From positions 1 to 31,790 of the IMG/VR virus record IMGVR_UViG_3300036832_000150: DNA of 31,790 bases; one strand, given 5' to 3'. The translations under genes and the position numbers were made by a program. The stretch is from a virus. Shown piece by piece: positions 1 through 31,790 of the stretch. Position 1 is the first letter of the stretch. Each line of letters starts with the position of its first letter. The notes under the pieces are model-generated. The model ran no database searches. It was not told where the DNA came from and worked only from the letters and a program-made list of their open reading frames with translations.

Positions 1-1036
1 TTTCAGTTTTTTCAATTGACTCAATATAATGCCATTTATTTCTTGATGTATTATTGTTTGATTTACCTGTTACAATTTCATGTCTTTCTACTTTTCGCTT
101 CAAACTAAATACTGGAATTTTTGTAGCAAATTTAATTCTATATCTATCCTTGTAATTTTTTCCATTCAATATAGATTTATTTATATTACAACTTGCTTTA
201 ATTCCAAGAGAACGAATTAATTTCAAACTATCCTTAGCAAGTCTTTCATGAGAAAGTGATAATTCAATTCCAGTTCCACTTGGAGTTATAGTTCCATCAG
301 TATCCATCAATCCTTGTAAAAGAGCTAATCTGCAATTAAATGAAAGATTAAAATACAAGTCAGGAATATGTTTATTTTGTAATAAATTCAAATCTCTCAG
401 TTTTGAAGCCAGCATTACAATATTAAATGAATAATTATATCCGTATTCAGTTACTTCATTCTTTTCACAGACTCGATTGATTATCTGTACATCTGCACAT
501 GTAATCTTTGAATCATATGCACCTCCATCACCTAACCATACACCCAGAGTATAAGGATCAATTGGATAATCCTCATTCAAATTCTGTAATGGTTCAGAAA
601 TAATTACTGACCACTTATCATTACTATCAAATAATTCTTGAGTTGTAAGAATTTGATATCTTCCAATCTTATTTCTACTTAATTGATTCTTATGAACTAT
701 CCAATTATGATCTGAACCGCATACAATTTCCTGACCAGAATCAAATCTTATTTTATAACATTCATGATCAGTAAATATTTCCGATTCTGCTACAACTATG
801 ACTTGTTCACCTTCATGATTATAAACCCAATTACCTGGATGAACATCTTCCATTCGTTTATATCCAACTGATGTTGGAATTATTGTATCTAATGATATAT
901 CCTTCCCTGAACCTGCTCCGCCCCCATAAAATGCCTCTTTCACAGTCGTAGGAATGCTCAGAAACAGAGACTGTTTCGGCTCCGGACGCCACTCATTAAG
1001 TACCTTAAGCCGCTCGGTTTCCTGTGTTATCGCCAT
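1..1036 (-). CDS. terL: Terminase large subunit (TerL), N-terminal part interrupted by an intein, cut by the window edge
   Basis: The frame stays open from ATG at 1036 down to position 2 (345 codons, no stop), so the gene continues past the left edge. Residues 1-45 are the extein. They carry the TerL pattern P-x-Q followed by a run to a Walker A loop (YGGGAGSGK, residues 37-45). TerL is the packaging ATPase and nuclease that threads DNA into the prohead. Walker A should continue with Ser or Thr, but residue 46 onward is an intein (own entry). The Ser/Thr, Walker B and nuclease domain lie outside the window. No clear Shine-Dalgarno precedes the ATG. Translation may be coupled to the small ORF that overlaps the start by 32 nt. 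The in-frame upstream stop supports this ATG. Confidence 0.85.
   Translation of the reverse strand, partial: MAITQETERLKVLNEWRPEPKQSLFLSIPTTVKEAFYGGGAGSGKDISLDTIIPTSVGYKRMEDVHPGNWVYNHEGEQVIVVAESEIFTDHECYKIRFDSGQEIVCGSDHNWIVHKNQLSRNKIGRYQILTTQELFDSNDKWSVIISEPLQNLNEDYPIDPYTLGVWLGDGGAYDSKITCADVQIINRVCEKNEVTEYGYNYSFNIVMLASKLRDLNLLQNKHIPDLYFNLSFNCRLALLQGLMDTDGTITPSGTGIELSLSHERLAKDSLKLIRSLGIKASCNINKSILNGKNYKDRYRIKFATKIPVFSLKRKVERHEIVTGKSNNNTSRNKWHYIESIEKTE
2..901 (-). mobile_element. Intein with LAGLIDADG homing endonuclease in the TerL Walker A loop
   Basis: This is an in-frame insertion directly after the GSGK of the terminase P-loop. The splicing N-block reads SLDTIIPTSVGY. A second block has H110-N111-W112. 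Two LAGLIDADG motifs are intact: LGVWLGDGG (residues 164-172) and LLQGLMDTDG (239-248). The first residue is Asp, not Cys or Ser. A missing N-terminal nucleophile plus a block-B Trp is the pattern of class 3 inteins, which splice through a Cys in block F (WCT signature). The expected block F Cys, the C-terminal Asn and the +1 Ser/Thr lie beyond the left edge, so the class is inferred. The DNA is visibly AT-rich and I found no GCGC or CGCG in it, while the flanking genes are full of them. This points to recent transfer. Confidence 0.88.
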
Positions 1037-1082
1037 GACGTTTCAAATCAGTTTCACAATTCTTGCAATGAGTCTTACGCAC
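1005..1082 (-). CDS. Possible 25-residue CxxC peptide between the Met/Gly-rich gene and terL
   Basis: A short frame starts with GTG at 1082, five nt after an AGGA, and ends with TAA at 1005. It encodes a basic peptide with the motif HCKNC. It starts right after the stop of the preceding gene and overlaps the terL start by 32 nt, which would suit translational coupling because terL has no obvious ribosome-binding site. Small Cys-rich proteins are common elsewhere in this window. The size and GTG start leave this uncertain, and it could be chance. Confidence 0.3.
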   Translation of the reverse strand: MRKTHCKNCETDLKRHGDNTGNRAA

Positions 1083-1083
1083 T

Positions 1084-1596
1084 TCAATCCTGCATACCAG
1101 TCTGAGGAGCTGATTGACGCGCGCCTATCCCGAATCTCGCCCTATTTCCCATATTCATCTGTTGATCTCTCTGCTGCTGCATCCTCTGCATCATCTGCTG
1201 TAATGCATTCTGCTGTGGTCCAATTCCTCCGCTCATCTGCTGACCTCCTCCCATAGCTCCTCCCATAGCTCCGGCCATTCCTCCCATAGCATTACCCATC
1301 TGTCCCATAGGTCCACCACTATTACCCATCTGTGGATTACCACTAAGTGCGCTTCCCATCGCTCCACCTGCGCCACCCATAGGTCCACCCATCATTCCAC
1401 CAGTACCAAATCTAGGCTGACCTCCCATACTTCCACCAGCCTGTGGACCATAATTCATAGGTGGTGCTCCCATCTGTGGCGCACTCTGCATAGGAGCTAG
1501 TCCCTGCGCGAATGGACTCATCTGCTGACCCATCTGACCCATAGGCTGACCCTGACCTAACATACCTTGTTGAAACATTGCAGGATTAAATGGCAT
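1084..1596 (-). CDS. Met/Gly/Gln-rich low-complexity protein upstream of terL
   Basis: This 170-residue protein is built of MGG, MGQ and GGPMGG repeats with almost no charged residues until the C-terminus, where a short stretch is rich in Gln, Arg and Met (MQRMQQQRDQQ). The start at 1596 has GGAGG and GAGG upstream and overlaps the end of the fascin-like gene by 11 nt, so the two are probably co-translated. The DNA shows matching tandem-like repetition (CCCATAG units). I do not recognise the family. Its place in the packaging and virion operon suggests a structural or accessory virion role, but disorder and low complexity prevent a functional call. Confidence 0.75.
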   Translation of the reverse strand: MPFNPAMFQQGMLGQGQPMGQMGQQMSPFAQGLAPMQSAPQMGAPPMNYGPQAGGSMGGQPRFGTGGMMGGPMGGAGGAMGSALSGNPQMGNSGGPMGQMGNAMGGMAGAMGGAMGGGQQMSGGIGPQQNALQQMMQRMQQQRDQQMNMGNRARFGIGARQSAPQTGMQD

Positions 1597-2293
1597 TTCC
1601 TCGCCTCCAACTATACGTCCCGGCTTTGAATGGAACTGTCACGACATTCGTTCGTCCGACTGTACTAGCAGGCTGAATATTCATCCTCCTAGTGTCTCCT
1701 GTCGTACAAAAGAAGCCGACTTTCTCACCCTTCCTCGGCTGATATCCCAGCATCGGTTCACTACTATAATACGTCAGATTATTTGGTACCTGTCCCTGCG
1801 ATAGGATCGGTCCAAGTGTCAGATACGTCCCGAGTCCTTCCTTCACTGGCAGAATGTACCACGTTCCATTGATGAATTCGCACATCCACAACGTATGATT
1901 GATCGGACCTTCCCATCCCGGTGGTACTACGCCTGGCCACGTCTCCTGACCTCCAAATTTCATTGCATATCCCTGTCCATCTACTCCTACATCCGTCAGC
2001 GTAATCTCCGTCACTCGTGAAATAATCTGGAGTTCAGCGACTGACGGACAATCACTACTCGCCACGACTGCGAATCCCAGGTCTATATCATCTATTCCGC
2101 CATAGTCAGGTGTAATAGGAGGTTCAGTTCCTCCACTATCCGGCGGATTCGTTCCATCATCATCTAGTTCCTCCATCTCAAATGTTTCCCATTCACCAGC
2201 TTCATCTCGATTACCAGTCAGAGTGAATCCACTCGCGGAATCATTCGCACTCACATACTTCCCATTATACGCGCGTAATCTGATCTTCGCCAT
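1586..2293 (-). CDS. Virion-associated protein with N-terminal fascin-like segment
   Basis: This protein has 235 residues. The first 40 match the fascin-like beta-trefoil pattern: IRLRAYNGKYVSAND, then a Thr-Gly-Asn-Arg-Asp turn, then WETFEM. Such domains bind carbohydrate or actin in cellular proteins and are often appended to secreted or virion proteins. An acidic Pro/Gly linker (about 41-68) leads to a C-terminal domain of about 165 residues with many Trp, Tyr and Gly that I do not recognise. ATG at 2293 is preceded by AGGAGA. It lies 10 nt after the 80-residue protein gene and runs into the Met/Gly-rich gene. A surface or decoration role, such as host glycan binding, is inferred from the domain and position only. 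Confidence 0.75.
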   Translation of the reverse strand: MAKIRLRAYNGKYVSANDSASGFTLTGNRDEAGEWETFEMEELDDDGTNPPDSGGTEPPITPDYGGIDDIDLGFAVVASSDCPSVAELQIISRVTEITLTDVGVDGQGYAMKFGGQETWPGVVPPGWEGPINHTLWMCEFINGTWYILPVKEGLGTYLTLGPILSQGQVPNNLTYYSSEPMLGYQPRKGEKVGFFCTTGDTRRMNIQPASTVGRTNVVTVPFKAGTYSWRRGNAI

Positions 2294-2303
2294 CTGATCT
2301 CCT

Positions 2304-2546
2304 CTAGTCTCGCTTCAGAGTGACCAACGCATCACCTGCCGTGGACCGAATGAATCCACCAGTCAACGTAGCCGTGCCGCCAGTCAGCGTGACTGCTACG
2401 TTCGTTGTAAAGGCAGACGTATTAGAGAGCTGAATAGTAGGAGTAGCCGTATCAGTGAACAGCGTAGTCTTCACGACCGGAAGTGCGTATACGACATTCT
2501 GTGTCAGCGTCGTAGGCGATCCACACGGAACTAATCCTGTAGGCAT
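2304..2546 (-). CDS. Small beta-rich virion protein (paralogue of the next gene upstream)
   Basis: This 80-residue protein is rich in Thr, Val, Ala and Gly with alternating hydrophobic residues, suggesting all-beta structure. It has few charges except the C-terminal LKRD. The C-terminus (GGFIRSTAGDALVTLKRD) resembles the end of the neighbouring upstream protein (GSRFIKSTSQIDVTLRRD), so the pair probably arose by duplication. ATG at 2546 follows GAGGAGA and coincides with the end of the upstream gene. No function is recognised. A decoration or neck/tail accessory role is only a guess from context. Confidence 0.75.
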   Translation of the reverse strand: MPTGLVPCGSPTTLTQNVVYALPVVKTTLFTDTATPTIQLSNTSAFTTNVAVTLTGGTATLTGGFIRSTAGDALVTLKRD

Positions 2547-2752
2547 CAGTCTCTCCTCAGAGTAACATCTATCTGACTCGTTGACTTAATGAATCTACTT
2601 CCAATACAGCAGATCGTCCCATTCGCGCTTCCTATACTATCCCTCGCTATGCTACCTGACGTTTCATTCAGACGCCGTCCGTGATCACGCGATCTGAATA
2701 TGCTGACATTAGTCTCCTGACCTCGTCTCCAGACTGACTGACAGACGCTCAA
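2546..2752 (-). CDS. Small virion-module protein with uncertain start, paralogous C-terminus to the next gene
   Basis: The open frame reads up to a TTG at 2752 (68 residues). No in-frame ATG or GTG occurs before the upstream stop. The last 18 residues match the end of the 80-residue neighbour (FI+STxxxxVTL+RD), which supports a real coding frame. The strong AGGAGA near 2715 serves an ATG at 2709 in another frame that stops after 13 codons. The N-terminus may therefore be damaged by a frameshift, or a TTG start is used. It overlaps the small membrane protein gene by 44 nt. Confidence 0.45.
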   Translation of the reverse strand: MSVCQSVWRRGQETNVSIFRSRDHGRRLNETSGSIARDSIGSANGTICCIGSRFIKSTSQIDVTLRRD

Positions 2753-2849
2753 GCGCGTGATGTATCGCCTCTAATATCTGAACGAGCGCGTATACCTGCG
2801 TAGCCATCATAAGCAGAATGACTGCTATCAGTATGCCTACGTAAATCAT
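2709..2849 (-). CDS. Small single-helix membrane protein (46 residues)
   Basis: ATG at 2849 opens a frame ending in TAA at 2709. Residues 2-16 (IYVGILIAVILLMMA) form a clear hydrophobic helix. They are followed by an amphipathic helix with Glu, His and Arg and a polar tail (ETRSGD). An N-terminal helix with a short cytoplasmic or periplasmic tail is seen in small phage inner-membrane proteins, including some holins and spanin-like proteins, but nothing here decides among them. A repeated promoter-like element lies about 24 nt upstream of the start. No good Shine-Dalgarno is visible. Confidence 0.55.
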   Translation of the reverse strand: MIYVGILIAVILLMMATQVYALVQILEAIHHALERLSVSLETRSGD

Positions 2850-2872
2850 AATTTGGAGTATGAATCTTGTCC

Positions 2873-2893
2873 CAAGATTTTACGCGCGGGGCT
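2873..2893 (-). promoter_or_regulatory. Copy 1 of a 21-bp promoter-like repeat upstream of a start codon
   Basis: The 21-bp sequence is identical to 4371-4391. Read on the minus strand it goes from AGCCCCGCGCG into TAAAATCTTG and continues with GRGACA in both copies. It lies 24 nt upstream of the ATG at 2849; the other copy lies 23 nt upstream of the ATG at 4348. TAAAAT would make a plausible -10 box, though no -35 is evident. This suits a phage-specific late promoter or activator site. Copy 1 overlaps a 9-bp hairpin that copy 2 lacks. Confidence 0.5.
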
Positions 2894-2904
2894 TCGCCCC
2901 GTGC
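2884..2904. other. Stable hairpin with TTC/GAA loop
   Basis: A 9-bp stem (2884-2892 with 2896-2904, one G-U pair) closes a 3-nt loop: GGGGC-TTC-GCCCC at the core. It sits between the end of the 473-residue gene at 2927 and the start of the membrane protein gene. Neither strand has a T-tract after it, so it is not a classic intrinsic terminator. It could protect a transcript end or define a processed message. Confidence 0.55.
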
Positions 2905-2926
2905 TGATATACCTCACTGACCGCGT

Positions 2927-4348
2927 CTAGTCTCCTTCGTCACCTAGCGTGAGGAGACTACCTGACTGATTAGTGAACTGAAACACATGAATGACTGGAT
3001 TCTTCGCATACGGATTCGCACCCGGTAATAGGTACTCGGCGTGGACATGACTAATGTACAGCCTCTGAGTCAGCGGGTCGTACGCTACGCCTTGGACCTG
3101 ACCTTCCGGACTTTCATACGGCAGATCCATACTCCACATCTCATACGGAACTACGTCCCACGGACTTTTCTGACCCTGTTTAACTAGGAATAGTTCATCT
3201 GCACTGTAGGCCCAACACCATACTCTGTAGGGAGCTGCGTGGCATCCCTTGTCGTTATTAGTCGGATCGGTACAATGACCTCCATATGCGACTGTATCAC
3301 CATAGCAGGGAATACCGAGTCCCTGACATCCGAAAAATAGGACTGATCGACTTCCTGTAGGAAAGACCATCCCGTTGACGCGCGTTCCCATGTTGAACTT
3401 GTCATTCACGTAACTCTGCTGTTCCCACGGACCGAGCGTCGGATGATCCTGCGGATAATATACGAGTGGTGTACTAGCTGTAGCCGCGCCAGTCATACCA
3501 GTCAGACCAGCCGGATTGAATACGTGCGCGCCCGGTCCATAACTAGTTCGGGATATAATACTCAGGCATCCCTGACCAGTCAGTGACGTACCGGCAAATT
3601 GACTCTGCCACTCTGGTGGAATGGAACACATGAATCCCGCTACGAATCCTGCGCCCGTATTCCCGACCTGATAAAAACCCCTAAAGTCTCCCTGATCTGT
3701 AGTGCGCAGGCCACTAGTAAAGTGCGAGAGGATAGCCTGCTTACCTCCGTCATAAAAGATGTATGATGTACCGATGATACTGTCTCCGTAGACTAGTAGA
3801 CCACCTATCTGACACTTATCTGCAATGACTGAGCCTCCTGACCCTAGACTGGCTATATGACCCTCAGTGAGATCAGCCAGCGGCTGAATATACTGAGCGC
3901 GCGGCAGGGAAGAGAAGTCCTGACCAGGAGTCGGTATACTGACCTCCGCTGTCTTCTGCTCATAGATATGATTATTGACGTAGAGTGAGTTATGCTGCGG
4001 GTTATAGGCCAGCCCAGTGAGCGCGTACTCAAAGCCGTAACTCGCTCCACTACTCGCAGAGGCTGGTAGAAGGAACGCGCCGACGTACTGTAGATTAGAC
4101 TTATGAATGAGCTGACTGACGGCCGGATCTGGCGGATCAGTGATAGGAGGCGGCGTAACAGGCGGTAGTTCAGTAGTCGGAGGAACTGGCTGATCTGATC
4201 CTTCTATCTCGCGTACTAGTATCTCGATGTCTACCTGTGCCTGCTTGATCTCGTCCGCGCGCCAGTTGATATACGCGCACTTCTCATATACTTGATCATA
4301 TAATGACTGATCCTGATCTGACTTGCTTGCTGACTTATGCTTCGCCAT
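2927..4348 (-). CDS. Large virion-module protein: helical N-terminus, Pro-rich linker, beta-propeller-like domain
   Basis: This protein has 473 residues. Residues 1-50 are helical and charged (about 14-50, YDQVYEKCAYINWR then DIEILVREIE), suitable as an anchor or coiled coil. Residues about 53-75 are a Pro/Thr linker. The rest has recurring Gly-rich and aromatic blades such as LTGLAYNPQHNSLYVNN and VQGVAYDPLTQRLYIS, which pair like the first and last blades of a propeller. Several Cys are clustered around 340-375. I do not recognise a named family. An anchor, flexible linker and beta domain suggest a surface or receptor-contact protein. ATG at 4348 follows GTGGAGATGAG and the repeated promoter-like element. 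No signal peptide is seen. Confidence 0.75.
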   Translation of the reverse strand: MAKHKSASKSDQDQSLYDQVYEKCAYINWRADEIKQAQVDIEILVREIEGSDQPVPPTTELPPVTPPPITDPPDPAVSQLIHKSNLQYVGAFLLPASASSGASYGFEYALTGLAYNPQHNSLYVNNHIYEQKTAEVSIPTPGQDFSSLPRAQYIQPLADLTEGHIASLGSGGSVIADKCQIGGLLVYGDSIIGTSYIFYDGGKQAILSHFTSGLRTTDQGDFRGFYQVGNTGAGFVAGFMCSIPPEWQSQFAGTSLTGQGCLSIISRTSYGPGAHVFNPAGLTGMTGAATASTPLVYYPQDHPTLGPWEQQSYVNDKFNMGTRVNGMVFPTGSRSVLFFGCQGLGIPCYGDTVAYGGHCTDPTNNDKGCHAAPYRVWCWAYSADELFLVKQGQKSPWDVVPYEMWSMDLPYESPEGQVQGVAYDPLTQRLYISHVHAEYLLPGANPYAKNPVIHVFQFTNQSGSLLTLGDEGD

Positions 4349-4370
4349 CGTATCTCATCTCCACATGTCT

Positions 4371-4391
4371 CAAGATTTTACGCGCGGGGCT
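4371..4391 (-). promoter_or_regulatory. Copy 2 of the 21-bp promoter-like repeat
   Basis: It is identical over 21 bp to 2873-2893 and lies 23 nt upstream of the ATG at 4348, with a good Shine-Dalgarno (GGAG) in between. The same distance to a start codon on the same strand at both sites argues for a transcription or translation signal rather than a chance repeat. The TAAAAT inside it is the candidate -10. Confidence 0.5.
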
Positions 4392-4406
4392 GCGTATGCT
4401 GACTGG

Positions 4407-4628
4407 CTACGTCTCGCTAGCAGGATCATTGAACACGACTGCCTTAATAGCCCACATCGCAGTCGTCTCATTATTCGTCAGTGCGACTGACTGATGTCTA
4501 CTAGCCGGACACACCTCGCGAATGAGTCTCTCAGTCTCGCTGAAGTGCGCGCGCAATCTATTAATCTTCTCCAGTCCATCCGCGCTTGGCTTATGATACG
4601 CATACGGCTTATCGATCAGTTGTTCCAT
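4407..4628 (-). CDS. Acb2/Tad1-hairpin-like protein, putative anti-CBASS cyclic-nucleotide sponge
   Basis: This 73-residue protein has the layout I know from the phage Acb2/Tad1 hairpin family. A YHKP motif (11-14) is followed by a long helix (about 18-39), the turn CPASR (40-44) and a second helix with SVALTNNET (47-55) and MWAIKAVV (58-65). Family members typically read as CPxSRExSLAxTxLExAxxWAxxAIA. Acb2 forms a compact helical hexamer that sequesters cyclic di- and trinucleotide signals and so blocks CBASS effectors. Here N52-N53 replace the usual Lys/Asn-Leu, so ligand range cannot be judged. ATG at 4628 has GGAG about 10 nt upstream. The gene lies between the candidate terS and virion genes, a typical place for a small anti-defence gene. 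Confidence 0.72.
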   Translation of the reverse strand: MEQLIDKPYAYHKPSADGLEKINRLRAHFSETERLIREVCPASRHQSVALTNNETTAMWAIKAVVFNDPASET

Positions 4629-4695
4629 GCTGATACTCCAATCTGATTACTGAATCTAGTCTCGCTTCGTCTGGCTACGTCTCTAGCTGACTGAC

Positions 4696-5322
4696 CTATT
4701 CCGTTACAGTGATTGACTCGAATGAATTCTCCTGTCTGAACTGCGGCGCGTATATCACGAACTGAGGAGTCTTCGCTGACTGATCAGCCTCGCTGACTGA
4801 CGCTGGTTCTAGGTTACGTATGATGACACTCATATCCTTCGCTATTCCGCTCAAGTCCTTCGCATCCGAGTAATCTAGCTTCTCTTGCGTAATAGCTCCC
4901 AGTGCTGAGTTCAGCGTGCTACTCGCACGCTTCACTGCTCGATGTCTCGCCTTGTTGATATGCTGAATGATCGAACTAGATGGCGTATTGTAGCTAGTAG
5001 TAGATGTAGCTCCCTTACTGTACGCGCTGACTGAACTAGCTGATATACCGAAGTCCTTCGCTAGTCCAAGTGCAGCCGTCCTTCCATTCAGCAATGCTTC
5101 TTCACCGATAATCTTCCTCAGACTATCTGGTACATTGACATCGCCTCCTGATCTGCCCCGCTGAGGCTCGCTTACTACGCTGACTTCCGGAGTATGAGAC
5201 TCTACTGACTGATCTGGCTCCGTCGAAGTGCGCGTAATTTTATCTGACCCTTTATCTGACCCTTTATCTAACCCTGAAATTTCCTTCATGAACTCGGCTT
5301 CGCTAACTAGACCTATAGGCAT
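4696..5322 (-). CDS. Helix-turn-helix protein, candidate terminase small subunit
   Basis: This protein has 208 residues from ATG 5322, which has AGGA 8 nt upstream. A longer frame to a TTG at 5406 exists but lacks such a site. Residues 1-60 are polar and disordered, with a GSDKGSDK duplication at 21-28. Residues 65-110 hold a helix-turn-helix (AALGLAKDFGISASSVSAYS, about 83-102). Residues 118-172 are helical and would suit oligomerisation. A beta tail ends in FVIYAPQFR. HTH, helical core and C-terminal tail match small terminases, which recognise the packaging site and load TerL. First position in the operon that ends in terL agrees. A transcriptional regulator is the main alternative. Confidence 0.6.
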   Translation of the reverse strand: MPIGLVSEAEFMKEISGLDKGSDKGSDKITRTSTEPDQSVESHTPEVSVVSEPQRGRSGGDVNVPDSLRKIIGEEALLNGRTAALGLAKDFGISASSVSAYSKGATSTTSYNTPSSSIIQHINKARHRAVKRASSTLNSALGAITQEKLDYSDAKDLSGIAKDMSVIIRNLEPASVSEADQSAKTPQFVIYAPQFRQENSFESITVTE

Positions 5323-5428
5323 ATTGGTTTCCTGAACTATGTTGATATGATTAGTGTCCGGAGGCAACCCGGCATTGTGCCACCTCCAGCCTATCACGCG
5401 TGTCAAGTCCGCCCTTCCCGCAAGTCCT

Positions 5429-5441
5429 TGTCTGCCAGACA
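5429..5441. promoter_or_regulatory. 13-bp perfect palindrome (operator-like)
   Basis: TGTCTG-C-CAGACA is a perfect dyad with a single central base. It lies between the leftward promoter candidate and the virion operon start, where a dimeric regulator could act. CAGACA also recurs in the early leader at about 6008-6048, so a shared binding site is possible. Confidence 0.4.
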
Positions 5442-5480
5442 GTTATCCTGTGGAAATCTTCATGAATCCCGTGAGACGAA

Positions 5481-5500
5481 TTTCGGGGAGGTGACCGAAA
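5481..5500. promoter_or_regulatory. TTTCGG/CCGAAA dyad overlapping the leftward -10 region
   Basis: Six-base arms (5481-5486 and 5495-5500) are separated by 8 nt. The right arm overlaps the candidate leftward -10 at 5499-5504, as an operator would. The spacer GGAGGTGA also resembles a rightward ribosome-binding site, followed by a 10-codon frame that I do not consider a gene. Confidence 0.35.
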
Positions 5501-5527
5501 GATATATGTATCTGATTGAATTGTCTA
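5499..5527 (-). promoter_or_regulatory. Candidate leftward promoter for the virion operon
   Basis: On the minus strand TAGACA (5527-5522) matches 5 of 6 bases of the -35 consensus. A 17-nt spacer follows, then TATCTT (5504-5499), 4 of 6 for the -10. Transcription would enter the candidate terS gene at 5322. The match is moderate, and a phage-modified promoter elsewhere in the region is possible. Confidence 0.35.
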
Positions 5528-5551
5528 GTCATCTCTGATATAGACTAAGGT

Positions 5552-5648
5552 AGATGAATGATTGTATACTGCGACAAATGATACGGCGGCTGTCAGCTGG
5601 CTGATGGCAGATGAATGATTGTATCTGGCAGATGAATGATGATTGTAT
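5552..5648. repeat. Three direct repeats of AGATGAATGATTGTAT (iteron-like)
   Basis: Copies lie at 5552-5567, 5609-5624 and 5630-5648. The third has a 3-nt insertion (an extra TGA/GAT). The second and third are both preceded by GGC. Repeats of this size in a non-coding control region are typical of sites for a phage replication initiator or repressor. Confidence 0.65.
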
Positions 5649-5720
5649 GCTGCGGCTTCGCCGCACTGGCCCGACGGCAAAGCACGACGCCTACAAGGGT
5701 GTACCCCCCTACTCTGCGCC

Positions 5721-5870
5721 GCAAAGTACTCTGCGTCACAAAGTACTCTAAAAAAAAATAAAGAACTTTGCAAAATAAAGTTCTCTGAATAAAGAACTTT
5801 GCAAAACAAAGTGCGTTGTACCGATCGTTCGGTACGCAAGTACTTGGCGAGACAAAGTGCTTGGCGAGCT
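5721..5870. repeat. Cluster of AAAGTnCT/AGAACTTT elements
   Basis: AAAGTACTCT occurs at 5723 and 5740, 17 nt apart. A 19-bp unit (AATAAAGAACTTTGCAAAA) occurs at 5757-5775 and 5788-5806, 31 nt apart. AAAGTTCTCTG lies between them, and degenerate forms (ACAAAGTGC, CAAGTACTTGG) follow to about 5862. Direct and inverted copies are mixed, so several overlapping hairpins are possible. Helical-phase spacing is not obvious. Confidence 0.6.
5818..5835. promoter_or_regulatory. Dyad GTACCGA-4-TCGGTAC, operator-like
   Basis: Perfect 7-bp arms flank the 4-nt spacer TCGT. This is the most regular dyad in the control region and lies about 145 bp upstream of the rightward promoter, within the repeat cluster. 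A dimeric repressor or activator site is likely; no repressor gene is identified in the window. Confidence 0.45.
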
Positions 5871-5961
5871 GGCTGGCGATCCTGATACTGAGTCTCGTTA
5901 TCAGCCGCTCCGTCTACCTGATAGACGCCTGAAAAAAATTAGCGAACCTTGTCGATTTATG

Positions 5962-5989
5962 TTGCGCGCGTCTCGTTCCGTGCTATGAT
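5962..5989 (+). promoter_or_regulatory. Rightward early promoter with extended -10
   Basis: TTGCGC (5962-5967), a 16-nt spacer, then TATGAT (5984-5989) preceded by TGC, an extended -10. The start would fall near 5996, giving a leader of about 54 nt before the ATG at 6050 with AGGAG near 6039. It is the only good promoter facing the first early gene. Confidence 0.6.
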
Positions 5990-6049
5990 TCTTGTATCGG
6001 AAACGCAGACAGACGGTAGCCAATCCGTCAGACAGACAGGAGACAGACA

Positions 6050-6433
6050 ATGAAGACACAGACGAAAAGCACGAGCACCAAGATTGCATACGGTGAGACT
6101 CTCAAGACGGCCATTCCTTATTCCTACTCATGGAACGCATTCGAGACAATCGACGAGGTCAAAGCCGCTGACAAGATGATGTCAGACGAGGATATCATCA
6201 AATTCCGCAACAACGAGAAGCTTGCAGCCGCGCGTTCCGCTGCGCTGACTGAAGCGCTTAAGGCAGCGGGTTACGAAAAGCCCACACTGGAGACTGACGA
6301 CCAGTTGAAGCTTCGCGAAATGGTCAAGGTGCTCCGCGCGGTCAAGAACAAGAATGGTGAAGCGAAGTTTACTGAGGCACAGGCTAAGGACATTGCCTCA
6401 AACACTCTCGGTCTCGAATGGGCCACTGAGTAA
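6050..6433 (+). CDS. Conserved early phage protein of unknown function (127 residues)
   Basis: This is the first gene of the rightward operon, with AGGAG 8 nt before the ATG. It is soluble and helical: a Thr/Lys-rich N-terminus, a central acidic stretch (DEVKAADKMMSDEDIIKF), then two Ala/Glu/Lys helices and a closing LEWATE. The pattern of a short beta start followed by a helix with KFRNNEKLAAARSAALTEAL and KPTLETDDQLKL resembles small early phage proteins I have seen without a known function. High codon regularity and first-gene position suggest abundant expression. Confidence 0.75.
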   Translation: MKTQTKSTSTKIAYGETLKTAIPYSYSWNAFETIDEVKAADKMMSDEDIIKFRNNEKLAAARSAALTEALKAAGYEKPTLETDDQLKLREMVKVLRAVKNKNGEAKFTEAQAKDIASNTLGLEWATE

Positions 6434-6443
6434 CTCAGGTCGT

Positions 6444-6469
6444 AGGGCTAGGCAATTCCGCCTAGCCTT
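6444..6469 (+). terminator. Intercistronic hairpin after the first early gene
   Basis: GGCTAGGC (6446-6453) pairs perfectly with GCCTAGCC (6460-6467); flanking G-U and A-T pairs extend the stem. The loop is AATTCC. Only two T follow, so it is probably an attenuator or RNA-stability element that favours the first gene over downstream ones. Confidence 0.55.
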
Positions 6470-6501
6470 ACTCACTCTCTGTATTCCGAAAGGACAGAAC
6501 T

Positions 6502-6711
6502 ATGTCATACGTCAGACGCGACTATCCCACGAAGCGCGCATTCCTCGAAGCGGTCAAGGCCGGCGTCCCAATGGACACCTACAATCCGTCCGGCATGTTC
6601 CTAACTGTGCAGAACGGAACGGATGTCGTCGAAGGACCGCACTATCCCAAGCCACACAAGTGGTATGCGGCCGTCGTAGTGCGCAACGGCTACGTTGTCT
6701 CAGCGAAGTAA
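6502..6711 (+). CDS. Small early protein (69 residues)
   Basis: ATG at 6502 follows the CCGAAAGGAC cassette by 6 nt, the same ribosome site used by four later genes. The protein mixes a basic helical start (YVRRDYPTKRAFLEAVKAG) with a beta-rich end (MFLTVQNGTDVVEG, WYAAVVVRNGYVVSAK). The whole could be one small alpha/beta domain. No family is recognised. It lies between two intercistronic hairpins, so it may be expressed as its own processed unit. Confidence 0.7.
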   Translation: MSYVRRDYPTKRAFLEAVKAGVPMDTYNPSGMFLTVQNGTDVVEGPHYPKPHKWYAAVVVRNGYVVSAK

Positions 6712-6714
6712 CCT

Positions 6715-6742
6715 ACAGGCCGGAGACTGCAATCCGGCCTGT
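6715..6742 (+). terminator. 10-bp hairpin after the 69-residue gene
   Basis: ACAGGCCGGA (6715-6724) pairs perfectly with TCCGGCCTGT (6733-6742) around an 8-nt loop. It is followed by TCCTTCGG, a weak T-run. It is the second strong hairpin placed directly after an early gene stop, so partial termination or 3-prime-end protection is likely. Confidence 0.6.
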
Positions 6743-6757
6743 TCCTTCGGACTAACT

Positions 6758-6916
6758 ATGATTAAATCAATCCTCAACTTCGTTGAGTTCGTGAGTGCGG
6801 CAGCACTCGTTCTAGTCCTAGGTATACCCATAATGATTCTAATGGGATACCTAACGACAACGATACTATTTCTCCCGTTTACTATATTAAGCATCATCAT
6901 CTCAATGTTCAGGTGA
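6758..6916 (+). CDS. Small two-helix membrane protein (52 residues)
   Basis: ATG at 6758 gives 52 residues, almost entirely hydrophobic. Helix one spans about 12-29 (VSAAALVLVLGIPIMILM) and helix two about 31-50, with only short polar ends (MIKSILNF and SMFR). It could be a holin-like or superinfection-exclusion protein; nothing in the sequence separates these. The ribosome site is weak (CGGACT). It is followed after 4 nt by the next gene. An earlier in-frame start would run through the hairpin and is less likely. Confidence 0.6.
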   Translation: MIKSILNFVEFVSAAALVLVLGIPIMILMGYLTTTILFLPFTILSIIISMFR

Positions 6917-6920
6917 ACTA

Positions 6921-7124
6921 ATGTATCGCAAGGTAAAGTCTAGAATCAGGCGAACTGACCTGCCTACGCGCAAACAGATGCGTAGAGTGTTCAAATGGTA
7001 TGAGTCTACTGATCTACAGACTCGCATATATGCTGACTGGCTAGTTAGTGCTATTATGCGAACCACTAAGCATCCTAGGTGGAAAGCGCTCATGTTAGCG
7101 CGTGAGTTACTCCGCTCTGAATAG
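6921..7124 (+). CDS. Small basic early protein (67 residues)
   Basis: AGGTGA precedes the ATG at 6921. The protein is Arg/Lys-rich (RKVKSRIRRTDLPTRKQMRR) and ends in a helix (WKALMLARELLRSE). A strongly basic, helical early protein suggests nucleic-acid or host-protein binding. I do not recognise it. It is the last gene before the large non-coding region. Confidence 0.6.
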   Translation: MYRKVKSRIRRTDLPTRKQMRRVFKWYESTDLQTRIYADWLVSAIMRTTKHPRWKALMLARELLRSE

Positions 7125-7136
7125 CCACTATAAATA

Positions 7137-7171
7137 GTGTCTCCTTTTGAGGTCAAATAAAAAGGGGACAC
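7137..7171. other. 12-bp hairpin opening the structured region
   Basis: GTGTCTCCTTTT (7137-7148) pairs with AAAAGGGGACAC (7160-7171), with one T-G pair and an 11-nt loop. On the plus strand no T-run follows it. Its sequence theme (GTCTCCTTT with GGGGACA) returns in a second hairpin at 8314-8331. Confidence 0.55.
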
Positions 7172-7194
7172 CTCACTCACACACCTAACACGAC

Positions 7195-7220
7195 GGGGCG
7201 CAAAGGGGATAGGGGTGGGG
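7195..7220 (+). other. Four-run G-quadruplex motif
   Basis: Four GGGG runs at 7195-7198, 7205-7208, 7212-7215 and 7217-7220 have loops of 6, 3 and 1 nt, an ideal intramolecular G4 pattern on the plus strand. A further GGGGGG run follows at about 7244. It lies in the left arm of the inverted-repeat region. Confidence 0.75.
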
Positions 7221-7400
7221 ACAGGAATTCATAAATACATGTAGGGGGGAGTGGGTAGAATAGTTGTAGTTAAAAGGTATAGTAATTTTTTTTTTTTATT
7301 TTTTTTTCATAAGGATTATTATTATATCTACTACACTCACCCCCTACACTTATGCTGGCATACTTACTGCATACATCTACCTTGGCACGCCCCTTGCGCC

Positions 7401-7429
7401 TTGACAAGCCCGAAGGGGTATGCCATAAT
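7401..7429 (+). promoter_or_regulatory. Strong sigma70-like promoter with extended -10
   Basis: TTGACA (7401-7406) is a perfect -35. A 17-nt spacer ends in TGC, followed by CATAAT (7424-7429), 5 of 6 for the -10. Initiation near 7436 would give a leader of about 130 nt with a GTCCCC/GGGGAC hairpin (7462-7483) before the gene at 7565. This is the best promoter in the window. Confidence 0.75.
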
Positions 7430-7564
7430 CGCGCCCATCGGGATAGGTGTGAGTGAGAGGTGTCCCCGTCCTAAAAAGGGGACTAAATGGCTCACTTTGG
7501 GACACTTGGCATGAAATCGAAGCGAACGAAAATCGAAGATACACATATCAGGCAGAAGTATTGA

Positions 7565-7870
7565 ATGACAGACGTCCCCGACGCCGGACCTAATTATAGC
7601 GTCCATACGGAGCAGATACAAATGATAAAACCACAGATCAGCGCTAGAAAAGATACGCGCTTGCATAAGTTTATACGTACTCCGACGCTTAGTAGTCATA
7701 TATGGAAATGCGTAGACTGTAAGTGGTTCGTGCATGCAGGTCAGGCTTATCGCGTCATTGGTAAGTGGCATAAATGTTGGACCTGCAACGAAACGTTTCA
7801 GATGTCTGTTGATGCCATGCAGAATGAAATGCCGGTATGTGACGAATGCAGTCGAAAGGACAGGCTATGA
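7565..7870 (+). CDS. Zinc-ribbon-like protein A of a tandem pair (101 residues)
   Basis: Three CxxC pairs appear in order: CVDC (about 49-52), CWTC (about 71-74) and CDEC (about 93-96), with conserved HKFIRTP, IWKC and EMP segments. The spacing suits one or two zinc-binding knuckles. The next gene repeats this layout (HKYIRIT, VWKC, CWNC, EMPHCIDC), so the two are tandem duplicates. The first 26 residues are variable, and an internal ATG at residue 20 is an alternative start. The stop overlaps the next start as ATGA. Cys-rich small proteins of early operons often bind DNA, RNA or host polymerase; the target is unknown. Confidence 0.75.
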   Translation: MTDVPDAGPNYSVHTEQIQMIKPQISARKDTRLHKFIRTPTLSSHIWKCVDCKWFVHAGQAYRVIGKWHKCWTCNETFQMSVDAMQNEMPVCDECSRKDRL

Positions 7871-8289
7871 CTAGACAGAAGCATACGCACAAGTACATAC
7901 GCATCACAGCGAAGCATAGCTTTGTCTGGAAATGCGCGCTAGAAGGCTGTAATCATTTCGTCTACGGAGCACAGGACTACATAGTCGAAGGTCGGCAGTC
8001 AATTTGCTGGAATTGTGGTCAGTCATTCGTACTAGATCGCGAGCGTATGAAGCAAGAAATGCCACACTGTATAGACTGTACAGGTATTGAAGTAATCGGT
8101 CCGTCAGACAGGACTCAGCCCGTCAGTCAGCCAGTTCAGAAGCCAGTCGAAGCAAGTAAGCCAGTCAAGCTAACGGAGCAAGAAAAGCTACGCATAGCGC
8201 ACTACGTTCAGTTAGGCGTGACGAAGGAACACGCGACGAAGGTAATTCTCGAATTACGCGAGACGAAGCCAGATACACAGACTCACTAG
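7867..8289 (+). CDS. Zinc-ribbon-like protein B of the tandem pair (140 residues)
   Basis: The start at 7867 overlaps the preceding stop as ATGA. The N-terminal 70 residues repeat protein A: HKYIRIT, a Cys-containing VWKCALEGC, CWNCGQSF and CIDC. Protein B then adds a Pro/Val/Lys linker (PVSQPVQKPVEASKPV) and a C-terminal helical module (about 100-135, LTEQEKLRIAHYVQLGVTKE) that looks like a small UBA- or CUE-type or helix-turn-helix fold. The extra module suggests divergence of function after duplication. Its family is not recognised. Confidence 0.72.
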   Translation: MTRQKHTHKYIRITAKHSFVWKCALEGCNHFVYGAQDYIVEGRQSICWNCGQSFVLDRERMKQEMPHCIDCTGIEVIGPSDRTQPVSQPVQKPVEASKPVKLTEQEKLRIAHYVQLGVTKEHATKVILELRETKPDTQTH

Positions 8290-8313
8290 ACGGAGCAGCT
8301 AATCAGAGAGGAC

Positions 8314-8331
8314 TGTCTCCTTTCGGGGACA
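8314..8331 (+). terminator. Hairpin after the zinc-ribbon pair
   Basis: TGTCTCC (8314-8320) pairs with GGGGACA (8325-8331), one T-G pair, around the stable-type loop TTTC. No T-tract follows. It shares its stem sequence with the hairpin at 7137-7171 and sits 25 nt after the stop, in the position of a transcript end. Confidence 0.5.
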
Positions 8332-8345
8332 CTCAGTCAGGACCA

Positions 8346-8387
8346 CAAGATGTAGTGCTAAGCTCAGCCGGACGGCCCTACATCTTG
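8346..8387 (+). other. Stem-loop with perfect 10-bp stem upstream of a promoter
   Basis: CAAGATGTAG (8346-8355) pairs perfectly with CTACATCTTG (8378-8387). The 22-nt loop contains GCCG-GAC-GGC, which can form a second small hairpin. It ends 3 nt before a -35 box. It may be an upstream terminator, a regulatory site or a small structured RNA. It is not a tRNA: no T-loop or acceptor pattern. Confidence 0.5.
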
Positions 8388-8390
8388 CGC

Positions 8391-8419
8391 TTGACTCCTC
8401 CGTCCGACCGTGTCATACT
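8391..8419 (+). promoter_or_regulatory. Rightward promoter with extended -10
   Basis: TTGACT (8391-8396), a 17-nt spacer and CATACT (8414-8419) preceded by TGT. Initiation near 8426 leaves about 75 nt of leader before the ATG at 8501. It would drive the second block of small zinc-binding genes. Confidence 0.55.
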
Positions 8420-8500
8420 GGACAGGTCAGCGGGGTTTCATCTTACCTCGCTACTTGTAACCGCTACGCATAGTAACACGAATTTCCGAAAGGACGTGCA

Positions 8501-8623
8501 ATGTCAGCCGTAGTTCTTCAATTCGCTCCGCCTAAACCTAAGGATATTACTACGCGCTTGAAGGATAGCGCGGCGAAACTCCGTGTGGCGGCAGCTATAC
8601 TCCGAAAGGACATTCAATCATGA
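8501..8623 (+). CDS. 40-residue early peptide
   Basis: ATG at 8501 follows CCGAAAGGAC by 5 nt. The product has a Pro-rich start (FAPPKPKD) and a basic amphipathic helix (TTRLKDSAAKLRVAAAILRK). Its last codons (RKDIQS, stop) are written by the ribosome-binding cassette of the next gene, whose ATG overlaps the stop as ATGA. It could be a real small protein or a leader whose translation opens the next start. Confidence 0.55.
   Translation: MSAVVLQFAPPKPKDITTRLKDSAAKLRVAAAILRKDIQS
8601..8623 (+). repeat. 23-bp junction cassette, copy 1 (ribosome site plus ATGA)
   Basis: It is identical over 23 bp to 9086-9108. It contains CCGAAAGGAC, an 8-nt spacer and ATGA. It ends one gene with RKDIQS-stop and starts the next. 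Confidence 0.75.
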
Positions 8624-8871
8624 CTCAAGTAGTTTCCACCCTCAGCGTATTTCCCCTCAACAACCTACACACGCACCCGTATTACTTCATCGGTAAGATG
8701 CGAGACGTATTGACGAAGCAAGGTCAGATCGAACCACTACAAGTCGAGCAGATAGGCGAAAACTACTACGTATTCGAGCAGGATACATGGGGCTCAGACC
8801 TCGTTTATGCAGCCCGTTCACTCGGTTGGCCGACCCTGCTAATCAGCGTAACGAAGCGTTACGAAGCGTAA
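8620..8871 (+). CDS. ParB/sulfiredoxin-like domain protein (83 residues)
   Basis: The pattern FPLNNLHTHPYYF, a helix, then KQGQIEPLQVEQIGENYYVF, the D-x-W-G turn and AARSLGWPTLLISV match the short N-terminal ParB-like fold: V-x-x-L, GQ-x-x-P-L-V, and a closing strand after a helix ending LGW. Such single-domain phage versions are seen as nucleotide- or DNA-binding accessory proteins and in DNA-modification clusters. The usual ParB catalytic GxRR motif is not present, so a CTPase role is not supported. It starts 8 nt after CCGAAAGGAC and overlaps the previous stop. Confidence 0.6.
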   Translation: MTQVVSTLSVFPLNNLHTHPYYFIGKMRDVLTKQGQIEPLQVEQIGENYYVFEQDTWGSDLVYAARSLGWPTLLISVTKRYEA

Positions 8872-8895
8872 CCAGAATCCGAAAGGACGTGAATC

Positions 8896-9108
8896 TTGGC
8901 GCGCACTCCAGACAAACATACTTGCGAGACTCACGAAGAGTGGCTACACTCGACACACTATATGTGTCCGTGTGGTCACGTCGAATGGGCGCACTGGGGC
9001 CTAGATAGGCTGAATAAAGGCGCATGTGCACATTGCAATTGTAAGCGATACTCAGCGGAGGTCAGGCCACTAACCAGCTATGAAATCCGAAAGGACATTC
9101 AATCATGA
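8896..9108 (+). CDS. Zinc-binding small protein with TTG start (70 residues)
   Basis: TTG at 8896 lies 7 nt after CCGAAAGGAC, the same geometry as its neighbours, so a non-ATG start is favoured. Cys and His are grouped as CETH (10-13), CPCGH (24-28) and CAHCNC (44-49), typical of a zinc ribbon, with WAHWGLDRLNKGAC between. The tail IRKDIQS is encoded by the ribosome cassette of the next gene. The role is unknown. Confidence 0.68.
   Translation: MARTPDKHTCETHEEWLHSTHYMCPCGHVEWAHWGLDRLNKGACAHCNCKRYSAEVRPLTSYEIRKDIQS
9086..9108 (+). repeat. 23-bp junction cassette, copy 2
   Basis: It is identical over 23 bp to 8601-8623, again joining the end of one gene to the start of the next through ATGA. 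The copies flank an 460-bp block holding the ParB-like and zinc-binding genes and could recombine with each other. Confidence 0.75.
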
Positions 9109-9311
9109 AACGATTCTACTGCACAGTCTGTCAGCGTATGAAGCGCGTTCAGCGATGGCCGGTCATTCTAGAAAACAGGGATAGCGATAATCCAGCCCTG
9201 AGACTAGGCGAGTGCAATCGACACACTATGACTATGCGCACTTCGTATCGTCCGTCAGTCAGCCTGTCAGTCAGCCAGACGAAGTCAGCTAGCGATAGGA
9301 AAGTATCATGA
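9105..9311 (+). CDS. Zinc-finger-like small protein (68 residues)
   Basis: It starts in an ATGA overlap, 8 nt after CCGAAAGGAC. CTVC (6-9) and the later ECNRH (36-40) could bind one zinc ion. The C-terminal third is a Ser/Val/Gln stretch made by GTCAGTCAG repeats (SVSLSVSQTKSAS), probably disordered. No family is recognised. It is followed by another ATGA overlap. Confidence 0.6.
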   Translation: MKRFYCTVCQRMKRVQRWPVILENRDSDNPALRLGECNRHTMTMRTSYRPSVSLSVSQTKSASDRKVS

Positions 9312-9949
9312 GAGTCAATCAGATAGTTAAGGGAGACTGCGAGTCATGCAGTCAGACTAACGTGATACTCTACACTTCGCCTCACGGCATTCAACTATGC
9401 GTGACCTGCACTCAGCTAGAAAACGAAGCGATACGTAACCAGATTCAGTCAGTCAGTCAGCGAGACGAAGTCCCGCAGACGAAGGAAGACTTATTTCTCG
9501 CCGAACGTACTCCGATGATCGCACTCCGTGGCATGATCGACGCAGACACTTCCATACAGCCGACTCAGAAGGACTACGAATACGCGCGGCTGTGTCAAGA
9601 GCGCATGCAACAGATGCAAAGCGCGCTATTCGAAGTTCAGAAGGACCTGAACAAGAAGATCAGTCTATGGAAACAGGAAGTCCAGATTACCGCAGGTCGG
9701 CTCACCGGAGATCAGTTAGAGAAGTTCAAATCACTCGACGTGAACTATCAGCCTCCAGTTCAGCCACAATCCGCGAGATCAAGTAAGCCAACCAGCCGTC
9801 AAAAAGGAAAGTCATACGACGGAGACGCGGTCGACGCACTAGCGAAGAAATACGGTATGAAACGATCAATGATTCAGATGGCCGTAACGACCAAAGGATC
9901 AATCGACGCAGCAGACAAATACCTTGCATCACTCCTCTCTGAAGACTAA
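9308..9949 (+). CDS. Phage protein with N-terminal zinc knuckle and C-terminal helical module (213 residues)
   Basis: CESC (11-14) and CVTC (31-34) form a zinc knuckle. A long charged helical middle (about 75-145) contains KDYEYARLCQERMQQM and KISLWKQEVQ and looks like a coiled coil. After a Pro/Gln/Ser linker, the last 45 residues (DAVDALAKKYGMKRSMIQMA to YLASLLSED) resemble a small UBA- or CUE-like three-helix bundle. A CAGT tetranucleotide tract (9446-9460) codes for SVSQ near residue 49. No enzyme motif is seen. It directly precedes the SNF2 gene. Confidence 0.68.
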   Translation: MRVNQIVKGDCESCSQTNVILYTSPHGIQLCVTCTQLENEAIRNQIQSVSQRDEVPQTKEDLFLAERTPMIALRGMIDADTSIQPTQKDYEYARLCQERMQQMQSALFEVQKDLNKKISLWKQEVQITAGRLTGDQLEKFKSLDVNYQPPVQPQSARSSKPTSRQKGKSYDGDAVDALAKKYGMKRSMIQMAVTTKGSIDAADKYLASLLSED

Positions 9950-9984
9950 ACGAAGCGAGACTGACTAACTAACTGGACTATCGG

Positions 9985-12099
9985 ATGACTAGACAACGCG
10001 CGGCTGAACTACTCCGTGGCGAGATGAATAAGCACGGTCTAACAGACTGGACAGTTAGACTGAATCAGAATGCCGATTCACGGTATCTGGGCCTATGTTC
10101 TCACCGAGATAAGTGTATCATCCTATCGGCGCATCACATCGATATTCATCCAGATCCCGACATCCTAAATACAATTCGTCACGAAGTGGCACACGCACTC
10201 ACGCCCGGTCATGCGCATGACGCTACGTGGGCTGACAAAGCGCGCGAGATAGGCTGTGACAACACCCTACCCTGCTCAAATCTCTCTCTGTCTCCAGACG
10301 TGATAGATGCGATACGTAGCGGAGCAGACGTAGAAGTCTCCTTCGACGAGCAGGTCATTCGCACTCCGAAGTACAACATAACCAGACTACAGGACAAGTG
10401 CGAGACCTGCGGGAAGATAGCGAAGCAGGCTGCCGAGCGTACAGTAGTCATGCCAGACGATATGCCTGACATCAAGTATATCGAACTGGAATGCGGACAT
10501 ATGATAGTCCGCAAGATCTCCAAGGGTACGCCATTTCACAAATTCCAGACAGGCGGTTCGTCTGACTGCGCACATGAATGGAATAAGAATGCGTGCACGA
10601 AGTGCGGCAGATTCCGTCCATACGACTTTCAGCTCGAAGGCATGAAATTTCTGGAGACTGCACTATCAGTCAGCAAAGGCGGCGCAGTATTCGATGAGAT
10701 GGGTTTGGGAAAGACTATTCAGGCTGGCGGATACTTGTATTTCCATCCTGAGACGTGGCCAGTCCTATGGATCGTGAAGTCAGGTCTGAAATACCAGACT
10801 AGTTCATTCATCATTAACTGGATGAATTCCGACAATCCGGACAAAGCGGAGCATATTCCACAGATAGTCAATTCATCGAAGGACTGGCTAATCCCCGGAT
10901 TGAAGCACTACATCATCGGCTACGATATGCTAGTCCCCAAAACGAAGATGATGAAGAAGTCAGGTAAGACAATTTCATCGGGATTCGACATAGCACAGTT
11001 CGATCGGATAGGAATTAAGACAGTCGTGCTCGACGAATGTCAACAAATTAAAAACGTAGACAGTACGCGCACTCAGATGGTCAGACGAGTCGTGAAGTCA
11101 CGCAAGGTCATTCCCTTGTCTGGTACTCCGTGGAATAACCGAGGCTCCGAACTATTCCCCGTATTCAACATGATGGATCCGATCAAGTTTAATAGCGAGG
11201 AAGGATTTAAACGAACGTGGGTCCAGACATACTGGCAAGGTCAGTTCCTGAAGGAAGGCGGAATACGCAAGTATGCCTATGTCAACGGATCTAGGACAGA
11301 ATTCAAAGAATACACGAAGGACATCTGCATACGTCGTGAGCGTATAGAAGTCCTGAAAGAACTTCCGCTAGTCAACCGAACGAAGCTCAACGTAGTAATG
11401 GATCCGAAGGAAGAACAACTATACGACGAAGCGGTCGATCAGTTCGTTCAGTGGTTTGAAGCACAGAAAGACGGAATAGGCGGAATGGCGATTATCGCGG
11501 CAATGGCTAAGATGCGTCACCTAGTCGCACTTGCCAAAATACCGACGACGCTGGAGTACGTAGACGAATTCATCGAAGATACAGATCGGAAGCTCGCCGT
11601 ATTCGCGCATCACCGGGATGTTCAGGACATCTTATTTCAGGAATTGAAGGAAAAGTATTCAGGTGGAATTCCAGTCCTGAAGATAGTCGCGGATATGAAT
11701 GCGTATAAGCGGAACGAAGCTGCTGATCAGTTCAACTCTGCTCCACGCGCAATCCTCGTAGGAAGTCAGTTAGCAATGGGAGAAGGTCTGAATCTCCAGA
11801 CATGTTCAGATTGTGTAATGCACGAGAGACAATGGAATCCCGGTAAGGAGGAACAATGTGAAGGTCGATTCATTAGAATTGGACAGACAGCCGAGTCAGT
11901 CAATTCAGTGTACGCGCATATGGAAGGTCTGACGGCGATAGATGCGCAGTTAGACGCGATCGTCTCACGGAAGCGAATCCAATTCCACGACTGGACAGGT
12001 ACCGAAGCAGCGAAGTGGAGCGAAGATAGTCTAATGAAGGAACTAGCAGTCAGCATAGTAAACGCGCACAACGCCAAGCGTGGGCGCAAGTCAGCGTAA
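9985..12099 (+). CDS. Fusion of SprT-like metalloprotease domain and SNF2-family helicase/translocase (704 residues)
   Basis: Residues 1-100 are SprT-like: HEVAH at 66-70 is the zinc HExxH site and GHAHDATWADKAREIGC follows as in SprT/Spartan, which degrade proteins crosslinked to DNA. Residues 130-215 hold CETC, ECGH and CTKC zinc-ribbon pairs. From about 218 (FQLEGMKFLE, the Q-motif region) comes an SF2/SNF2 ATPase: DEMGLGKT at 237-244, DECQ at 350-353 (motif II), SGTPWNN (motif III) and EGRFIRIGQ (motif VI). SNF2-type phage proteins translocate on double-stranded DNA. The fusion suggests clearing of bound or crosslinked host proteins ahead of the fork. Its short gap to the gene block before and after suggests one operon. 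Confidence 0.85.
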   Translation: MTRQRAAELLRGEMNKHGLTDWTVRLNQNADSRYLGLCSHRDKCIILSAHHIDIHPDPDILNTIRHEVAHALTPGHAHDATWADKAREIGCDNTLPCSNLSLSPDVIDAIRSGADVEVSFDEQVIRTPKYNITRLQDKCETCGKIAKQAAERTVVMPDDMPDIKYIELECGHMIVRKISKGTPFHKFQTGGSSDCAHEWNKNACTKCGRFRPYDFQLEGMKFLETALSVSKGGAVFDEMGLGKTIQAGGYLYFHPETWPVLWIVKSGLKYQTSSFIINWMNSDNPDKAEHIPQIVNSSKDWLIPGLKHYIIGYDMLVPKTKMMKKSGKTISSGFDIAQFDRIGIKTVVLDECQQIKNVDSTRTQMVRRVVKSRKVIPLSGTPWNNRGSELFPVFNMMDPIKFNSEEGFKRTWVQTYWQGQFLKEGGIRKYAYVNGSRTEFKEYTKDICIRRERIEVLKELPLVNRTKLNVVMDPKEEQLYDEAVDQFVQWFEAQKDGIGGMAIIAAMAKMRHLVALAKIPTTLEYVDEFIEDTDRKLAVFAHHRDVQDILFQELKEKYSGGIPVLKIVADMNAYKRNEAADQFNSAPRAILVGSQLAMGEGLNLQTCSDCVMHERQWNPGKEEQCEGRFIRIGQTAESVNSVYAHMEGLTAIDAQLDAIVSRKRIQFHDWTGTEAAKWSEDSLMKELAVSIVNAHNAKRGRKSA

Positions 12100-12133
12100 T
12101 CAGGTCAGCGTAATCAGTCAGGAGACTAGTCAG

Positions 12134-12283
12134 ATGATTACCTATTCAATCGAGATAATCAATCAGCCATCTAATGAAGGAACTAAGTGTTACGTGTGTG
12201 GCGCAGTCGCCCTAGTCATACTCGTCGCCGATACTATACAGCCAGACACAGGCTATGTAGATTCGAATGCCTTTGTGCGATGA
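12134..12283 (+). CDS. Zinc-finger-type small ORF, first half of a probable frame-broken gene
   Basis: ATG at 12134 follows AGGAG. The 49-residue frame has CYVCG followed by a hydrophobic beta stretch and ends at 12283. Its expected second Cys pair (CDDC) appears in the +1 frame within the overlapping ORF 12267-12347. One treble-clef or zinc-ribbon protein split by a single-base shift between about 12261 and 12276 explains both. The TAG at 12258-12260 in the +1 frame sets the left limit. A sequencing error, a real mutation or programmed slippage are all possible. I see no clear slippery site. Confidence 0.5.
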   Translation: MITYSIEIINQPSNEGTKCYVCGAVALVILVADTIQPDTGYVDSNAFVR

Positions 12284-12347
12284 CTGTTTCGAAAAACTCG
12301 ATAGAGGACTAGAAGAATGGACAACTGGGAAAAGACATACGAGATAG
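12267..12347 (+). CDS. Second half of the frame-broken zinc-finger gene
   Basis: The frame from ATG 12267 encodes MPLCDDCFEKLDRGLEEW and a short basic tail. PLCDDCFEKL is a typical second knuckle of small phage zinc proteins and would complete the CYVC of the preceding ORF. No ribosome site precedes this ATG, which argues against an independent gene. It overlaps the next gene by 31 nt. Confidence 0.4.
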   Translation: MPLCDDCFEKLDRGLEEWTTGKRHTR

Positions 12348-12502
12348 TACAGGGACATATTTCACGACTCATCGACGCAAACTTCCGTCACTCCGAAATG
12401 CATAACCAGATACTCTTGCTCTGCATTCCTGCTAGGAATGACTGTAAGCAGGTCATCGAACTGAAACACCAGATCATCGAGACTATGAATGCTAAAATCT
12501 GA
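12317..12502 (+). CDS. Small helical protein (61 residues)
   Basis: ATG at 12317 follows GAGGAC. The product is acidic at the start and predicted helical throughout (WEKTYEIVQGHISRLIDANF, then IELKHQIIETMNAKI), with two Cys that are not paired as a knuckle. The length and packing suggest a real gene in the operon, but there is no recognisable family or motif. Confidence 0.5.
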   Translation: MDNWEKTYEIVQGHISRLIDANFRHSEMHNQILLLCIPARNDCKQVIELKHQIIETMNAKI

Positions 12503-12578
12503 GATTGTATCACTCGTCATTCTAGGTATCTTTTTCTACTGGATAGCCATACTAATCAGAAAGGGAGCAAATGACTAA
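12489..12578 (+). CDS. 29-residue single-pass membrane peptide
   Basis: ATG at 12489 overlaps the end of the preceding gene, and TAA at 12576 overlaps the next start (12571). The product is a short polar N-terminus (MLKSE), a hydrophobic helix (IVSLVILGIFFYWIAILI) and a positive tail (RKGAND). This positive-inside pattern fits a small inner-membrane peptide. The ORF contains the AAAGGGAG ribosome site of the next gene. Chance cannot be excluded at this size. Confidence 0.45.
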   Translation: MLKSEIVSLVILGIFFYWIAILIRKGAND

Positions 12579-13053
12579 GAAGCTGATGTCGAAGAAACAG
12601 ATCAGACTACCACGTTCAGTCAAGAAACTATTTCCGAATGTCACATCAGCCTATGATTCGACGAAGTCAGTCGATATCTCAGTCTCTCCGAAGGACTGTA
12701 AGGAAGCGCAGAAACTCAATCCGTCAGAATGCGCGCTGGCGAGAGCGGCGAGACGAGAACTGCACGCAGACGCGGTCATCATCGGTATGTCGTCGTCTTA
12801 CATCATTAAGGATAATCAGGCTATTCGATTCGCAACGCCTGAATCGGTCAGTCGGGAGATAATCTCATTTGACAGACATCAGGACTTCGCACCGGGAGAC
12901 TATCATCTCATGCCAAAGTCTCCATCTAATCGATTCGGTAAGGTATATCGAAAGAAAGAAGGCGGGAAGGATAAATCAGCAAAACGAAAGGTATATCATC
13001 GTAGTGCGCGCGTTCGTATCCTCGCGATGGGAAGCGAAGGAAAGAATGACTGA
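12571..13053 (+). CDS. Conserved phage protein of unknown function (160 residues)
   Basis: ATG at 12571 follows GGGAG. A basic N-terminus precedes a core with [30 protein letters not shown] and a C-terminal beta part ([30 protein letters not shown]). A Lys/Arg-rich tail follows (about 125-150). The core resembles a phage protein family seen next to replication genes, but I know of no assigned function. The basic tail suggests nucleic-acid contact. Its stop overlaps the nuclease start (ATGACTGA). Confidence 0.68.
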
Positions 13054-14017
13054 CATACTTGTTCCATCAGGTAAGAAAAATGTCATCATGGACGCAACTA
13101 CGCTGTCCAGTCTGATGTCATGTGCGCGCTATCTGGACATTCGATATAATCATCAGCTAGTCAGCGTGCGAGGTAAGTCTAACTCTCTCGAAATAGGTTC
13201 ACTAGTTCACAAGGTATTTGAAGTCTACTATCAGCGTAGGATAGATGGACTATCTAGACAAGCCAGTATAGACGATGCGCTCTCCGCAGGTCAGCTATAC
13301 GTAACGGGCTGTCCATACTGCTCACAAGCTACGGAGGGAAGTCAGCCAGACTGTAAGCATGAACCGGCAGAATATCCGGGCATCCAAAACTCGCCAGAAG
13401 TCAACGAGAGTTATAAGACAGGCTGGCGATTCGCACTACAGACTTGTCAGGAGTATTTCGACTACTACAAGAATGACGCGCTGATTCCCCTATCAGTCGA
13501 ATGGGTGAAGGCAGACGTAATATACGAGGATGACGAGATCCGCGTAGCGTGGAAGGCGAAGTTCGATCTGACAGTCGATACGAATCAGATAGGCATAGTA
13601 TCGATGGATCACAAGACATTCAAACAAAGGCGAGAGAAGAGTACACTGAGCAATCAGTTCATGGGACATTGCGTCCTCCTGAATTCACGAAATGTCATAG
13701 TCAACAAGATCGGCATGCAGACTAGCCTGAAGATCGGAGAGAGACTAACTCGCGAAATCCTGTCATACAGCGCAGACAGACTGAATGAATGGCGTAACGA
13801 GATAGTTCCATATTATGCCTACAAGTATCTTCAGTATGTCGAGTCTAGCTACTGGCCTCCTAACTTCACGCACTGCGACAATATCTACGGTGCGTGTCCA
13901 TACAAGGAAGTCTGCGAGTCAGATCGGAATATGCGCGAAGAGGTACTACGCGCTAACTTTACACTAGCCCCAGTCTGGGATCCCCGTAATAAAGTGACAG
14001 GGGAAGAAGGAGAGTGA
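13046..14017 (+). CDS. PD-(D/E)XK nuclease of the Cas4/RecB type (323 residues)
   Basis: The start at 13046 overlaps the previous stop; a longer frame lacks a ribosome site. [18 protein letters not shown] is the typical Cas4/PDDEXK_1 opening with C26. GSLVHKVFE (about 51-59) is motif I with H55. KFDL supplies D174 and DHK supplies D188 and K190, the active-site acid and Lys. Three Cys near the end (in [14 protein letters not shown]) together with C26 could bind a 4Fe-4S cluster, as in Cas4 and AddB. A Cys-rich insert at 89-103 is extra. It is likely an exonuclease that makes single-stranded tails for the recombination genes just downstream. Confidence 0.82.
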
Positions 14018-14020
14018 ATC

Positions 14021-14266
14021 ATGAAGCAAGAACAGCAGATGAGTCTACCATTCGATCAACCATTCAAGCAGTACAGGAAGAAGGGAATCGCGGAGATGCG
14101 CGCTTACGTAGCAGGCGAAGATATGTCAGGTGTGTCAGTCAGCGAAGTAGACAAGTCTAACGGATCACCGAAGGAAGGAGACATGATCGTCCGTAACGTG
14201 AAGAATCACGAGGATCAATGGCTCATCTCAGCGAAGTATTTTCAGGATAACTTCGAAGAGGTCTAA
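14021..14266 (+). CDS. Conserved small phage protein (81 residues)
   Basis: It starts 3 nt after the nuclease gene, with GGAGAG upstream. It has YRKKGIAEMRAYVAGEDMSG, SVSEVDKSNGSPKEGDMI, then NHEDQWLISAKYFQDNF. This order of a basic opening, an acidic linker with GDMI and an HxDQW ending recurs in small phage replication-region proteins, often without known function. It is 1 nt from the next gene, so tightly co-translated. Confidence 0.68.
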   Translation: MKQEQQMSLPFDQPFKQYRKKGIAEMRAYVAGEDMSGVSVSEVDKSNGSPKEGDMIVRNVKNHEDQWLISAKYFQDNFEEV

Positions 14267-14267
14267 C

Positions 14268-14468
14268 ATGCCTAAGATCATTTCCATACCAGACGAAGCA
14301 GCAGAAAAACTGACCAACGTATCGAAGTATCTCCAGTCATCACATGCAGAAATAGCCATCTCTATTCAGATTGAAGGTTCAATTCCAGACGAATATCGAA
14401 ATCTGCTAACAGAGTACCTGGCGCAGTGTCTCAGTGCAGTCAGCAGACTCTACCGGGAAGTGAACTAA
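14268..14468 (+). CDS. Small helical phage protein (66 residues)
   Basis: It starts 1 nt after the preceding stop and ends 1 nt before the Sak4-like gene. The product begins with MPKIISIPDEAAEKL and continues with helices ending SRLYREVN. It has moderate acidity and no Cys knuckle. No family is recognised. Position between nuclease and recombinase genes suggests an accessory recombination factor, which is a guess. Confidence 0.6.
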   Translation: MPKIISIPDEAAEKLTNVSKYLQSSHAEIAISIQIEGSIPDEYRNLLTEYLAQCLSAVSRLYREVN

Positions 14469-14469
14469 C

Positions 14470-15285
14470 ATGCCTAACATGGACTCGATAGGATTCGACT
14501 CACTCTACTGTATGTTCAAGGGTGAGCCGGGAACTAGAAAGAGTACGCAGGCACTCTCCTTTCCTACTCCACAGTTCTGGTTCTCATGGGACAGGAAGAT
14601 GAACGGCATAGTCCTTCCCATGAGAAAATGGGGCATAGATCCGAAGACTATCACATATGAGGACTATGACGATTGGAACAAACCTCGCTTAAAATTAGAG
14701 CAATTGCAAAGCAATTGTCCATATCGCACTCTCGTATTCGACTCCCTGACTAGTATGGCTGACATGACGCTGCGTCAGACTCTCAAGATGAAGTATGGCA
14801 TCAAGAGACAGAGCGGCGCAGCCGCAGGGAAACTTGTCGCCGGTATAGCAATCAATGAAATAGAGGACTATGGTGCAGAGGCATCCGCACTTCAGGAGTT
14901 AATAGCACTGACGAAGGACATCAATGCATATCACAAGGTCAACATTATTTTAATTGCGCACGTTGTGCAAGCGGAGTATCGAGACACAGTTAAGAATACT
15001 ACCCACGTCTCGCGTACTATCGTGACGGCAGGAAAGAAAGTAGCCCCGAAGATTCCCGCATATTGTGGTGAAGTCTATCACTTCAATATCAAGAAGGGAT
15101 TCGTGGAAGGAAGTGGAGGTGACTATAGCGTATTGACTACTCATACCGGAGACGATTTCGCGCGCACTGCACTCGATCTAGATAGAGAGATAGTATTCGG
15201 TGATAAGCCTCTCTACGATACATGGATCAAACCCGCCATCACCAAACTCTCCCAACCACAACAGAAGACAACAGCAGGATTCTAA
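14470..15285 (+). CDS. Sak4-like RecA-fold ATPase (271 residues)
   Basis: Walker A is GEPGTRKST (18-26), with Arg where Gly is usual before Lys-Ser. Walker B is TLVFD (87-91). A RecA-core order follows: ALSFPTPQFWFSWDRK, a helical insert and IILIAHVV near 159-166. Length and layout match Sak4-type phage single-strand annealing ATPases (RecA-like, AAA_24). These anneal single-stranded DNA and usually work with an adjacent single-strand-binding protein and an exonuclease, both present here. The Arg substitution may alter nucleotide turnover. Confidence 0.78.
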   Translation: MPNMDSIGFDSLYCMFKGEPGTRKSTQALSFPTPQFWFSWDRKMNGIVLPMRKWGIDPKTITYEDYDDWNKPRLKLEQLQSNCPYRTLVFDSLTSMADMTLRQTLKMKYGIKRQSGAAAGKLVAGIAINEIEDYGAEASALQELIALTKDINAYHKVNIILIAHVVQAEYRDTVKNTTHVSRTIVTAGKKVAPKIPAYCGEVYHFNIKKGFVEGSGGDYSVLTTHTGDDFARTALDLDREIVFGDKPLYDTWIKPAITKLSQPQQKTTAGF

Positions 15286-15307
15286 ATCAAGAAAGAGAGA
15301 AGAGACA

Positions 15308-15694
15308 ATGCCATTCATCGACTTCAGTGAGAAGGATCTACTCCGTGGCAAGATCGTTGAGCCCGCGTGGTATCTTGTAACTATCGACAACATCGGAGAG
15401 GCTCCGTCTAAGGATGGAGGATCGACCAACTGGCCAGTTGAAGGAACGATCGTAAAGAATGCGGATTCAGGAGATACGGCGTTCGCGAATGTCCCTATCG
15501 ACTGGAATTTCAATAGCAAGGCGAAGGGATTCGCAGTTGGATTCCTGAACGCATTCGGCGTGACCGTCAACTCTACTCAGCGTTTCGATCTGTCTAAAGC
15601 CGTAGGGAAACAGATCGAGATGTTCATCGAGAATGATACGTGGAATGGCCGGATGAAGAATCAGGTCAACCATAAGTATCGTACTCCGCGCTAG
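15308..15694 (+). CDS. Candidate single-strand-binding/accessory recombination protein (128 residues)
   Basis: ATG at 15308 follows GAGAGAAGAGA; a longer frame upstream overlaps the previous gene. The protein is a beta-rich domain (PAWYLVTIDNIGEAPSKDGG, WPVEGTIVKNAD, IEMFIENDTWNGRMKN) in the style of phage DUF669/OB-fold proteins encoded next to Sak4. These bind single-stranded DNA and usually end in an acidic tail. Here the protein ends in basic YRTPR, and a separate hyperacidic ORF follows. Confidence 0.6.
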   Translation: MPFIDFSEKDLLRGKIVEPAWYLVTIDNIGEAPSKDGGSTNWPVEGTIVKNADSGDTAFANVPIDWNFNSKAKGFAVGFLNAFGVTVNSTQRFDLSKAVGKQIEMFIENDTWNGRMKNQVNHKYRTPR

Positions 15695-15711
15695 TCAGTC
15701 AGGAGGTTCAC

Positions 15712-15855
15712 ATGCTCGATGAGACGACTGAGACTGAGGAGCCAGACGATGAGGAAGAAGATCTGGTAGACGATGACGAAGAGTTCGAAGAGGATGAAGA
15801 GGAGACAGAAGAGGATGAAGAGGTAGAAGAGGATGAAGAGGTAGAAGAAAAATAA
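15712..15855 (+). CDS. Hyperacidic 47-residue protein after the candidate single-strand-binding gene
   Basis: ATG at 15712 has a near-perfect AGGAGG 7 nt upstream, so it is certainly translatable. Apart from a few Thr, Val, Leu and Phe it is nearly all Glu and Asp (EEDEEVEEDEEVEEK at the end), and a DNA repeat encodes the last part. It could be a DNA mimic that binds basic host proteins, or the acidic tail normally fused to single-strand-binding proteins, split off as its own chain. A terminator follows 6 nt later. Confidence 0.7.
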   Translation: MLDETTETEEPDDEEEDLVDDDEEFEEDEEETEEDEEVEEDEEVEEK

Positions 15856-15861
15856 GAGACG

Positions 15862-15895
15862 GAAGGGGATGTACTCGAAGTATATCCCCTTCTTT
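15862..15895 (+). terminator. Strong intrinsic terminator
   Basis: A 13-bp stem (15862-15874 with 15880-15892, one G-T pair) closes the loop TCGAA and is followed by TTTCATT. It ends the nuclease/Sak4/acidic-protein operon. The cold-shock gene starts 14 nt beyond, so some transcripts must read through or start afresh. Confidence 0.75.
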
Positions 15896-15908
15896 CATTA
15901 GGTGTAGA

Positions 15909-16190
15909 ATGACCAATACTAGAGTAGTAGGCAAGATCATTAAGGTCAGTAAGACTGGTTGGGGATTCATCTCATCGAAGGAGATCGAGTTCACGCGTAT
16001 CTTCTTTCATTGGACTAGCCTGACTCAGGATACCATAACGTTTCCTGAACTAAGGACTGGAATGCTAGTTGAATTCAGTCCACTACAGATTCAGGGGCGA
16101 GGCTGGCGCGCGAATCACGTCAAAGTAATCAAATCAGACAAAGACAAAGGACAGAAACATGATCAGGATAATCTGTCCGTACTGCCATAA
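15909..16190 (+). CDS. Cold-shock-domain-like OB-fold protein (93 residues)
   Basis: GKIIKVSKTGWGFISSKE is the cold-shock start (the K-x-GWGFI strand is RNP1-like), and IFFHWTSL corresponds to RNP2 (FVHxS). Then come the strands LRTGMLVEFSPLQIQGRGW and ANHVKVI. A Lys/Asp/Gln tail follows. Cold-shock proteins bind single-stranded RNA or DNA and melt structure. The ATG immediately follows the terminator and a GGTG site. Its 3-prime end overlaps the zinc-ribbon ORF that begins at 16159. Confidence 0.8.
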   Translation: MTNTRVVGKIIKVSKTGWGFISSKEIEFTRIFFHWTSLTQDTITFPELRTGMLVEFSPLQIQGRGWRANHVKVIKSDKDKGQKHDQDNLSVLP

Positions 16191-16320
16191 CGATGATGAA
16201 CGGATGATCGAAATCGTCAGTATGAGTCCGTTCGTTCTATTCTGTACTGTCTGCTCCAAGACTTTCGAGGTAACTAATGCACAAGGAACTCCTGTTAGAA
16301 ATTATTCAGACGTGGAATGA
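16159..16320 (+). CDS. Zinc-ribbon protein (53 residues)
   Basis: ATG at 16159 lies inside the end of the cold-shock gene. CPYC (6-9) and CTVC (29-32) with FVLF and KTFEV between are a classic zinc ribbon, like those of transcription elongation or RNA polymerase factors. The stop lies within the next gene, which it overlaps by 44 nt. The weak ribosome site suggests coupling to the cold-shock gene. Confidence 0.65.
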   Translation: MIRIICPYCHNDDERMIEIVSMSPFVLFCTVCSKTFEVTNAQGTPVRNYSDVE

Positions 16321-16459
16321 CGATCAACTATTCATCTACATCAAGGAACTAGAGAAGCGCGTTCAAGAGACGAGTGAAGTCATTAAGGATCTGAGACAGA
16401 TTCAGCGTAAGAGACGAAGGAAGCCGACGTATGAAACCGGAGCGAGGGACGGACGATGA
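16277..16459 (+). CDS. Coiled-coil small protein (60 residues)
   Basis: GAGGTAA precedes ATG 16277. A long amphipathic helix (about 5-48, LLLEIIQTWNDDQLFIYIKE then LEKRVQETSEVIKDLRQI) leads to a basic tail (RKRRRKPTYETG). Such proteins often dimerise through the helix and contact nucleic acid with the basic end. It overlaps the next gene by 4 nt (ATGA). Confidence 0.6.
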   Translation: MHKELLLEIIQTWNDDQLFIYIKELEKRVQETSEVIKDLRQIQRKRRRKPTYETGARDGR

Positions 16460-16638
16460 CTGATTTAATCATACTTAATGATTTAACCGAAGAATTAAGA
16501 TTTGAACCTGTCAATATAAATGTCTTTCAGATTTATGCAAGACAAAACTATCATGATATATATATCCAACCAACAATAGAAGATGCCAAGAAGATTCGAG
16601 ATTGGTTGAACAGTTTCATAATCGAGTCAGAAGAATGA
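16456..16638 (+). CDS. Small protein in an AT-rich island (60 residues)
   Basis: It starts in an ATGA overlap and ends in one with the polymerase gene. The DNA is far richer in A and T than its neighbours (runs such as GATATATATATCC) and lacks the common GCGC motif. The product has a beta strand then QPTIEDAKKIRDWLNSFI and an acidic end. It could be a later insertion in the operon. No family is recognised. Confidence 0.65.
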   Translation: MTDLIILNDLTEELRFEPVNINVFQIYARQNYHDIYIQPTIEDAKKIRDWLNSFIIESEE

Positions 16639-19106
16639 CAGATAGGATATACGTACCCGGAACAGGGAATCCTAGTGCAAAATTAATGATATTGGGAGAA
16701 AGCCCGAGTTACGAAGAGACTAATGCGCGTAAGCCATTCGTCGGACCATCAGGACGCGAGTTAGATCGACTATTAAAGGACGCGGGAATCAATCGATATG
16801 ACTGCTGGATAACGAATATCTGTAAGTACGAAGTCCAGGCTAGCGAGAAAAATAAGAAGATTCCATTCCACACGCGAGCGCAGCGAGCTGGTATAGATAT
16901 GGACCAACAGCTAGCTGAACTACGAGTTGAGATTAATGAGATTAACCCCAACGTTATACTTGCTCTCGGTGGGACTGCTCTATGGGGACTCTCTGGGAAA
17001 TCCAAAATTAGTAAGCACAGAGGATCGATCATGTGGGGGATGGGCCATAAGTTTGTTCCTACCTATCATCCCGCACATCTGCTACATTCTGCTGGTGGTG
17101 GAGAAATCAAGGGTTACTGGAACAGACAGGTAATGATCTTTGACTTCCGACGCGCGCTCACTGAGTCAGCTAGTCCATCCTATGATCTGCCTAACAGAGT
17201 CATTCAGATCTGCAATAATTCAGGTGAGCTATATGAATTCTTGGAGCGTTATAAAGACTGTAAGAAAATGTCTGTCGATATTGAGGCAGGTGGTCACTGT
17301 CTTCCTATCTGCATAGGTCTGGCATTCAGTCCGAATCATGCGATGACAGTCCCCCTATGGAACAAGGATGGAATTAGTACGATTCCTGACTCTGATCTGA
17401 CCGCGTGTTGGATGATGTTAGCTAATGTATTATGGGAGAAAGACATTGTCGGACAAAATTTCAATTATGACCGTGACAAGCTGCGACGACTCGGATTTGC
17501 CATCAGACATATTCACAGTGATACGCTCCTCAAAGCCTTTGCAATTAACCCTGAACTCCCGAAAGGGTTGGCATTTCTTACATCTGTCTACACGCGAGAA
17601 CCCTTCTACAAGGATGAAGGTATGTATGAAGGGCAGCTTAGAGATTTGTTTCTCGGATGCGGACGTGATGCCTGTGTTACGTATGAAATAGACGAGGCAA
17701 TGAATTCAGACCTGGCGGAGCTAGGTGTGACGAAATTCTACGAGAACTTCCTCATGACTCTACCTGACTTCTACCTGGAGATAGAGAATAATGGATTCCG
17801 TGTAAACAAAGAGAAGCGCGCAGCATTGATCCAGAAGTATACCGAGTGGAATGAGAGACTTGAAAAGGAGATACTCACACTTTCAGGAGAGGAAGTTAAT
17901 CCTGCATCATCAAAACAAGTCTCCGAGTTACTATTCGACAAGTGGAAACTACCTAGAAGACAGGGAACAGGAGAAGAGGAACTAACTGCATTACTGAACT
18001 TGCAGAATGGAGTGCGCGATGCCAGACATAGGAGAGTTATTGAGGCTATCCTTGAGACTAGGAGAGTTAGAAAGACTCTCTCGACTTATCTACTTGCAAT
18101 CCCAGACTATGATGGAAAGATGCGAACAACTTGCTTCATGTGCCTCGAAACTGGGAGAACAAGTACGGGACAGCAAGAACCTCCTATCAGACCTAAGGTT
18201 GACATCGTCGGCAAAGGAAGACAAGCCGACATGAAAGTCTTAGGCGCATCCTTCCAGACTCTGACGAAACACGGCGATATCGGATCTGACATACGAAGTA
18301 TGTATGAGCCAGACGAAGGAGAAGTCTTCGTCCAACTAGACTCATCCCAAGCAGAAGCCAGAGTAGTATTCAATCTAGCGATGGATGAACAGGCGTTGAA
18401 GGATATAGATGAACATGACTATCACGCACTTACTGCGTCGTGGTTTTTCGGTGGTAAGGAAGATGACTACAGTAAGAAAATATTGGGATATGAATCGCCC
18501 ATTAGATTCGCAGGGAAGACTCTACGTCATGCGGGCCATCTTGGGGCAGGCAAACGACGAGCATCTATTGAACTTAACACGCAAGCGAGAAAGTTTAAGA
18601 TCCCGATTACAGTCACAGAGGCAGAAGCCGAGCGCGCACTAAAGATATTTCATGCACGTCAGCCTAACATTCAGAGGATATTCCATGCGGAAGTCATCGA
18701 GTCACTCAAACAAACGAGGAAACTCATCGCCCCATTACCGTGGGGAATTGATGCGCCCCATGGAGGTGTGCGTATATTCTTTGAACGATGGGGAGACGAT
18801 CTGTTTCGAGAAGCACTTGCCTATCTCCCCCAACGAGCTGTTACTGATAGTACCAAGGCAGCCGGAATTCGAATCAAAAGAAGGTTCCCGGAAAGTAAGA
18901 TTATTCTTGAGGCACATGATGCTCTACTTTTCTCAGTTCGAAGAGAATACCTAGACGAATTCATTCCAATCGCGCAGAAGGAGATGGAACGGCCTATCAA
19001 TTTCCATTCCTGCTCTTTACCTCGTAGACTATTGAAGATACCTTGTGATGTCGAGATAGGAGAGAACTATATGGACCTAAGGAAATACAGGAAGGAAGTA
19101 GAATGA
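16635..19106 (+). CDS. Fusion of family 4-like uracil-DNA glycosylase and family A DNA polymerase (823 residues)
   Basis: Residues 18-49 (GESPSYEE, then PFVGPSG) and 142-150 (PTYHPAHLL) are the motifs of UDG family 4/5. The [4Fe-4S] Cys set is only partial (C57, C63). From 205 an exonuclease domain has D215/E217 (VDIEAGG), N275 to D279 (QNFNYD) and D345. The Tyr normally four residues before the third acid is Gly341. The polymerase has motif A LDSSQAEAR (D569), motif B R624, K628, H632 and motif C H761-D762. His632 stands at the position of E. coli Phe762 and Leu636 at Tyr766. Fusion links uracil removal or sensing to replication. ATG 16635 overlaps the previous stop (ATGA); a longer frame exists but is not needed. 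Confidence 0.85.
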   Translation: MTDRIYVPGTGNPSAKLMILGESPSYEETNARKPFVGPSGRELDRLLKDAGINRYDCWITNICKYEVQASEKNKKIPFHTRAQRAGIDMDQQLAELRVEINEINPNVILALGGTALWGLSGKSKISKHRGSIMWGMGHKFVPTYHPAHLLHSAGGGEIKGYWNRQVMIFDFRRALTESASPSYDLPNRVIQICNNSGELYEFLERYKDCKKMSVDIEAGGHCLPICIGLAFSPNHAMTVPLWNKDGISTIPDSDLTACWMMLANVLWEKDIVGQNFNYDRDKLRRLGFAIRHIHSDTLLKAFAINPELPKGLAFLTSVYTREPFYKDEGMYEGQLRDLFLGCGRDACVTYEIDEAMNSDLAELGVTKFYENFLMTLPDFYLEIENNGFRVNKEKRAALIQKYTEWNERLEKEILTLSGEEVNPASSKQVSELLFDKWKLPRRQGTGEEELTALLNLQNGVRDARHRRVIEAILETRRVRKTLSTYLLAIPDYDGKMRTTCFMCLETGRTSTGQQEPPIRPKVDIVGKGRQADMKVLGASFQTLTKHGDIGSDIRSMYEPDEGEVFVQLDSSQAEARVVFNLAMDEQALKDIDEHDYHALTASWFFGGKEDDYSKKILGYESPIRFAGKTLRHAGHLGAGKRRASIELNTQARKFKIPITVTEAEAERALKIFHARQPNIQRIFHAEVIESLKQTRKLIAPLPWGIDAPHGGVRIFFERWGDDLFREALAYLPQRAVTDSTKAAGIRIKRRFPESKIILEAHDALLFSVRREYLDEFIPIAQKEMERPINFHSCSLPRRLLKIPCDVEIGENYMDLRKYRKEVE

Positions 19107-20380
19107 AATGGTTGGATCAACTACTCAATCAGCACAACGAACTCGAATCCCCTACAAGTTTCTGGCTATGGGGCGGACTTGCATCTATATCAGCCGTAGT
19201 CAAGGATAATGTCTGGATAGATAGACAGATATACAATCTGTATCCGAATATCTACGTGATGTTCCATGCGGAATCAGGACTGAAGAAGGGTCCGCCTATC
19301 AGCATGAGTAAGCAGCTAGTCAAAGCAGTCGGCAATACGCACATCATCTCCGGTCGATCCTCGATTCAAGGCATCCTGAAAGAGATGGGAGGCGCACAGA
19401 CTCAGCCCGGAGGCAAGGTCGATAAGAAATCGGTAGTCTTCATCTGTTCATCTGAATTAACCTCCAGTATCGTATCAGATCCAGTAGCAATGGATATACT
19501 GACTGACCTATATGACAGACAATACAACATCGGCGAATGGCGTTCACTACTGAAGATGGAACAATTCAATCTGAGTAATCCCACGATAACTATGCTGACT
19601 GCGACTAACGATGCGCACTCATCAGACTTTTTCGCTAAGAAGGACATTCATGGAGGCTATTTCGCGCGCACGTTCATTATCTCAGAAAATAAGAGACATC
19701 GCGCTAATTCTCTGCTAGTCCCGCTGACTAATCCTCCGAAGTACGACGACTTAGCCAAATATCTGAAACAACTCGCCACACTCCGAGGTCCATTCAGACC
19801 ATTAGGATCAAGAGAGAGGACTGAGGAATATAAGTATGAGAAGACTGAGCGCGTATCAGGTACAGTTCAATACTTCAATGAGACAGGTATAGTATACGAG
19901 AAATTCTATGAAGACTTCCTCGACGAGGTACTGACTCAGGAAGTGAAAGATGAGACAGGTACACTGAATCGTTTTGGAGACTCAGTCCTGAAGGTAGCCA
20001 TGTTACTCGCACTTGCGCGCACTCCAGAACTAGTGATCGATCCAGAGTCGATGCAAATAGCCATCGACCTATGCCGGAAGCTAGTAGGCAATGTGCGCGA
20101 GATGACTCATGGTAAGAAGGGACTATCAGAGGCGAAGCATATCAAGATGCTGATCATCACTGAACTCCTGAGCAGGGAGACGCATCAGATCAGTCGAACT
20201 ATGCTCCTGAAGAAGATGTGGGCTCACTATAAGGATGCTAATGAACTAGACGAGATCATGCATTCATTCGATCAGGGAGGCGTAATCACGACTCAGTCGA
20301 TAGGTAACCAGATCATCTATATCATGCCAGATGGTCAGGTCCGCGAATATACTCGAATGTTCTCAGGAAGGAACAAATAG
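19103..20380 (+). CDS. DUF3987-like P-loop ATPase, candidate replicative helicase (425 residues)
   Basis: It overlaps the polymerase stop as ATGA. The region HAESGLKKGPPISMSK (55-70) sits where a Walker A would be, but GK-S/T is not standard: Lys61-Lys62-Gly63 followed by Pro. VVFICSSELTSSI (111-123) resembles the Walker B region of DUF3987/primase-helicase families. The C-terminal 70 residues have a winged-helix look (ITELLSRETHQISRTMLLKK). These proteins usually unwind DNA at the phage fork. The P-loop divergence makes catalysis uncertain. It is followed without a gap by the methyltransferase. Confidence 0.6.
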   Translation: MKWLDQLLNQHNELESPTSFWLWGGLASISAVVKDNVWIDRQIYNLYPNIYVMFHAESGLKKGPPISMSKQLVKAVGNTHIISGRSSIQGILKEMGGAQTQPGGKVDKKSVVFICSSELTSSIVSDPVAMDILTDLYDRQYNIGEWRSLLKMEQFNLSNPTITMLTATNDAHSSDFFAKKDIHGGYFARTFIISENKRHRANSLLVPLTNPPKYDDLAKYLKQLATLRGPFRPLGSRERTEEYKYEKTERVSGTVQYFNETGIVYEKFYEDFLDEVLTQEVKDETGTLNRFGDSVLKVAMLLALARTPELVIDPESMQIAIDLCRKLVGNVREMTHGKKGLSEAKHIKMLIITELLSRETHQISRTMLLKKMWAHYKDANELDEIMHSFDQGGVITTQSIGNQIIYIMPDGQVREYTRMFSGRNK

Positions 20381-20878
20381 ATGCGCAGGACACATGACTA
20401 TTATCCTACAGAAAAGAATCTAACACTAGGAATGCTTAATTTCTGTGGACCTTATCTCAGTGGAACAATTAATGAACCCTGTAACGGAGAGGGTCACATC
20501 TCTAGTCTCTTGAGAGAACACGGACTAACCGTAATCACGAGTGATATCGAGAGGGATGCTAGATTCTCTACTAACTGGCTAGAATCTGACTGGACTATCA
20601 CTAATCCACCATTCAATTACGCACTAGAGATTATGAAACTAGCCAAAAGATTCTCAAGGAAAGGTATCATCTTTCTTACTAGAATTTCATTTCTAGAACC
20701 TACCTATGCTAGAAGTGAGTGGTGGGACTCATTCATTCCTGACCTAGTAATCATAAATCCTCGTACATCCTTCACGGATGATGGTAAGACAGACAGTACT
20801 ACTACCTGCTGGATCTGCTACGGAGACTTTGGACCGAACAAAGGAATAAGATTTATCTCGAAGTGGAGAGACAGATGA
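20381..20878 (+). CDS. N6-adenine DNA methyltransferase-like protein (165 residues)
   Basis: NEPCNGEGHI (31-40) fits the SAM-binding motif I (E-P-x-x-G-x-G), DIERDARF follows as the acidic strand loop and NPPF (75-78) is the catalytic motif IV of N6-adenine enzymes. FLTRISFLEPTYARSEW follows as in small Dam-like phage enzymes. The length is short for the family, so the target-recognition part may be minimal. Methylation could protect the genome from host restriction. The codons are AT-richer than adjacent genes. The stop overlaps the next start (ATGA). Confidence 0.8.
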   Translation: MRRTHDYYPTEKNLTLGMLNFCGPYLSGTINEPCNGEGHISSLLREHGLTVITSDIERDARFSTNWLESDWTITNPPFNYALEIMKLAKRFSRKGIIFLTRISFLEPTYARSEWWDSFIPDLVIINPRTSFTDDGKTDSTTTCWICYGDFGPNKGIRFISKWRDR

Positions 20879-21060
20879 CCCCAGAAGAACGAAGAGATAC
20901 GATGATAGACTATCTAATCATGAAGGTAGAGGAGCAGGACTGGCACGGCGTAGCTGACGCAGCGATGGATCTGCGTGAGCTAGACAGAGAGATTCAAGTG
21001 AGAGACGAGTATGATTATCCCGATTCCGACTCAGGAGACGAGTCAGATACAGAAGACTGA
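20875..21060 (+). CDS. Small acidic protein (61 residues)
   Basis: ATG at 20875 overlaps the methyltransferase stop; a GTG at 20863 is the alternative. The helical first half (RRDTMIDYLIMKVEEQDWHG, AAMDLRELDREI) is followed by a disordered Asp/Glu/Ser tail (DSDSGDESDTED). Acidic-tailed small proteins can act as DNA mimics or polymerase partners, which is not testable here. Confidence 0.6.
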   Translation: MTPEERRDTMIDYLIMKVEEQDWHGVADAAMDLRELDREIQVRDEYDYPDSDSGDESDTED

Positions 21061-21211
21061 GTCAGTCAGTCAAAGAGAGGACGCGCGCATCCGTGAATAT
21101 CTGAATGTAGCTCCGTGGATCTGTCGGGTCTGCGGAGCCAAGATGTTCGGGCGCATTCAGTACTGCGTACACTGTCAAATCAGAGGAAGAATCATTCTTA
21201 CTCAGTTGTAA
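21011..21211 (+). CDS. Zinc-ribbon protein ending the replication operon (66 residues)
   Basis: ATG at 21011 lies within the preceding gene (50-nt overlap). CRVCGAKMF and CVHCQ (about 38-54) make a zinc ribbon. The first 30 residues look unstructured, so the real start may be later, but no better ATG is seen. Its stop at 21209-21211 overlaps the oppositely oriented virion gene, a tail-to-tail junction with no terminator between. Confidence 0.6.
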   Translation: MIIPIPTQETSQIQKTESVSQREDARIREYLNVAPWICRVCGAKMFGRIQYCVHCQIRGRIILTQL

Positions 21212-22820
21212 AAGGTACGTCTATAGCACCACCGCGTGCACGTTCCTCTACCATGCGCGCAGTATCACGTACGAATTTCATGGTCGATTCATTATGCCAA
21301 CCACCTGCTCCACCATTTGCATCAGTACTCCAAATGAATCCCTTATTTTCTATTGGAACCTTCAGCCAATCCTCATACGGCATATTAGCTAAATCAGGAT
21401 GTTTATTTGCCTGAGCCTCTGCTATCGCTGCATCTATATCTTTCAGTGTAGAATTACGTGATATAGTTAATGGCCCAGTCTGGCGTGGTTGCTGTGAAGT
21501 ACTACTCGATACCTGACTTTCACTCGGAGTTTCCGGATCATACTCCTCAACACTCTTAGGAACCTTCCTTAGGACTCCATTCTCATCTGTAATACCTTTG
21601 TACTGAATTGATGTTGCACTCTCGGGCACCTTAGTGAATCTACCAGTAGTAGGATCTCTCACTATCTTAAATCCCGGACTAGTCGGTTCGACATTAATCT
21701 TCGCACTCCACGGCGTGACATCACCCGATGGCTTAGGTACATCGAATCCTGTACCCGTACTCTTCAGTCCAGAAGTCTGAGAAGTCGGAGGCTCAATCTT
21801 CACACTCCACGGATTACTACTTCCACTAGTTGGCGGAGGTACCTCTGAACTCGTACCTGTAATTGGAGCCTTAGGACGAGGTGTAATCTTCACACTCCAC
21901 GGATTACTACCAGGCTCAGCACTAGACGTAGGTACATCTGCGCTTGTACCGGTATTCCGTAGACCAGCAGATTCGGCAGCAGAAGGCTTAATAGTCGCAC
22001 TCCAAGGATTAGCAGGTTCAGCGGTAGGTGGAATTACTGGACTTGTACCAGTTTTACTTCCGTACATCTGTCTTAGTAATTCATCATTAGACACTGGACT
22101 CATCTCCCCTGATGGAGTTCGATTCATCGTCGGTTCGCGTGTCAGCGTTGATCCGAATTCACCTATATCACTCTCACTACCTACATTCTTAAGCCAGTCA
22201 ATAAACATATCAGCAGCATTAGGAGTTACGAACTTAGTCAGGGGAGACTTGAAATCCTCCAGAGCATGACCAGCCGTATTAGCAATTGACTTAAGTATAG
22301 TTCCTTGTCTAATTGCATTAATGGCTCCTAATCCACTCTCTGCTCCAAGTCCCCACGCAGCAGTCTTTGCACCCTCCCAACCTTCACCTAGTCCCTTCTG
22401 TAGTGGACTAGTAGTCGGAGTTAATCCAGCATACTGATTAATTAAATCCTGCGCTCCCTTGCCAGCCGCACTACCCACGGCCATAGCAGGTATACTAGCC
22501 ATACCTAAAGTTTCCGGTGCAGTCAACGCCACGCCAGCTACTCCACCTAGTCCGGGCAGCATAGATGTTCCCATCTTAGCAATATTAGCAGTAGTAGGAT
22601 GTCGTTCCCAGAAATCAGGATTCACAAAGGACGAACGATACGCCTGCTTCTTAGCCTCCTGTCTAGCCGTAATATCTTCGGGCGTATCAATCTGATCCTT
22701 CACAGAAGGATCCATTGCGTATACCTGTTTCATAATTAGATCATCCGGAACATTAGCTAGTTCCGGTGAATGTTTCTTTAATTGGGCAACGAAATCTGAT
22801 TGAAGTATTTTATCAGCCAT
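21198..22820 (-). CDS. Large virion protein with NPWS repeats, candidate ejection or internal protein (540 residues)
   Basis: The first 70 residues are helical and basic (DFVAQLKKHSPELANVPDDL). About 80-130 is Gly/Ala/Leu-rich (TSMLPGLGGVAGVALTAPET to GSAAGKGAQDLI) and could enter a membrane. From about 265 four imperfect units begin NPWS or TPWS (nt 22002, 21897, 21807, 21708; 35, 30 and 33 residues apart), linked by Gly-Thr-Ser-x-Asp/Glu-Val-Pro. A membrane-active N-terminus and repeat linkers fit phage proteins ejected with the DNA, but no homologue is named. Its start overlaps the stop of the next gene by 1 nt. Confidence 0.65.
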   Translation of the reverse strand: MADKILQSDFVAQLKKHSPELANVPDDLIMKQVYAMDPSVKDQIDTPEDITARQEAKKQAYRSSFVNPDFWERHPTTANIAKMGTSMLPGLGGVAGVALTAPETLGMASIPAMAVGSAAGKGAQDLINQYAGLTPTTSPLQKGLGEGWEGAKTAAWGLGAESGLGAINAIRQGTILKSIANTAGHALEDFKSPLTKFVTPNAADMFIDWLKNVGSESDIGEFGSTLTREPTMNRTPSGEMSPVSNDELLRQMYGSKTGTSPVIPPTAEPANPWSATIKPSAAESAGLRNTGTSADVPTSSAEPGSNPWSVKITPRPKAPITGTSSEVPPPTSGSSNPWSVKIEPPTSQTSGLKSTGTGFDVPKPSGDVTPWSAKINVEPTSPGFKIVRDPTTGRFTKVPESATSIQYKGITDENGVLRKVPKSVEEYDPETPSESQVSSSTSQQPRQTGPLTISRNSTLKDIDAAIAEAQANKHPDLANMPYEDWLKVPIENKGFIWSTDANGGAGGWHNESTMKFVRDTARMVEERARGGAIDVPFTTE

Positions 22821-24373
22821 TATTTTTGCCCCATCGCTTCAAGAGCCTTCCTAATACTATCTTTCAGTTTCTGATCTTCCACAGTAGTTTGTGGAGTCTT
22901 CACTCCCTGTGGAGGCTGAGCATAGGTGTGCAAAAGTTCAGCAGCCGAATCCATCTTAGCATTAAATGAACTAAGTGTACTAGGTCCAGCACCTAGAATA
23001 CTCTTCATGTAGTTAACCATCTGAATGGATCCACCACCCCTTTGTCCGCCATGTACTATGCCTGTACCTGATGTCAGAAATGCCAGGTCACTTAGGAACT
23101 TACTGACCCAATAGTCATTTGATATATCACCTGATTTACTAGTCAGTTGTGGATCACTAGTTAGAGCTACAGCATGATTTTGGAAACTACTCGCCACATC
23201 TTGATAATCACCAGTTGTGCCTACCTTCTGTGATAGATCACGAATTCGACCCATGATAGGACCAAATAATCCACGTCTCTCTAGTTCAGCAGCTTCGCGC
23301 TTAATAATATCAACTTTTGGCTCCATTCTTTGAGCCATATCCATTCTATTTGCAACCTGAGAATTTATTTTATCAGTATTAGCAGTACTAGGCGTGGGTA
23401 CCTTAGTCACTGATCCAGTTACATCAGCTCCTCCAACCTGCATAGGAGTAGCTACTCCATTAGCATCTAACTGATAAGGCTTACCATCCACCAGAATTAT
23501 ATTCTTTCCCGTCTGCTGATTACCTTGTGACTGAGTAGTTTGTCGTATTGCACCACCAGCCTGAGCCGTAGCTATCTTACCAGCAGTCTCCATCTGGATG
23601 CGCGTCATTGCGTCCACGTTTCCGGTCTTAACTCCGGTATCCTTAATTTCGCCAGTCTTCTTATTTCTCAGTAGAACTGTAGGCGAATTAACATCCCTCG
23701 CCTCTTCCCAGTCAGGCATCTGCTGCGCGAGTCCAATCAATCGAGTCCGATCATTAGCCACATTATTCGCATCTATCTCCTTCTGCTTTGCTATCGCATT
23801 CCTCTCTTGATTGATCGCCTCCTGTGAGAGAGTTCGATCAGTCTGATACTTATTTGTCAGGATATTCCCTGCTAGTGTCCGCTGATTAGCGTTAGCCTGC
23901 TCCTCTAGTTGAGCAGCCTTTTCTACTGGATCCATCTTCATCTTCCAGTCCTCTACATCAGTGAGGAATGGATCATCTATTACCTTATTCATCGTACCAA
24001 GTGGATCCTTACTATTCCATCCCATCCCACTTGCTACGACTTTACGCGCGAAACTCGGATCCTGATGCTGAGGGAACTGACTGATCAGCTCATTCATCTT
24101 ATCACGCGCGCTGAACGTCGGCGTATATATCTGATTCATCTGTTGCATCAGTCCAGCGATATCAGTCGGACTACGTCTCGCAGTCTGATCAGCACCCTGA
24201 CCAGCCTGCGGACCTTGACCTGCAAATGGATCCTGATTACTAGTATCAGGTTGACTAGTCAGCGGCGAGGGAAATGAGGGCGCATCAGCATTCGGATCCG
24301 TCTCATTAGTCCCGCCATACTGACTGAGTAACTGTTGCAGACGTAGCTTAGCGATATCAGATGGAGTTGCCAT
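22820..24373 (-). CDS. Large virion protein, mostly helical, possible internal virion protein (517 residues)
   Basis: ATG at 24373 starts with TPSDIAKLRLQQLLSQYGG. A Pro/Gln-rich stretch (30-70) precedes a helical centre with NQRTLAGNILTNKYQTDRTL and long Gln/Asn runs. About 320-420 contains TNTDKINSQVANRMDMAQRM and GLFGPIMGRIRDLSQKVGTT, and the end (KLKDSIRKALEAMGQK) is basic and helical. No enzyme motif is seen. Size and position next to two similar proteins suggest an internal or ejected protein set of a short-tailed phage. Confidence 0.6.
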   Translation of the reverse strand: MATPSDIAKLRLQQLLSQYGGTNETDPNADAPSFPSPLTSQPDTSNQDPFAGQGPQAGQGADQTARRSPTDIAGLMQQMNQIYTPTFSARDKMNELISQFPQHQDPSFARKVVASGMGWNSKDPLGTMNKVIDDPFLTDVEDWKMKMDPVEKAAQLEEQANANQRTLAGNILTNKYQTDRTLSQEAINQERNAIAKQKEIDANNVANDRTRLIGLAQQMPDWEEARDVNSPTVLLRNKKTGEIKDTGVKTGNVDAMTRIQMETAGKIATAQAGGAIRQTTQSQGNQQTGKNIILVDGKPYQLDANGVATPMQVGGADVTGSVTKVPTPSTANTDKINSQVANRMDMAQRMEPKVDIIKREAAELERRGLFGPIMGRIRDLSQKVGTTGDYQDVASSFQNHAVALTSDPQLTSKSGDISNDYWVSKFLSDLAFLTSGTGIVHGGQRGGGSIQMVNYMKSILGAGPSTLSSFNAKMDSAAELLHTYAQPPQGVKTPQTTVEDQKLKDSIRKALEAMGQK

Positions 24374-24383
24374 GATTATTCAC

Positions 24384-25643
24384 CTAGTCGTAGTACATCG
24401 ACGGATCAAAGTTACCACCGCCACCAGTATAGCCACCATTATACATACTTGGATCCTGAGTGGGTCCATAATATCCATACTGACCGCCAGAATAGGTGGG
24501 ACTATTTGAATAGTTATATGGTGTACCTTGAGGCTGCTGATTACCTCCACCAAGGAATGGATAAGCAGCAGTCAGACCTTGACCTACTAGGCCGCCAATA
24601 CTGTTAATTCGGCCCATTGTCGTATCGAACTGACCAGGTGCGCGCTGATTCGCGATGTCATTTCCGTACAACTGATTACCAAAGCTACCACCCTGACCTA
24701 TACTATTCATCAGTTGATTACCGAAGGTAGATGACATACCTGGAGAAGCTCCATACAGTGAGGTCATACCTCCTAGTGCAGCCAGTCTACCTTGCAGATT
24801 AGCATTCTGTGCTGCTGCTCCTGCACTCGCGCTCGAATTCATGGCTGACTGCATTGCACCCAGATTGCGCGCTTGAATGGCCGAATTAGCCTGCTGTAAT
24901 GCCCAGTCCTGACCTATGTTTCCCTGCTGAGCACCAGTCTGCTGCTGCGCGTTAAACTGATTATTTTGAATCTGCGCGGCTAGTCTCTGCTGTTCTTCCG
25001 TGGACATTCCACCTAGACCAGCTAGCTGATTCGCGTTACGCTGATTGACTATGCCTCCCTCGACGTTCTGCATAGCATCAGACATACTCTGACCCTGCTC
25101 TCTGGCCATCTTAGCGAGCGCAGCAGTCGTATTCACTCCCTGTCCACCACTCAGACTACGCTGCCTATCTATCTCACGTTGCGCGTTCGCATATGAAGCG
25201 CGTATAGGCGCAGTCCCTCTCTCCCTCAGATTAGCTACATCCTCCGGACTATATCCACCAGTCTGACTCATAGTCTGATAACCCGCATATGACTTAAACG
25301 GATCATCATATGAGCTAGTAAATGGAGTATATGTACCAGGTGAATGTAGGTAGTCTTGATTACCTGCGTATCCCCCGCCTCCACCACCTATTCCAGTATT
25401 ACCCGAGGCTATAGCACGATACTGATTCATGATATCAGTATAGTCGCCCATATTAGCTTCGGATCCCTGTCCGTAGTTCTGGGCAGCCGCATTGACTGCT
25501 GGACCCTGCTGATTCTCGAATCTCTGCTGCTGATATTGACTCTGATTCTGACCTATACCCCGTGGATCACTCCCCGATGGATTTGCATTGGGTCCGTATC
25601 CCTGATTCTGATTCCCGCTATTCGAGTTATTATTTGAACCCAT
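24384..25643 (-). CDS. Gly/Gln/Asn/Ser-rich virion protein (419 residues)
   Basis: The start at 25643 is chosen because GAGG lies 9 nt upstream. A GTG at 25658 overlapping the previous stop (GTGA) and an ATG at 25652 are alternatives. Residues 1-80 are almost only Asn, Gln, Gly, Ser and Pro. The centre has a helical segment (about 125-230, with YANAQREIDRQRSL and DAMQNVEGGIVNQRNANQLA). The C-terminus is Tyr/Gly/Pro-rich (GYYGPTQDPSMYNGGYTGGG). Disorder of this kind is typical of adhesive or assembly proteins. The family is not recognised. Confidence 0.6.
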   Translation of the reverse strand: MGSNNNSNSGNQNQGYGPNANPSGSDPRGIGQNQSQYQQQRFENQQGPAVNAAAQNYGQGSEANMGDYTDIMNQYRAIASGNTGIGGGGGGYAGNQDYLHSPGTYTPFTSSYDDPFKSYAGYQTMSQTGGYSPEDVANLRERGTAPIRASYANAQREIDRQRSLSGGQGVNTTAALAKMAREQGQSMSDAMQNVEGGIVNQRNANQLAGLGGMSTEEQQRLAAQIQNNQFNAQQQTGAQQGNIGQDWALQQANSAIQARNLGAMQSAMNSSASAGAAAQNANLQGRLAALGGMTSLYGASPGMSSTFGNQLMNSIGQGGSFGNQLYGNDIANQRAPGQFDTTMGRINSIGGLVGQGLTAAYPFLGGGNQQPQGTPYNYSNSPTYSGGQYGYYGPTQDPSMYNGGYTGGGGNFDPSMYYD

Positions 25644-25654
25644 ATCATACATCC

Positions 25655-26026
25655 TCACAGGTCTAAGATGAGAGACTGACCTACGGGTAATTTGAATCCA
25701 TTCTTCAATAACCGCTTCGTGTACTTAGGCTGCTGACTCCAGATGTAGACTTGATCGTAGTTCAGTCCCCGACAGATGGAGGATACTGCATCTTTGACCT
25801 GATATAATGCGCGCGCACGATCAGTAGGCTTACGTGACATATCAGTCACGAGGACGCACTCCGCTATATCGCGTATTCCGCCAGCCGTAATGATCCCCTT
25901 ATCATCTTCAATCACGAATGCACATAAATATTGCATGAAGTCAGGAAAGTCGAACTCCTGAGCGAAGTACAGTTCATGCACCCTTCTTAATTTCTCTAAG
26001 TCGTTCGGATGGATCGATCGGATCAT
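25655..26026 (-). CDS. GNAT-like acetyltransferase-fold protein (123 residues)
   Basis: The order of secondary elements suits the GNAT fold: IRSIHPNDLEKLRRVHELYF (strand-helix-helix), FVIEDDKGIITAGGIRDIAE (central strands), a loop with RKPTDRARALYQVKDAVSSI (CoA-binding region) and VYIWSQQPKYTKRLLKNGFK (last strand and helix). The canonical Q/R-x-x-G-x-G/A turn is weak, so it may be a degenerate member. ATG 26026 has GGAG nearby and lies inside the 54-residue ORF. Its virion-operon location suggests modification of virion or host proteins, unknown which. Confidence 0.55.
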   Translation of the reverse strand: MIRSIHPNDLEKLRRVHELYFAQEFDFPDFMQYLCAFVIEDDKGIITAGGIRDIAECVLVTDMSRKPTDRARALYQVKDAVSSICRGLNYDQVYIWSQQPKYTKRLLKNGFKLPVGQSLILDL

Positions 26027-26138
26027 CTTTCTCCGCCTCTTGACTTCTAGTTATTTCACGCTGTAGTCTGAAGATGACGATGTCTTTCTCTCCTAGCAAC
26101 CTGTAGATCTCATCCAGCGTAATCTCGTTTCCATCCAT
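25974..26138 (-). CDS. Small charged helical protein (54 residues)
   Basis: ATG at 26138 has a near-perfect GGAGGT 4 nt upstream and follows the previous stop by 2 nt. The product is strongly charged: EITLDEIYRLLGEKDIVIFR, then EKDDPIDPSERLREIKKG. It overlaps the GNAT-like start by 53 nt, which would couple the two. Good ribosome site, correct spacing and charged helix argue for a real gene. Confidence 0.7.
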   Translation of the reverse strand: MDGNEITLDEIYRLLGEKDIVIFRLQREITRSQEAEKDDPIDPSERLREIKKGA

Positions 26139-26140
26139 GA

Positions 26141-26341
26141 CTACCTCCAAAATGTCTCCGCAATCTTGATTACCAGCGGATCCGCCTGTGATACGTCCGC
26201 ATTCTTCTCATAACTCGTCCTAAGATATGATCGGCTGATCTCCACGTCATCTCGCTTAATTACGGTTGCGTATCTGACCTGAATAATTCCATTCTCAGGT
26301 AACAATTCAATCTTATCGATCAGCGTCTTCTCAGTCAGCAT
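26141..26341 (-). CDS. Small beta-type phage protein (66 residues)
   Basis: The start overlaps the fibre gene stop as TAATG. The product has KIELLPENGIIQVRYATVIK, RDDVEISRSYLRTSYEKNAD and a closing helix. This pattern recurs in small phage proteins following tail fibre genes and may be an attachment or assembly factor; no function is known to me. Confidence 0.6.
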   Translation of the reverse strand: MLTEKTLIDKIELLPENGIIQVRYATVIKRDDVEISRSYLRTSYEKNADVSQADPLVIKIAETFWR

Positions 26342-28440
26342 TAATAATGTGTCCTATATGTGATAGAGGCGATCAATTGAGTAGCCGTATTTACATCTAA
26401 TCCAATCATAAAAGTCATGTTTCTTGCATTCAAATCATCGCCTGAATACAAATAAGCATATGTTGTATTTGCTACCATATTACCAAAGATATTACGTCGA
26501 GGATTAGTACTTACTCCAGATATACCCGCAAGATTTGATATAAGACCAATGGATAGAGCATAATTAGCACTACCACCACCACACGCAAATGGAAATCCCT
26601 TTAATACAAGATGTCCATAAATATTACCCTGTCCAGGATTATTCGGCATCTGACTACTGTCAAATTGAATGTACATTCCAGCAGTCACCTTATTTCCAAT
26701 CTTTATATAGCTACCATTCCTCTTTCCCGTCTGATAAATCTGACTATCTTCACCACCTTCTCCACCCAACGTAGGTATCCATGTACCTTCTTCATAGTCA
26801 TCCAATGTATTCGGATCTGATGAGTCAACCTGCGCGCTCGGGAACTGAATCCCATTCGTTACAAAGCTACCGCCGACCGTAAGATTCCGTCCAACAGCTA
26901 TATCACCAGTACGATTAAGCGCGAGTGGCACAGACTGATATATAGACTGAGCATCATTTAGACATTCAAATCGTATATTTCCATCTCCATAACCAATCAA
27001 ACGCCAGATTCTTGAATCTACTGGAGCACTATTCTGATTGAATATGAAATAGGGTGCATTCGCTCCGGTAAACGTATTCGCCTGAGTAAAACTCGAAGAT
27101 CCAGTGACTATCAGATTAGCATTATTATCGATTGTAACAGACGTTCCATACAGACTGATCGGCGCATACACACCATTCGTCCGATCATATGCATGAAAAT
27201 ATGCATAACCATTCTGAGCGAATATTTCCGCTCCGATACCAATCATTCCAGATGGAAGTGTACCACCTGATCCTTCTACTCGTATCGCTCCAAGAGTTTT
27301 CAATCCATGACCGATAGTTGCATCACCTAATCGATTCAGTACGAGTGATTGACTACTAGCCGCTGTCTGCGCATCATTCATACTCTGAAAATATAACTGT
27401 TGATTAGCATTTATAATCCGGAATGTTTTCTGATCAGTAGGCTGTGATGTATCAACGAATATTAATTCAGGATTTACGTTATTAAGACTGACATTCGAAT
27501 TAAATGTTACACCCGATGAACCAATAGTGATCGGAACATACTGACCAGATGTCCGATTGAATCCGAGGATATACGCGCCCGTACTAGGAGTATTGACGTT
27601 ATCCGCACCGATCTCCAATGCCGGTCCAACTCCAGTCAGATTGACTCCATAGCCTCCTTCAGCGCGTATTGCGCTCTCAGTGCGTAGTTGATTAGTCATC
27701 ATGACATTAGCTGTCGTATGATTAATTTGTATTCCTCCATAATTCGCACTCTGAGCATCATTCACCGTCTGAATAATTAAATTTCCACCAGATGGAACGA
27801 TATCAAACCTTCGCTGATCCACAGACTGAGACAAATCAATAAGACTCAGAACAGGAACATTCTTACTAATTACCTGATTTGCAATAAACGTATTCGGTAC
27901 ACTCAACCTAGCAACGTCTGTAACGACGATTCCACTATCCTTTATTATCTTACCTGTCGTATCTGCATAGGTAGCTATACGATCCGCTGATGAACTCGGA
28001 GGTCCGGTGACATTTCCTGAGCCGCCAGATCCTCCGCCAGTTGTACCAGTTGCGCCACTCTGTTTCAGATTACCATTAGGATCGAGTACGAACCATCCAC
28101 GCGCATCCACGTAGGTCAGCTGTTCACCTATCTCTAGTCTAGATCTCCAGGTAGTCCGCTTCGTTCCACCTACATTCAACTGGATCGTCACTATAGCAGC
28201 TACAGAGTCTGCATTCTGCACAGACAGGAATTTCAACTGCCGAGACGTATTCGCTGCCGGAGCAGGAATGATAGTTACTGCCGTATTATCGTTACTAGTC
28301 CCATCTCCCTCGATTACCGCGCTCATATGCATAGTGGACTGCGATACGTCCGCATATCCTACCACATACGGTAATTGAGCGGTAGTAACGACGCTAGTTA
28401 GGACTAGCTCCAGCGACTTCGACGTAGTATCAAGTATCAT
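26341..28440 (-). CDS. Tail fibre protein 2, complete (699 residues)
   Basis: The N-terminal 140 residues (virion-anchor region, with LKFLSVQNADSV, TYVDARGWFVLDPNGNLKQ) closely match fibre 1. A central series of imperfect modules repeats the pattern D-x-SQ-x-x-D-x-(R/K)-x-(F/W)-R-I, NDAQ, L-x-L-NRxGD and a VG-x-L strand, roughly every 70-140 residues. The C-terminus has YEEGTWIPTLGGEGG and KIGNKVTAGMYIQF, known from the last domain of many fibres. The N-terminal anchor is conserved and the C-terminal tip differs, as expected for receptor-binding proteins. It overlaps its neighbours by 1-4 nt. Confidence 0.82.
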   Translation of the reverse strand: MILDTTSKSLELVLTSVVTTAQLPYVVGYADVSQSTMHMSAVIEGDGTSNDNTAVTIIPAPAANTSRQLKFLSVQNADSVAAIVTIQLNVGGTKRTTWRSRLEIGEQLTYVDARGWFVLDPNGNLKQSGATGTTGGGSGGSGNVTGPPSSSADRIATYADTTGKIIKDSGIVVTDVARLSVPNTFIANQVISKNVPVLSLIDLSQSVDQRRFDIVPSGGNLIIQTVNDAQSANYGGIQINHTTANVMMTNQLRTESAIRAEGGYGVNLTGVGPALEIGADNVNTPSTGAYILGFNRTSGQYVPITIGSSGVTFNSNVSLNNVNPELIFVDTSQPTDQKTFRIINANQQLYFQSMNDAQTAASSQSLVLNRLGDATIGHGLKTLGAIRVEGSGGTLPSGMIGIGAEIFAQNGYAYFHAYDRTNGVYAPISLYGTSVTIDNNANLIVTGSSSFTQANTFTGANAPYFIFNQNSAPVDSRIWRLIGYGDGNIRFECLNDAQSIYQSVPLALNRTGDIAVGRNLTVGGSFVTNGIQFPSAQVDSSDPNTLDDYEEGTWIPTLGGEGGEDSQIYQTGKRNGSYIKIGNKVTAGMYIQFDSSQMPNNPGQGNIYGHLVLKGFPFACGGGSANYALSIGLISNLAGISGVSTNPRRNIFGNMVANTTYAYLYSGDDLNARNMTFMIGLDVNTATQLIASITYRTHY

Positions 28441-28826
28441 CGAACTGGTGGAACAGCGAATGCGACAGGACCAGCATTACCAGCGGCAGCAGACATAATA
28501 TCCCAGTCAGAGAATAGCTGTGACTGTAAGTCCGCGTCTCCAGCCAGTGTTTGGACATAGCCTACCTGATCAACGAAGTCATAGAAGTAAGAAGTCTCGA
28601 AATTATTGACATTCGGACGCATCACGAATGATGGAAGGATGACTGATAGTTCCTGATCCAGATTGCGTATCACTTGCTTCGCATACTTCACGCGCGCATC
28701 ATGATTCGCTGTACTAGGATCCTCAGTCGAGACTTGCCATGCTACGCTAGATAGCGCGGATCGAACACGCGAACGGAAATGACCATCTGCTGCAAGTGCT
28801 TGCTGAGTATACGCATCATTAGGCAT
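28437..28826 (-). CDS. Small conserved structural protein between fibre genes (129 residues)
   Basis: ATG at 28826 precedes PNDAYTQQALAADGHFRSRV, a helical opening. VAWQVSTEDPSTANHDARVK and YAKQVIRNLDQEL follow, then a mixed end (FETSYFYDFVDQVGY). The layout matches a small protein often found beside phage fibre genes and not functionally assigned. It overlaps the fibre 2 start by 4 nt and follows the Gly-rich gene by 8 nt. Confidence 0.68.
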   Translation of the reverse strand: MPNDAYTQQALAADGHFRSRVRSALSSVAWQVSTEDPSTANHDARVKYAKQVIRNLDQELSVILPSFVMRPNVNNFETSYFYDFVDQVGYVQTLAGDADLQSQLFSDWDIMSAAAGNAGPVAFAVPPVR

Positions 28827-28834
28827 GTTTTCAC

Positions 28835-29815
28835 CTACGGAACACTTAAAAACAAGATGAGTCCTAAGCCACCCTGACCAGTTCCACCACTCTGCGGACT
28901 AGCATTCTGATTAAATGTACCACCACCTCCTCCGCCACCGCCACCATACTCATTTGCCCATCCACAATTACTACCTGCTCCACCCCCACCACCTCCACCG
29001 CCATACGGATTATTCGATGTTACTACGCCACCCTGACCTGAGTAAAGTGAAGATGATCCACCTGCCGTAGCATAGACAGCAGATGCATCACCGTGCGTAC
29101 CACCAGCGTATCCCGCCCCTACATAACCTGCACCACCAGTAGCTCCATTCTGGTATGCATAGCTAGGTGAACCACCACCACGTCCTCCACCGCCTCCACC
29201 GCCACACACAGATGAATTAGCTCCTACGATAGGCACATCTGCTGTCAATCCACCACCCGCATTCGATCCACCGCCACCCACACCGCCAGCATACGTATTC
29301 GCTCCTGCAGAGACTACTCCACCCGCGCCACCCTGACTTCCATATGCTACGCCATCTCCGCCAGTCGTACCACCCGTCCCACCATAAACCAACATCAGCC
29401 ATGCAGGAATGACGCTATCATATAGTCCTGTATATCCACCATCAGTCCCCTTACTAGGTGGAGTATTATAGTCGAATACTGCTCCCGCACCTCCAGCACC
29501 GACATATAATCCATACTGACGATTAGGTACCATCGCTACATTATGACCATGACATGCAGCCGCACCACCTCCACCACCACCAGCATGATATGTAGGAGGA
29601 TTCCATACGCACGTTCCGCCCCCACCTCCACCACCTGTACCCCGGAACTGTAGCGTACATGGTCCATCAACTGTAATAGTAAGACTGGCTCCCGCTCCGA
29701 ATGCTAGGAGTGCAGTCCCATACGCATACTGAGCTAGGTTAGTTAATGATCCACTTGATGTACCAGAATAGGTGAGTGTAACTGGTCCAAATCCATGACC
29801 ATATGGATGCAGCAT
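28835..29815 (-). CDS. Glycine-rich tail protein (326 residues)
   Basis: ATG at 29815 lies 2 nt after the fibre 1 stop; the longer frame to 29854 would overlap it. After a short beta segment (GFGPVTLTYSGTSSGSL) the protein is dominated by runs of Gly with Ala, Asn, Tyr and Ser, such as GGAGYVGAGYAGGTHGDA. This resembles glycine-rich fibre-tip and adhesin domains in which polyglycine helices bundle and hypervariable loops contact the receptor. Position beside two fibres agrees. The repetitive DNA may recombine easily. Confidence 0.75.
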   Translation of the reverse strand: MLHPYGHGFGPVTLTYSGTSSGSLTNLAQYAYGTALLAFGAGASLTITVDGPCTLQFRGTGGGGGGGTCVWNPPTYHAGGGGGGAAACHGHNVAMVPNRQYGLYVGAGGAGAVFDYNTPPSKGTDGGYTGLYDSVIPAWLMLVYGGTGGTTGGDGVAYGSQGGAGGVVSAGANTYAGGVGGGGSNAGGGLTADVPIVGANSSVCGGGGGGGRGGGSPSYAYQNGATGGAGYVGAGYAGGTHGDASAVYATAGGSSSLYSGQGGVVTSNNPYGGGGGGGGAGSNCGWANEYGGGGGGGGGTFNQNASPQSGGTGQGGLGLILFLSVP

Positions 29816-29817
29816 GA

Positions 29818-31790
29818 CTAGTAAAGACCCTGCACCATCGGAACCACATTCCACGCATTAAATATAGCTGAATAATAACAAATTAGAATATCCGACTTAT
29901 TCGCACCCGCAGTCATCACATAACCACCAGGTGGAAAATAGACATTCCCTCCCGCAAATGCTACCGTCCGTCCACCCGTTCCATCCTGTCGAAGCTGCAA
30001 TGTAATCACACTAACCCGACCACTATCTATTCCAGTGAATGAAAATGTAATATTTGTCGTCAACCCACAGTAAAAATTAGCTGCCGTCGAACAATCAATC
30101 GTAACGTTTGCTGCCGCAGTCAACTGAATATATCTCTCTCGAATGAATCCATCAGCATAGAAACCTCCGATCGCCTGCGTATACCCTGCTGACCACAAAT
30201 TACCCACCGTATACAGGCCAGTATTCGTGTACAGTCCGTAGCTATCGTGACTCGCGAGATAAAAACTTCCCTGTGCAGCTCCACTATTATTGATATTGGC
30301 TGGATAAATATAACCTCCACTCGTAATAACATTTCCTACCACGTTACCAGTAGTCAATACAAGATTTGCACCAATAATGACATTGCCACCCAACGGATTT
30401 AATGAAATGGGATACGCAACTCCCTGACTATTAACCTTCGATTGCATCCAGAATGAATACGGACTGGCTACTAATCCACCCATATCCAGATGCACCGTGG
30501 ATTGCGTCAGGATCGTCATCGCCGTAGTACTACTACTCGTTAGTGAAGGTACTCCTCCAATACTTCCTGCCCCACCCGCTGTCACAGCATTAGCGACTAC
30601 TAATCCTGCATTAATCGAGACGCCAGTTGAAACGAGAGACAGCGGTCCATACGTACCAGCCGTCCGATCGAAACTTTGTACGGTGGCTGTCCCACTCGAA
30701 TTAAACAATTCAAGACCACCACCACTGCCCCCTGGTTGCACGACGACTGATCCCTGTACACGTACCAGACTATTCGAGAGCATCCCGCCGCTGGCTGCGA
30801 CATTTCCTGACCGATCCAGCGTCAGACTTCCCTGCATACCACTACTATCAGCCGCCGTCCATACCTGAAACTTCGTCTGATAGGACAGCAGACGGACCAT
30901 CTGATTATTCGCGGCCTGCGATACATCAGTGAGTCGTACCTCGGTACTAGTAGCAGAAACAAGGACCGCACCATTACTGACAGTAATAGTCCCATTCGTG
31001 GTGAGATTACGTCCCACCGTCGCATCTCCCCCTCGTGTCAGAGAGAGCGCCGTCGCCAGGACCGTATTCGCCGCGTCGTTCACCGCGTTGACGTTGAGAT
31101 TCGTCGCCGTGTTGACGATCCGCCAATACTTCGCATCAGTCCCCTGTGATGTATCAATCAGATTGAGACGTATCGCACCAGCCGCACTCAGTGTCTGATC
31201 AAGTGTGAACGTGTTCGCTGCATTCGTATATGCAATATTCGGAGGAATCGTCCCTCCTCCAGTTCCTGAAGGAATTGAATAACTACCAGTCCCATCGAAG
31301 TATCTCGTCGCATCATTCGGCAGTTTCAGTACCAGTCCATGTCTCGCCGTCGTGACATTCGCGGTCGTCACGTCACTCAGCGACAGGTCAGATTCAAGGA
31401 CTGGCTTCCGCTGCACATTCGACAGCAGGAGTCCAGAGTCCTTAATTAATTTACCAGTCGTACCATCGAATATCGCTACGTCAGTATCTACCGCAGATGA
31501 AGGACCACCTACGATATTAACTCCTGCTACAAACTGTCGGAGTGAACCCAAATTATCACTCACGAACCAGCCACGCGCCGCTGTATAGTGTAGCTGATCT
31601 CCCGTCGCCAAACTAACCTTAAATAAAGTACGATATATCCCAGATGACTTGACTCGAATCATAACAGTCGTCGTAACTGTATCAGCATTCTGTACTGATA
31701 GGTATTTGACCTGACGTGAGACTCCCGTTCCAGGTGGATTGACTATTGTAACCGGAGTAACATTATTACTCGCACCATCACCCTCAGCTA
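29818..31790 (-). CDS. Tail fibre protein 1, N-terminus cut by the window edge (at least 657 residues)
   Basis: The frame is open from about 31788 (window edge) to the stop at 29818; an internal ATG at 31662 is not the true start. The sequence before it (EGDGASNNVTPVTIVN, then VSRQVKYLSVQNADTV) matches fibre 2 (EGDGTSN, SRQLKFLSVQNADSV). The shared N-terminal region and the module pattern (IDTSQGTDAKYWRIV, VNDA, GGDATVGRNL) show the two are paralogues. The C-terminus (NITFSFTGIDSGRVSVITLQ) lacks the EEGTW domain of fibre 2. Confidence 0.82.
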   Translation of the reverse strand, partial: AEGDGASNNVTPVTIVNPPGTGVSRQVKYLSVQNADTVTTTVMIRVKSSGIYRTLFKVSLATGDQLHYTAARGWFVSDNLGSLRQFVAGVNIVGGPSSAVDTDVAIFDGTTGKLIKDSGLLLSNVQRKPVLESDLSLSDVTTANVTTARHGLVLKLPNDATRYFDGTGSYSIPSGTGGGTIPPNIAYTNAANTFTLDQTLSAAGAIRLNLIDTSQGTDAKYWRIVNTATNLNVNAVNDAANTVLATALSLTRGGDATVGRNLTTNGTITVSNGAVLVSATSTEVRLTDVSQAANNQMVRLLSYQTKFQVWTAADSSGMQGSLTLDRSGNVAASGGMLSNSLVRVQGSVVVQPGGSGGGLELFNSSGTATVQSFDRTAGTYGPLSLVSTGVSINAGLVVANAVTAGGAGSIGGVPSLTSSSTTAMTILTQSTVHLDMGGLVASPYSFWMQSKVNSQGVAYPISLNPLGGNVIIGANLVLTTGNVVGNVITSGGYIYPANINNSGAAQGSFYLASHDSYGLYTNTGLYTVGNLWSAGYTQAIGGFYADGFIRERYIQLTAAANVTIDCSTAANFYCGLTTNITFSFTGIDSGRVSVITLQLRQDGTGGRTVAFAGGNVYFPPGGYVMTAGANKSDILICYYSAIFNAWNVVPMVQGLY

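Follow-up and report, generated by a model that had tools for sequence, protein, structure and literature searches.

In phage lambda, iterons adjoin an AT-rich unwinding tract (PMC7466680), and a promoter that lies downstream of the origin and points away from it can activate the origin by way of negative supercoiling (PMC5043065). In plasmids, the spacing of iterons generally follows the helical phase of B-DNA (PMC5043065). At the herpes simplex virus origin OriS, an AT-rich spacer lies between inverted sequences, and the origin makes use of a hairpin form, OriS* (PMC12543377), while the human mitochondrial origin OriL is a stem-loop in which primer synthesis begins at a T-stretch in the loop (PMC4256270). 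Finally, the −10, −35 and UP elements of the single-stranded DNA promoter Frpo have complementary regions (PMC11541004).

In uncultured tailed phages, rapid sequence change makes replication origins difficult to recognise. Here we analyze a noncoding element in an IMG/VR virus record of 31,790 bases, the whole of which is referred to as the window, and compare it with its counterparts in related phages. No nucleotide match to the window was found among sequenced phages. The element shares features with each of the systems above, and none of the known systems that we found combines fast-changing long arms, an interrupted T tract of fixed length, an embedded outward promoter and 12-bp repeats on one strand. 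The open-access papers searched contained no description of such an element.

Anatomy of the element in the window and its relatives

The original prediction, made from the window alone, placed a candidate replication origin in a gene-free stretch of 440 bp (7125-7564) containing four GGGG runs, a T12-A-T9 tract, three nested inverted repeats and a strong sigma70-type promoter in the right arm. All of these motifs were located as claimed (Table 1), including the near-common centres of the three arm pairs. The gap is present as well; its end, however, may lie at about 7622 instead of 7564, because an ATG there, preceded by GGAG, suits the starts in relatives better than the one at 7565.

Table 1. 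Coordinates of the element and of the genes downstream of it in the window.
Feature	Position	Strand	Description
G-quadruplex motif, four GGGG runs	7195..7220 (7195-7198, 7205-7208, 7212-7215, 7217-7220)	+	Loops 6/3/1
AT-rich core, interrupted T tract T12-A-T9	7286..7307 (7286-7297, 7298, 7299-7307)	+	From sequence
Outer arms	7164..7197 with 7434..7467	+	34 nt, 82% complementary, centre 7315.5
Middle arms	7197..7207 with 7390..7400	+	11 nt, 91% complementary, centre 7298.5
Inner arms	7235..7248 with 7340..7353	+	14 nt, 86% complementary, centre 7294
Outward sigma70 promoter, TTGACA-17-CATAAT, extended −10 TG	7401..7429	+	11/12 consensus matches; between middle and outer right arms
Zinc-ribbon protein, first gene after the element	7565..7870	+	Aligned with zinc-ribbon family A2; start may be ~7623
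Second zinc-ribbon protein, paralogue	7846..8289	+	Family just downstream of the element in relatives (18/19 genomes, tblastn)
Conserved, fast-evolving 213-aa protein	9308..9949	+	Alignment, model
SprT-like/SNF2 helicase	9985..12099	+	Pfam; relatives

The arms of the window exceed chance by several measures. With the core masked, their pairing scores 76 (z = 11), a value reached by none of 200 dinucleotide shuffles. No other position in the 31.8 kb scores higher than the core as a centre of inverted repeats (77.5; mean 27.5, standard deviation 7.2). Folding, proposed earlier as a check on the element, likewise exceeds chance, both for DNA (7125-7500, z = −5.2, with 0 of 100 shuffles at or beyond this value) and for RNA (z = −7.0). 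Folding energy does not set the element apart from genome tiles, because the neighbouring noncoding DNA folds well too. The window also has a leftward promoter-like sequence (TTGACC-18-TATAGT, 7127-7156, minus strand) immediately beyond its left arm; most relatives have no equivalent in their left arms.

Using the SprT-SNF2 helicase of the window as a query, 59 relatives were retrieved from IMG/VR; a helicase profile search returned 80 loci, many of them on the same contigs. Nineteen contigs of 42-48 kb were read, and the main set comprises 49 non-redundant elements with full flanks, for which the helicase gene served as the synteny anchor. In the relatives, the gap occupies the same syntenic place, 1.4-3.8 kb ahead of the helicase start. 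In eleven of the 19 contigs the first and last 123 or 127 bases are identical, and the position of the polymerase varies among contigs; we interpret this as overlap left by the assembler on a map that is circular or circularly permuted. The phages that carry the element form one family of tailed phages, about 44-48 kb in size and, on this reading, with circular maps. Two distant phages that share the polymerase-primase order, Mel-JY34 and LS06-2018-MD01, did not show the element in the stretches read. A search for hosts revealed no relative of the helicase in genome_contigs.

The core is conserved as a T tract with a single purine interruption, typically T8-A-T14 or T12-G-T9, with total lengths peaking at 22-23 nt; two relatives, L035 and L056, carry a TA-rich core in its place. 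Cores this rich in T number roughly one per genome (15 across 20 sequences, both strands counted). The T residues are on the plus strand in all 49 cores, partly by construction as the core finder prefers T over A, and a direct listing of T and A runs, which is free of this bias, also places T on the plus strand for most relatives. In DNA folds, a median of 21 of the 24 core nucleotides is unpaired. The conserved tract matches the AT-rich unwinding tract of lambda-type phage origins and is predicted to unwind; we propose that it serves both as unwinding element and as hairpin loop. A scan of the window identified no terminator-like site at the T tract, the G+C-rich stem that precedes the T run of an intrinsic terminator being absent.

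A long stem with a T loop is also what would be expected of a single-strand origin in the style of mitochondrial OriL, whose stem-loop starts a primer at the T-stretch in the loop (PMC4256270): once one strand is exposed during replication, the arms would form a stem and an RNA primer would be started on the T loop. The TA-rich cores of L035 and L056 argue against such an origin, for which a double-strand promoter and repeats would be superfluous, and the proteins searched, which cover part of the genes, included no recognisable single-subunit RNA polymerase. We regard this explanation as unlikely.

The G-quadruplex, in turn, finds no support as a functional part of the element. Although the motif is real as sequence, it is private to the window (1 of 49 elements) and is not kept in relatives, and it was rejected as a regulatory element. 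The GGGG runs are probably incidental to the G-rich left arm of this genome.

Pairing of the arms

Across the 49 elements, with the core masked, cognate arms pair with a mean score of 55.6, compared to 27.9 ± 1.3 when arms are permuted, and the highest value in 20,000 permutations is 33.9. In 39 of the elements pairing beats all 200 dinucleotide shuffles, and 39 likewise exceed the 99th percentile of scores from 1,200 centres drawn at random in these genomes; about 10 have no clearly significant arms. Ranked against all inverted-repeat centres of its genome, the core comes first in 10 of 17 genomes and within the top five in 15. By eye, the arms are of two kinds, GT/CA-rich and GA/CT-rich. When dinucleotide repeats are masked, the mean is 41.5 for cognate and 24.7 for non-cognate pairs, and 17 of 49 elements exceed the 99th percentile of the latter, indicating that some of the pairing signal, though not the whole of it, comes from simple GT/CA and GA/CT repeats.

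One check set by the original prediction was whether the arms are conserved in related phages where the flanking genes are. Their sequence is not; their complementarity is. The arms seem to turn over without base-by-base covariation: in the few pairs that can be aligned, compensatory double changes are rare (4 of 536). Measured over mostly poorly alignable sequences, Watson-Crick pairs make up 0.41 of double changes against 0.28-0.33 in shifted pairs, a weak excess. Paired sites changed in 17% of cases and unpaired arm sites in 28%, again in few alignable pairs and with a bias, since sites were chosen as paired in one member.

Such complete turnover between relatives, with so few compensatory changes, could also be produced without selection on the arms if a T-rich pausing site caused the fork to switch template or turn around and so repeatedly regenerated quasi-palindromes there as a by-product. 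Against this speak the lower rate of change at paired sites, with the bias noted, and the retention of pairing in about four fifths of the elements, so that we hold a mere by-product to be quite improbable.

The comparison further favours a structure at the level of DNA rather than RNA. Transcription reading through from the left could yield a regulatory RNA for the operon, folded as a long stem with a loop of U residues, an idea in keeping with the strong RNA fold of this region in the window and with the upstream genes lying on the same strand. If a plus-strand RNA hairpin were selected, however, G.U mismatches should exceed A.C mismatches in the arms, and the two are equal (145 and 142). 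Moreover, terminator-like sites lie upstream in 15 of 47 elements, compared to one in the downstream control, the transcript of the promoter within the right arm lacks the left arm, and no Rfam match was obtained. A regulatory RNA hairpin is thus very improbable.

Promoter, repeats and gene neighbourhood

The right arm of most relatives contains a sigma70 promoter that faces outward and usually has an extended −10. TTGAC is present in the best −35 of 39 of the 49 right arms, compared to 3 of the 49 left arms. By its position this promoter is placed to add negative supercoiling to the origin, as in lambda; its activity is predicted. A sigma70 promoter inside a long imperfect hairpin also recalls Frpo (PMC11541004) and would allow for a single-strand promoter of the Frpo/ssi type, in which the hairpin itself is the double-stranded promoter. 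Yet the −35 is the least paired part in folds (26% paired to the left arm, compared to 46-58% for the flanking arm) and also by alignment (51% versus 66-69%), while both hexamers are paired in only 1 of 37 elements. A promoter of this type is hardly credible here.

A further recurrent component is a directly repeated CTGTGC motif. Left of the core, it occurs 106 times on the plus strand and once on the minus strand, the corresponding numbers in a control region being 6 and 13, and arrays of three or more copies are present in 23 of the 49 elements. Copies are spaced at multiples of about 12 bp, with a best period of ~12.2 bp (R = 0.61, Rayleigh p ~1e-16, slightly optimistic as the period was picked by scanning). 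At 10.5 bp R is only 0.13; the repeats are therefore out of phase with B-DNA and lack the helix phasing of iteron plasmids. In the window neither a CTGTGC array nor any other convincing iterons were found, and the missing array is what chiefly sets the window apart from its family. Within its left arm (7168-7189), the window holds ACACCTCAC and ACACCTAAC, 13 bp apart and in two copies only, a pair that might be a degenerate stand-in for the 12-bp repeats of the relatives. Some genomes (G006, G010 and G012) have a second CTGTGC/CTGTAC array farther left, located at −970 to −1350 in the case of G010 and G012.

These findings bear on an explanation in which the locus controls early transcription only, comprising an early operon promoter, a CTGTGC operator array and a bent or structured T tract with arms, the origin lying elsewhere. 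The conservation of a strong promoter would fit, as would the second array in genomes such as G010 and G012 and the turn in GC skew with the direction of transcription. Cumulative GC skew, suggested earlier as a check, does turn within a few kb of the core, but the turning point follows the switch in gene orientation and tracks the direction of transcription, and skew therefore cannot decide on the origin. On the other hand, the nearest CTGTGC repeats are located ~170 bp or more upstream of the promoter, which is far for a simple operator, and a promoter with good hexamers needs no melted T22 core framed by pairing arms. Taken together, we consider control of early transcription alone rather unlikely.

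As originally claimed, replication proteins are encoded downstream of the element. To the right of the gap, besides the helicase gene, lie those for a PD-(D/E)XK nuclease, a Sak4-like ATPase, a fusion of uracil-DNA glycosylase (UDG) and family A DNA polymerase, and a DUF3987 primase-like protein. The UDG/polymerase fusion (16602-19106) has full-length matches in all 19 relatives searched. In the window and its relatives, the helicase carries an SprT-like metalloprotease domain fused to the SNF2 helicase N terminus, with an HExxH motif (family consensus HEVAHAL). Among the proteins searched, neither Pfam nor PHROGs revealed an O-like initiator, and none emerged from a fold search of two candidate DNA-binding proteins. 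The 213-aa protein is a candidate DNA-binding protein, its model comprising a zinc knuckle, long helices and a C-terminal three-helix bundle with no significant fold match. The model of the second zinc-ribbon protein (pLDDT 85) likewise gave no significant fold match.

The two zinc-ribbon paralogues are arranged in tandem and evolve fast, with an invariant histidine and invariant cysteines and no clear Pfam family. To the left of the element, a conserved 127-aa protein (6050-6433) is present in 15 of 19 relatives, with two gene copies in L021, L159 and L162. A DNA methyltransferase-like gene (20381-20878, phrog_799) has no match in the 19 relatives. No TubZ, ParM or ParA partition genes, which accompany the repeats of a plasmid partition centromere, were recognised among the window proteins searched or among the open reading frames of relative G003, read by eye only.

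Proposed mechanism and relation to known systems

On balance, these sequence comparisons make it probable, though well short of certain, that the element is the replication origin of this phage family, consisting of initiator repeats, a T-rich unwinding element, fold-back arms and an outward promoter. Comparison of the relatives establishes its anatomy, conservation and arm pairing. The original prediction of a candidate origin is thereby supported in part, with regard to the AT-rich core, the paired arms, the outward promoter and the position at the head of the replication operon, to which the relatives add repeats in many genomes; the G-quadruplex drops out of it. Initiation itself, a cruciform and the protein partners are what we infer from this layout. 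A phage initiator would bind the CTGTGC repeats, or some other site in the window, and host RNA polymerase leaving the right-arm promoter would generate negative supercoiling behind it, over the T tract and the arms. The T tract would then melt and the arms fold back, as a cruciform or as hairpins, which would keep the core in single-stranded form and allow loading of the phage helicase and primase. The arms would be read as structure, not as sequence, which would explain why complementarity alone is kept.

More tentatively, the origin may be one that is recognised mainly by DNA shape, a possibility for which we claim limited confidence. The arms would be selected only to pair, and once folded, the loop of ~22 T residues would be where loading or priming takes place, with the embedded outward promoter supplying supercoiling and, in many relatives, an initiator array of a single orientation and an unusual 12-bp period contributing. 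Across about 50 elements it is the layout, and not the letters, that is kept. This yields a search rule, namely an interrupted T22 with pairing arms, an outward promoter and repeats on one strand, and the natural variants are available for testing the role of folded DNA in origin opening.

The element resembles the origin of lambda in having an AT-rich tract, with repeats beside it in many relatives, a replication operon and a promoter directed away and placed to add negative supercoiling, as in lambda ri(c)5b (PMC5043065, PMC7466680). However, the lambda origin lies within gene O, whereas the candidate is intergenic, in phages for which no O homologue was identified among the proteins searched, and has an interrupted T22, long pairing arms and, in many relatives, CTGTGC repeats with a 12-bp period. 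Iteron plasmid origins likewise have directly oriented repeats adjoining an AT-rich region, but differ from the ~12.2-bp period of the phage repeats, with its low R at 10.5 bp. Frpo and ssi single-stranded DNA promoters share a sigma70 promoter in a long imperfect inverted repeat, while the hexamers of the phage promoter are unpaired in the hairpin. A stem-loop with a T-stretch in the loop is common to the element and human mitochondrial OriL, although the phage arms are much longer and imperfect, a double-strand promoter is embedded, many relatives carry repeats, and two relatives have TA-rich cores. Like herpes simplex OriS, finally, the element has inverted sequences around an AT-rich spacer and a predicted hairpin form; the arms of OriS, however, are conserved protein-binding boxes, whereas the phage arms keep only their pairing.
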